A stretch of 44,234 bases of DNA, taken from positions 159,837 through 204,070 of the forward strand of contig JH611157.1 of the NCBI GenBank assembly GCA_000252525.1, read 5' to 3'. Origin of the DNA: SAR86 cluster bacterium SAR86A. GTDB taxonomy: Bacteria; Pseudomonadota; Gammaproteobacteria; Magnimaribacterales; D2472. A program made the translations under genes and the position numbers. This document shows positions 1 through 44,234 of this stretch, piece after piece; the first letter of the stretch is position 1; each line of letters starts with the position of its first letter. The notes beneath the pieces were generated by a model that saw nothing but the letters and a program-made list of their open reading frames with translations, had not been told where the DNA came from and did no database searches.

Positions 1-448
1 AAGACTGAACTAATTCAGGATTTTCTTGAAGTGCAATTCCTACGTTTTCACTCAATTTAACTACATCTTCGCTGACCATTAGCATAGACTTCTCAATCAT
101 AAGAGATTGTTTGTTGGTTATAGAGATTCCCTCCTTGGTTTTCATAAAATTATAAAGTGCTAATATTTCATCATCAGAATAAATATCTTTATACAGAGCA
201 GGAACTTTTTTCTCAACGTTGTTTAAATATTCATTTATAAGAGGATCTAAGAAATCACTCATTGCTTTGCTTTTAACATTTAAACCCATTGATTCCATCA
301 TGGTGTACATAGTATTTTTCATTGTATCTTCTTGTTGTGAGAGGAATTGTTCTTGAACAATGAAGTTTACCATCTCATCAACAGAAATTTCGTCCGCGCT
401 AATAAAAGTATTAAAAATTAAAACAAAAGAGATATAAATTTTTTTCAT
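1..448 (-). CDS. Secreted DUF2059 family protein, 3' end cut off by the window edge
   Basis: Reading back from an ATG at 446-448 gives 149 open codons that run off the left edge, so the C-terminus is missing. The N-terminus (MKKIYISFVLIFNTFISADE) looks like a cleavable signal peptide, so the protein is probably periplasmic. The part around residues 85-125 (YSDDEILALYNFMKTKEG, then a run rich in M and S) resembles the DUF2059 domain, whose characteristic pattern is 'elxalxxFYxSpeGk'. The function of that domain is not established. The gene lies on the element side of the tRNA-Phe fragment at 579-623, so it may belong to an integrated element; nothing in its composition by itself proves this. 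Family assignment is by motif memory, not by search. Confidence 0.7.
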   Translation of the reverse strand, partial: MKKIYISFVLIFNTFISADEISVDEMVNFIVQEQFLSQQEDTMKNTMYTMMESMGLNVKSKAMSDFLDPLINEYLNNVEKKVPALYKDIYSDDEILALYNFMKTKEGISITNKQSLMIEKSMLMVSEDVVKLSENVGIALQENPELVQS

Positions 449-531
449 GAACAAATCTTATATAAAAAGAAATGTAAGTTTAAGTATAAAATTTATTAAT
501 ATATATTTAATCAATTTAGTAAATTTAAATA

Positions 532-565
532 CGAGCAGGACTGTTTAAATTTATCACCTTGCTCG
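532..565. other. Bulged hairpin next to the tRNA-Phe fragment
   Basis: CGAGCAGG (532-539) can pair with CCTTGCTCG (557-565), giving 8 base pairs with one bulged T at 559 and a 17-nt loop. It lies 13 nt before the tRNA fragment, on the presumed element side. There is no U-run after it, so it is not a good intrinsic terminator. It could be part of a recombination arm site or chance. Confidence 0.3.
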
Positions 566-578
566 GTTTCAATAAAAA

Positions 579-623
579 CTGAAAATCCTTGTGTCGGTGG
601 TTCGATCCCACCTCTGGGCACCA
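579..623 (+). other. 3' half of tRNA-Phe(GAA), probable attachment-site remnant
   Basis: The segment reads as anticodon loop CTGAAAA (579-585, anticodon GAA), anticodon-stem 3' strand TCCTT, variable loop GTGTC, a perfect T-arm (GGTGG, TTCGATC, CCACC; 596-612), acceptor 3' strand TCTGGGC, discriminator A and encoded CCA (621-623). It matches the 3' half of gammaproteobacterial tRNA-Phe almost base for base. The 5' half is absent: no AAGGA anticodon-stem strand, D-arm (AGCTC) or GCCCAGA acceptor strand occurs upstream in the window. Tyrosine-recombinase elements commonly integrate into a tRNA anticodon loop or 3' half and leave such a duplicate at the distal end. With the fragment on the + strand, the intact gene and the element would lie to the left, outside the window. 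It cannot be a working tRNA alone. Confidence 0.8.
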
Positions 624-674
624 TTTTAAAAATATTCTAATCATTAAGTATCTTAAGAAGGTTACAATACACAC

Positions 675-1652
675 ATGATATCAAAACAACAAAAGCCAAT
701 AAAATCTGGATTTCATGCTAAAACAAATGCTGATGAAATAATAAAAGGAGTTGATCTTAGTAATAAAGTAGCCATTGTTACAGGTGGTTACTCAGGAATT
801 GGACTTGAGGCCACTAGAGAACTTATTAATGCTGGTGCGAAAGTGATTATTCCAGCTAAAAGAGAAGAAATTGCTACAAAGAATCTACAAGGCATAGTAT
901 CTAAAGAAGATATTATTGAAATGGATCTTGGCAATTTAAATTCGGTTAAAAACTTTACAGATGGTTTTAAAGAAAAGTTTAAAAAATTAGATCTACTAAT
1001 TAACAATGCAGGAATTATGGCCTGTCCCGAGACTAGAATAGGAAATAAATGGGAGAGTCAATTTGCTGTTAATCATATTGGGCACTTCTTGCTTACAAAA
1101 GAATTAATGAACACAATGGCAGAGAATGATGGTGCAAGATTTGTCAGCCTTTCGTCTTCAGCCCATTCACTTACAGGAATGCTTTGGGATGATATTCACT
1201 TTCAAAATAATCCTTATGATAAATGGATGGCATATGGTCAATCTAAAACAGCATCTTCACTAATTGCTATCGAATTTCATAGAAGAATGGTAGATAAAGG
1301 TGTCTCTGGATTTTCCGTGCATCCAGGTGGCATTCTTACACCTCTGCAACGGCACCTTCAAAAAGAAGAAATGGTGGCTCTGGGTTGGATGGACGAGAAT
1401 GGATCACCTTCAGAGATGGCAAAAAATTTCTTTAAAACGACTAGTCAAGGTGCATCAACTACTCTTTGGTGTGCAACCAGCTCAAGCCTAAGTGGAATAG
1501 GTGGAGTATTTTGTGAAGACTGTGATATTGCAAAAAGAAAGAATGAAGTAGATGATTCACTTCAGAGATATTTTGGTGTTGCCGATTGGGCTGTTGATAC
1601 TGAAGAGGCATCAAAATTATGGGATGTGACTGAAAAAATGCTTGCATCGTGA
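675..1652 (+). CDS. Short-chain dehydrogenase/reductase
   Basis: A 325-residue classical SDR. The cofactor motif TGGYSGIG is at 36-43, NNAG at 110-113, a serine cluster (SLSSSAHS) at 158-165 supplies the catalytic Ser, and YGQSK at 187-191 is the YxxxK dyad. The layout resembles the WWOX/retinol dehydrogenase/protochlorophyllide reductase-like SDR group, so it should reduce or oxidise a carbonyl or alcohol with NAD(P)(H). The substrate cannot be read from sequence. A weak AAGAAGG lies about 13 nt before the ATG. It is first in a four-gene overlapping operon, and its TGA overlaps the GTG start of the iminopeptidase. It begins 51 nt after the tRNA-Phe fragment, on what should be the original chromosomal side. 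Confidence 0.9.
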   Translation: MISKQQKPIKSGFHAKTNADEIIKGVDLSNKVAIVTGGYSGIGLEATRELINAGAKVIIPAKREEIATKNLQGIVSKEDIIEMDLGNLNSVKNFTDGFKEKFKKLDLLINNAGIMACPETRIGNKWESQFAVNHIGHFLLTKELMNTMAENDGARFVSLSSSAHSLTGMLWDDIHFQNNPYDKWMAYGQSKTASSLIAIEFHRRMVDKGVSGFSVHPGGILTPLQRHLQKEEMVALGWMDENGSPSEMAKNFFKTTSQGASTTLWCATSSSLSGIGGVFCEDCDIAKRKNEVDDSLQRYFGVADWAVDTEEASKLWDVTEKMLAS

Positions 1653-2611
1653 GTCGAGTAAACAGACTTTATGAAAATATTGAGCCTTATTCAACAGGAT
1701 ACTTAGAGGTTGATGAACACAAGATTTACTATGAGGAGTGTGGGAATCCAAATGGGAAGCCTGCTGTTTTTCTTCATGGGGGTCCAGGTGGCGGTGGCAG
1801 TACAAAAGTAAGAGGATTTTTTAATCCAGAATTATTTAGAATTGTGGTATTTGATCAACGAGGTTGTGGAAGAAGCCAGCCTCATGCATGTCTAAAAAAC
1901 AATACGACTTGGGATCTGGTTGAGGATATTGAAATTCTAAAAGAAAAGCTCAAGATCAAAAAATGGCTTGTTTTTGGTGGTTCTTGGGGAAGCACACTCG
2001 CATTAGCTTATGCTCAAACATATCCTAATTCAGTTTCAGAACTAGTTCTAAGAGGAATATTTATGTTAAGAGATAAGGAACTAAAATGGTTTTATCAAGA
2101 TGGTGCTAGCAGAATATTTCCTGAGGCTTGGGAGGGATTCTTAAAACCAATTAACCAAGAAAATAGACATAATTTAATGGATGCTTACTACAAAATTTTT
2201 ACTGGTGATGATGACGAAAAAAAAATGGAGGCAGCTGTGGCATGGTCTAAATGGGAAGGATCTGTAAGTACACTTAGTCATAAAGCTGACATGATTTCAT
2301 CATATTCTGAGTCAAAATTTGCTTTAGCCTTTGCCCTTATTGAAAATCATTATTTTGTTAACAAGGGTTTTCTTGATAGTGAGGATCAATTAATTGCATC
2401 AGAGTCGATTGATAAAATTCGTCATATACCTGCAAAAATAATCCAAGGTAGATATGATATTGTTTGTCCGATGGAAACAGCATGGGAACTTAAAAAAAAT
2501 TGGCCTGAAGCAGAATTAATAGTTGCGCCCTCTTCAGGACATAGTGCATTTGAAAAAGAAATTACTCATGAACTTGTTAGGGCAACTGAGGAATTTGCAA
2601 AAAATGATTAA
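1649..2611 (+). CDS. pip: Proline iminopeptidase (alpha/beta hydrolase, peptidase S33)
   Basis: This 320-residue protein matches the usual length of bacterial prolyl aminopeptidase. It has the oxyanion motif HGGPGG (43-48), the nucleophile elbow GGSWGS with Ser112, and the likely acid and base Asp270 (GRYDIVCP) and His298 (SGHSAFE). The enzyme releases N-terminal proline from peptides and is normally cytoplasmic; no signal peptide is seen. The start is a GTG at 1649 in a GTGA overlap with the SDR stop, so translation is probably coupled. Its 3' end overlaps the next gene by 8 nt. S33 family assignment is firm. Strict proline specificity is inferred from close similarity to the Pip pattern. 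Confidence 0.92.
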   Translation: MSRVNRLYENIEPYSTGYLEVDEHKIYYEECGNPNGKPAVFLHGGPGGGGSTKVRGFFNPELFRIVVFDQRGCGRSQPHACLKNNTTWDLVEDIEILKEKLKIKKWLVFGGSWGSTLALAYAQTYPNSVSELVLRGIFMLRDKELKWFYQDGASRIFPEAWEGFLKPINQENRHNLMDAYYKIFTGDDDEKKMEAAVAWSKWEGSVSTLSHKADMISSYSESKFALAFALIENHYFVNKGFLDSEDQLIASESIDKIRHIPAKIIQGRYDIVCPMETAWELKKNWPEAELIVAPSSGHSAFEKEITHELVRATEEFAKND

Positions 2612-3098
2612 CATTAGTTTCATTGGTATGGCGGCTTGTGGTAAATCTACAATCGGAAAAGCTGTTGCTAATAAAATAGGTGTCAGCTTTGTTGATACCG
2701 ATTTGCTTATTGAGCAAAAACATGAGGCCACACTTGAAGAAATCAAAAATAAATATGATTACAAATTTGTAAGAGATGAAGAAGAAAAAGTAATACTTGG
2801 TCTAAACTCATCGAATAGAATCATATCTACCGGCGGAAGTGCAGTCTATTCTGCAAAATCGATGGAACATCTTAAAAAGTTTTCTAAAGTCATATACATA
2901 AATACTCCTCTTGAGATAATTATGGAAAGAATTGATATTGATCAAAAAAGAGGTCTTGCTGTGCCAGAAGGAATGTCAATTCCTGAGATCTATTCTGAAA
3001 GAGAGCCTATGTATCAAAAATACTGCGAGACAATTTTGGATGGATCAAAAACTATTGATCAGCTTGTTGATGAAACCATTAAACAATTACATGAGTAA
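2604..3098 (+). CDS. Shikimate kinase-like protein
   Basis: I start it at the ATG at 2604, inside the end of pip; an upstream in-frame ATG would add an unrelated tail read through pip. The 164-residue product has Walker A GMAACGKS (8-15), DTD at 31-33 (magnesium and shikimate binding), Arg57 in FVRDEEE, TGGSA (76-80) where the family has a GGG shikimate-binding motif, Arg116 in the lid (KRGLAV) and Arg133. Shikimate kinase phosphorylates shikimate in the aromatic amino acid pathway. The third Gly of GGG is Ser here and the gene is not beside aroB, so it may be a second or diverged paralogue. I therefore do not give it the aroK symbol. It overlaps the following gene by 8 nt. Confidence 0.75.
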   Translation: MINISFIGMAACGKSTIGKAVANKIGVSFVDTDLLIEQKHEATLEEIKNKYDYKFVRDEEEKVILGLNSSNRIISTGGSAVYSAKSMEHLKKFSKVIYINTPLEIIMERIDIDQKRGLAVPEGMSIPEIYSEREPMYQKYCETILDGSKTIDQLVDETIKQLHE

Positions 3099-3762
3099 AA
3101 AAATTTTAATTGTTGGAGCTTCTGGTTTAGTCGGCGGCGAAATACTTAAAAACTTAAAAACAACCAATAATGACTTAATTTTACTCAGCAGAAAAAAGCT
3201 TCTATGTGAAAATAATGTTAATCAAATAGTTGTTGATTTTGAGGACATTGATTCTTTGGATACAAATCTCAATATCGATGAAATTTATATCGCAATTGGC
3301 CATAAGTTAAGCCTTTCTGAGCTTGTTTATATTAAAAAAAATAATAGAAAAAGTTTTGTTAATGTAGATTATAACTACATTAAAAAAGTTGCTGAATTTG
3401 CTAAAAACTGTGGAGCTAATTCAGTTGGTTTGATATCTGCAATCGGGGCAAATACTAAATCTTTGAATACATACTTAAAAGTTAAAGGTGATGTTGAGCA
3501 GGAAATTAAATTAGTTGGATATAAAAAAATTATTATTGCTCATCCAAGTCATTTGTTAGGAAAACGTGCTGGAGAAGATATTCCTATGAATGTAAAAGTA
3601 TTTGAACAAATAACAAACTTATTTGGCCTCCTAATGATTGGGCCATTACAAAAATTTAGAAATGTAGAGGCAAAAAAAGTGGCTAAAGCAATCATTTCCA
3701 AAATGGATTCAGTTGAAGAAGGTATTCACTATATAGATTATAAATATTTCAAAAATTTTTAA
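3091..3762 (+). CDS. TIP30/HTATIP2-like NAD(P)-binding Rossmann protein
   Basis: The start is the ATG at 3091, overlapping the preceding stop; the longer reading only adds out-of-frame kinase sequence. The 223-residue product begins MSKKILIVGASGLVGG with a Rossmann dinucleotide motif (GASGLVGG, 9-16). It then has SAIGAN and a YLKVK (YxxxK-like) pair, and AHPSHLLGKR in the place where atypical SDR proteins of the TIP30/YwnB type carry a proline-rich 'PxxLLG' segment. It is probably a small atypical SDR. Substrate and pathway are unknown. It ends the operon, and its last 14 bases overlap the end of the convergent membrane-protein gene. Confidence 0.75.
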   Translation: MSKKILIVGASGLVGGEILKNLKTTNNDLILLSRKKLLCENNVNQIVVDFEDIDSLDTNLNIDEIYIAIGHKLSLSELVYIKKNNRKSFVNVDYNYIKKVAEFAKNCGANSVGLISAIGANTKSLNTYLKVKGDVEQEIKLVGYKKIIIAHPSHLLGKRAGEDIPMNVKVFEQITNLFGLLMIGPLQKFRNVEAKKVAKAIISKMDSVEEGIHYIDYKYFKNF

Positions 3763-4009
3763 TCCTCTTGTTTTTAGTTTTAATTATTTTCTTTATGCCG
3801 TTACATGCATTAAGAAGCCAAAATGCATTTGCAAATACAAAATAGTATAAACCTAGATATAGTTGCACAATTATCGCGAAAAAGCTTCCAGCAATGACAG
3901 CAGAAAGTCCTACCATTCTTTTTTTGGCTTTTTTTGAAACAACAAGAGGTGCGGCTATCAAAGTACCGAAAAAAACACTCAATAATTGAATTAAATCAAG
4001 CATATTCAT
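3749..4009 (-). CDS. Small membrane protein, function unknown
   Basis: About 86 residues when started at the ATG at 4007-4009. A GTG start at 4019-4021 (90 residues) and an ATG at 4001-4003 are also possible. It shows three hydrophobic stretches, separated by a basic loop (SKKAKKR) and followed by a basic tail (IKTKNKRIKNF). I do not recognise a family. All candidate starts lie inside or beside the inverted repeat at 4002-4048, which would therefore cover its ribosome binding region. No clear Shine-Dalgarno sequence is visible. The reading frame is plausible because of its membrane-protein composition and clean packing between neighbours, but no homology can be claimed. Confidence 0.55.
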   Translation of the reverse strand: MNMLDLIQLLSVFFGTLIAAPLVVSKKAKKRMVGLSAVIAGSFFAIIVQLYLGLYYFVFANAFWLLNACNGIKKIIKTKNKRIKNF

Positions 4010-4048
4010 ACTAATAAACACTCAGAATATGCTTATTAGTATGAATAT
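4002..4048. repeat. 16-bp perfect inverted repeat with 15-nt spacer between divergent genes
   Basis: ATATTCATACTAATAA (4002-4017) is the exact reverse complement of TTATTAGTATGAATAT (4033-4048). The spacer is 4018-4032. The left arm overlaps the start codons of the minus-strand membrane-protein gene; the right arm lies about 100 nt before the + strand secreted-protein gene. No T-run follows on either side. A regulator-binding dyad or an RNA hairpin that hides the minus-strand start are both possible. Confidence 0.75.
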
Positions 4049-4151
4049 TGGCGCGTATTATGAATACTTAAAATTAAAAGTAAAGATATTTTTGGAACTT
4101 TTGAAAAAAAAATGTAATCTAATATATATCAACAAATATAAGGTGATTATT

Positions 4152-4523
4152 ATGAAAAATTTTACAATGACATTAAGTTTTTTTCTTTGCTTTACGCTTG
4201 TCGCAGACGATCATATAGACAAGAAAGAAACTATGAAGGATAAGTTTATGAACAATCCAAACTATCTTATGGATTTTAAAGAATGCAAAGAAATGAAGGA
4301 TGGAGTTTTTGGATTACTCTCATTAGGCGACTCGGTTTGGAAAGAAATTGAACTCAATCCTGAGAACGAAGAAAAATGGCTTGAGGTTAGTATTTTGGCA
4401 GATATGGCAGCTAACTATTCAACTATTTATAATGTTTGGTGCAAGGACATGATTAATCATAGAATGAAAATGAGAATGATGTCTGAAAAAAAGAAAGGTA
4501 AAAAAGAAAAAGAAGATAATTAA
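4152..4523 (+). CDS. Small secreted protein, function unknown
   Basis: I start it at the ATG at 4152, which has AAGGTG 6 nt upstream and opens a good signal peptide (MKNFTMTLSFFLCFTLVADD). The longer frame from 4029 adds a non-signal basic tail and is rejected. The 123-residue product has a mature part of about 100 residues, rich in Met, Lys, Glu and Asp, with two cysteines (ECKE and WCKD) that could form one disulfide in the periplasm. It ends in a strongly charged tail (EKKKGKKEKEDN). I recognise no family. It overlaps the end of the convergent membrane-protein gene by 4 nt. Confidence 0.65.
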   Translation: MKNFTMTLSFFLCFTLVADDHIDKKETMKDKFMNNPNYLMDFKECKEMKDGVFGLLSLGDSVWKEIELNPENEEKWLEVSILADMAANYSTIYNVWCKDMINHRMKMRMMSEKKKGKKEKEDN

Positions 4524-4744
4524 AATTTTCCTCTTTGAAACCTCATTCTTATTGCATAAACTCTTATCAAAGCTACAACGGTAATAATTAGCTGAACGAA
4601 AATTGATATTTTTATGGGATCTGCCCATTGCCAATTATCAATTGTTAACCATAAAAGATATGTTTGTAATGGAAAATTAATTACAGCGCCCATTAGTACT
4701 ACAATAACTGCTTCTCTTAAAGCAACTTTTTCTGTTTTATTCAT
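4520..4744 (-). CDS. Small two-helix membrane protein, DUF7220-like
   Basis: A 74-residue protein with AGGAAGA placed a few bases before its ATG. It has two hydrophobic segments (about 12-33 and 46-64), and the end reads VALIRVYAIRMRFQRG. This resembles the 'SxxRSYxLRRxFN' ending of small membrane proteins found in marine bacteria and phages (DUF7220-type). The role of those proteins is unknown. It is the second gene of a two-gene minus operon, 8 nt after ybjQ. The similarity is remembered from short motifs, so treat the family label as tentative. Confidence 0.6.
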   Translation of the reverse strand: MNKTEKVALREAVIVVLMGAVINFPLQTYLLWLTIDNWQWADPIKISIFVQLIITVVALIRVYAIRMRFQRGKF

Positions 4745-4752
4745 ATTTCTTC

Positions 4753-5079
4753 CTATTTAATTTTGACACCAGTTCCGTAAGCTAAAATTTCTGCTGCTCC
4801 ACTAGCTACAGTTGATGTTTGGAATCTAAATCCTAGTACTGCATTGGCACCTTTGGATTTTGCATCTTCTATCATTCTTGCATAAGCCTGCTCTCTTGAA
4901 GTCTGTAAAAGTTTAGAATAGCCAACAAGCTCTCCTCCAACTATATTTTTAAGATTTGCTAGAAAGTCTGAGCCAACATTTCTTGCTCTTACAGTACTTC
5001 CTTGAACAAGACCAATATGTTTTTCAATCTCAGCATCGTCTATATCATATGTTGTTACTACTATAAAATCTTCATCCAT
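4753..5079 (-). CDS. YbjQ/UPF0145 family protein
   Basis: This 108-residue protein matches the YbjQ (DUF74, PF01906) family over its whole length. The marks are an N-terminal VTTYDID segment, VQGSTVRARNVGSDF, the central GGELVGYSKLLQTSREQAYARM and the closing GANAVLGFRF with TSTVA. Family members are small proteins that form pentamers with a dodecin-like look and have been annotated as heavy-metal binding, but a firm function is lacking. No signal peptide is present, so it should be cytoplasmic. Transcribed with the small membrane protein downstream and divergent from hspQ. Confidence 0.88.
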   Translation of the reverse strand: MDEDFIVVTTYDIDDAEIEKHIGLVQGSTVRARNVGSDFLANLKNIVGGELVGYSKLLQTSREQAYARMIEDAKSKGANAVLGFRFQTSTVASGAAEILAYGTGVKIK

Positions 5080-5115
5080 GACTTTTTCCTAATAATGGTT
5101 TAAGTTATAAATATA

Positions 5116-5448
5116 ATGCAAGAACTAGTAGAAGCAAAGTTTTCAATTGGAAATGTTGTAAAACATAAATTTCTTAATTTTCGTGGTGTTATTTTTGATC
5201 TAGATCCTTCTTTTAATAACACCGAAGAATGGTATAACTCGATTCCTAAGGACTTCAGACCAAAAAAAGACCAACCCTTTTATCATGTTTTTGCAGAAAA
5301 TGAAGAAATATTTTATATCGCTTATGTCTCAGAGCAGAATCTTATTGATGATGTTGAAAGTGGTCCTGCAAATCATCCTGATATTAAGAAAATTTTTTCA
5401 CACTTTGATGGAAATTCTTACATTCCACATAATTTAGCAACAAACTAA
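5116..5448 (+). CDS. hspQ: Heat shock protein HspQ (YccV-like)
   Basis: A 110-residue HspQ. It has AKFSIGNVVKHKFLNFRGVI, DLDPSF, the conserved TEEWY, KDQPFYHV (P-x-x-KDQPxYHV in the family), YVSEQNL and the closing NHPDI. HspQ is a cytoplasmic protein that in enterobacteria influences DnaA stability and acts as a specificity factor for Lon protease; the older name reflects binding to hemimethylated DNA. In E. coli it is under sigma-32 control. An rpoH gene is in this window at 28373-29233, but I see no clear sigma-32 promoter in the 36-nt divergent gap shared with ybjQ. Its end overlaps the convergent aminotransferase by 4 nt. Confidence 0.9.
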   Translation: MQELVEAKFSIGNVVKHKFLNFRGVIFDLDPSFNNTEEWYNSIPKDFRPKKDQPFYHVFAENEEIFYIAYVSEQNLIDDVESGPANHPDIKKIFSHFDGNSYIPHNLATN

Positions 5449-6656
5449 ACTTCAATTTCAAAATGAGCAACTTCTACAGAGGTTATAAAAACATTCATAG
5501 CATCAGCTAGCTCTTCTTTACTTACATATGTAGGAGCTAACCTAATAACGCTATCATTAGGATCATAATTTTTTGGAAAAGTAGAGCCAGCAGGAGTTAT
5601 TAATACACCAAGATCTTTACATAATTTTACAACCTTGGATGCGATAGGTTTTGAAGTGGAATATGTTATAAAGTATCCCCCAGTTGGTTTAGAAAATGAC
5701 CCACATTCCTCCGGAAGTTTTTTTAAATACTCATATGCCAACTCAAACTTTGGCCTTACTAATTCAGCATGTTTTTTCATATGGGACTTGATATTTTCAA
5801 CATTCTTAAAAAACTCGACATGTCTTTTTTGATTTAATTTATCAGGACAGATAATCATTGTTGTTCTAACCTTTTTAATCAAATCTAATGAGTGCCCTGA
5901 AGTTGCCATAAACGAAATTCCACCACCACCAAAAGTAACTTTTGAAAAAGATGTTGTTACTACGGTTTGATCTTGCACATTAGACTCCTCAACAACTTGC
6001 CATAAAGGTTTTTGTTCTGGAGTTGGTAGAAAGTCATGAATTAAATATGCATGATCAAAAAGAAACAAAAATTTATTTGAATATTGTGATCCTATTTCAA
6101 ACATCTTTTTTAAATTCTCATCTGAATAAATTTCTCCAGATGGGTTTGAATGTTTTGGAACGCATAATATCCCGACATAATCGTCTCCAGTTTTTAGTAC
6201 CTCTTCAAACGCATTTAAATCTATACCATCATCAGTTAAAGGAATTGGTACCGCTTCAATTCCAAAATCCTCAAGCATCATAAAATGTCTATCAAATCCT
6301 GGCACTGGACATATAAATTTTGGATTTTTTAAATTTTTCCAAGGAATTGGTTCTGCAAAAAGGAAATTTGAAAGAACTGTTTGATATGTAAGTAAAAGAC
6401 TTGATTGTTCCCCCGCAAGAATATTCTCAATAGGAGCGTTTAAGAGTTCAGAACCAAGTCTTCTTGCTTCAATTATTCCAAAAGGCTCTCCATAGTTCCT
6501 TAGATCTGCGCCATCATCTGATGAAGTAGGAATAGATATATCAATAAGATCATTAGATAGGTCTAGTTGATCTTTGTCTGGCTTTCCTCGAGTAATATCA
6601 ATAGATATTTGCTTTTCTTTCAAGGAATTAAATCTTTCTATAATTTCTTGGTGCAT
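5445..6656 (-). CDS. Aspartate aminotransferase, subgroup Ic (PF12897 type)
   Basis: A 403-residue PLP-dependent aminotransferase. The opening (DITRGKPDKDQLDLS) is diagnostic of the type Ic aspartate aminotransferases. Other marks are the GEPFG/RRLGSELL segment, CVPKHSNPSGEIY near the cofactor, FDHAY, and TTSFSKVTFGGGG, which holds the PLP lysine near residue 240. It should interconvert aspartate and 2-oxoglutarate with oxaloacetate and glutamate in the cytoplasm. This subgroup is monophyletic but distant from E. coli AspC, so the symbol aspC is not used. It is a single-gene unit, convergent with hspQ and divergent from rmuC across only 28 nt. Confidence 0.88.
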   Translation of the reverse strand: MHQEIIERFNSLKEKQISIDITRGKPDKDQLDLSNDLIDISIPTSSDDGADLRNYGEPFGIIEARRLGSELLNAPIENILAGEQSSLLLTYQTVLSNFLFAEPIPWKNLKNPKFICPVPGFDRHFMMLEDFGIEAVPIPLTDDGIDLNAFEEVLKTGDDYVGILCVPKHSNPSGEIYSDENLKKMFEIGSQYSNKFLFLFDHAYLIHDFLPTPEQKPLWQVVEESNVQDQTVVTTSFSKVTFGGGGISFMATSGHSLDLIKKVRTTMIICPDKLNQKRHVEFFKNVENIKSHMKKHAELVRPKFELAYEYLKKLPEECGSFSKPTGGYFITYSTSKPIASKVVKLCKDLGVLITPAGSTFPKNYDPNDSVIRLAPTYVSKEELADAMNVFITSVEVAHFEIEV

Positions 6657-6684
6657 AATATATGTGTAATTTTATACTAACATC

Positions 6685-7572
6685 ATGATTAATTACTTAA
6701 TATTTATATCTTTAATTCTCATTTTAGGGGTATTAATTTATCTAATCTTTAGTATAAAAAATAAAGAGACCTCAGATATTGGAGAAACTCAATTACTTCA
6801 AAACAAACTTAACGAAGTTTCAAATGATATAAATAAGATAGAAATTGACTTGGCATCAGTAACCACACCAATTAATGAATTAAATAGGTTCTTAGGAGGA
6901 AATGTTACAACTGGAAGGCTTGGCGAATGGAGTCTTGAGTCAATTGTTCAAGATATAATGCCAAGCGATAGTTATAAATTTCAGGCTCAAATAAATTCTG
7001 AATCTTCTGACAGAGTAGATTGTGCAGTAACAAGTGCAGAAGGCTTTATTATCCCTATTGATTCAAAGTTTTATGCCGGTCAATATCAAAACTATCAATC
7101 AGCAGGTAATGATGTAGATAGAAAAAAGGTTTTAAGGGATCTCAGGACCGCTTTATTGAGAGACGCTGAAGATATTTCTAACAAATATATTTTGCAAAAT
7201 ACTACATCTAATTATGCTGTGCTTTACATAGCCTCAGAAAAGCTAATCGATCTTGTAGACATGATTGATAGCTTAAGACAAGAGTGTCTCACAGAAAAAA
7301 AGATTCTTATATTAGGGCCTAATACGCTAGCTGCCTTTCTTGATACTATAAGAGTAGGACATCATTATTTAAAATTAAATGAAACTGCTGCAAAAGTTGC
7401 CAAAGTTGTGAGCGATATTCAAAAAGAATTTTCTAATTTAGATTTAAGCACAGAATCTGTTATAAAAAGACTAGATGGTGCTTTAAAGGATGTTCAAAAG
7501 CTTCAAACTAGGGTGAATGTCTTAGGAAATAAACTAGAAAAAGGCGCAGAAAGTTTAGACGAAGAGCAATAA
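6685..7572 (+). CDS. rmuC: RmuC family DNA recombination protein
   Basis: This 295-residue protein has one N-terminal membrane anchor (about 4-24), a short coiled segment, and the RmuC domain, recognisable from LGGNVTTGRLGEWSLESIV, DRVDCAVTSAEGFIIPIDSKF, NYAVLYIASE and KILILGPNTLAAFLDT. RmuC proteins have a nuclease-like fold and limit inversions at short inverted repeats in E. coli. The protein is shorter than E. coli RmuC (about 475) mainly because the coiled coil is reduced. A TATACT box at 6673-6678 lies only 7 nt before the ATG and no ribosome binding site is seen, so the mRNA may be nearly leaderless. Its stop overlaps the next start (TAATG). Confidence 0.88.
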   Translation: MINYLIFISLILILGVLIYLIFSIKNKETSDIGETQLLQNKLNEVSNDINKIEIDLASVTTPINELNRFLGGNVTTGRLGEWSLESIVQDIMPSDSYKFQAQINSESSDRVDCAVTSAEGFIIPIDSKFYAGQYQNYQSAGNDVDRKKVLRDLRTALLRDAEDISNKYILQNTTSNYAVLYIASEKLIDLVDMIDSLRQECLTEKKILILGPNTLAAFLDTIRVGHHYLKLNETAAKVAKVVSDIQKEFSNLDLSTESVIKRLDGALKDVQKLQTRVNVLGNKLEKGAESLDEEQ

Positions 7573-9122
7573 TGCAAAATTTGAGATTATGGAAATATAT
7601 TTCATTGCCATGGATTATGTTCACATTTATTTTCTTTATTATTTTTTTTATCCTTGCTTTTACTAGAGACATTGATATTGAATTCTTATCAAATAGATAT
7701 TTGTTGAGCCTATTCAAAAATACAATTTTATTGTCTTTTGGATCTGCTTTCATATCTATGCTTTTAGCTGTTCCTTTAGCAATATTAGTAACTTTTTATA
7801 AATTTCCAGGTTGTAATTTTTTTAGTTGGGCTTTGAGTCTTTCAATAGCATTTCCTGCATATGTTTATGCATTTATTTTTGTTGGAATGTTTGAATACTC
7901 AAGTCCCATATCTGAATTTTTAAGAAATTTTGGTATAGCCCTTCCATCAATAAAAAATATATTTGGTGCCTCTCTAATAATGTCAATGGCATTATTTCCC
8001 TATATTTTTCTGATAACCAAAGCTCAACTTTCATCAGTTGGTATTAAGATATTCAGAGCAGCAAAATCTTTAGGTGACTCAAATTTTGGCGCTGTAAGAA
8101 AAGTAATACTTCCATCATTAAAGCCCGCAATTATAGGAGGAATGGCCTTAGTAATCTTTGAAATAATCGCAGATTTTGGCGGAGTATCAACTCTAAGGAT
8201 AGATACATTTACAGTTGGCATATATGATGCCTGGTTTGGATATCAAAGTTATTTTTCTGGAGCTAGACTGGCTGGATATCTTTTAATATTTGTTATTTTT
8301 ATTATGTTACTTTCTAAATACTACGCAGATAGTCCACGTGGGGTTGCTACAAGAACTGCAGAATTGATAAATAAAGTTGAGCTAAATAAATCTAAACAAA
8401 TAATGTTCTCATTAATATGCTCATTAGTATTTTTAATTGTATTTTGCCTGCCATTATTTCAACTTATCTATTGGCAATTATCTGAATCAAGTATCAATCT
8501 TCTTAGTAATATTAACTTATTAATAAATTCTTCGATTTTAGGTTTCGCCGTTGGTATTTTTACAATCTTTTTCGCTGCTGCTCTTTCACTATCCTTTAGA
8601 CAGTCTAATAAATTAAAATTATTAATATCAATTTCTACATCAGGTTATGCCATCCCGGGGTCTGTAATATCTGCAGGACTTTTAATTGGCTTTGATGCTA
8701 TCTTTGGTACTTCTATTACAATTTATGGAATATTTGGTTTAATTCTTTGTTTAGGTTTGAGATTTATGACACCTGCATATAATTATTCTAGTTCCTCTTT
8801 GGCAAATATATCCAAATCATCAGAAAATGCATTATCTCTTATTCCAAGCAATCCTCTAAAAGCATTTAGTTCATTTTATTATCCACAAATGAAATCAGCC
8901 TTATTTCTAGGATTCATGATTGTCTTTATTGAGTCCGTGAAAGAACAACCAGCAACTCTTCTTTTAAGGCCAGTTGGATTTGATACTCTTTCAACTAAAA
9001 TTTATAACTTTACAAGTGAGGGAGAGTGGGAGATGGCAGCAAGTCCAAGTCTCTTATTGATATTTCTTAGTCTAGTATTTGTATATTTAATCAATAAAAA
9101 TATTGAGCTAAATACTAAGTAA
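7572..9122 (+). CDS. Double-domain ABC permease, iron(III)/FbpB-like
   Basis: A 516-residue polytopic membrane protein with about 12 hydrophobic helices in two halves. Each half carries an EAA-type loop: AAKSLGDSNFGAVRKVILPSLKPAI (about 165-190) and LIPSNPLKAFSSFYYPQMKSAL (about 435). Fused double permeases of this kind (FbpB, SfuB, ThiP-like) usually import iron(III) or thiamine with a periplasmic binding protein and an ATPase. Neither partner is in the window, so the substrate is inferred only from the fold. An FbpC-type ATPase elsewhere would be needed. Start overlaps the rmuC stop by one base; rppH follows 4 nt later. Confidence 0.82.
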   Translation: MQNLRLWKYISLPWIMFTFIFFIIFFILAFTRDIDIEFLSNRYLLSLFKNTILLSFGSAFISMLLAVPLAILVTFYKFPGCNFFSWALSLSIAFPAYVYAFIFVGMFEYSSPISEFLRNFGIALPSIKNIFGASLIMSMALFPYIFLITKAQLSSVGIKIFRAAKSLGDSNFGAVRKVILPSLKPAIIGGMALVIFEIIADFGGVSTLRIDTFTVGIYDAWFGYQSYFSGARLAGYLLIFVIFIMLLSKYYADSPRGVATRTAELINKVELNKSKQIMFSLICSLVFLIVFCLPLFQLIYWQLSESSINLLSNINLLINSSILGFAVGIFTIFFAAALSLSFRQSNKLKLLISISTSGYAIPGSVISAGLLIGFDAIFGTSITIYGIFGLILCLGLRFMTPAYNYSSSSLANISKSSENALSLIPSNPLKAFSSFYYPQMKSALFLGFMIVFIESVKEQPATLLLRPVGFDTLSTKIYNFTSEGEWEMAASPSLLLIFLSLVFVYLINKNIELNTK

Positions 9123-9126
9123 ATCC

Positions 9127-9612
9127 ATGCACGAAAATGAATACAGACTGAATGTTGGTGTAATTGTTGCCAATAAACATGGAAATTTATTGTTATGTAA
9201 AAGAAAAGGCATGAACAGTTGGCAATTTCCTCAGGGAGGAATTGATTTTGGAGAAAATTCCTTGAAAGCAGCTAAAAGAGAACTTTTTGAAGAAGTTGGC
9301 ATAAGCTCAAAATCAGTGAAACTTATCGATTCAATCGACGATTGGTTAAAATATGATATCCCCAAAAAAAGCAGAAGAAAAAAAATATTTAAAACAAATT
9401 TTAAGGGCCAAAAACAAAAATGGTTTTTATTTAAATTAAAAGAGGATGTAGAAATATCTTTTGATAATGACCCTGACAATGAGTTTGATTGTTTTAAATG
9501 GGTATCCTACTGGTACCCTCTCAATGTAATTATTTCATTCAAAGAAAAAGTCTATAGAGAGGCATTAAATAAATTAAAATATTCTTTCTGTAAAGAGTTT
9601 AATAATGTTTGA
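9127..9612 (+). CDS. rppH: RNA pyrophosphohydrolase RppH
   Basis: A 161-residue Nudix hydrolase with a complete Nudix box at 37-59 (G37, E43, R51 E52, E55 E56, G58). The opening is RppH-specific: YRLNVGVIVANKHGNLLLCKR, followed by SWQFPQGG. RppH converts the 5'-triphosphate of mRNA to monophosphate, which starts RNase E-dependent decay, and acts in the cytoplasm. Position next to TauE/SafE, lgt and thyA follows the common gammaproteobacterial order (ptsP, often between them, is absent here). It overlaps the next gene by 8 nt. Confidence 0.93.
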   Translation: MHENEYRLNVGVIVANKHGNLLLCKRKGMNSWQFPQGGIDFGENSLKAAKRELFEEVGISSKSVKLIDSIDDWLKYDIPKKSRRKKIFKTNFKGQKQKWFLFKLKEDVEISFDNDPDNEFDCFKWVSYWYPLNVIISFKEKVYREALNKLKYSFCKEFNNV

Positions 9613-10393
9613 TGAAATTTTAATATTTGGGGTGCTAGGTATCCTTTCTGGATTATTAGCTGGTATGTTTGGTATCGGTGGGGGGCTTATCATGGTGCCA
9701 GTTCTTATAGGTACATTTATTAATCTTGGATTTGAAAATGAGATTATCGTTCAGCTTGCAATTGGTACATCAATATCATGTATCATCTTTACAGGGCTTT
9801 CTTCAGCAAATGCCCATAGAAAAAAGAATTCAATTGATTTTGATAGCTTCAAGCCTGTTGCATCTGGAATAGTATTTGGCGCATTCTTAGGAGCACTATT
9901 TGCAGTCCAAATTGATGGATTGATATTAAAAATTACAATCGCAACATTTGCATTAGTTGTTGGCATAGACATTCTTTTAGATAAAGACCTTTTGCAGAAT
10001 ATGTTCCGTTTAAAACCAAAATCAATTTTTGTTGGTTCTGGTATAGGCTTTTTGTCCTCAATTTTAGGCATTGGAGGAGGAACTTTTTCAGTTCCATATT
10101 TCAAGGGTTCTGGGCTCAATCTTACCTCTGCAATAGGCACATCAGCAGCATGTGGGGTGCCTATAGCTATTTTTGGGACATTAGGATATGTTCTTGCAGG
10201 CATTAATCAAAATATGTTGCCTAATTTAAGTTTTGGATATGTCTATTTACCAGCTCTTTTAGGAGTTTCTCTTACAAGTATTTTTTCTGCAAAATATGGA
10301 GCAGATATCGCTCATTATTTATCTCAAGCAACACTGAGGAGACTTATGGCAAGTTGGTTTTTTATAATATCAATATATATGTTTGTAGTATGA
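9605..10393 (+). CDS. TauE/SafE family membrane protein (sulfite exporter-like)
   Basis: A 262-residue membrane protein with about eight helices arranged as two homologous halves. Each half has the glycine-rich signature: GLLAGMFGIGGGLIMVPVL near 18-36 and GFLSSILGIGGGTFSVPYF near 147-165. The TauE/SafE/YfcA family (PF01925) is predicted to export sulfur-containing anions such as sulfite or sulfoacetate. The actual substrate here is unknown. It lies between rppH and lgt, as in Pseudomonas and many other gammaproteobacteria. The stop overlaps the lgt start as ATGA. Confidence 0.88.
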   Translation: MFDEILIFGVLGILSGLLAGMFGIGGGLIMVPVLIGTFINLGFENEIIVQLAIGTSISCIIFTGLSSANAHRKKNSIDFDSFKPVASGIVFGAFLGALFAVQIDGLILKITIATFALVVGIDILLDKDLLQNMFRLKPKSIFVGSGIGFLSSILGIGGGTFSVPYFKGSGLNLTSAIGTSAACGVPIAIFGTLGYVLAGINQNMLPNLSFGYVYLPALLGVSLTSIFSAKYGADIAHYLSQATLRRLMASWFFIISIYMFVV

Positions 10394-11187
10394 CAATAGA
10401 GCTATCAAATTTCTTTAATAATCCTACTCTTATTGAGCTTGGACCATTAAAAATTCAGTACTATGCAGTGACATGGTTGTTGTCTGCATTATTGATTTAC
10501 ATTTTTTTAAAAAATAACAGAACTATAAAAGAAATAGGTCTTAATAAAGATGAAGTAAATGATATGGTTTTTCTGTATGGATTATTCTTTGGAGCGATTT
10601 GCGGTGGAAGAGTCGGTTACATGTTCATATATGGGTCAGAACAGTTAATTAATAATCCCTTATCTTTGTTTTATGTTTGGCAGGGTGGACTAAGCTTTCA
10701 TGGTGGTTTAATTGGAGTAATTATTAGTCTAGTTATCTTTTGTTATAAGAAAAATATAGAGTTATTAAAATTACTTGATGGTGTTGCTTTGGCAATGCCT
10801 ATTGGTCTTGGCTTGGTAAGAATTGGTAATTTTCTAAATGGTGAATTATACGGAAAGGCAACAAATGGCGATTGGGGTTTTATTTTTCCAACTGACCCTT
10901 TTGGAGTTTTAAGACATCCTTCACAAATTTATGAGAGTTTTGGCGAAGGTTTATTATTATTCCTAATTTTATTTGTGATCAGCAAACAAACAAATGTAAA
11001 AGGTATAGTTTCTTCATCATTTCTTATCTTTTACGGATTAATAAGATTTATAATTGAGTTCTTTAGGCAGCCAGATGCTCATATTGGTTACATTGCCTTT
11101 GACTCATTAAGCATGGGACAAATCTTATGTATACCAATGATGATTATTGGATTTTTTATGTTGTTATATTCCAGGAGAAAAATATGA
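10390..11187 (+). CDS. lgt: Prolipoprotein diacylglyceryl transferase
   Basis: Started at the ATG at 10390 (ATGA overlap with the TauE/SafE stop); the longer frame from 10354 reads through the preceding gene. The 265-residue inner-membrane enzyme has about seven helices. Conserved marks are GRVGYMFIYG, the GGLSFHGGLIG motif and RIGNFLNGELYGK (Lgt signature, with the essential Arg and Asn), then HPSQIYE. Lgt transfers diacylglycerol from phosphatidylglycerol to the lipobox cysteine of prolipoproteins. Putative clients in this window include the M2 peptidase, the alkaline phosphatase, the SGNH hydrolase and the TRAP binding protein. Confidence 0.95.
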   Translation: MTIELSNFFNNPTLIELGPLKIQYYAVTWLLSALLIYIFLKNNRTIKEIGLNKDEVNDMVFLYGLFFGAICGGRVGYMFIYGSEQLINNPLSLFYVWQGGLSFHGGLIGVIISLVIFCYKKNIELLKLLDGVALAMPIGLGLVRIGNFLNGELYGKATNGDWGFIFPTDPFGVLRHPSQIYESFGEGLLLFLILFVISKQTNVKGIVSSSFLIFYGLIRFIIEFFRQPDAHIGYIAFDSLSMGQILCIPMMIIGFFMLLYSRRKI

Positions 11188-12047
11188 AAGCATACTTAGA
11201 TCTTCTTCAATATATATTGGAAAACGGAGAAGAAAAAAGTGATAGAACTAATACTGGAACAATATCATCTTTTGGACATCAGTTTGAATTTGACTTAGAA
11301 AAAGGATTTCCAGCTGTAACTACTAAATCTCTTGCATGGAAAGGAGTTGTCTCTGAGCTATTGTGGTTCCTAGAGGGCTCAGATGATGAGAGAAGGCTTG
11401 CTGAGATCCGATTTAATAAAGATAGATCTGAATTAACTAATTTGGAAAAATATTCAACAATATGGACTGATAATGCAGATAATCAAGGCAAAGAATTAGG
11501 ATACGAAAATTCAGATACCAAAAAGATTCTTGGTCCAGTTTATGGTGTCCAATGGAGAGATTGGTGTGGAATTGATCAAATCAAATATTTACTAAAAGGA
11601 TTGAAAGAAAATCCTGATGGAAGAAGACATATTCTTTCTGCTTGGAATGTTGGTGAAATAGAAAAAATGGCTCTGCCTCCCTGTCATGTAATGTCACAGT
11701 TTTATATTCATAATAATTCTATAAGCTGTCATATGTACCAAAGAAGTGCTGATATGTTTCTTGGGGTTCCTTTTAATATAGCGAGTTATGCTTTGCTCTT
11801 ATCTATTTTTGCTGAGATCCTAGATTTACAACCAAAGAGATTTATACATTCTTTTGGTGATGCTCATATATATAAAAATTCAATTGATCAGGTAAAGGAA
11901 CAAATATCCAGAGAGCCAAAGCCACTTCCTAACCTTAAAATTCCTAAAATTAATTCGATTGAAGATATAAAAAAATACAGCGTAGATGATTTTATTCTAG
12001 AAAATTATAATCCCCATCCTCCTATAAAAGCAGAAATGGCAGTATGA
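11184..12047 (+). CDS. thyA: Thymidylate synthase
   Basis: Started at the ATG at 11184, which has AGGAG at 11173-11177 and overlaps the lgt stop as ATGA. The product is 287 residues. Key parts are SDRTNTGT (Arg21), the catalytic Cys167 in LPPCHVMSQFY, the QRSADMFLGVPFNIASYALL block (Asp190, Asn198) and DAHIYKNSIDQ. The enzyme makes dTMP from dUMP using methylene-tetrahydrofolate and yields dihydrofolate. Compared with E. coli ThyA (264) it has extra residues around 67-118, an insertion seen in other long-form ThyA proteins. folA follows with a 4-nt overlap and regenerates the folate. Confidence 0.96.
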   Translation: MKAYLDLLQYILENGEEKSDRTNTGTISSFGHQFEFDLEKGFPAVTTKSLAWKGVVSELLWFLEGSDDERRLAEIRFNKDRSELTNLEKYSTIWTDNADNQGKELGYENSDTKKILGPVYGVQWRDWCGIDQIKYLLKGLKENPDGRRHILSAWNVGEIEKMALPPCHVMSQFYIHNNSISCHMYQRSADMFLGVPFNIASYALLLSIFAEILDLQPKRFIHSFGDAHIYKNSIDQVKEQISREPKPLPNLKIPKINSIEDIKKYSVDDFILENYNPHPPIKAEMAV

Positions 12048-12553
12048 AAAAAATAATTTCACATGTAGTTGCTCTATCAAATAACAACGTAATTGGTGTG
12101 GATAACATGCTTCCATGGAACTTAAAGAGAGATCTTCAACATTTTAAAAACTATACCACTAACAAAATTCTACTCATGGGAAGAAAGACATATGAATCTA
12201 TTGGTAGGCCACTACCAAATAGAATCAATTATGTAATTTCAACAACAATAGATGAAATTGATGGAGCCGAGGTTTTTAAAAGCATAGATGATGCGTTAGA
12301 TGCCGCAAATAAAAAATGTGATGATCATAATGAATATAATGAAATTGTGATAATTGGTGGTGGTTATCTTTTTAGAGATACTTTAAAAATAACTAACAAA
12401 TTAGTTCTGACCAATGTAAATTGTGAAATCGAAGGAGATGTGTTTTATCCAGATATTGATTTTAATGAATGGCAGGAAAAAAGCTCAGAAAACTTTTCAA
12501 AAGACATTGATAACGACTACGATTTTAAGGTTAGGGTTTTAGAAAGAGTTTAA
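12044..12553 (+). CDS. folA: Dihydrofolate reductase
   Basis: A 169-residue DHFR of normal length. The opening ISHVVALSNNNVIGVDNMLPW is typical, the acidic active-site residue is Asp30 (LKRDLQHFK), and LMGRKTYESIG binds NADPH, with IIGGGYLF near 105-112. It reduces dihydrofolate to tetrahydrofolate in the cytoplasm, completing the cycle with ThyA. The start overlaps the thyA stop (ATGA), so the two are probably translated in fixed proportion. It ends the rmuC-folA run and overlaps the end of the convergent TPR gene by 4 nt, so no terminator space exists between the two units. Confidence 0.95.
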   Translation: MKKIISHVVALSNNNVIGVDNMLPWNLKRDLQHFKNYTTNKILLMGRKTYESIGRPLPNRINYVISTTIDEIDGAEVFKSIDDALDAANKKCDDHNEYNEIVIIGGGYLFRDTLKITNKLVLTNVNCEIEGDVFYPDIDFNEWQEKSSENFSKDIDNDYDFKVRVLERV

Positions 12554-13962
12554 GATGAAGAATTCATCTGAATATAGTCTCTTCTTAGAGCAAGATTTTT
12601 AACTCTTATCTCCTCGTTTTCAGTATATTTAATCCAGTTGTTTGCTTGAGTTTTAATCTTCTTTTCTTTATCTCTTGCAGCAATTCTAAAATTTTTCTTT
12701 GCTTCTTCAAATTCTTGAAGTTCAAAATATGCTTGACCTAAAGTTAAGTAAACCTGTGAAAGCTTTTTAATATCTCCTTTTTTGAGGCCTTTTTTAATAG
12801 CATCTACGGCCTCACTAACTTTATCTTCAGATAAATATAAGTTGCCCAATAACACATAAGATTTGCCATCTTTTGACATCTCAGCAGCTTTTTCTAATAC
12901 CGGAATAGCTTTATCAATCTCTTGTGCCATTCTCCATGAATCAGCTAATACTTTTAAGTTTTTTTCTGTACTTTTTACGACAGGTACTAATTTTTCTTCT
13001 TCAGTTTTTTCATCAACAATAGTTATCATCTTGTTTTGACCAGATACAAGAACTTCAGCAGCCCAATATGGGTTTTTATTGAGTAACAATAACTGTGCTA
13101 ACGCTAAATACTCTGACTCTTTGTCTAGAAAATCTTTTTGATAAGCAGTCTTTAAAGTAATCATATAATCTCTTTCTCTTCCAAGAGTTCCGTATGCACC
13201 ACCGAGTTGAATGAAATAAGTTTTTTTAGGATACAAATTTACTAATATTTCATAAATTGGTATTTGTTTTAATAAAGATTCTCTCTCTCCAATTTCTTCT
13301 TTTAATTCACTGTAACAACCAGCAAGAAGTGAGTACCAATTTTCTCTTGGTTTATAGCCTTCCTCTTCAGCCATTGATATAGCTGTTTCCAAAGATGACA
13401 TAGATTTTCTGTAATCACCTAAAGCAAAATATGCTTGCCCTAAAACAGAATAAGATTGAGCAGTGACCTTCTCCACTTCATCCATCCACTGTAAGATTAA
13501 ATTAACGCCTTTTTGATAATTTCCTTCGGCCAAATTCAATTGTGCAAGGGAGAACAGAGCGCCATTTCTGAGTCCTATAGTAACTTCTGGCTCGTTCATC
13601 ACATTTGTATATGCTGTCATAGCTTGAGGAAACTTACCATCAGTCATATAAACATAAGCCCAAGCATTCCACATTACTGATCTGTCATAACTTTTTAAAT
13701 TATCTTTATCAGTCCTTAGTTCTGTAAGAATATTAACGACGGTTACCATATCAGGAGCTGGCTCTCCTTTTTCATCAACTTCTTCTAATGCCTCGTATAC
13801 TTTTGCCATTTTTTTTGCAGTTGATGTTTGTAAAGCACGAGCTTTTTTATATTTTATTGGTTTTTTTGTTTCAGATTGTGACTGTGCTTCAATCTGAACT
13901 GAAGAAAACGCAAATAATATCGCTAGCACTGAAAACAAATGTAATGAGAATCTTTTTTTCAT
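12550..13962 (-). CDS. TPR repeat protein of the TonB2/TtpC cluster
   Basis: A 470-residue secreted protein. Residues 1-27 look like a signal peptide (MKKRFSLHLFSVLAILFAF, then AQS). The rest is made of tetratricopeptide-like helical repeats, for example SYSVLGQAYFALGDYRKSM, SYVLLGNLYLSEDKVSEAV and VYLTLGQAYFELQEFEEAK. It is the last gene of the TonB operon, 10 nt after tonB. An equivalent TPR gene closes the Vibrio TonB2 cluster. It is likely a periplasmic accessory or scaffold of the TonB complex. Its molecular role is not established. Confidence 0.85.
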   Translation of the reverse strand: MKKRFSLHLFSVLAILFAFSSVQIEAQSQSETKKPIKYKKARALQTSTAKKMAKVYEALEEVDEKGEPAPDMVTVVNILTELRTDKDNLKSYDRSVMWNAWAYVYMTDGKFPQAMTAYTNVMNEPEVTIGLRNGALFSLAQLNLAEGNYQKGVNLILQWMDEVEKVTAQSYSVLGQAYFALGDYRKSMSSLETAISMAEEEGYKPRENWYSLLAGCYSELKEEIGERESLLKQIPIYEILVNLYPKKTYFIQLGGAYGTLGRERDYMITLKTAYQKDFLDKESEYLALAQLLLLNKNPYWAAEVLVSGQNKMITIVDEKTEEEKLVPVVKSTEKNLKVLADSWRMAQEIDKAIPVLEKAAEMSKDGKSYVLLGNLYLSEDKVSEAVDAIKKGLKKGDIKKLSQVYLTLGQAYFELQEFEEAKKNFRIAARDKEKKIKTQANNWIKYTENEEIRVKNLALRRDYIQMNSSS

Positions 13963-13972
13963 AACTTATTAA

Positions 13973-14674
13973 TTATTCGTCATCTAGTATATATGTAAAT
14001 CTATGAAGAACGCCACTTACAGGAACAGCTTTTCCATCAACAATTTTAGGTTTGTATTTTAGTTTTAAAGCTGCCCTTGCAGACGCACTGTTAAACATTG
14101 TGCATGGTCTAAATTCAGTAGAAGGATCGCTTGGATTACTATTTGAACAATATCCTTCGATAGTGTTAGCGTCCTCTACGCTACCTGTTTCAGTTATAGT
14201 AAATTCCACTAACGCATAGCCCATAGTACCTCTTTCTTGTGCTCTTCTTGGATATATTGGTACAACTTTAAATAAAGGGATATATTCACCATCCCTAAAA
14301 AATGAACCACCTGCCTTAAAGTTTGCCTTTGGTTTTGCAATTGACACATCAAGACCTGTTAATGGCTGAAGATCTAACTCAGGCTGAGCAATATCTTCAG
14401 GCTGTTCTTCAGGCTTTTCAGGCTTATCAACTTCTGACATGAAAGTATCTATATCTCTTTCTGGCATAACAACATCTTGAAGTTTTACAGAAGTGTCTTG
14501 TTTTAATCCACTATCTCCTAAAGCAATTAAAATAACCATTACAAAAAACAGAGTTAATGTAATTACAGACGAAAATCCAATCCCAGCTGCATATTTGTTA
14601 GCATTAAAAGCCTTAACAAAAGTATCATGTATAGGCTTTGTAACTAAATTAATTGCGGTAAGGACTTGATTCAT
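13973..14674 (-). CDS. tonB: TonB energy-transducing protein (TonB2 type)
   Basis: A 233-residue TonB. A 27-residue N-terminal cytoplasmic stretch precedes a single membrane anchor (about 30-53). A Pro/Glu-rich spacer (PEKPEEQPEDIAQPELDLQP) follows, then the C-terminal TonB domain, which starts at PLFKVVPIYPRRAQERGTMG and includes YALVEFTITETGSVED. Two cysteines (GYCSN, RPCTM) in this domain could pair in the periplasm. TonB carries energy from the ExbB/ExbD motor to outer-membrane receptors. The position (exbD 3 nt upstream, TPR gene downstream) matches the TonB2 cluster. No TonB-dependent receptor is in this window. Confidence 0.92.
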   Translation of the reverse strand: MNQVLTAINLVTKPIHDTFVKAFNANKYAAGIGFSSVITLTLFFVMVILIALGDSGLKQDTSVKLQDVVMPERDIDTFMSEVDKPEKPEEQPEDIAQPELDLQPLTGLDVSIAKPKANFKAGGSFFRDGEYIPLFKVVPIYPRRAQERGTMGYALVEFTITETGSVEDANTIEGYCSNSNPSDPSTEFRPCTMFNSASARAALKLKYKPKIVDGKAVPVSGVLHRFTYILDDE

Positions 14675-14677
14675 ATT

Positions 14678-15088
14678 CTATTTAGGTTCTGATGCTAGAG
14701 ATATAGCGTTAACCCCAGCTTCTCTGGCTCCATCCATAACTTTAATAATAGTATCTGCTACTGCTCTTTCGTCTGCTTGAATAACTACAGATCCTTGTGG
14801 ATTGTCTGCAAGCATTTTTACAACATTTGCCTTAACCTGCCTTACATCAATTCTTCTTCCATCCATATAAACTTCGTCATTTGCTCCAACTGCAATTAAA
14901 ATTGCAGCATTTTCTTGAATTTCAGCAGTATCTGAATCAGGTCTATTAATTTCCAATCCAGGTTCTTTTATAAAGTTAGCTGTAACAATAAAGAAGATTA
15001 GCATGATGAAAACAACATCAAGCATTGGTGTTAAATTAATTTCGCTTTCTTCATCCTTAACAGCAGTACTTATAGCATTTCTTCTCAT
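14678..15088 (-). CDS. exbD: ExbD biopolymer transport protein
   Basis: A 136-residue ExbD/TolR protein. After a short cytoplasmic start it has one transmembrane helix (INLTPMLDVVFIMLIFFIV) with the conserved proton-path aspartate, Asp24. A periplasmic domain follows, with NRPDSDTAEI, VYMDGRRID and VVIQADERAV. With ExbB it forms the proton-driven motor that powers TonB. AGGAG precedes its ATG. It sits between exbB and tonB in the order of the Vibrio TonB2 cluster. Confidence 0.93.
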   Translation of the reverse strand: MRRNAISTAVKDEESEINLTPMLDVVFIMLIFFIVTANFIKEPGLEINRPDSDTAEIQENAAILIAVGANDEVYMDGRRIDVRQVKANVVKMLADNPQGSVVIQADERAVADTIIKVMDGAREAGVNAISLASEPK

Positions 15089-15098
15089 TTTAGTTCTC

Positions 15099-15629
15099 CT
15101 ATAATTCTCTTTTTATTAATTCTCTTAAGTCATTTGTGTGTCTGTCAGACGCACTAGTCAAATATATGGTGGCAAATACGCCTGATAAAGCAACAACCAT
15201 ACCAGCCATTGTTGGCAGTGTTGCCTTAGAAACACCTCCCGCCATTGCTCTCGCGTCACCTCCCCCATTAAAAGCCATTACTTGAAAAACCTCTATCATT
15301 CCAGTCACAGTTCCTAACAATCCAAATAATGGTGCTAGAACCACGCAAGTTTGAATGATTGATAAGTTTTTATTTATTTCGACTTTTGCTTGAGAAAGCA
15401 TCTTTTCTCTAATTTGAAGGGCATGCCATGAAGTCTTATCAGATCTGTTATTCCATTTTGCTGACAAATCTTGAATGTAAAATTCATGACCATGAGAAAA
15501 ATACCATATTCTCTCAAAGATCATTGCCCACATAAAGAAAACCAGAATAGCAATTAACCATAAAACACTACCACCCGCTTCCATAAAATCTCTTATGGAC
15601 GAGAATGCTTCAGTGATAGCAAAAAACAT
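15099..15629 (-). CDS. exbB: ExbB biopolymer transport protein
   Basis: A 176-residue MotA/TolQ/ExbB proton channel protein with three membrane helices. The first is about 20-39 (VLWLIAILVFFMWAMIFERI); the second and third lie in the conserved block with APLFGLLGTVTGMIEVFQ and GGVSKATLPTMAGMVVAL. It is the short ExbB2-type paralogue that forms the motor with ExbD, distinct from the long ExbB-like TtpC encoded just upstream. No clear ribosome binding site is seen in the 9-nt gap, so translation may be coupled to ttpC. Confidence 0.92.
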   Translation of the reverse strand: MFFAITEAFSSIRDFMEAGGSVLWLIAILVFFMWAMIFERIWYFSHGHEFYIQDLSAKWNNRSDKTSWHALQIREKMLSQAKVEINKNLSIIQTCVVLAPLFGLLGTVTGMIEVFQVMAFNGGGDARAMAGGVSKATLPTMAGMVVALSGVFATIYLTSASDRHTNDLRELIKREL

Positions 15630-15638
15630 AATTAGCTA

Positions 15639-17027
15639 TTAACTACCTTCAGCTCTTTCGGCAAGAATACCTGTACTCTGTTCCTCAAGTACACTAATTA
15701 TTCCTTTAGCCGATGAAGCTGTGAAAGAATGAAGAAGTGTAGTAGGTATTGCAACTAATAGACCTAAAACTGTTGTAACAAGTGCTTGAGAAATACCACC
15801 AGCCATAAGTTTAGGATCACCTGTTCCGTATAGAGTTATCATTTGGAAGGTAACGATCATACCTGTTACTGTTCCTAATAAACCTGCAAGAGGTGCAACA
15901 ACTGAGATAATTCTTACAGCGCCAATTCCTCTTTCAATTGATGGTCTCTCAGCCATAATTGCTTCAGCAAGTTTCAGCTCTAACGTATCAATATCTTTCT
16001 TAAAGTTCTCTTCGCCAACCTTAAGAACTCTTCCAAGAGGATTTCTAACATCTAATGTTTTAGAACCTGCTTGAGCTCTCACTGCTTTACCAAGAACATA
16101 TAAGCTCCACAATTTCCAGAAAGCTAAACCAATACCAATTAAACCAACAAAAATAATTGCGTATCCAACTTCTCTACCTTGTGCAGCTCTTTCAGCTAAA
16201 GAAGGTGTCTGAATTAAATTAGCTAAAAGACTTCCTCCAGTAGGTCCTGTTGGATCAACACCAAATCTTACTTGCTCTCCAACATCGGCATTACCAACAC
16301 TCTTTGCAGTTTTTGTAAATCTTCCAGCAGGTTGTCTCGGTAAAAATGCATATTGTCCTGTTGCAGCAACATACTCTAAATATTTACCATCACAGACTGC
16401 ATTAAACAAACCAACTCTTGTAACGTTGCATGTTGAAGACTCACCATCAACATCGATTACAGTTGTGTCAAAAGAAACTACTTGTCCACTTGCAACCATC
16501 TCTCTTTGAAGTTCATACCATAAACCTTCAATTTCTCTAATAGTTGGTAACTCTGTAGTCTCTGACATTTTTGAAGTAAGTTCATTTAGGAAATCTACTC
16601 TTTCAAGACCATATTGAGGACTTGTCAAAGAACCAGAAAATTGAACTGCTGCTTCACCTGCTGAGCTTTGAAGATGGCCAAAGAGTTCAACCAAAGATCC
16701 AAGTTCTTTTTGATATGCTTCCTCTTTAACTCTTAAGATTTCTTCATTCTTTTTGTATTCAGCCTCAAGCTGATCAGCAATTCTTTCTTGTCTCGCTAAT
16801 TCTCTTTTTTCAGCAGCTAAAATAGCAGCCTGTTCATTTTTATTAGCCATAAACTTAGCTTCACGATCTGCATTTGCAGATTGTTCTTTAGTTTTACCTT
16901 CTTTAACAAGTTGAAGAAGTGCTTCAACAGTAGATATTTCTGCTTCGTCACCTTCAGATTCTTGTGCAACTACAAAAGTGTTAAGTGTTAAAGATAGAAC
17001 AAATATTATAGATAAGTACTTTTTCAT
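15639..17027 (-). CDS. ttpC: TtpC-like large ExbB protein
   Basis: A 462-residue protein combining a signal peptide (MKKYLSIIFVLSLTLNTFVVAQE), a long charged coiled coil (about 35-110, rich in AKER), a periplasmic region with one Cys pair (STCNV, AVCDG), and a C-terminal MotA/TolQ/ExbB domain (about 285-450). That domain holds APLAGLLGTVTGMIVTFQMI and GGISQALVTTVLGLLVAIP. This architecture is that of TtpC, which Vibrio TonB2 systems need in addition to ExbB2 and ExbD2. AAGGAGAGG sits just before the ATG, and the start overlaps the DUF3450 stop (TAATG). Confidence 0.9.
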   Translation of the reverse strand: MKKYLSIIFVLSLTLNTFVVAQESEGDEAEISTVEALLQLVKEGKTKEQSANADREAKFMANKNEQAAILAAEKRELARQERIADQLEAEYKKNEEILRVKEEAYQKELGSLVELFGHLQSSAGEAAVQFSGSLTSPQYGLERVDFLNELTSKMSETTELPTIREIEGLWYELQREMVASGQVVSFDTTVIDVDGESSTCNVTRVGLFNAVCDGKYLEYVAATGQYAFLPRQPAGRFTKTAKSVGNADVGEQVRFGVDPTGPTGGSLLANLIQTPSLAERAAQGREVGYAIIFVGLIGIGLAFWKLWSLYVLGKAVRAQAGSKTLDVRNPLGRVLKVGEENFKKDIDTLELKLAEAIMAERPSIERGIGAVRIISVVAPLAGLLGTVTGMIVTFQMITLYGTGDPKLMAGGISQALVTTVLGLLVAIPTTLLHSFTASSAKGIISVLEEQSTGILAERAEGS

Positions 17028-17794
17028 TATGCCTCTCCTTTAACAACTGGCATCAGCAACATATCTGTTGGTGCTAATTTTTTAGCCATTCTTATGCCAT
17101 CTCTAATAGGCTTTCTGTAACTTCCAGGGAGCTCTTCCCAAGTTCCAGTTTCATTGTCCCATCTTCCACTAGTTCTTTCGTCTTTAGTTTGATAGAACAT
17201 ACCAATTCTTCCTATTACAAGAATATTAACAACAGTTCCGTCTGCTAACTTATCCTCGTACGTATCAATTTTACGTCCATACTCTGCTTCAATATTGTAT
17301 GCCTCGAGAACCTGTCTTACTTGCTCAGATGCAGTAACTTTTGGTTTTGCCAAAGAAGATCTAACCAAATCAACTCTTGCTTTTCTCTCTTCAGATCTAA
17401 AGGGAGTATCTAGATTGATGAAAGTCTCTAAAGTATCTAACATCTTTTCAGCTAATGGAGGTATTTGCCTTTGCATAACAACAACTTGAACTAATTGCTC
17501 GTCAAGTTTATCCATAAGGTCTAATTGAGCTTGAATTTGAATTCTTTTTTGTGCGTTGTAAAGCTTTAGCCCTTCAACTTGCTTGTTAACAACTTTATAT
17601 TCATTAACAATTTTATCTGTTTGTCTTTCTGTTTGATCGATTTTATCTTGCGAATTAGCAGAAAGTGTTTGATTTTCTCTACCTACTTCTAGAATACTTT
17701 CCATATTGACTTCAACATTAGTTTCGTTTGCAGAAACAGATAAGCTAAAGCAAAAAAGTACTGGTAAAGATATATTCTTTATAAATTTAAACAT
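17027..17794 (-). CDS. DUF3450 periplasmic protein of the TonB2 cluster
   Basis: A 255-residue secreted protein. The signal peptide is MFKFIKNISLPVLFCFSLSVSA. A coiled coil (about 45-115, with repeated QxxLD/KxVxxQ heptads) follows, then a globular end with VLVIGRIGMFYQTKDERTSG and PIRDGIRMAKK. It matches the DUF3450 family, which is regularly encoded upstream of the TtpC-type ExbB in marine gammaproteobacteria. Its role is unknown, perhaps as a periplasmic partner of TtpC. It is the first gene of the operon; AAGGGAG lies 7 nt before the ATG, directly after the hairpin at 17810-17837. Confidence 0.87.
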   Translation of the reverse strand: MFKFIKNISLPVLFCFSLSVSANETNVEVNMESILEVGRENQTLSANSQDKIDQTERQTDKIVNEYKVVNKQVEGLKLYNAQKRIQIQAQLDLMDKLDEQLVQVVVMQRQIPPLAEKMLDTLETFINLDTPFRSEERKARVDLVRSSLAKPKVTASEQVRQVLEAYNIEAEYGRKIDTYEDKLADGTVVNILVIGRIGMFYQTKDERTSGRWDNETGTWEELPGSYRKPIRDGIRMAKKLAPTDMLLMPVVKGEA

Positions 17795-17809
17795 TTTTGT
17801 ACTCCCTTA

Positions 17810-17837
17810 GGTTTGGACATGTTAACAGTCCTAAACC
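17810..17837 (-). promoter_or_regulatory. Hairpin in the leader of the TonB operon
   Basis: On the minus-strand transcript GGTTT(A)GGAC pairs with GTCCAAACC. This gives 9 base pairs with one bulged A and a 9-nt loop, itself nearly palindromic (TGTTAACAT). It ends one base before AAGGGAG, the ribosome binding site of the DUF3450 gene. It may be a protein operator or an mRNA structure tuning translation of the operon. There is no U-run, so it is not a terminator. The rest of 17838-17948 is AT-rich; a TTGATA with a poor downstream -10 is the best promoter match I can see. Confidence 0.5.
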
Positions 17838-17948
17838 AATAAATAAAATATATATACATACTTTATTTAATAGCTAATTCTATCAAAAACTATGTCATTT
17901 CCACTAATTTTGTAAATTTTTCTCTAATAGCTTGAAATTTTCCTAAAG

Positions 17949-18794
17949 TTATAGTTTTGGAAATAACATTGGAGTATTTTTCTTATAGGATTTATATTGT
18001 TCATTATCAGCCCATTTCTTATCATTCATGTCTTCAAGCATTCTAACTCCGCTAACATATACAAGAAGAATATATGTAAAGACAGGTGATATTAGTGTGA
18101 TAAGTTGAAGCCCTTCAAGTGATGAAAAAGAAATAACTGCAATTGCAAACCATAACAACACTTCTCCAAAATAATTAGGATGTCTTGACTTTGACCATAA
18201 TCCAGAAGTAATAAAGCTATCTTTATTGGCTTCAATAGATCTAAAGGCTGTTTTTTGATTATCAGCAACAATCTCAATACCAAATCCAATTATAAATAGA
18301 ATTATTCCAACGTAAGTTAAGGCATTCATCACCAAGCCTTCAGGGCTCGATATGGCTACCAGAGCGCACATTGAGCATAGCGTTACCCACAAACCTGATA
18401 TAGTAAATGTCATAAAAAACTGTGAGGCAGAAGTTTTAATTGTTCTAAACCTTTTATCTTCCCCGGCTTTATGTATTCTCATGAACAAAAATAATCCTAA
18501 TCGTATTGTCCATATTGAGATCAATAAAACTAAGATAAGATTTCCAAAATTGAGTGAAATGGATTGATATGTAGATAAGAAAACAAACCATACAACACTT
18601 AAATAAGTAACACTTCCTGTTAAATCATAGAACTTTTCAGTTTGAAATACATAAGCAGGTATATATGCAATCCAATGAATTACATATGCTAAAAGTACAG
18701 CATTTTTTACAATTACACTTCCAGTTAAATGTGCAATACCGTAACTAATTGCAAACGATAAAACCGAAATTAAAATATTAGTTATCACTTTCAT
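17949..18794 (-). CDS. DUF1295 membrane protein (steroid 5-alpha-reductase-like)
   Basis: A 281-residue protein with about seven hydrophobic helices. The C-terminal part has SRHPNYFGEVLLWFAIA (about 210-226), the signature of DUF1295 and of isoprenylcysteine methyltransferase/steroid 5-alpha-reductase-like enzymes, and DMNDKKWADNEQYKSYKKNTP, which is typical of the family end. Members are thought to be NAD(P)H-dependent reductases or methyltransferases acting on lipids in the inner membrane. The substrate here is unknown. The start overlaps the M2 peptidase stop (ATGA), so the two are co-translated. Confidence 0.85.
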   Translation of the reverse strand: MKVITNILISVLSFAISYGIAHLTGSVIVKNAVLLAYVIHWIAYIPAYVFQTEKFYDLTGSVTYLSVVWFVFLSTYQSISLNFGNLILVLLISIWTIRLGLFLFMRIHKAGEDKRFRTIKTSASQFFMTFTISGLWVTLCSMCALVAISSPEGLVMNALTYVGIILFIIGFGIEIVADNQKTAFRSIEANKDSFITSGLWSKSRHPNYFGEVLLWFAIAVISFSSLEGLQLITLISPVFTYILLVYVSGVRMLEDMNDKKWADNEQYKSYKKNTPMLFPKL

Positions 18795-20608
18795 TCTTCA
18801 CTCCATCCACAAGTTCTATTTTTATTTTCTTCATCAAGCCATTCTTTTAATGGTGCGTAGTAATTCATTATTGATTTACCGCTAAGTTGTCTTGATCCAG
18901 TAAGATTCTCAAAAGCGTCCTGCCAAGGCAAGCTTTGACCCATTGCCATAGTAGTAATAATTCTATCACCAGCTTCCTTATTCCCATATATTGAGCATTC
19001 ATGTAAATATCCATCATAATCAATTAAATTACAAAGTGCTTCATGAAACTGATACTGCATGATGCTAGCTAAATAATATCTAGTGTAAGGAGTATTCCCA
19101 GGTATATGATATTTTGCCCCAGGATCAAAATAGTTTTCTGACCTTTCATAACTTGTATTAATTCCCTGATATTCCTCCCTAAGACTCCACCATGAAGAAT
19201 TTAAATTGCTTTCGTCAATTTCCCCATCAAATACTCCAGACCGCCATTTATCAAGCATCAAAGCCCATGGAACTATAACAACCCCATCAAGAGCTTGTTT
19301 CATAAGTAATCCAATTGGATCTTGTTTTGCTTCTTCAGCATCATCTTCTGATATGAAGCCAATATCAACTAAGTAATCTGGAGTAATTGAAAGTGTCAGT
19401 AAATCTCCAAATGCTTCATGAAAACCATCATTTGCACCTGCTTGGAAAACTGTTGGAATATGGTTGTAAGCTTGATAATAAAAAATGTGACCTAATTCAT
19501 GATGAATAGTTATAAAGTCTTCTTCATTCTTTTCAATACACATTTTTATTCTAAGGTCATTATTTGCAGGATCTAAATTCCATGCAGATGCATGACATAC
19601 AACCGATCTGTCTCTAGGTTTCACAAATAGGGATCTTTCCCAAAAAGTTTTTGGGAGAGGTTTGAATCCCATAGAGATGAAAAAATCTTCTGCATACTCT
19701 ACCATTTCAATTTCGCTTAATGATTTTTCGTTAATTATCTTAGTAACGTCTATATATTTGGAATCTGGTTTTTCTTCATACACTAAATCATAGATATTTG
19801 ACCATGACTGACCCCACATATTCCCAAGCATATGGACCGGCAATGGGCCTGTCTTTGATATTACTTCATCACCATAATGTTCATTCAATTTTGCCCTCAC
19901 ATGACAATGAAGAGCATCGTATAATGGTTTTACTTCACTCCAAACTCTGTCAGTATCATCTAAGAAATCTTCTGCAGGCATATCATATTTACTAAACCAC
20001 AAATCACTCAGTCCTTCATAACCAAGATCAACCGAGCCTTGATTACCAATATCAACCATTCTCATATACATAGGTTTCATCGGCTTACCAATCTCATGCC
20101 ACCCTTCCCAAGCTCTCAGCAATTCCTTAGGATCTCGTGAATTATCTATAATTGATTCAAATGCTTCTAAGTCATAGCATTCTTCGTCGTCAAAACAATA
20201 CTCTCCACTTCCATACATTGCTTCGAGGCTTGTAGTAATTTCTGATAATTCGGATGCTAGTTCTTCATCTAAAGGTGGAGGCATTACAAAGGAACTTTTA
20301 AGGATATTTAGCATTCTTTGATTTTCTTTTGATGTATCTAGGCCATCAAAACTAGCAGCCTCTCTAGATCTTTCTAGCGATTTTAATGTAGATTTTGTTC
20401 CATAATCTGCAATTACTTTTTGAGAATCGTATGTTATAAAATTTGAGCTTATCCATGAGGCAGAATATATAACAGGACCATCTTTTTTATTTTCCGATTC
20501 AACGTTTGCAAGAAACTCTTCTAAATCTTGATTGCTAGGGGTTTGTTCGCTACTTGGGGCACAAGAAGTTACAATAATAATTAATATTAAGCTTAAAAAA
20601 TTTTTCAT
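18791..20608 (-). CDS. Peptidase M2 (angiotensin-converting enzyme-like) lipoprotein
   Basis: A 605-residue zinc metallopeptidase. The N-terminus has a lipoprotein signal with lipobox VTSC (Cys16). The zinc site is HHELGH with His370 and His374 as ligands and Glu371 as base, and the third ligand is Glu398 in HEAFGD. The length and the blocks WGQSW, VCHASAW and GANDGFHEAFGDL match the M2 (ACE) family across the whole protein. Bacterial members are dipeptidyl carboxypeptidases that trim C-terminal dipeptides. A lipid-anchored periplasmic enzyme would help digest imported peptides. GAGGAA precedes the ATG. It is the first gene of a two-gene unit with the DUF1295 protein and is divergent from efp. 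Confidence 0.92.
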   Translation of the reverse strand: MKNFLSLILIIIVTSCAPSSEQTPSNQDLEEFLANVESENKKDGPVIYSASWISSNFITYDSQKVIADYGTKSTLKSLERSREAASFDGLDTSKENQRMLNILKSSFVMPPPLDEELASELSEITTSLEAMYGSGEYCFDDEECYDLEAFESIIDNSRDPKELLRAWEGWHEIGKPMKPMYMRMVDIGNQGSVDLGYEGLSDLWFSKYDMPAEDFLDDTDRVWSEVKPLYDALHCHVRAKLNEHYGDEVISKTGPLPVHMLGNMWGQSWSNIYDLVYEEKPDSKYIDVTKIINEKSLSEIEMVEYAEDFFISMGFKPLPKTFWERSLFVKPRDRSVVCHASAWNLDPANNDLRIKMCIEKNEEDFITIHHELGHIFYYQAYNHIPTVFQAGANDGFHEAFGDLLTLSITPDYLVDIGFISEDDAEEAKQDPIGLLMKQALDGVVIVPWALMLDKWRSGVFDGEIDESNLNSSWWSLREEYQGINTSYERSENYFDPGAKYHIPGNTPYTRYYLASIMQYQFHEALCNLIDYDGYLHECSIYGNKEAGDRIITTMAMGQSLPWQDAFENLTGSRQLSGKSIMNYYAPLKEWLDEENKNRTCGWSEE

Positions 20609-20650
20609 TTATATTCCTCGCTATTAAAATAACATAAAAATAAAATTAAT

Positions 20651-21217
20651 ATGAAAATTTCAACGAACCAGTTTAAAAACGGAACAAAGTTGGTAATCGA
20701 TAATGCTCCGTGCTCAATTATAGAGCATGAATTTCATAAGCCTGGAAAAGGCCAAGCTGTAATGAGAGTTAAATATAAAAATCTTCTAACTGGAAACACT
20801 AATGATAAAACTTTCAAGTCAGGTGAAAGTGTTGAATCGGCAGATGTAAGTCATAAAGAAATGGAATTTTTATATAAAGATAATGATTCTTGGCACTTTA
20901 TGGATAAGAATAATTATGAGCAAATTGAAGTTAGCGAATCACAGATGGGAAATGCATCAAAATGGTTAGTAGGACAAGAAACTTGTGAAGTTGTTTTATG
21001 GAATGGTCAACCTATTCTTGTAAATCCACCAGTAATTGTTGAGCTTAAGATTGTTAAAGCAGAGCCTGGAGTAAAGGGAGATACTGTTTCAGGTGCAACA
21101 AAAACTGCAAAACTTGAAACAAATGTTGAGGTTCAAGTGCCTTTATTTGTAAATGAAAACGAAATAATAAAAGTAGATACTAGAGATATGACCTATGTGG
21201 GGAGAGCAAAGTCTTGA
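20651..21217 (+). CDS. efp: Elongation factor P
   Basis: A 188-residue EF-P with its three barrel domains. The tip loop reads HKPGKGQAVMRVK, so Lys33 is the residue modified in EF-Ps of the PGKGQA type (lysylated by EpmA/EpmB in E. coli). Other marks are KTFKSGESVE, MEFLYKDNDSWHFMD and GVKGDTVSGATKTAKLETN. EF-P relieves ribosome stalling at polyproline. No EpmA or EpmB gene is in this window. It starts a nine-gene run; its stop overlaps the TTG start of argS. No Shine-Dalgarno sequence is visible in the 42-nt gap to the divergent peptidase gene. Confidence 0.95.
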   Translation: MKISTNQFKNGTKLVIDNAPCSIIEHEFHKPGKGQAVMRVKYKNLLTGNTNDKTFKSGESVESADVSHKEMEFLYKDNDSWHFMDKNNYEQIEVSESQMGNASKWLVGQETCEVVLWNGQPILVNPPVIVELKIVKAEPGVKGDTVSGATKTAKLETNVEVQVPLFVNENEIIKVDTRDMTYVGRAKS

Positions 21218-22947
21218 TTGATGAAATTAATAAGGAAATAGAAAAATTCCTATCTTCAATTGTAAACAATAAAAAAAATATCAGTTCTATTATTAAAAAA
21301 AGCTCTACTTCTATATCAGATGATCTTAAAAAAGGTCATATAACTTCAAATGTATGTATGGTCGCAGCAAGCATACTAAAGCTTAATCCAAAAAATTTAG
21401 CTGAAGATCTTAAAACAAGATTAGAAAAAATTGATAAATTTGCTAATGTTGAAGTAGCAGGGCCTGGATTTGTAAACATCTCATTGAACAGAGAAGATTT
21501 TGTATCAACAATTGAGTTTATTAATAAAAACAAAGATTCATTTGGTAGTTCTGCTATAGGTAAAAAAAATAAGGTGCAAATAGAATTTGTGTCTGCCAAT
21601 CCAACTGGTCCTCTTCATGTTGGTCATGGAAGAGGAGCTGCCTATGGTGATGCAATTGGTAGAATTCTTGAATCAACAGGCTCAATTGTTGAAAAAGAAT
21701 ACTATGTTAACGATGCTGGAAGACAAATCGATATTTTGACTGCAAGCGTTATATTAAGATTAATAAAAAATGATATAAGTAATTACTTTCCAGCCAACGG
21801 ATATAAAGGTGAGTACATTGATGAAATTGGAAAAAAATTAGACAAAAAAGTAAAAATACAAGACTTCAAGTCACTTTCAATCAAATCCAGTGAGGACCCA
21901 GAAGAAGAAATAGATAACATCATTCATGAATTGGAAAAATTAAATAATAATTCATGGAATCTCATAAAAAAATTCTCATTAAAAGAAATTGTTAAATCAA
22001 TTGAGGATGATCTAAAAGCATTTAATGTAAATTTTGACAAATGGTTTTATGAATCATCGCTTGGCAAGATTGGTGATGACTCATCTGATATAGCATTGTC
22101 AGTAAATAAACTAATAAAAGATGGTCATGCTTATGAGAAAGATAAGGCCATATGGCTCAATACGGACATAAGTGGTGATGATAAACATAGAGTTTTAGTA
22201 AGAGATAATGGGAAGGCAACATATTTTGCCTCGGATGTTGCATATCATAAAAATAAGATTGATAGAGGATTTGATAAGCTAATAAATGTTTGGGGAGCCG
22301 ATCATCATGGATATATTAAGAGAATAGAAGCATCTATTGAAAACCTTGGGTCAAATAAAAATAAACTAGCTGTAAAACTTGTTCAATTTGCAAATCTTTT
22401 CAAGGATGGAAAAAAGGTCAAGATGTCCACAAGATCGGGAGAATTTTTTACATTAAAAAATCTTATCGAAGATATAGGTTCGGATGCTGCAAGATTTTAT
22501 TATTTATCAAAGCAAGCTGATCAGCACTTAGATTTTGATCTTGATTTAGCAAAATCGGATAGCAAAGAAAATATTTTTTATTACATTCAGTATGCGCATG
22601 CAAGAATCGTTTCGCTTGAAGAAAAGGCCTTAGATAAATTCTCTGAAATTAAGAGAAATATTAAAAATATCAGCAGTGGGGATTACAAAGAATGTGACAA
22701 TCTAATTCATGAAATATCAAAATTCCCGGATATTGTAAATAAATCTGCAAATACGCTGCAACCTCATGTCATTATCTATTACTTAAAAGATTTATCTCAG
22801 CTATTTCATAGCTTCTATAACGATAATCATGTCTTGTCTGAATCTGAAGAGAATATGCAATCAATTTTAGAGTGTCTAATAGCTGTAAAACAAGTTATTT
22901 CAAATGGTTTAAATTTATTAGGAATTACTCCAATGCAAAAAATGTAA
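21214..22947 (+). CDS. argS: Arginyl-tRNA synthetase
   Basis: A 577-residue class I synthetase, the same length as E. coli ArgS. It has the N-terminal Add-1 domain, the HIGH motif as HVGH (135-138 in ANPTGPLHVGHGRG), a KMSKS-like KMSTR (about residue 395) and the C-terminal anticodon-binding domain ending GITPMQKM. It charges tRNA-Arg. The start is a TTG at 21214 (TTGA overlap with the efp stop) preceded by GGGGAGAG; the only nearby ATG is out of frame. Downstream is a SPOR protein, the usual neighbour of argS in gammaproteobacteria. Confidence 0.95.
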   Translation: MIDEINKEIEKFLSSIVNNKKNISSIIKKSSTSISDDLKKGHITSNVCMVAASILKLNPKNLAEDLKTRLEKIDKFANVEVAGPGFVNISLNREDFVSTIEFINKNKDSFGSSAIGKKNKVQIEFVSANPTGPLHVGHGRGAAYGDAIGRILESTGSIVEKEYYVNDAGRQIDILTASVILRLIKNDISNYFPANGYKGEYIDEIGKKLDKKVKIQDFKSLSIKSSEDPEEEIDNIIHELEKLNNNSWNLIKKFSLKEIVKSIEDDLKAFNVNFDKWFYESSLGKIGDDSSDIALSVNKLIKDGHAYEKDKAIWLNTDISGDDKHRVLVRDNGKATYFASDVAYHKNKIDRGFDKLINVWGADHHGYIKRIEASIENLGSNKNKLAVKLVQFANLFKDGKKVKMSTRSGEFFTLKNLIEDIGSDAARFYYLSKQADQHLDFDLDLAKSDSKENIFYYIQYAHARIVSLEEKALDKFSEIKRNIKNISSGDYKECDNLIHEISKFPDIVNKSANTLQPHVIIYYLKDLSQLFHSFYNDNHVLSESEENMQSILECLIAVKQVISNGLNLLGITPMQKM

Positions 22948-22951
22948 GCAT

Positions 22952-23485
22952 ATGAAAGATTTTGCAAATGTTAAAGGTAATAAATCAAAGAAGAATAAAA
23001 GAAAAACTGTTTTTACTTCAAAAAAGCCATCAGTAAACACAATATCAACTAGTACCATCCTGATATTAATTTTTATTAGCGTAGGTCTAGCCTCTAGTTC
23101 AATATTTCTATTCAAGACAGATGTTATATCAATTAAGACTGCCAACACTTCCAACACCGTAAACATAGACTTCCCTTCATCATTAATGGAAAATTCAGTG
23201 CTTATTGAATTTAATGAAGAAAATAATTCTTTAGAGTGTCAGTACTTTGTCCAAATTGGTGCATACGGAAATAAAAAATATGCTCTTGAGGCAATTAAAA
23301 TGCTCAATAGCGACATTGAAAACCTATCAATTAACGAGGTATACAGTACTCTTTTGCCAGGAAAGCTTTTAAATAGTGTAATATCAGGCCCTTATATTAA
23401 TAGATCAGCAGCAAATAATGCTAAAGAGAAAATAACAAAGAGCGGTTTTGAACCACGATTAAGAACTGTATGCAAAGAGAACTAA
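22952..23485 (+). CDS. SPOR domain protein (FtsN-like)
   Basis: A 177-residue protein with a basic cytoplasmic start (NKSKKNKRK), one transmembrane helix (about 33-54), a short linker and a C-terminal SPOR domain. That domain runs from CQYFVQIGAYGNKKYALEA to RLRTVCKEN, with a likely intradomain disulfide (CQYF and TVCKEN). SPOR domains bind denuded peptidoglycan at the division septum. The topology and the position after argS are those of FtsN-like cell division proteins, but the linker is much shorter than in E. coli FtsN and no essential FtsN helix can be identified. It overlaps yggS by 16 nt. Confidence 0.8.
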   Translation: MKDFANVKGNKSKKNKRKTVFTSKKPSVNTISTSTILILIFISVGLASSSIFLFKTDVISIKTANTSNTVNIDFPSSLMENSVLIEFNEENNSLECQYFVQIGAYGNKKYALEAIKMLNSDIENLSINEVYSTLLPGKLLNSVISGPYINRSAANNAKEKITKSGFEPRLRTVCKEN

Positions 23486-24156
23486 TTAAAAATATAAATG
23501 CCATTAATAACAGTATCGATGAGTTGTGCTCATCTATTAATAGAAGCAGAGATGAAATAACTTTAATTGCGGTTTCTAAGAAAAAAGGCTTTGAGCTCGT
23601 TAAGTTAGCTCTTGAGAATGGAATCAATAACTTCGGAGAAAATTACGCACAAGAGCTTCAAGAAAAATCTTCATTGATAGATTCAGATAATATTGTTTGG
23701 CATTTCATTGGTCCAATTCAATCCAATAAAGTTAAAGTAATTGCAAATAATGCTGATTGGATTCATACCCTCGAAAGGGAAAAAATTATTAGAAAATTTA
23801 ATGATGAGTGTAAAAAAATTAACAAAGTAATAAACGGATGCATTCAAATTAATATTTCGTCTGAAAAATCAAAAAGTGGATGCAGTCCTGATGAGCTTTT
23901 TGATATAGCAAAATTAGTAGAATCTATGGAAAATATTAATTTAAAAGGCATAATGGCTCTCCCAAAACTAACAAATGATAAAGAAGAAAGAGATCATATG
24001 ATGGAAGAAGTTATAAACTTGAGCGTCAAGTTACAAAAAATTTATCCCAGTGCTAGTGCTATTTCACTTGGAACAACTTCGGATTACGAGGATGCCATAA
24101 TTCATGGATCTAATATGCTTCGAATAGGTGAATCAATTTTTGGTAAAAGATCATGA
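23470..24156 (+). CDS. yggS: PLP homeostasis protein YggS/PLPBP
   Basis: A 228-residue PLP-binding barrel protein. The cofactor lysine is Lys37 in TLIAVSKKK. Other family marks are NNFGENYAQEL, WHFIGPIQSNKVK, INISSEKSKSG and the closing ISLGTTSDYEDAIIHGSNMLRIG. The family keeps free PLP in balance and affects amino acid pools; no enzyme activity is known. It directly precedes proC (ATGA overlap), as in many bacteria. Start ATG at 23470 lies within the end of the SPOR gene. Confidence 0.94.
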   Translation: MQRELIKNINAINNSIDELCSSINRSRDEITLIAVSKKKGFELVKLALENGINNFGENYAQELQEKSSLIDSDNIVWHFIGPIQSNKVKVIANNADWIHTLEREKIIRKFNDECKKINKVINGCIQINISSEKSKSGCSPDELFDIAKLVESMENINLKGIMALPKLTNDKEERDHMMEEVINLSVKLQKIYPSASAISLGTTSDYEDAIIHGSNMLRIGESIFGKRS

Positions 24157-24941
24157 AAAATATATTATTTTTTGGTGGTGGTAATATTGCTCAAGCTTTA
24201 ATTTCAGGACTACTATTGAATGGAATGAGCAACAAAAATATTTTTTTTGTAGACAGAAATCCTTTAAATCAAAAAAAATTAAATAACTTAAAAGTTAAAA
24301 GTTTAAAAAAATCGAATTCTGATATAGATATAGTTATTTTATCTGTAAAGCCAAAAGATGCTATTCAAGCATACAAAGAAATTTTAAATAACTATAAAAA
24401 TCCTAAAATTGTCAGTCTTGTCGCTGGTATAAAATCCTCTACATACATCAAGCTGGATAATAAATCGGAATTTATGAGAGCAATGCCAAATACTGCATCA
24501 AAATATGGTCAAGGAATAACAGCTTTATATAATTCATCTTTTAAAAAAAGTAACTTTAAAAAGGTCTCTTCTATTTTCTCTAAATTAGGTACAGTTATTG
24601 AAGTAGATAATGATTCAAAAATAGATACTTTTACTGGTGTCATTGGAAGTGGGCCCGCATATTTTTTCCAAACTCTGAAATCATTTGAAAAAAAACTTAT
24701 GAGATTATGTAACCAAGATGAAAAAATTGTTAGAGAGATTATTGCTAATCTTATGAAAGGTGTTGGCTCATCAATTGAAAAAGACGGTGATTTGGATAAT
24801 CTAATTAAAGCAGTTGCTTCAAAGAAAGGAACGACAGAAGCTGGACTAAAGTCGCTTAAATCCAATAATTTAAATCAAATCTTTGAAAAAGGATTAAACG
24901 CTGCGATCAAAAGATCTAAGGAAATTTCAAATGAATTCTAA
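24153..24941 (+). CDS. proC: Pyrroline-5-carboxylate reductase
   Basis: A 262-residue ProC. The N-terminal Rossmann fold has FFGGGNIAQAL (6-16) and DIVILSVKPKD. The C-terminal part holds FMRAMPNTA, TGVIGSGPAYFFQ and the proline-binding KGTTEAGL motif. It reduces pyrroline-5-carboxylate to proline with NAD(P)H in the cytoplasm. The first glycine motif is GGGNIA, close to the usual GGGNMA. It overlaps yggS by 4 nt and yggT by 11 nt, within the conserved yggS-proC-yggT group. Confidence 0.94.
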   Translation: MKNILFFGGGNIAQALISGLLLNGMSNKNIFFVDRNPLNQKKLNNLKVKSLKKSNSDIDIVILSVKPKDAIQAYKEILNNYKNPKIVSLVAGIKSSTYIKLDNKSEFMRAMPNTASKYGQGITALYNSSFKKSNFKKVSSIFSKLGTVIEVDNDSKIDTFTGVIGSGPAYFFQTLKSFEKKLMRLCNQDEKIVREIIANLMKGVGSSIEKDGDLDNLIKAVASKKGTTEAGLKSLKSNNLNQIFEKGLNAAIKRSKEISNEF

Positions 24942-25455
24942 TATGCAAATACTTGGGCTTATTTTAAGTATATTAAATTACGCCCTTGTTTTTCTCTTCA
25001 TCTTTAATTTATTGAAAGTAAATTATTACAATCAAATTGTTTCAATATTTGTTAAAGCGTATAGCCCCATAGCAAAAATATTTTCACCCTTACCAATTCA
25101 AGCCCTTAATATTTTAATCTTGGCCATAGTATTTAAGCTTTCATCTCTTGTCATATATTTTGGTGATCAGTATGTAATTACAACATTATTAGGGGTGGCT
25201 GTAATTCAGACGATAATGATTATTTTAAGGATCATATTTTTTGCAGTAATTGGTGGTGTAATCCTAAGTTGGGTATCTCCATCAAACTCAAATGCTTTTT
25301 TAGAGTTAATTGAGGAAATATCTTATAAGTCTTTAATGCCGATAAGGAATTATATTCCATCAGCTGGAGGTTTGGACTTTTCTCCTCTTTTTGTTTTGAT
25401 TTTAATTAATCTAATTGAATCCTTCTTATCAGATATGCTTAGGTCAATAGTATGA
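24931..25455 (+). CDS. yggT: YggT family membrane protein
   Basis: A 174-residue inner-membrane protein with two YggT repeats. Each repeat has hydrophobic segments followed by a short conserved loop; the second reads VILSWVSPSN, then SYKSLMPIRNYIPSAGGLDFSPLFVLILI, which is the family's clearest mark. The family has been linked to osmotic tolerance and chromosome or division functions, without a settled mechanism. Position between proC and metX repeats the Pseudomonas gene order. Overlaps metX as ATGA. Confidence 0.9.
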   Translation: MNSNMQILGLILSILNYALVFLFIFNLLKVNYYNQIVSIFVKAYSPIAKIFSPLPIQALNILILAIVFKLSSLVIYFGDQYVITTLLGVAVIQTIMIILRIIFFAVIGGVILSWVSPSNSNAFLELIEEISYKSLMPIRNYIPSAGGLDFSPLFVLILINLIESFLSDMLRSIV

Positions 25456-26537
25456 AGACGGAAACAAAATTAATTCATTTTTCAGAAGGAATTGAGCTTG
25501 AATCAGGTGAGAAGCTCAATTCATTCGATTTAATGGTAGAAACATATGGTGAGCTTAATGAAGGCAAATCAAATGCAATTCTTCTATGTCATGCATTTTC
25601 AGGAAATCATCATGCAGCAGGAAGTTCTGAAGATTTTGGAATTGGTTGGTGGGATCAATTAGTTGGTCCTAGTAAAACAATCGACACCAATAAATATTTT
25701 GTTGTCTGTTGCAATAATCTAGGTGGATGTGCTGGTTCCTCGGGACCATCTTCAATTGATCCTTCATCGCAAAAAATATTTGGAAAATCTTTTCCTCAAG
25801 TAAGTGTCCTGGATTGGGTTAACTCACAAAAAATGCTTATGGATAAATTAAACATAGAGTGTTGGCATTTTGTAGCAGGTGGAAGTTTGGGCGGAATGCA
25901 AGCTCTGCAATGGTCAATTTCATATCCAGATAAAGTTAAAAAGGCTGGAATTTTTGCTGCAGCTTCAAAATCTAGTTCTCAGAATATTGCGATGAATGAA
26001 GTTGCAAGAGAATCTATAAGAAAAGATGAGAACTTTCATAATGGAAATTATTATGAGCACAACGTTATACCTAAAAATGGGATTAAAACTGCAAGAATGC
26101 TTGGTCACATTACATATCTTTCAGAAGAACATATGGATTCAAGATTTGGGAGAAAATTTCAAGATGAAGGTTCAAAAGTAGAAGAGTCCGTAAGCTTCGA
26201 AGTCGAAAATTATTTGCAATATAAGGGTGAACAGTTCTCAGAGCTATTTGATGCAAATTCATATATTTTAATGACAAAAGTAATGGACAGTTACGATGCT
26301 GGAAAGGATAAAACACTAGTTGAGGCTTTAAAAGATGTAAAAGCTGAGCTCTTAATTGTTGGTTTTTACTCAGATTGGCTATACCCACCAGAAAGAGGAA
26401 AGGAAATACAAATAGCTGCAATGAATAATAATATAAGGTCCTCTTTTGTGGTTCTCCAGGGAGATCATGGACACGATAGTTTTCTTTTTAGTTCAAAAAC
26501 TTACTCAAATTTAATTACAAATTTCATAGAATCATAA
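25452..26537 (+). CDS. metX: Homoserine O-acyltransferase MetX
   Basis: A 361-residue alpha/beta hydrolase-fold acyltransferase. It has LCHAFSGNHHAAG, NNLGGCAGSSGPSS, the nucleophile Ser145 in GGSLGGMQALQWS, and late acid and base motifs SDWLYPP and GDHGHDSFLF. It activates homoserine by acylation, the first committed step of methionine synthesis. Known gammaproteobacterial MetX enzymes paired with MetW often use succinyl-CoA rather than acetyl-CoA, so the acyl donor is uncertain from sequence. The start overlaps yggT (ATGA) and the stop overlaps metW (TAATG). Confidence 0.93.
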   Translation: MKTETKLIHFSEGIELESGEKLNSFDLMVETYGELNEGKSNAILLCHAFSGNHHAAGSSEDFGIGWWDQLVGPSKTIDTNKYFVVCCNNLGGCAGSSGPSSIDPSSQKIFGKSFPQVSVLDWVNSQKMLMDKLNIECWHFVAGGSLGGMQALQWSISYPDKVKKAGIFAAASKSSSQNIAMNEVARESIRKDENFHNGNYYEHNVIPKNGIKTARMLGHITYLSEEHMDSRFGRKFQDEGSKVEESVSFEVENYLQYKGEQFSELFDANSYILMTKVMDSYDAGKDKTLVEALKDVKAELLIVGFYSDWLYPPERGKEIQIAAMNNNIRSSFVVLQGDHGHDSFLFSSKTYSNLITNFIES

Positions 26538-27127
26538 TGGCTATAAAACTTTCAAAAATTATAAACAGTTGGGTTCCAGAAAATTCAAAAGTGATTGATT
26601 TTGGTTGTGGTGATGGATCTTTATTAAAAGAATTATTTGAAAATAAGCAAGTGCTTGGATATGGCGTTGAGATAAATGATACAAAGATAGAAAAATGTAT
26701 TGAGAAAGGCGTACCTGTAATAAAACTTAATATAGACAAGGGCCTAAATGACTTTATGTCATCAAATTTTGATTTATCGATTATGGCCAGATCAATTCAA
26801 TGTCTTAAAAATCCTGATCTTGCTCTAAATAGAATGCTGGAGTTATCAAAAAGATGTGTTGTGACTCTTCCTAATCTTGGCTATTGGAGATGTAGAATAA
26901 ACCTTGCATCAGGGAAAATGCCAATTACACCAGAGCTGCCCTCTAGCTGGTATGAAACAGAAAACATTCACTTGTGTACGATCAAAGATTTTGAAAATCT
27001 TTGTTTAAAAGAAAATATTAATATTAAAGATAAAGTTTTCATAAATAGAAACGGTGATCAAGGCGGTTTATCTAAAATCAATCCAAATTTATTTGCTGTA
27101 GAAGGAGTCTATTTACTTGAAAAGTAA
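26537..27127 (+). CDS. metW: Methionine biosynthesis protein MetW
   Basis: A 196-residue SAM-methyltransferase-fold protein. Motif I is VIDFGCGDGSLL (about 20-31). Other MetW marks are SIQCLKNPDLALNRML and a conserved VTLPNLGYWRCRINLASGK block, followed by SWYETENIHLCTIKDFE. In bacteria with metX-metW pairs the two proteins act together to give active homoserine acyltransferase. MetW's own catalytic role is not settled. Translational coupling to metX (one-base overlap) fits a complex. SD AAGGAG for the next gene lies inside its 3' end. Confidence 0.93.
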   Translation: MAIKLSKIINSWVPENSKVIDFGCGDGSLLKELFENKQVLGYGVEINDTKIEKCIEKGVPVIKLNIDKGLNDFMSSNFDLSIMARSIQCLKNPDLALNRMLELSKRCVVTLPNLGYWRCRINLASGKMPITPELPSSWYETENIHLCTIKDFENLCLKENINIKDKVFINRNGDQGGLSKINPNLFAVEGVYLLEK

Positions 27128-27728
27128 TGGTGACATCCTTATTGCTTCATCAAATAAGGGAAAATTAAAAGAATTTAAAAAACTATTCAAAAATCATAAA
27201 GTTTTTTCTTTATCTGATCTTAATATAGAAGATGCTATAGAAGATGGGGATTCCTTTTTAGAAAATGCAATGATTAAAGCAAAACATGGCGCTAAAGAAT
27301 CTAAAATTTATACGATTGCAGATGATTCAGGAATTGTTGTCCCTGAATTAGGCTATGAACCAGGCATTTATTCTGCAAGATATGCTGGCGAGGGTGCTAG
27401 TGATAAAGATAACAGAGATAAGATTATCCAGAAGTTGATTGAAAAAAAAGAAGAGAGTCTTGAAGCTTTCTATGTTTGTGTTCTTGTTGGACTAAAGAGT
27501 CCTAATGATCCGATGCCAATAGTAACTCAAGGTGAAATTCATGGGAGAATATCGATAAATAGTTCAGGAGAAGGAGGATTTGGATATGACAAAATCTTTT
27601 ATCCCGATGGCTATGATTGCTCAATGGCTTCTTTAGACCAACAAATTAAAAATAAAGTTAGTCACAGAGCCATTGCTTCAGAAAAATTTATAAAATTGTT
27701 TAACAGTAGTTATGATACTTTTTTATAA
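27117..27728 (+). CDS. rdgB: XTP/dITP diphosphatase (RdgB/HAM1)
   Basis: A 203-residue HAM1-family nucleotide pyrophosphatase. It has ILIASSNKGKLKEFKKLF, TIADDSGIVVPEL with the metal aspartates, GEGGFGYDKIFYP and SHRAIA near the end. It hydrolyses dITP, ITP and XTP, keeping deaminated purines out of DNA and RNA. The start is a TTG at 27117 with AAGGAG 9 nt upstream; no in-frame ATG lies near the expected N-terminus. It overlaps metW by 11 nt and the end of the convergent trmB by 19 nt. Confidence 0.94.
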   Translation: MKSNGDILIASSNKGKLKEFKKLFKNHKVFSLSDLNIEDAIEDGDSFLENAMIKAKHGAKESKIYTIADDSGIVVPELGYEPGIYSARYAGEGASDKDNRDKIIQKLIEKKEESLEAFYVCVLVGLKSPNDPMPIVTQGEIHGRISINSSGEGGFGYDKIFYPDGYDCSMASLDQQIKNKVSHRAIASEKFIKLFNSSYDTFL

Positions 27729-28357
27729 TTAAATTCAAATAACTCTCTGCCCTCATCTTTCCCTCTTCTTTCAAACTTAGAAAGAGAGTCTTTTTGAAAA
27801 GATTTGTTTGAAGATGGCTTAAATAATTTATTTTTTACAAATAATTCAGAAATGCTTTCTGCATAGTTTTCCCAATCTGTAGATATGTATATATTTGAAT
27901 CGTCCTTCATAAAATCATGGACCATTTCTAAAAAAGATTTATTTATTAGTCTTCTTTTGTGATGTTTTTCTTTTGGCCAAGGATCGGGACAAATAATAAT
28001 CACTGAATCAAATACTATTTTTGGGCTTTGATCTAAAAGTATCCTGATATCGTCTGAAAAAATTTTTATGTTATTGATATTGTTTTCTTTTATGCTCGAA
28101 ACCAAAGTTCCTATGCCTGACATATAGACCTCAGAACCTATAAATAAATAGCTAGGATTATTTATTGCTTGAAAAATAATATTTTCAGCATTACCAAAGC
28201 CAATTTCTAAATAACATTTATCAAAGTGTTTGCTGAAATCTTCTACTTCCTGAATACTTTTTACAGAAAATTCTGATAAAGAGCTCAAACTGTGGGTCTG
28301 CTTTTTAGTTATTCGGCCTTTTCTTTTTACAAACGAAGGAAGAAACTTTAATTGCAT
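27710..28357 (-). CDS. trmB: tRNA (guanine-N7)-methyltransferase
   Basis: A 215-residue TrmB. It has the SAM site LEIGFGNAENI, then IGSEVYMSGIGTLV, and the family hallmark CPDPWPKEKHHKRRLINKSF, with IYISTDWENYAE further on. It makes m7G46 in the variable loop of tRNAs. It is encoded 15 nt after rpoH on the minus strand and may be co-transcribed with it. Its 3' end overlaps rdgB by 19 nt. Confidence 0.94.
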   Translation of the reverse strand: MQLKFLPSFVKRKGRITKKQTHSLSSLSEFSVKSIQEVEDFSKHFDKCYLEIGFGNAENIIFQAINNPSYLFIGSEVYMSGIGTLVSSIKENNINNIKIFSDDIRILLDQSPKIVFDSVIIICPDPWPKEKHHKRRLINKSFLEMVHDFMKDDSNIYISTDWENYAESISELFVKNKLFKPSSNKSFQKDSLSKFERRGKDEGRELFEFNYKKVS

Positions 28358-28372
28358 TGCTAAATGCTAGAT

Positions 28373-29233
28373 TTATGCAAAATCTACCATAAACGCTTTC
28401 AATTTTTTAAGTGCGCTGTTTTCAATTTGTCTAATTCTTTCAGCGGACACTTTATATTCATCAGCTAAATCATGAAGAGTAGCCTTTTCATCTGATAGGT
28501 ATCTTCTATTAAGAATATCTTTACTTCTATCATCAAGAGTTTTTAGTGCTGCAAGAAGCTCTTCCTTGTTTACTTGTTCGGCTTGCTCTGATGCAACTAT
28601 GATTTCAGGATCATATCTTTTATCTTCTAAATATTGAGAAGGAGACATAATTTCATCATCGTCACCAGAGGGAACTGGTGAATCAAATGATGAATCATTT
28701 GAAGACAGTCTATTTTCCATGTGAAGTACATCTTTGACCTCAACATTTAGGTCAGATGCAATTTTTTCAGCTTCTTCTTTAGTCAGCCAATCTAGTGATT
28801 TCTTTTTGCTTCTAAGATTAAAGAATAGTTTTCTTTGCGCTTTAGTTGTAGCAATTTTTACTAATCTCCAGTTTTTAAGAATATATTCATGAATCTCAGC
28901 TTTAATCCAATGAACCGCAAAAGAAACTAATTTCACGCCTCTATGAGGATCATATTTATCTACAGCTTTCATTAAGCCAACATTACCCTCCTGAATAATA
29001 TCTCCCAGCGGTAATCCATAACCTTGATATGATCTTGCAATATGAACCACAAATCTTAAGTGATGAATCACGAGCTGTCTTGCAGCATCTAAATCATCTT
29101 CCTCATATAATTTTAAAGCAAGTTCTTGCTCCTCTTCCTTGGTAAGAATAGGTATTGAATGAACAGATGAAAGATATGATTCAATATCTTTACCTGGACT
29201 ATTTAATTGTGAGGGTTGTAACTGTGTGCCCAT
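28373..29233 (-). CDS. rpoH: RNA polymerase sigma-32 factor
   Basis: A 286-residue group 3 sigma factor. Region 2 holds LVIHHLRFVVHIARSYQGYG, DIIQEGNVGLMKAVDKYDP and FAVHWIKAEIHEYIL. The RpoH box (QRKLFFNLR) follows, and region 4 ends with the HTH DLADEYKVSAERIRQIE. It directs transcription of heat shock genes; hspQ here is a plausible target. In E. coli its mRNA folds into a thermosensor. The leader here is short and very AT-rich, and I cannot identify such a structure. It is not next to ftsX, its common neighbour in gammaproteobacteria. Confidence 0.95.
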   Translation of the reverse strand: MGTQLQPSQLNSPGKDIESYLSSVHSIPILTKEEEQELALKLYEEDDLDAARQLVIHHLRFVVHIARSYQGYGLPLGDIIQEGNVGLMKAVDKYDPHRGVKLVSFAVHWIKAEIHEYILKNWRLVKIATTKAQRKLFFNLRSKKKSLDWLTKEEAEKIASDLNVEVKDVLHMENRLSSNDSSFDSPVPSGDDDEIMSPSQYLEDKRYDPEIIVASEQAEQVNKEELLAALKTLDDRSKDILNRRYLSDEKATLHDLADEYKVSAERIRQIENSALKKLKAFMVDFA

Positions 29234-29250
29234 AATATAAATAAAATTTA

Positions 29251-29273
29251 TAATTAATTATATCAATTAATTA
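29251..29273 (-). promoter_or_regulatory. AT-rich dyad and -10 candidate upstream of rpoH
   Basis: TAATTAATT (29251-29259) and AATTAATTA (29265-29273) form a perfect 9-bp inverted repeat with a 5-nt spacer. Read on the minus strand it contains TATAAT (29262 to 29257), about 24 nt before the rpoH ATG, a reasonable -10. No good -35 is visible. In sequence this AT-rich a dyad of only A and T can arise by chance. Confidence 0.35.
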
Positions 29274-29287
29274 TGAATAATAGAAAA

Positions 29288-30100
29288 TTATACCAATTTT
29301 TTGAAAAAATCTCCTAAAACAGGTAAAAAATCACTTTTAATTGAATTATTTCTAAAGGCTATAAAGAATGGATTTAGTATTGAATCCTCCTTTGCATAGG
29401 CCAATTCCTCATAATCTCCAATTTTGATAACACTTCCTCCCTTTTGGTTAAGGACTGCATGAGCAGCAGCTATATCCCATTCAGAAGTGGGGCCAAATCT
29501 GGGGTAAATGTCAGCCTCGTTATCTGCCAAACTACATAGTTTCAACGAACTACCCTTCTCAATAATCTCATAATCTATGTTTTGTGATTCAATGTAATTA
29601 AGAAAAGCCGTATCTTTGTCACTTTTATGACTTTTGCTCATTACAATTCTTAACTTATCATAAGAATCATTTTGTGACTGCACATCTTCAAAAATAGATC
29701 CATGCCAAATTTTTCCAGTTACAGGTGCGCCAACAATACCAAATACAACTTTCTTATTGTTAATCATTGCAATATTTACGGTAAATTCACCAGTTTTATT
29801 AATAAACTCTTTGGTTCCATCAAGAGGATCAACTAACCAATATGTTTGGTCTAGACTTTTTATTAGATCCTCACTAAAAGTTTCCTCTGAGATAATTGAA
29901 ATATCCTTTGAAATTTTCTCTAATGAATTCAGTATTATTTCATTAGATTTTTTATCTGCTTTTGTTAAAGGAGAGCCGTCTGATTTTTCTTCTTGATCAA
30001 AGCTATCAGAATTATAAATCTGCATAATTTCATCAGAGGCAAAATTAACGCATTCTATTAGTGCGCCTAAATGATTATCAAAAAAATTTTTACTTACCAT
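29288..30100 (-). CDS. cysQ: 3'(2'),5'-bisphosphate nucleotidase CysQ
   Basis: A 270-residue inositol monophosphatase-fold enzyme started at the ATG at 30098-30100. A TTG at 30107-30109, overlapping the upstream stop as TTGA, would add three residues. Metal-site motifs are ISEETFSED, VDPLDGTKEFI and SEWDIAAAHAVL; the spacing and the phrase GEFTVNIAMI are CysQ-like. It hydrolyses 3'-phosphoadenosine 5'-phosphate, a by-product of sulfate assimilation and acyl carrier protein activation. It is the last gene of an operon with two exported phosphatases. Confidence 0.9.
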   Translation of the reverse strand: MVSKNFFDNHLGALIECVNFASDEIMQIYNSDSFDQEEKSDGSPLTKADKKSNEIILNSLEKISKDISIISEETFSEDLIKSLDQTYWLVDPLDGTKEFINKTGEFTVNIAMINNKKVVFGIVGAPVTGKIWHGSIFEDVQSQNDSYDKLRIVMSKSHKSDKDTAFLNYIESQNIDYEIIEKGSSLKLCSLADNEADIYPRFGPTSEWDIAAAHAVLNQKGGSVIKIGDYEELAYAKEDSILNPFFIAFRNNSIKSDFLPVLGDFFKKLV

Positions 30101-30105
30101 TTTAT

Positions 30106-31233
30106 TCAAATATTACAACTTTGGTTATCAAGATTTTTGTAATCAATTGCTTCAAGGATTTTATAATGAATGTCTGTATTATCCATCAATCCTTGAAATA
30201 GTTCTGCTCCAGGACCATAAGCATGCACTCCTACAGGAATCGAAGTGTGTCTTCCAGTACCCCATTGAACAACAACTTTGTCATCGTCTTGCTTAAGGAT
30301 TTGTAATCCTCCAGTTTCATGATCAGAAGTAACTATTAACAGTGTCTCGTTATCTTCATTTACAAAGTTAATCAAATCTCTAATGGTTAAATCAAAATCT
30401 TTAAACTCCTCTATCATTTCATTTGCATCGTTATCGTGTGCAGCCCAATCTATTTGACTACCTTCTGTCATTAAAAAGAACCCATTACACTGCTTGTTCA
30501 AATGATTTAATGCAAAATTTGTCATTTCTCTTTGAGTTGGTTTTTCATTTGATCGCTCAATGCCATCATCGTCAAAAAGACCAATAAGCTTTTTAGAATG
30601 ATCAAAATTTAATTGCAGAGACTCTTTCTCTGTGAGCACGTAGTGTGTGTCATTAATTTTATTTAAATCAAAAAATTCTTTACCTCCTCCTAAAGCAATA
30701 TCAATTGAAGAATTAATAAGCTGATTGGCAATATTTTTGTATTCATATCTGCTGTCAATGTGAGCATATAAAGCTGCAGGCGTCGCATGAGTTACTGAAG
30801 ATGTTGCGACTATGCCCGAGGCATAACCCTTTTCATGAAGCATTTCTACAATGGTGTCTAATATTTTTTTGTCTGGATCCAATGACAAATATCTATTTTT
30901 TGTTTTATATCCAGTTGACCATGCTGTTGCTGCTGCTGCCGAATCTGTATATGCATTGTTATAAGAATGGGTTAAAGAGGTGCCTAGATATGGGATTTGA
31001 TCAATAAAAAGTCTATGGTCTAGACCACCAATTGCAATACGTGACAAAGTTATCTGATTAGGCCCAACCCCATCCCCAATAGCAAGAATTATATTCTTGG
31101 CTTTTAAGTTATTAGGAAAATCTTTAATTTCAATAAATTCTGTTTTTTTTGTGCCGATTGAAATCGATTCAGTCTTCTTAGATGTATCACATGATGAAAT
31201 TACTAAGACTATTAAGAGAAAAATATATTTCAT
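30106..31233 (-). CDS. Alkaline phosphatase family lipoprotein
   Basis: A 375-residue alkaline phosphatase with a lipoprotein signal (lipobox ISSC, Cys15). The active site is nearly complete: Asp54 in IGDGVG, nucleophile Ser98 in YTDSAAAATA, Glu257, Asp262 and His266 in TEGSQIDWAAHDND, Asp304 and His305 in TSDHETGG, and His329 in GTGRHT. It should release phosphate from organic esters outside the inner membrane. It is shorter than E. coli PhoA (471). It lies 6 nt after the HAD phosphatase gene and overlaps cysQ, forming a phosphatase operon. I see no clear Pho box. Confidence 0.9.
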   Translation of the reverse strand: MKYIFLLIVLVISSCDTSKKTESISIGTKKTEFIEIKDFPNNLKAKNIILAIGDGVGPNQITLSRIAIGGLDHRLFIDQIPYLGTSLTHSYNNAYTDSAAAATAWSTGYKTKNRYLSLDPDKKILDTIVEMLHEKGYASGIVATSSVTHATPAALYAHIDSRYEYKNIANQLINSSIDIALGGGKEFFDLNKINDTHYVLTEKESLQLNFDHSKKLIGLFDDDGIERSNEKPTQREMTNFALNHLNKQCNGFFLMTEGSQIDWAAHDNDANEMIEEFKDFDLTIRDLINFVNEDNETLLIVTSDHETGGLQILKQDDDKVVVQWGTGRHTSIPVGVHAYGPGAELFQGLMDNTDIHYKILEAIDYKNLDNQSCNI

Positions 31234-31239
31234 TAAGTT

Positions 31240-32076
31240 TTAATCAAGAGCCTTCATTCTTTGTTTTATTCTATCGCTTTGCTCTGGAAAACAACTCCAA
31301 CAATGGTCATATATTGCCTCTTCCCACTCACCATACATTGGATTAATAATCATGAACCATTTTTCTCCCCACATGTTTGCGTATTTATCTATTAAATCCT
31401 TTCTACTTTGCACACTTGTAGCGGTCTCTTTAAGAGGTATAAAGTCATCTAGTTGGTCACCAAAAATTTGAATGATACGAAAATCTTTTTTAATTAAATC
31501 TCTTCTACTTGTCTTATCTGAAGTCCAACCTTTTTCATTTTTCATAAGAAGAACATCAATATCACTATCAAATGGCAATCCTAATGCTTTTATATTGTTA
31601 CGCGTGTATTCCTCTAAATCATGAGTCCTATTTGTTACATAAAAGATTTTAATTCCTCTGTCATCAGCATAACTAAGATAGTCTTTTACTCCGGGTAAGG
31701 CACCAGCTGCCTCCTCAGACACCCATTCTTTCCAGCCAATGGGATAACTTGTTCCATTTCTAATGCTTCTTACCTGATGTTCTGAATTATCAAGAACAGT
31801 CTCATCAATATCTAAAATGATTGCTGGAGGCAAACTTTGATAATTATCACTTTGATCCAAGACAGCTGTCCAAGATTTATCTTCTAAAGCCTTATCTATA
31901 TTTTTTTGTGCAGAAGAATATACTTGAAAGGTATTTGCTTTAAATTCAGCGGATGTTCGTTTAAACAAAACTGCAAGAAGTGATTGTGACTGATAAGAAT
32001 TATCTATTTCACTTGCAAGTGGAGCGTTGTTGAAAAAAATTATGCAGTATAAAAATATGTGTCTTAATGATTTCAT
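31240..32076 (-). CDS. HAD subfamily IIIB acid phosphatase, e(P4)-like
   Basis: A 278-residue exported HAD phosphatase. The signal peptide runs to about residue 22 (NNAPLASE). The nucleophile motif is ILDIDETVLDN (Asp89, Asp91, Thr93), followed by FYVTNRTHDLEEYTRNNIKALG (motif II Thr) and FGDQLDDF (motif IV acids). The pattern fits class C/lipoprotein e(P4)-type 5'-nucleotidases, which dephosphorylate nucleotides in the envelope. No lipobox cysteine is placed at the cleavage site, so it may be soluble in the periplasm. First gene of the operon with the alkaline phosphatase and cysQ. Confidence 0.88.
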   Translation of the reverse strand: MKSLRHIFLYCIIFFNNAPLASEIDNSYQSQSLLAVLFKRTSAEFKANTFQVYSSAQKNIDKALEDKSWTAVLDQSDNYQSLPPAIILDIDETVLDNSEHQVRSIRNGTSYPIGWKEWVSEEAAGALPGVKDYLSYADDRGIKIFYVTNRTHDLEEYTRNNIKALGLPFDSDIDVLLMKNEKGWTSDKTSRRDLIKKDFRIIQIFGDQLDDFIPLKETATSVQSRKDLIDKYANMWGEKWFMIINPMYGEWEEAIYDHCWSCFPEQSDRIKQRMKALD

Positions 32077-32084
32077 AGTACAAG

Positions 32085-32098
32085 AGCATTATAATGCT
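32085..32098. promoter_or_regulatory. 14-bp perfect palindrome with mirrored -10 boxes
   Basis: AGCATTATAATGCT (32085-32098) is its own reverse complement. It contains TATAAT on the + strand (32090-32095) and TATAAT on the minus strand (32093-32088). It sits between the divergent phosphatase operon (start at 32076) and the 53-codon gene (start at 32128). It could be a shared bidirectional -10 element, an operator covering both, or both. Confidence 0.5.
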
Positions 32099-32127
32099 AA
32101 GATTATAATTAGTTACAAAAATTATTT

Positions 32128-32289
32128 ATGGATAATAGATTAATAGAAAATTTAGAAAAATTAAAAAAGATGCTTGTTCTTTTGAGTGAAGAAAGAAAGG
32201 TTGTCTTGTCTCATCATAAAACTTTTGAGCATGTTGAAAAAATGAGATCGATTGTTAACGAATCTATAGAAATGGCGAATAAATCATGA
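32128..32289 (+). CDS. Small 53-residue coupled protein, function unknown
   Basis: An open frame of 54 codons from the ATG at 32128 to a TGA overlapping the ATG of the crotonase gene (ATGA). The product starts MDNRLIENLEKLKKMLVLLS, is highly charged, and reads as one or two amphipathic helices (LEKLKKMLVLLSEERKVVL, then HHKTFEHVEKMRSIV) with no signal peptide. I recognise no family. The exact stop-start overlap with a real gene, the divergent promoter region upstream and the absence of another gene in 32077-32285 argue that it is translated. No ribosome binding site is evident. Confidence 0.6.
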   Translation: MDNRLIENLEKLKKMLVLLSEERKVVLSHHKTFEHVEKMRSIVNESIEMANKS

Positions 32290-33152
32290 CAAATAAAAAA
32301 TATAAATGCTTTGACCTTAATGTATCAGACAATATAGCAAATCTAGTTTTGTCTAGGCCTAACGAACTTAACACAATGTCTAGAGACTTCTGGGTAGAGC
32401 TCGGAAGCATACTAGAAGAAATTAATAGAAATTCTGACATAAGAGTTGTTGTTATGTCTTCCACAGGTAAACATTTTTGTGCTGGAATGGACTTGAGTGC
32501 TTTTTCAAATGGAGTTGAGGATATTCCAGATGACAAAAAACCGGATAGTGCAAGAATCGGTGAAGCTTTGTACAGAGTTGCAAAGGAACTTCAAGGATAT
32601 ATTAGTAATTTAGAAAAAATTAGAGTTCCTGTTATTGCTGCTATTCAGGGTGGCTGTATTGGGGGTGCTGTAGATATGGTTACAGCATGTGACATCAGGC
32701 TTGCATCAAAAGAAGCTTTTTTCTGTATACAAGAAATTAATATTGGTATGGCAGCTGATGTAGGAACTCTTCAAAGACTACCAAAAATTATTCCTGATTC
32801 AAAAATGAGGGAAATGGCATATACAGGAAGAAGGATGTATGCAGAAGAGGCAAAAGAGTCTGGGTTAATAAGTGACATGTTCGAAACTCAAGAAGAAATG
32901 CTTGAGGGTGCTAATAAGTTAGCAAAAGAAATAGCTTCAAAATCTCCGGTAGCTATTTATGGACTAAAGGCGGTAATGAATTTCTCAAGAGATCATAGCG
33001 TAAGTGATGGCTTAGAATATAACGCCCTCTGGAGTGGTGCAATGCTAAGTCAAAAAGATATGACTGAAGCTATAACTGCTAATATGGAAAAAAGAGATGC
33101 ATCGTTCGATGATATGGTCGATGTTAAAAAGTTTAACGAATCGGGCTCTTAA
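32286..33152 (+). CDS. Enoyl-CoA hydratase/isomerase, delta3,5-delta2,4-dienoyl-CoA isomerase-like
   Basis: A 288-residue crotonase. The oxyanion-hole regions are KHFCAGMDLSAF (62-73) and AAIQGGCIGGAVD (118-130). Acidic residues Asp130, Glu150 and Asp158 (IQEINIGMAADVGTLQRLPK) have the same spacing as Asp176, Glu196 and Asp204 of mammalian ECH1, and AADVGTLQRLPK is a near-exact ECH1 phrase. The enzyme probably moves double bonds of unsaturated fatty acyl-CoA during beta-oxidation. It is translationally coupled to the 53-codon gene and overlaps the end of the convergent yaaA by 4 nt. Confidence 0.9.
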   Translation: MTNKKYKCFDLNVSDNIANLVLSRPNELNTMSRDFWVELGSILEEINRNSDIRVVVMSSTGKHFCAGMDLSAFSNGVEDIPDDKKPDSARIGEALYRVAKELQGYISNLEKIRVPVIAAIQGGCIGGAVDMVTACDIRLASKEAFFCIQEINIGMAADVGTLQRLPKIIPDSKMREMAYTGRRMYAEEAKESGLISDMFETQEEMLEGANKLAKEIASKSPVAIYGLKAVMNFSRDHSVSDGLEYNALWSGAMLSQKDMTEAITANMEKRDASFDDMVDVKKFNESGS

Positions 33153-33919
33153 GATTTTCTAAGAAATACAGGAACAGTTGCTGTGGATTCAGCTTTTGAA
33201 TACTTATATCCATCTACATCAAACCCAGATAAGTCTTCAAAATTAGTTACCTTATTTTGAATTATCCATTTAGCCATAAGGCCTCTAGCTTTCTTTGCAT
33301 AGAAACTGATAATTTTATAATTACCGTTCTTATAATCTTTAAATGTTGGAGTAACGACATTAATGTCTTCAGGTAATTTTCCTAAAACTGTAAAGTACTC
33401 TTTTGAAGCTAAATTAATTAAAAGATCTGACCTTTGAACTTTCAATTCATTTAAAACATTTTTTTGGACCTTATCACCCCAAAATTCGTAGAGATTCTTT
33501 CCTTCTGAAGTTTCTAATTTTGTTCCCATCTCAAGCCTATATGGTTTCATTAGATCCAATGGTCTCAATATCCCATATAACCCAGATAGAATCCTTATAT
33601 GCTTTTGAGCAAATTTCATTTGAGAATTATTTAAATCTTCAGCTTGAAGTCCTTGATAAACGTCACCTTTAAAAACAAGCATTGAAGGCTTCGAATCAGC
33701 AGATACTTTTTTTGCTGGAGACCATGATTGGTATCTATCGAAGTTCAGTGTGGCAAGTTTATCGCTTAGCCCCATTAAAGATGCAATATCTTTTGGTTCT
33801 TTTGTTTTTAAGTTACTAATAAGTTTTGAAGATTGACTCAAAAATGCAGGCACAGAATGCTCGTGATTTGATTCAAATTCATAATCAAGTGTTTTTGCTG
33901 GAGAAAGTACTATAATCAT
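33149..33919 (-). CDS. yaaA: Peroxide stress protein YaaA
   Basis: A 256-residue YaaA (DUF328/UPF0246), close to the E. coli length of 258. Marks are the start MIIVLSPAKTLDYE, MGLSDKLATLNFDRY, FKGDVYQGL, RILSGLYGILRPLDLMKPYRLEMGT and YFTVL. YaaA lowers free iron and protects DNA during hydrogen peroxide stress in E. coli, and the protein binds DNA with a cantaloupe fold. It is a single-gene unit, convergent with the crotonase gene and divergent from the TRAP genes across 38 nt. Confidence 0.95.
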   Translation of the reverse strand: MIIVLSPAKTLDYEFESNHEHSVPAFLSQSSKLISNLKTKEPKDIASLMGLSDKLATLNFDRYQSWSPAKKVSADSKPSMLVFKGDVYQGLQAEDLNNSQMKFAQKHIRILSGLYGILRPLDLMKPYRLEMGTKLETSEGKNLYEFWGDKVQKNVLNELKVQRSDLLINLASKEYFTVLGKLPEDINVVTPTFKDYKNGNYKIISFYAKKARGLMAKWIIQNKVTNFEDLSGFDVDGYKYSKAESTATVPVFLRKS

Positions 33920-33922
33920 GGC

Positions 33923-33940
33923 TGTATTTTAACGAATACA
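33923..33940. promoter_or_regulatory. Dyad between yaaA and the TRAP genes
   Basis: TGTATT (33923-33928) and AATACA (33935-33940) form a 6-bp inverted repeat with a 6-nt spacer (TTAACG), in the 38-nt gap between divergent start codons. It could be an operator for either unit. The arms are short and a chance origin is quite possible. Confidence 0.25.
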
Positions 33941-33957
33941 TAGAGGCATATTCAATA

Positions 33958-34428
33958 ATGTATATAGAAAAAGGCATAAATTCTTTAGGAAAATTCATAT
34001 CATTGATGATTCCAGTTATGACAATATTGATGATAGTGATAATAGTCGCCAGATATTTCTTTGGTATTGGGCTTACAGGACTTCAAGAATTTGTAATGTA
34101 TCTTCATGCATTCATATTTCTTGGTTGCGCAGGATATGTTCACTACAAAGATGAGCATGTCAGAGTAGATATCTTTTATAGAGACTCATCTAATTCATAC
34201 AAAAATAATGTAAATTTTATATTAAGCCTTTTCTTCCTGTTACCTGTTTGTTTTGTTATAGGTTTTTATTCTCTAGAGCTAATTGAGATGTCTTGGAAAA
34301 TTAGAGAGGTTTCAACCGAGGCTGGTGGTCTTGGTTATGTTTACATCCAGAAAACGTTAATCATTCTTTTCCCACTTACTATGATTTTAACTTTCGCATA
34401 TCAACTAATTCATAAAAAATGGAAATAG
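33958..34428 (+). CDS. dctQ: TRAP transporter small membrane subunit (DctQ)
   Basis: A 156-residue protein with four predicted helices and the DctQ pattern: FGIGLTGLQEFVMYLHAFIFLGCAGYVHYKDEHVRVDIFY (about 35-75) and a closing hydrophobic segment before IHKKWK. It forms the membrane part of a TRAP transporter together with DctM, using a sodium gradient. The downstream dctM overlaps by 10 nt. The solute-binding partner is not adjacent; a matching gene lies at 38092-39177 on the other strand. Confidence 0.9.
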   Translation: MYIEKGINSLGKFISLMIPVMTILMIVIIVARYFFGIGLTGLQEFVMYLHAFIFLGCAGYVHYKDEHVRVDIFYRDSSNSYKNNVNFILSLFFLLPVCFVIGFYSLELIEMSWKIREVSTEAGGLGYVYIQKTLIILFPLTMILTFAYQLIHKKWK

Positions 34429-35756
34429 TCCCTCTTCTTCTACTTATGATAATTTGTGCTGCTTTACTGGTAGGTTTTCCAGTTGCGCTTACTCTGGCAG
34501 GTGTATCAATAATATTTGCATTGATTTGCATTCCCTTAGGAATTTTTGATCCAACTATTTTTAAAAGTATTCCAATTAGAATTTTTGGAATTATGAATAA
34601 TGTAACATTGCTTGCAGTTCCTCTATTTATTTTTATGGGAACTATTCTTGAAAAATCTGGTATTGCTGCAAAGATGCTTGAAAATATGGCAAAGGCTTTT
34701 AGAAGTATAAAAGGCGGATTGTCTATATCGATAATTATTGTTGGCGCTTTGCTTGCAGCAAGCACAGGAATCGTGGGCGCAACTGTTGTAACTATGGGTC
34801 TAATGTCCCTCCCAATTTTGATAAATCAAGGATACGATAAAAGCTTCTCAGCTGGGTTGGTTGCATCCACTGGGACTCTTGGACAAATAATCCCACCATC
34901 TATAGCCTTGGTCTTGCTTGGCGATGTTATGTCAAATGCTTATCAAAGAGCTCAAAATGACATGGGTATATTTTCCCAACAAACCGTAACTGTTGGAGAT
35001 TTGTTTATAGGTGCTATTGTTCCTGGAATTCTGATATGTATTGGGTATCTTATTTATACACTTTATAAAAATAGCAATAATTTAGATTTAAAAGATACTT
35101 CAACAGAATTTGCTATAAATAAAGTTGAATTATTTAAGACGCTAGCGCTTCCAATAGTCTTAATTTTTTTAGTTCTAGGCTCTATATTTGCAGGTATTGC
35201 AACGCCTACAGAGGCGGCTGCAATTGGAGCATTTGGTGCCTTATTAATTGCATTAATAAACAGAAAAGTTAATTTACATTTCTTAAAAGAGACTTCTGAG
35301 AAAACTGCAATTGTTTCAACAATGATTTTTACAATTCTTATTGGTGCATCAATTTTTTCACTAATATTTAGAGGTGTTGGAGGTGATGAGTTAATTGACC
35401 TAATTTTTAATTCTCTCCCTGGAGGATCATTTACTGCTCTAATATTTGTCCTAGTTATTATTTTTTTGCTTGGTTTTATTTTAGATTTTATTGAGATTTG
35501 TTATGTGATCGTCCCTCTTGTTGCACCACCTCTTTTGATGATGGGATTTGATCCTGTATGGCTTGCTATTTTATTTGCAATAAACTTACAAACATCATTT
35601 TTAACTCCACCATTTGGATTTTCGCTTTTTTATTTGAGAGGGGTTGCAGATGAGAGCATACAAACTAAAGAAATTTATAAAGGTGTTTTTCCTTTTATAT
35701 TAATTCAAATTATTATTCTTTTTACAGTTATGTTGTTTCCAGTTCTAATAATATAA
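34419..35756 (+). CDS. dctM: TRAP transporter large membrane subunit (DctM)
   Basis: A 445-residue polytopic protein with about 12-13 helices. Family marks are VPLFIFMGTILEKSGIA, AASTGIVGATVVTMGLMSLP, GTLGQIIPPSIALVLLGD, GIATPTEAAAIGAFGAL and a late LQTSFLTPPFGFSLFYLRG. It is the transport channel of a TRAP system. The extended family members of this size (about 445) commonly belong to the TakP/mannitol-chloroaromatic type, consistent with the binding protein at 38092-39177. Substrate is probably a small organic or keto acid, by inference. Confidence 0.92.
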   Translation: MEIVPLLLLMIICAALLVGFPVALTLAGVSIIFALICIPLGIFDPTIFKSIPIRIFGIMNNVTLLAVPLFIFMGTILEKSGIAAKMLENMAKAFRSIKGGLSISIIIVGALLAASTGIVGATVVTMGLMSLPILINQGYDKSFSAGLVASTGTLGQIIPPSIALVLLGDVMSNAYQRAQNDMGIFSQQTVTVGDLFIGAIVPGILICIGYLIYTLYKNSNNLDLKDTSTEFAINKVELFKTLALPIVLIFLVLGSIFAGIATPTEAAAIGAFGALLIALINRKVNLHFLKETSEKTAIVSTMIFTILIGASIFSLIFRGVGGDELIDLIFNSLPGGSFTALIFVLVIIFLLGFILDFIEICYVIVPLVAPPLLMMGFDPVWLAILFAINLQTSFLTPPFGFSLFYLRGVADESIQTKEIYKGVFPFILIQIIILFTVMLFPVLII

Positions 35757-35761
35757 GAGTT

Positions 35762-36532
35762 ATGTATAAAAAATTCTTAATCATATCTACTTTCTTCATT
35801 TTAATTAGCTGCTCAGATGGTTTTACAAAATTAGAAGATAGAGTCAAAACCCAAGCAAAAAATATTGGCGTCGAAATGTCTTTTTTTGAAGTTAAAAAAG
35901 AGGCTTTATATATTCAGCAATGGAGTAAGGATGACGCATTCATTGATGAAATAAATGAATTTAAGAAACTTGATAAAGAAAACTTCCCTGGAAAAGGGAA
36001 AATTCTATTTACAGGTAGTTCAAGTATTAGATTTTGGGATTCTTTGAATGAGGATATGAAACCACTTGAGGTGTTAAATCGTGGTTTTGGTGGAGCACAA
36101 ATTTCGCATGTTATTTATCATTTTGAAGATATTGTTAAGCCATATAATCCAAAGGCTATTGTCTTTTTTTGTGGAACAAATGATCTAACTGCATTAAAGA
36201 CTCCAGAAGAAACTTTGAAAGATTTCAAAAAATTCTTGAATCTTGTTAGGAATGAGTTTGGAAACATCAAAGTTTATGTAATCGGAATAAAACCAACTGT
36301 TGATAGGCTATATCTTGATAAAGAAGAAAGAATTTTTAATAGTTCAATTAAATTGCTCGCAAGTGACGACGCTTACTTGGAATATATTAATATCTGGGAT
36401 CCTATGCTAAATCAAGATGGAACAAGAATGCCAGAGTTATTCATTGAAGATGGATTGCATATGAATAAAAAAGGATATGAAGTCTGGACTAAGAAAGTAA
36501 GAGAAAGTCTTGGTAAAGATTTTAATCTATAA
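35762..36532 (+). CDS. SGNH/GDSL-family hydrolase lipoprotein
   Basis: A 256-residue lipoprotein (lipobox LISC, Cys17). The SGNH blocks are visible: block [12 protein letters not shown] with Ser87 as probable nucleophile (GSS instead of GDS), block II glycine in GGAQIS (Gly111), block III FCGTNDL (Asn140) and block [12 protein letters not shown] (Asp230, His233). It is likely an esterase or acetylhydrolase acting in the envelope. It starts 5 nt after dctM, so it is probably transcribed with the TRAP genes, but no functional link is evident. Its end overlaps the convergent lipA by 6 nt. Confidence 0.87.
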
Positions 36533-37489
36533 GCCAGCGTTATTTTTTTCAAGAGCTCTCTCAGCTCTGTAACTAGATCGAACCATTGGGCCTGAAACAA
36601 CCTCAAGAAATCCTTTGTTGAGACCTATTTGTCTATATCTCTCAAATTCTTCTGGTGTAACCCATCTTTCAATTGGATGATGGTTTCTAGTTGGTCTTAA
36701 ATATTGACCAATTGTGACAATATCAACTTTATTTTTTGCTAAATCATTTAGCGTTTGTTCTATTTCAGAATCAGTTTCACCTAATCCGAGAATAATACTT
36801 GTTTTAGTAAGAACTTTTGGGTTAATTCGCTTTGATTCAGCAAGTACATCGAGTGTTTGTTGATAACCTGCTCTTATATCTCTAACTTGATGAGTAAGTC
36901 TTTCAACAGTTTCAATATTTTGAGCAAAAACTTCTAATCCACAATTAACCAAAGTTTCAATTGATGATGAAAGCCCTTTAAAATCTGGAGTAAGTGCTTC
37001 TACAGCCGTGTCAGGATTTAAATCTTTAATTAGCTTTACAGTATTTGCAAAATGTTGAGCGCCTCCATCAGGAAGATCGTCTCTATTAACTGAAGTCAAA
37101 ACTACATACTTAAGCTTCATAATTTCGACAGCTTTTGCAGTATTCAAAGGTTCATCTTTATCAAGCCATCCATTTGGATTTCCTGTATCAACCGAACAAA
37201 ACTTGCATGCTCTTGTGCATACAGAACCCATCAGCATAAAAGTAGCAGTTCCAGCAGACCAACATTCATTAATATTTGGGCAATGAGCTTCTTCGCAAAC
37301 TGTATATAGTTGCTTGCTTTGAACTTGTTCTTTTACCTTGTGAAAATTAGGATTAAACTCAGCCTTAACTTTTAACCAACTTGGTTTCTTTGGTGTGGGT
37401 ATTTCAGAATATTTATTTAATTTTTGGCCGTTTTTAACAGCCTTTATACCATCCCTATTGGTGATTTTAGTTGTTGCTATAATTTCCAT
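36527..37489 (-). CDS. lipA: Lipoyl synthase
   Basis: A 320-residue radical SAM enzyme. The auxiliary cluster is held by Cys65, Cys70 and Cys76 ([14 protein letters not shown]) and the radical SAM cluster by Cys91, Cys95 and Cys98 (CTRACKFC). The C-terminal RSSY, in [12 protein letters not shown], supplies the conserved serine. LipA inserts two sulfurs into octanoyl groups on lipoate-dependent proteins, following octanoyl transfer by LipB, which is encoded immediately upstream. Both work in the cytoplasm for pyruvate and 2-oxoglutarate dehydrogenases and the glycine cleavage system. Confidence 0.96.
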
Positions 37490-38092
37490 TTAAAAAATTT
37501 TTCTAAGTAAATCTATTGATATTTTTTCTAATTGTAATTTAGAAATATCCTTATTTAAATCTTTTATCTGCGTTACTTCTAGGTCTTTGTAACCACATGG
37601 ATTAATTTGTTTAAAAGGTAAAAGATCCATATCATAATTTATACTAATTCCATGGTAAGACTTGCCTTTTGAAATCCTCAATCCCACTGAAGCAATTTTT
37701 TTTTCCTCTACATAAACACCGGGTGCGCCTTCGATAAAATTTGAATCAATCGAAAATTCTTCTAGCAACTCTTTTACGAATAACTGAATAGTACTTACAA
37801 GCTTCTTAGGACTAAAGTTAAGTTTTTTAATATCTAAGAGAAAATAAATGACTAATTGTCCAGGTCCATGATATGTGACCTCTCCACCTCTATCTGATTG
37901 AACAACAGGTATATTCTTTGGATTAATGATGTGATTTTTATCGGCTGCAGTTCCTAAAGTAAAAATTGGTGGGTGTTCAAGCATCCAAATTTCATTACTG
38001 AAATTTTTATCTTTGATATGAGATTTCATCAGTTCTAAAGTTTCGTGATAATTCACAGTTCCAAGAGATTTAAAAGTTAGGTTTTCAAGCAC
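37490..38092 (-). CDS. lipB: Octanoyltransferase LipB
   Basis: A 200-residue LipB. Conserved parts are IWMLEHPPIFTLGTAAD, DRGGEVTYHGPGQLVIYFLLDI, the catalytic lysine region ASVGLRISKGKSYHGISIN and the active-site cysteine in INPCGYKDLEVTQI. It moves octanoate from acyl carrier protein to lipoyl domains. The start is a GTG at 38090-38092 that overlaps the last base of the TRAP binding-protein stop, so it is translated by coupling. lipA follows without a gap. Confidence 0.95.
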   Translation of the reverse strand: MLENLTFKSLGTVNYHETLELMKSHIKDKNFSNEIWMLEHPPIFTLGTAADKNHIINPKNIPVVQSDRGGEVTYHGPGQLVIYFLLDIKKLNFSPKKLVSTIQLFVKELLEEFSIDSNFIEGAPGVYVEEKKIASVGLRISKGKSYHGISINYDMDLLPFKQINPCGYKDLEVTQIKDLNKDISKLQLEKISIDLLRKIF

Positions 38093-39177
38093 TATTTGTT
38101 TCTTGCTTCTACAAATGCGTCTTCTGAGATTTTATGATATTCAGAAACATCTTTTTTGAAATTTTTATATGACTCATAAACTTTAGCAATATTTTCATCA
38201 TCCTTTGCTAAATCATCTAAAATTTTATTTGAAATTAGTCTAAATTCTTCAATAACATCATCAGGTAATCTTCTTAGTTCGACACCATGGACGTCAACTA
38301 ACTCGGTTAATGCTTGATTATTTCTGGCTAAATATTCATCCAGCATATCTTGATTAACAGCTTTTGATGCGGTTTCTATTATTACTTGCAAATGCTTAGG
38401 AAGAGAATTCCATGCATCTAAATTAATCAATAGTTCTAGCATAGGTCCAGGCTCGTGCCATCCAGGATAATAATAGTATTTAGCTGCTTGATGAAATCCA
38501 AATGTTAAATCGTTATATGGGCCTACCCATTCTGTAGCATCTATAACTCCTGTTTGAAGCGCTGTAAAAAGTTCTCCACCTGGCAGAGTTACTGGTATGC
38601 CTCCAGCTTCTTTTAAGACCTCTCCACCAATTCCGGGTATACGCATTTTTAGTCCTTTAATATCTGCTAAAGAATTTATTTCTTTGTTAAACCATCCAAA
38701 CATCTGTGTTCCTGTATTTCCAGCTGGAATCGGATAAATATTAAAGGGTTGGTATATTTCTCGCCATAACTCCAAGCCACCACCTCTGTATACCCAAGCA
38801 TTGATCTCATCAGCTGTTAGTCCAAAAGGAACACTTGTAAAAAATTGAGCAGCTGGGACTTTGCCTTTCCAAAAATAGCCGCCACTGTGACCCATTTGAT
38901 GGGAGCCACTTGATACAGCATCAAACACACCAAAAGCAGGAACTTGTTCTTCTGCACCATAAACAGTAATGGTCATCTGCCCATTACTCATTTCTTCAAC
39001 AAGATCAGCAATTCTTTCAGGTGCCATGCCTAGACCAGGATAATTTTTTGGCCATGATGTAACTAAGCGCCAATTATATTTTTTCTCTTTCAAGACATCT
39101 TCGTCTAATCCTGTAGATTGCTCGCCAGAACAACCAACCAAAACTATCAAAGTTAATATGTAAGTTAAATTTCTCAT
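38092..39177 (-). CDS. dctP: TRAP transporter solute-binding lipoprotein (DctP, TakP-like)
   Basis: I start it at the ATG at 39175-39177, which overlaps the uvrD stop (TAATG) and opens a lipoprotein signal (MRNLTYILTLIVLVGC, Cys16). An upstream GTG-type start would add an unlikely leader read through uvrD. The 361-residue product matches DctP proteins of the TakP/mannitol-chloroaromatic subgroup, with KGLKMRIPGIGGEVLKEAGG, ALQTGVIDATEWVGPYNDL and KYYYYPGWHEPGPMLELLIN. Related proteins bind lactate, pyruvate or other 2-oxo acids. The membrane subunits are probably dctQ/dctM at 33958-35756. Confidence 0.9.
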   Translation of the reverse strand: MRNLTYILTLIVLVGCSGEQSTGLDEDVLKEKKYNWRLVTSWPKNYPGLGMAPERIADLVEEMSNGQMTITVYGAEEQVPAFGVFDAVSSGSHQMGHSGGYFWKGKVPAAQFFTSVPFGLTADEINAWVYRGGGLELWREIYQPFNIYPIPAGNTGTQMFGWFNKEINSLADIKGLKMRIPGIGGEVLKEAGGIPVTLPGGELFTALQTGVIDATEWVGPYNDLTFGFHQAAKYYYYPGWHEPGPMLELLINLDAWNSLPKHLQVIIETASKAVNQDMLDEYLARNNQALTELVDVHGVELRRLPDDVIEEFRLISNKILDDLAKDDENIAKVYESYKNFKKDVSEYHKISEDAFVEARNK

Positions 39178-41351
39178 TAAATTTTTTCTAGGTTTGCGTA
39201 AGCCATAACTAACCACTTCGTTCCTGAACTATCAAAATTTACTTGAACTCTTGCAGCATCTCCCGAGCCTTCATAGTTAAGCACAATACCCTCACCAAAT
39301 TTTTTGTGTAAAACTTTTTGTCCAAGAGCAATACCTATCTCCTCCTCAAATTCAATTTTTGTCTCATTGAAGTCTTTTCTATTATAAGGAATATTGGTTT
39401 GTGCTCTAGGTCTTATTTCATCAATTAGATCTTTTGGAATTTCCCGCAAAAATCTTGAAGGTGGATTAAAGGTATCTGTTCCATGAAGACGCCTTGATTC
39501 TGCATGTGTAATGTAAAGTTTTTCCATTGCTCTTGTAATTGCAACATAGCAAAGCCTCCTTTCCTCTTCTAACTGCGATGCACTCTCCATTGATCTGCCA
39601 TGCGGAAAAAGACTCTCCTCAAGACCTGTTAGAAGAACTAATTTGAATTCTAGTCCTTTTGCAGAGTGCATTGTCATAAGTTGTGCAGCATCATCGTGTT
39701 CCGATGCTTGCCTATCGCCAGAATCTAAAGAAATAATATCGAGATAACTTTCAGCAATTTCTATATTTGTTCTTTCATCTTTAATGCTTTGCTCAAAATT
39801 TTTTGTAGCTGTAATTAATTCCTCTAGGTTTTCAGTTCGTGTTTTTCCTTTTTCTCCAGCTTCTTTTGCATGATAAGCATATAAACCAGTTTCTTTAATA
39901 ATTAGCTCCATAAGGTCAGATAAAGAGTTCTCTTCGATAAAACCCTTACAACCAGCAATGAATTCAAGATAATCTTTTAATCCAGACCCTCCTCTTCCTG
40001 AAATTTTTCCTTCATCGATTAGTTTCGCTGAAGCTTTTATATAAGAAATATTATATTGTTTTGCAGCATTTCTAATTTTTGCTAATGTTTTTTCACCAAC
40101 ACCTCTTGTTGGATTTGAAATTGATCGCTCAAATGAAGGATTATCATTGTTATTAAAAATAATTCTCAAATATGAAATAGCATTCTTTATTTCTAGTCTT
40201 TCGTAAAACCTCAGGCCCCCGTATATCCTGTAAGGAATACTCACACGAAGTAATGCCTCTTCAATTGCTCTTGATTGAGCATTAGAACGATATAACACTG
40301 CAGCCTCTTCATAAGTACCACCCTTATTCATCCATTCTTTTAAAATATCAGCGACGAATCTAGCTTCATCTTGTTCGTTATATGCCTGATAGAGAACTAT
40401 TTGCTCACCCTCTACTTTATCTGTCCAAAGATTTTTACCCAGCCTATCTTTGTTGTTATCAATCAAAGCATTTGCAGCATTGAGAATAATGTTTGTTGAC
40501 CTGTAATTTTGTTCTAATCTAATAATTTCAGTTTGTTTATAATCTTTTGAGAACGAATTTACATGCTCAACCTTTGCTCCTCTCCATCCATAAATCGACT
40601 GGTCATCATCCCCCACTGCCGTTACATTAGAATCTCTTGAAGCTATTTCTTGAAGCCACTTATATTGAATAGTGTTGGTATCCTGAAACTCATCTATAAG
40701 GATTGATTGGAATCTCGTTTGAAAAAAAGTTTTTACAGACTTTGAATTGATTAAAACCTCATAAGACTTTAATAAGAGCTCACCAAAATCGACTAAATCA
40801 TCTCTTTGACATGTTTCTTCATACTCTTTGTAAACTTTGCTTATTGTTTCAGTATAGAAATCCTCTTTATCATCAACATCCTTTTGGCGTAATCCATCAT
40901 CTTTCCAAGCATTAATTTGCCATTGGCTCTGTCTTGCTGGCCATTGTGCTTCATCTAAGTTCAGTTCTTTAGAAATTCTTTTTATTATTCGTAACTGATC
41001 ATCAGAATCTAGAATAGTAAAACTGCTTGACAGTCCTGCTTCTTTATAAAATCTTTTTAAAAGTTTATGAGATAGTCCATGAAAGGTTCCAACCCACGAA
41101 TCTAGCATTGGGGCCTGAAGAAGCGATTCAATTCTTGAGCGCATCTCATTTGCAGCTTTGTTTGTAAAAGTAACTGCCATTATTGAAGACGGATTTCTGC
41201 CTAAAGCCTCAACTTCCCATGCAATTTTATGCACTAAAACTCTTGTTTTTCCAGAGCCTGCGCCAGCCAAAACTAGCAAATGCTGTTTTTCTGAAGTGAC
41301 AGCTTTTCGCTGTTCTTCATTTAAATTATCTAAAATATGAGATACGTCCAT
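39177..41351 (-). CDS. uvrD: DNA helicase II (UvrD)
   Basis: A 724-residue superfamily 1A helicase, close to E. coli UvrD (720). Walker A is LAGAGSGKTRVL (29-40), motif II IDEFQDTN, motif III GDDDQSIYGWRGA, motif IV EQNYRST, motif V TMHSAKGLEF and motif VI YVAITRA. The C-terminal segment (LGQKVLHKKFGEGIVLNYEG) is the RNA polymerase-binding Tudor-like end typical of UvrD/PcrA. It acts in nucleotide excision and mismatch repair. The TRAP binding-protein gene is coupled to its stop, an odd pairing. It is divergent from the RpiR-family regulator across 42 nt. Confidence 0.95.
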   Translation of the reverse strand: MDVSHILDNLNEEQRKAVTSEKQHLLVLAGAGSGKTRVLVHKIAWEVEALGRNPSSIMAVTFTNKAANEMRSRIESLLQAPMLDSWVGTFHGLSHKLLKRFYKEAGLSSSFTILDSDDQLRIIKRISKELNLDEAQWPARQSQWQINAWKDDGLRQKDVDDKEDFYTETISKVYKEYEETCQRDDLVDFGELLLKSYEVLINSKSVKTFFQTRFQSILIDEFQDTNTIQYKWLQEIASRDSNVTAVGDDDQSIYGWRGAKVEHVNSFSKDYKQTEIIRLEQNYRSTNIILNAANALIDNNKDRLGKNLWTDKVEGEQIVLYQAYNEQDEARFVADILKEWMNKGGTYEEAAVLYRSNAQSRAIEEALLRVSIPYRIYGGLRFYERLEIKNAISYLRIIFNNNDNPSFERSISNPTRGVGEKTLAKIRNAAKQYNISYIKASAKLIDEGKISGRGGSGLKDYLEFIAGCKGFIEENSLSDLMELIIKETGLYAYHAKEAGEKGKTRTENLEELITATKNFEQSIKDERTNIEIAESYLDIISLDSGDRQASEHDDAAQLMTMHSAKGLEFKLVLLTGLEESLFPHGRSMESASQLEEERRLCYVAITRAMEKLYITHAESRRLHGTDTFNPPSRFLREIPKDLIDEIRPRAQTNIPYNRKDFNETKIEFEEEIGIALGQKVLHKKFGEGIVLNYEGSGDAARVQVNFDSSGTKWLVMAYANLEKI

Positions 41352-41375
41352 TTAGGGATTCATTTTTTTCTTTAA

Positions 41376-41390
41376 GTTAGATATTCTAAC
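41376..41390. promoter_or_regulatory. Dyad and -10 candidate before the HexR-like gene
   Basis: GTTAGA (41376-41381) and TCTAAC (41385-41390) form a perfect 6-bp inverted repeat with the spacer TAT, and the flanking bases (AA before, CTT after) nearly extend it. TATTCT within it could be a -10 for the regulator gene, whose ATG is at 41394. It is a reasonable place for an autoregulatory operator. It does not resemble the published HexR consensus as I remember it. Confidence 0.35.
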
Positions 41391-41393
41391 CTT

Positions 41394-42239
41394 ATGTCGA
41401 CAAAATTATTGAGACAAATTAAGAATTCGATACCAGATTTAAGAAAGTCGGAAAAAGTAGTCGGAGAGTTTATATTAGAAAATCCTAAATCTGTCATCAC
41501 CATGAAAACAGCAGAAGCATCTGAAGCTATGGGAATAAGTGAACCCACACTTATTAGATTTTGCAAAGCAATAGGATTTTCAGGTTTTCAAGAACTAAAA
41601 ATTAATTTATCTCAGCAATTAGCAGCAGATGATTATTTTGTAATGTATGAAATAGATGAAGATGATTCTATTCATGAGCTCTGTGAGAAAGTTTTCGATA
41701 CCGGCATAAGTGAAATATTAAATGTTCGATCGCAAATTGATCAAGATATCCTTGAAAATGCTATTGAAACCTTGGTGAATGCAAAACGTGTAGAATTTTA
41801 TGCTTTTGGTGGCTCAGCTCCAGTGGCAATGGATGGTCAGCATAAATTTTTTAGATTAAAGATTCCATCATCAAATATATCAGATCCTCATCTTCAGTTT
41901 ATGTCAGCTAACTCTCTTGAAAAAGAAGACGTTGTGGTGGCAATATCACAATCAGGAACTACAACCGCATTAATAGAAAGTGTAAAAATTGTAAGAAAAA
42001 ATGGTGTCAAAGTAATCGGGATAATGCCAGGCGACACTCCACTTGCAAATATCTGTGATTATCCTCTGACAATTAATGTAGGGATCAACAACAGAATATC
42101 AAAACCAGTTACATCTAGGATTGCATATACAGCTGTAATAGATGTGCTAACTATGGGTGTAGCACAACTCAAGCCCGAGGCTCAAGAACATTTATATAAT
42201 ATCGCTGATAGTCAAAGATCTTTGAAAAGTAGTGACTAA
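41394..42239 (+). CDS. MurR/RpiR-family transcriptional regulator, HexR-like
   Basis: A 281-residue regulator with an N-terminal RpiR-type HTH (about 1-78: DLRKSEKVVGEFILENPK, then ISEPTLIRFCKAIGFSGFQELKI) and a C-terminal SIS sugar-phosphate-binding domain (about 125-265, with FYAFGGSAPVA and VVVAISQSGTTTALIESV). The HTH is very close to HexR, which senses 2-keto-3-deoxy-6-phosphogluconate and controls central sugar metabolism in Pseudomonas and Shewanella. None of the usual neighbours (zwf, edd, pyk) is present, so HexR identity is inferred. It overlaps the end of the convergent hydroxylase gene by 4 nt. Confidence 0.85.
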   Translation: MSTKLLRQIKNSIPDLRKSEKVVGEFILENPKSVITMKTAEASEAMGISEPTLIRFCKAIGFSGFQELKINLSQQLAADDYFVMYEIDEDDSIHELCEKVFDTGISEILNVRSQIDQDILENAIETLVNAKRVEFYAFGGSAPVAMDGQHKFFRLKIPSSNISDPHLQFMSANSLEKEDVVVAISQSGTTTALIESVKIVRKNGVKVIGIMPGDTPLANICDYPLTINVGINNRISKPVTSRIAYTAVIDVLTMGVAQLKPEAQEHLYNIADSQRSLKSSD

Positions 42240-42853
42240 TAGATTGCTGATTCCCTAAACCAGAGATTCACTGCCCATTTTTCACCTGCAACAACTGGCG
42301 AACCTCCATGAAGTGCTTGTGGATTAATTTCAGTTGTGCCCTCTATACAATTATGAAAAACAACTACGTCACCTTTATTTGGTTTTACAGAAACATTTAT
42401 TTTTGGAAAATCCGTAGCGCCTCCCTCCTCAACATCATTTAAATAAGCAAGGGCTGTCACCATTCTTTGGCCACCTGGAAACCAATTATTTTGTCCTTCT
42501 TTTGTAGTCTTATCAAAAGCATCAAAATGAGGCTTATATTCATTACCAGGCCCATAATAGACTAGCTGGAATTGTTCAGCATTGTTAATTGGCATCTTAA
42601 CTAAAACAGAAAATCGCTTACTTACTTCATGAATGACATCAGATGCGCTATGTTCCAACCAACAAAAATCATTGGTCCTACTTGCATGAAATTCACTTTC
42701 ATCATCTGAAATTACCTTAGCTCTTTCCATTTTACCCTTACCCATTTCAACAAAAGCTTCACATTCATCATCGGATAAAAAATTATTTACTACATAAACA
42801 ATTGGGTCTGCAGAATAAAGAGTGACGTTATCAGATATTTTTTTTGGTTCCAT
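42236..42853 (-). CDS. Prolyl 4-hydroxylase-like 2-oxoglutarate/Fe(II) oxygenase
   Basis: A 205-residue single-domain P4H-type oxygenase. The iron triad is His109 and Asp111 (YKPHFDAF) with His182 (LHGGSPV), and Lys192 in GEKWAVNLW is the 2-oxoglutarate-binding lysine of collagen-type prolyl hydroxylases. GGQRMVTALAYLNDVEEGGATDFP and GDVVVFHN are standard P4H core strands. It has no signal peptide, so it should work in the cytoplasm. The likely substrate is a protein prolyl residue, but free-amino-acid or other substrates are not excluded. Its start lies 45 nt from that of a divergent GT60-type glycosyltransferase. Confidence 0.9.
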   Translation of the reverse strand: MEPKKISDNVTLYSADPIVYVVNNFLSDDECEAFVEMGKGKMERAKVISDDESEFHASRTNDFCWLEHSASDVIHEVSKRFSVLVKMPINNAEQFQLVYYGPGNEYKPHFDAFDKTTKEGQNNWFPGGQRMVTALAYLNDVEEGGATDFPKINVSVKPNKGDVVVFHNCIEGTTEINPQALHGGSPVVAGEKWAVNLWFRESAIY

Positions 42854-42858
42854 TTGCG

Positions 42859-42882
42859 ATACAAATTATACTATTTTTGTAT
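42859..42882. promoter_or_regulatory. Shared promoter region with dyad between hydroxylase and glycosyltransferase
   Basis: The whole gap between the divergent ATGs is 42854-42898. ATACAAA (42859-42865) and TTTGTAT (42876-42882) form a 7-bp inverted repeat with a 10-nt spacer. The gap carries -10-like boxes for both directions: TATACT on + (42868-42873) and two TATAAT boxes on the minus strand. Co-regulation of the two genes from this short region is plausible. The A+T richness makes each box weak evidence. Confidence 0.4.
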
Positions 42883-42898
42883 TATAAATAAATTTGTT

Positions 42899-43885
42899 AT
42901 GAAAATTTTTATTTCAATTGCTTCCTATCAGGACCCCTTACTTGAGTCCACAATTATAAGTGCATACGAATCATCTAAAAATCCTGAAAACTTAGTATTT
43001 GGTGTATGCGATCAATCAAGCAATCCGCTCGATATTGACAAATTCTCATTCAAGGATCAAATTCATTATGAACATATTGATCCTCTTTTATCTGAGGGTC
43101 CATGTTGGGCTAGAGCAGAAATTCAAAAAAAATTTACAAACGAAGAATATTATTTACAAATTGATTCACACTCTCAATTCGAAGAAGACTGGGATTCATA
43201 CTTAATAAAATACATCAATAAGATACAAGAGGTCGATTCTGAGTTGCATAAAAATCCAATAATTACATGTTATCCAAGAGCTTTTGAGGTTCTTGACTAC
43301 GACAGTCATAAATTTTCAATGAATAGAGATGATAAAAATACACATGTAATTACTTTTAGAGAAGATTCAATGTTTATAAAAGGGAATTTTTGCAGACAGA
43401 TTGGTGCTATTTCAAATGAAGAAATAACACATGGATTCCTGCTAGCTGCCGGATTTATTTTTACAACATCAGACTTTGTAAAGAAAATTCCATACGACCC
43501 AATTTTTTATTTTTATGGTGAAGAAATATCCCTAGTGCTGAGAGCCTTTACCAGAGGCTTTGGGATATTCCATATTCCTGAGGCTCCTCTATTTCACTTA
43601 TATACTGATGTAACAGACATAAAAAGAAAGTTACATTGGGATACTAGCGAAGACGAAGGTAGAGATATTAAATGGCATCAAAGAGAAGAAATAAGCATAG
43701 AGAGATTAAGAAAAGTTATTAATAATGAAATTAATGATGAGTTTGGTCTTGGTGATACAAGATCATTACAAGATTATGAAAATTTATGTGGAGTTGATCT
43801 AAAAAATATGAAGGTTTTAGATAAACAAAAAGCTTATACATCTGAATTTATTTCAAAATTGTCATGGCAGGACTCATCTTTCTAG
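42899..43885 (+). CDS. GT60/PF11397-type glycosyltransferase (Skp1 hydroxyproline GlcNAc-transferase-like)
   Basis: Started at the ATG at 42899, where the family's N-terminal strand begins (MKIFISIASYQDPLLESTI); a TTG frame further upstream runs into the neighbouring promoter and is rejected. The 328-residue product has GPCWARAEIQ (67-76), a DSH metal motif at 89-91 (YLQIDSHSQFEEDWD), GFLLAAGFIFTT, YDPIFYFYGEEI and FHLY. These are the marks of PF11397, which contains Dictyostelium Gnt1, the enzyme that adds GlcNAc to hydroxyproline on Skp1. It is soluble by sequence (no signal peptide or membrane helix). Acceptor and sugar here are unknown. The divergent neighbour is a prolyl hydroxylase-like protein. 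Confidence 0.85.
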   Translation: MKIFISIASYQDPLLESTIISAYESSKNPENLVFGVCDQSSNPLDIDKFSFKDQIHYEHIDPLLSEGPCWARAEIQKKFTNEEYYLQIDSHSQFEEDWDSYLIKYINKIQEVDSELHKNPIITCYPRAFEVLDYDSHKFSMNRDDKNTHVITFREDSMFIKGNFCRQIGAISNEEITHGFLLAAGFIFTTSDFVKKIPYDPIFYFYGEEISLVLRAFTRGFGIFHIPEAPLFHLYTDVTDIKRKLHWDTSEDEGRDIKWHQREEISIERLRKVINNEINDEFGLGDTRSLQDYENLCGVDLKNMKVLDKQKAYTSEFISKLSWQDSSF

Positions 43886-43924
43886 ATCAAATGTTAGAAT
43901 TAAATATTATATTATGGAGAAAAA

Positions 43925-44234
43925 ATGAGCGAAGAAATTAAGAACTTCTTTTCAACTTACACCGATTTTGTAACTAAAGTCACTAGCGATCCGAGTATTG
44001 ACTTGGATTCGCTTAAAAATAGTTTTGATGACATTGAAAGTAGTTCATCAATTAAGACTCCGCGCTTGTTGACCGCTGCATTAGGTCTTGGAAGTGAAAC
44101 TGGTGAGTTTGTAGAAATAGTAAAAAAAATGTTTTTACAAGGAAAACCGCCCAATGAAGATAATATTTTTCATATGAAAAGAGAGCTTGGAGACATTATG
44201 TGGTATTGGGTTACAGCCTGCGCTGCTCTAACTA
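43925..44234 (+). CDS. MazG-like nucleotide pyrophosphohydrolase, 3' end cut off by the window edge
   Basis: From the ATG at 43925, with GGAGA at 43916-43920, 103 codons are open to the right edge. The sequence LLTAALGLGSETGEFVEIVKKM (about 52-73) carries the ExxE-type metal motif and KRELGDIMWYW (about 87-97) the ExxD motif of all-alpha NTP pyrophosphohydrolases (MazG/HisE/dUTPase superfamily). These enzymes hydrolyse nucleoside triphosphates to monophosphates. Many small members of this type occur in phages and marine bacteria. It starts 39 nt after the glycosyltransferase, with no terminator between them. Confidence 0.8.
   Translation, partial: MSEEIKNFFSTYTDFVTKVTSDPSIDLDSLKNSFDDIESSSSIKTPRLLTAALGLGSETGEFVEIVKKMFLQGKPPNEDNIFHMKRELGDIMWYWVTACAALT

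Follow-up and report, generated by a model that had tools for sequence, protein, structure and literature searches.

SAR86 is an abundant surface-ocean group, and the window analysed here is a 44,234-nt stretch of the 1.25-Mb genome (G000) of SAR86 cluster bacterium SAR86A (contig JH611157.1, positions 159,837 to 204,070). At its right end lie, in order, an RpiR-type regulator gene, a minus-strand gene for a prolyl 4-hydroxylase (P4H)-type 2-oxoglutarate (2OG)–Fe(II) oxygenase, a plus-strand gene for a PF11397/GT60-type glycosyltransferase (GT) and a MazG-like gene. The oxygenase (42236–42853, minus strand; 205 aa) and the transferase (42899–43885, plus strand; 328 aa) are both intact and diverge from one another, with 45 nt from ATG to ATG. 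This head-to-head intergenic region (42854–42898) is a putative shared promoter, within which a 17-nt block, CAAATTATACTATTTTT, was identical in all 10 genus members compared. The GT starts at the ATG at 42899, with a TTG alternative upstream at 42854, and its stop lies at 43885. The regulator (41394–42239, plus strand; HTH_6 and SIS domain matches) and the MazG-like gene (43925–44234, plus strand; PF03819; cut by the window end) form the left and right borders of the cassette, as seen from related stretches that lack the pair (below).

Judged by eye, neither the P4H nor the GT N-terminus looks like a signal peptide. Purifying selection is indicated for both genes by dN/dS values of 0.02–0.05 (P4H) and 0.08–0.15 (GT) from four of five sequence pairs, the fifth giving no dS and two of the four being close to saturation.

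Families, catalytic motifs and predicted folds

In profile searches the oxygenase matched PF13640 at 61 bits (cut-off 27), and its HxD...H...K catalytic set is complete, comprising H109 and D111 of the HxD motif (42521–42529, minus strand) and the distal H182 (42308–42310, minus strand), which we take to be the iron ligands, together with K192 (42278–42280, minus strand), presumably the 2OG-binding lysine. All four were invariant, or nearly so, in a 23-row P4H alignment. The transferase matched PF11397 at 154.8 bits (cut-off 21), and its D89–S90–H91 (DSH) motif (43163–43171, plus strand), the presumed metal/UDP site, was invariant in alignments of 26 and 43 rows. NCBIfam held no family for either protein. 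A preliminary description of this DNA had named an intact P4H with these four residues, 45 nt from a PF11397 transferase with DSH at 89–91, and this was confirmed by sequence, profiles and alignments; the co-occurrence and fusion results below show that the arrangement is no accident.

By both sequence and fold, the SAR86 P4H is closest to the collagen/Bacillus-type prolyl 4-hydroxylase class. Its PDB sequence matches 3itq, 2jig and 7zsc had E values of 2.3e-27 or better, and it shares sequence family (E 4.6e-34, 2.3e-32), fold and catalytic residues with the collagen-type P4Hs of Bacillus anthracis and Chlamydomonas (3itq, 5v7y and 3gze), for which we know of no GT60 partner. The AF2 model (pLDDT 92) was nearest to 3gze (TMq 0.86), a structure of the Chlamydomonas (algal) P4H determined with (Ser-Pro)5, and next nearest to Bacillus and human collagen P4Hs. 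More distant folds (TMq 0.60–0.67) were those of Dictyostelium PhyA, PHD2 and the Pseudomonas EF-Tu hydroxylase PPHD, and chains of all three were absent from the PDB sequence matches up to E 1 with the single protein and up to E 10 with the profile. PPHD is like the SAR86 enzyme in being a bacterial protein prolyl hydroxylase, but unlike it in fold (TMq 0.62–0.67) and in its absence from those matches. Sequence and fold led us to reject direct kinship with PhyA, the SAR86 enzyme being of the collagen/Bacillus/algal class.

The AF2 model of the transferase (pLDDT 95), in which the first strand begins at residue 3, was nearest to polypeptide GalNAc-transferases (GT27), which filled the first 29 rows at Z 19.6–23.0, the next row falling to 17.4; the PDB held no sequence relatives of the protein. 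GT27 enzymes have a DxH motif and a C-terminal lectin domain and act on Ser/Thr. The SAR86 GT has a DxH-type motif in common with them, but its identity to them is 12–17% and the 328-aa protein is without the C-terminal lectin domain. Both predicted folds look like those of peptide- or protein-acting enzymes as their nearest neighbours, a shared fold not in itself proving the acceptor. Grouping of the transferase with lipopolysaccharide or small-molecule enzymes, which had been named as an outcome that would speak against a protein-modifying pair, was looked for by fold and in a GT60 tree and was not seen. In this tree (84 rows, a quick method, a midpoint root and a single gene), SAR86 P4H-linked GTs formed one clade (starred support, 99) near viral GTs.

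Co-occurrence across SAR86 relatives

Among the 100 relatives searched, 30 had a GT and 41 a P4H match: both were present in 29, P4H only in 12, GT only in one and neither in 58. Many genomes in these comparisons are incomplete. The contig of the GT-only genome (G007) begins inside the GT gene, and some of the 12 P4H-positive, GT-negative genomes rest on weak P4H matches. For the 34 genomes of the window's own genus, the counts were 10 with both genes and 23 with neither, the last being G007, cut by its contig end.

Throughout family f1, the pair stood head-to-head at a single site, between uvrD and MazG, in 18/18 readable GT-positive genomes; RpiR sat between uvrD and P4H in 16 of these 18 (not in G016 or G039). 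uvrD was found in 27 of the 30 pair-less f1 genomes searched, and the neighbourhood was fetched for 20 of these 27, including 17 of the 23 from the genus. RpiR ran straight into MazG in 18 of these 20 stretches, across junctions of ~24 to 109 nt; one of the other two contigs ended too early and one had no RpiR match there. A gene-variable stretch was observed just past MazG in several genomes.

A 47-row uvrD tree (a quick method and a single gene, with long-branch warnings) calls for 8 state changes in the pair label, 4–5 of them forced by starred (well-supported) branches. These observations support the view that in SAR86 f1 the pair is kept together or absent together. One deletion can remove two adjacent genes at once, which counts against reading joint absence as coupling.

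Departures from the standard arrangement were also seen. In G034, P4H is kept and a 272-aa protein, probably a second 2OG oxygenase, occupies the GT slot. In G046 and MED-G82 an intact GT (dN/dS 0.06) lies beside a P4H without H109, H182 and K192 (dN/dS 0.30), so that the GT there either works without its neighbour's hydroxylation or has the P4H-like protein as a scaffold; these degenerate P4Hs speak against obligatory coupling. All 10 genomes read from family f4 carry both genes, with an adjoining P4H at 0/10 GT loci; the f4 P4H adjoins uvrD without GT (three loci read) and has an N-terminal hydrophobic stretch in both sequences aligned. For the G078 pair, the contig is 3.5 kb long and possibly mis-binned.

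Linkage in other bacteria and in viruses

Scanning of genome contigs gave nothing with a single-sequence query, and an alignment query gave the loci described here. We kept 80 genome loci, 55 of SAR86 type by similarity and 25 others. Head-to-head P4H genes were present at 41 of the 55 (two of them degenerate) and absent from 13, one locus being truncated. Six of the 25 non-SAR86 GT60 loci showed a P4H within the stretch (up to 6 kb on each side): the cyanobacterial loci L248, L250, L252 and L256, all head-to-head pairs, with L252 and L256 near-copies; a Polaribacter locus (L251), in which P4H is two genes from GT60; and the contig of a fusion protein (L253). Among 99 relatives of the Vulcanococcus genome that holds L248, there were six GT60 matches in five genomes, and P4H adjoined three of the six. 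In a phylum-wide sample PF11397 was present in 28/398 genomes, and at 29 loci from 27 of these 28 a P4H lay within ~1.5 kb only once (G527). Most GT60 loci examined beyond SAR86, bacterial and viral, are without an adjoining P4H.

Relatives of the GT were encoded in at least 553 viral stretches, and a tblastn search of the GT against 50,697 phage records gave three matches. P4H was detected in 2/80 viral GT60 loci, apparently near-copies, with the A2 profile; this is a lower bound, as locus L109 has a PF13640 oxygenase ~1 kb from its GT that the profile did not pick up. GT60 was found in 0/80 and 0/73 viral P4H loci, and a second 2OG-like gene came before or after P4H in 26/80, not all of them independent. 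Linkage was sought in phages from both the GT and the P4H side and is not the rule there.

Adjacency of the two genes, raised in the preliminary description for related genomes and phages alike, holds for SAR86 f1, where joint absence accompanies it, and recurs by linkage or fusion in other bacteria, but is not a rule in phages; failure of the pair to co-occur elsewhere was looked for and not seen. In the GT tree the non-SAR86 P4H-linked GTs lie across a well-supported (starred, 98) split from the SAR86 GTs and need four changes, two of them forced, so that more than one origin of the link is most likely. Common descent from a single locus does not easily account for this, which makes it the best argument that we have for joint function.

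Single-chain fusions

Two of the linked loci encode the partners in one polypeptide. In G527, a genome rated 100% complete, a 1.7-Mb contig encodes a single 874-aa protein with the order P4H–GT60–TTL. The L253 contig encodes a 1236-aa protein with the order HPAT–GT60–P4H–(2OG-like), in which HPAT (PF23452) scored 45 bits (cut-off 23.9), GT60 166 bits and P4H 63 bits, and the last domain matched phrog_2954; the MAG contig that encodes it is 10.3 kb long, of uncertain origin and, by its record title, covered 1.3x. Sequence comparison relates the last domain to the 272-aa occupant of the GT slot in G034 (E 8e-12, single comparison); calling either of them a 2OG oxygenase depends on one phage annotation, a Pfam match below cut-off and a PHROG that carries the label ferrochelatase. 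A Thioalkalivibrio plasmid encodes a P4H–TTL fusion without GT60.

HPAT is the hydroxyproline arabinosyltransferase family (plant, GT95). HPAT matches were found in 0/398 phylum genomes and 0/199 order genomes, and no control genome matched either. The likeness to the plant system lies in the HPAT domain of the 1236-aa bacterial fusion, where it accompanies GT60 and P4H; the SAR86 locus itself is without HPAT. Plant HPATs are described as modifying hydroxyproline (PMC8012813). The partners of P4H vary, including GT60, TTL and a second 2OG-like protein, and the common theme may therefore be multi-step protein modification, not sugar on hydroxyproline as such.

Discussion

We propose, with slightly better than even confidence, that the gene pair is a cassette for two-step protein modification, P4H producing hydroxyproline that the GT60 enzyme then glycosylates. 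With O2, Fe(II) and 2OG, P4H would hydroxylate proline within a protein or peptide of the cytoplasm, and the GT60-type transferase would then put a nucleotide-sugar-derived sugar on the new hydroxyl; the donor might be UDP-GlcNAc, by analogy only. Coupling of P4H to GT is well supported, and the hydroxyproline-glycosylation chemistry of the pair is plausible; we infer that both enzymes act on the same proline and that the acceptor is a protein, and likewise the sugar and any oxygen-sensing role. As some other bacteria keep P4H and GT60 genes side by side or fused, the SAR86 pair probably acts together on a protein. Action of one enzyme after the other, as suggested at the outset, is favoured by the linkage, the fusions and the peptide-enzyme folds, but the degenerate P4Hs beside intact GTs tell against its being obligatory. 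A search of the SAR86A genome for the ([STAP]P)3 codon pattern gave 15 matches (8 + 7) compared with 16 (7 + 9) in a reversed control, and no convincing substrate protein.

To our knowledge, hydroxyproline glycosylation is known only from eukaryotes, and in the open-licence PMC literature we found no report of a bacterial GT60–P4H function. The likeness first drawn to PhyA and Gnt1, of the Skp1 pathway of Dictyostelium and Toxoplasma, stands in part. There too a P4H is coupled to a GT60/PF11397 transferase, and the SAR86 pair is, by eye, without signal peptides. In protists, PHYa genes are reported to be often fused to Gnt1-like regions, and some relatives are reported to lack catalytic residues (PMC6437050), while the bacterial fusions are those found here; Gnt1 activity is described as depending on PhyA (PMC6939170). 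Kinship of the hydroxylases did not stand: the SAR86 enzyme belongs with collagen/Bacillus P4Hs and not with the PHD/PhyA class, and we propose no Skp1-like substrate for the pair. Our analogy with PhyA/Gnt1 is one of mode of action, not of hydroxylase descent, and the bacterial fusions repeat the protist P4H–GT60 coupling with another P4H class.

An alternative that we consider unlikely is that the enzymes serve the same protein or pathway at different residues, P4H hydroxylating one site and the GT glycosylating Ser/Thr or another, with hydroxyproline not the acceptor. It would accord with the Ser/Thr-acting GT27 enzymes being the nearest folds of the GT, with retention of the GT where P4H is degenerate and with the variety of P4H partners, and GT60 is stated also to include a Trypanosoma cruzi polypeptide GlcNAc-transferase (PMC6939170). 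The HPAT domain of one fusion and the reported protist PHYa–Gnt1 fusions (PMC6437050) point instead to a hydroxyproline acceptor, as in the two-step cassette.

Somewhat less probable again is a surface or phage-related use, in which the GT, as a relative of viral GT60 enzymes, would decorate an envelope glycan or alter phage sensitivity, and P4H would be inherited alongside it while serving a role of its own. Grouping of the SAR86 GTs with viral GTs, the large number of viral relatives, the patchy presence of the pair, the variable stretch after MazG and the scarcity of P4H at the bacterial GT60 loci sampled across the phylum are all consistent with this. Against it stand the joint absence and recurrent fusion of P4H and GT, and a comparison with models of known anti-phage defence (PADLOC), in which the GT matched no family, P4H matched one 2OG model labelled CRISPR-Cas-associated, as it would by domain, and the pair did not qualify as a member of a system.

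We regard it as improbable that a small (RiPP-like) peptide natural product, and not a housekeeping protein, is tailored by the pair. P4H is fused elsewhere to ATP-grasp/TTL-like domains, and the N-terminus of the Polaribacter P4H is weakly Peptidase_C39-like (16 bits, cut-off 22), but our maps (ORFs of at least 60 aa, so that a shorter precursor would escape) show only the two enzymes between RpiR and MazG. It is very improbable that the two genes are functionally unrelated and held together by a common promoter region: the shared 45-nt region and the separated genes of f4 would allow it, but fusions and head-to-head pairs in other bacteria argue against it.

Taking the two-step cassette as our preferred reading, we suggest more tentatively, and with somewhat less than even confidence, that bacteria glycosylate hydroxyproline in cytoplasmic proteins by an O2- and 2OG-dependent system of their own, which arose independently of protist PhyA/Gnt1 by the joining of a GT60 transferase to a collagen-type P4H and to which some lineages have added, within the same polypeptide, a second oxygenase, a TTL-like ligase or an HPAT-like arabinosyltransferase. 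The data suggest that P4H–GT60 coupling is apparently independent of the PhyA hydroxylase class. Natural single-chain fusions offer ready-made proteins to assay. With its linkage found repeatedly, and in part as fusions, in bacteria of separate lineages, the two-gene cassette is a compact candidate for bacterial hydroxyproline glycosylation and possibly for an oxygen readout.

Within the genome of SAR86A itself, the 3′ part of the GT60 gene and the MazG-like gene that follows it appear to be duplicated in tandem (43925–44234 and beyond; L083:7762–8907). A second match to the last 112 residues of the transferase, 98% identical, lies downstream within a 229-aa MazG-like open reading frame, and a further MazG gene (138 aa) comes after that reading frame. 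This duplication could be real or could be an effect of assembly. Among SAR86 genomes, gene content varies from MazG to the next conserved gene (L307, L309, L314 and L318).

A TTL-like domain was found joined to P4H in two proteins, the 874-aa P0001 (L345:490–3114) and a Thioalkalivibrio plasmid protein (L385:5722–7590), with GT60 lying between the two domains in the former and absent from the latter. Such P4H–TTL fusions possibly represent a hydroxylase–ligase module. GT60 was also encoded together with a Ser/Thr protein kinase domain in one protein of an Aliarcobacter MAG (L231:1702–3711); elsewhere (L327:1150–2895), a methyltransferase domain came after GT60 without a change of reading frame. 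The HPAT–GT60–P4H fusion was adjoined by an O-FucT-family gene (PF10250; L264:4564–5811).

In viral P4H loci (L386–L465), a relative of the probable second 2OG oxygenase that takes the place of GT in genome G034 was encoded upstream of P4H in 26 of 80, not all of them independent; this upstream gene is also related to the last domain of the 1,236-aa HPAT–GT60–P4H fusion.

Two SAR86 genomes carry a degenerate P4H that has lost three of the four catalytic residues and has been retained with its open reading frame intact (L223:5397–6032 and L227:379–1014). The dN/dS of these degenerate genes was 0.30, and their product is possibly a pseudoenzyme partner.
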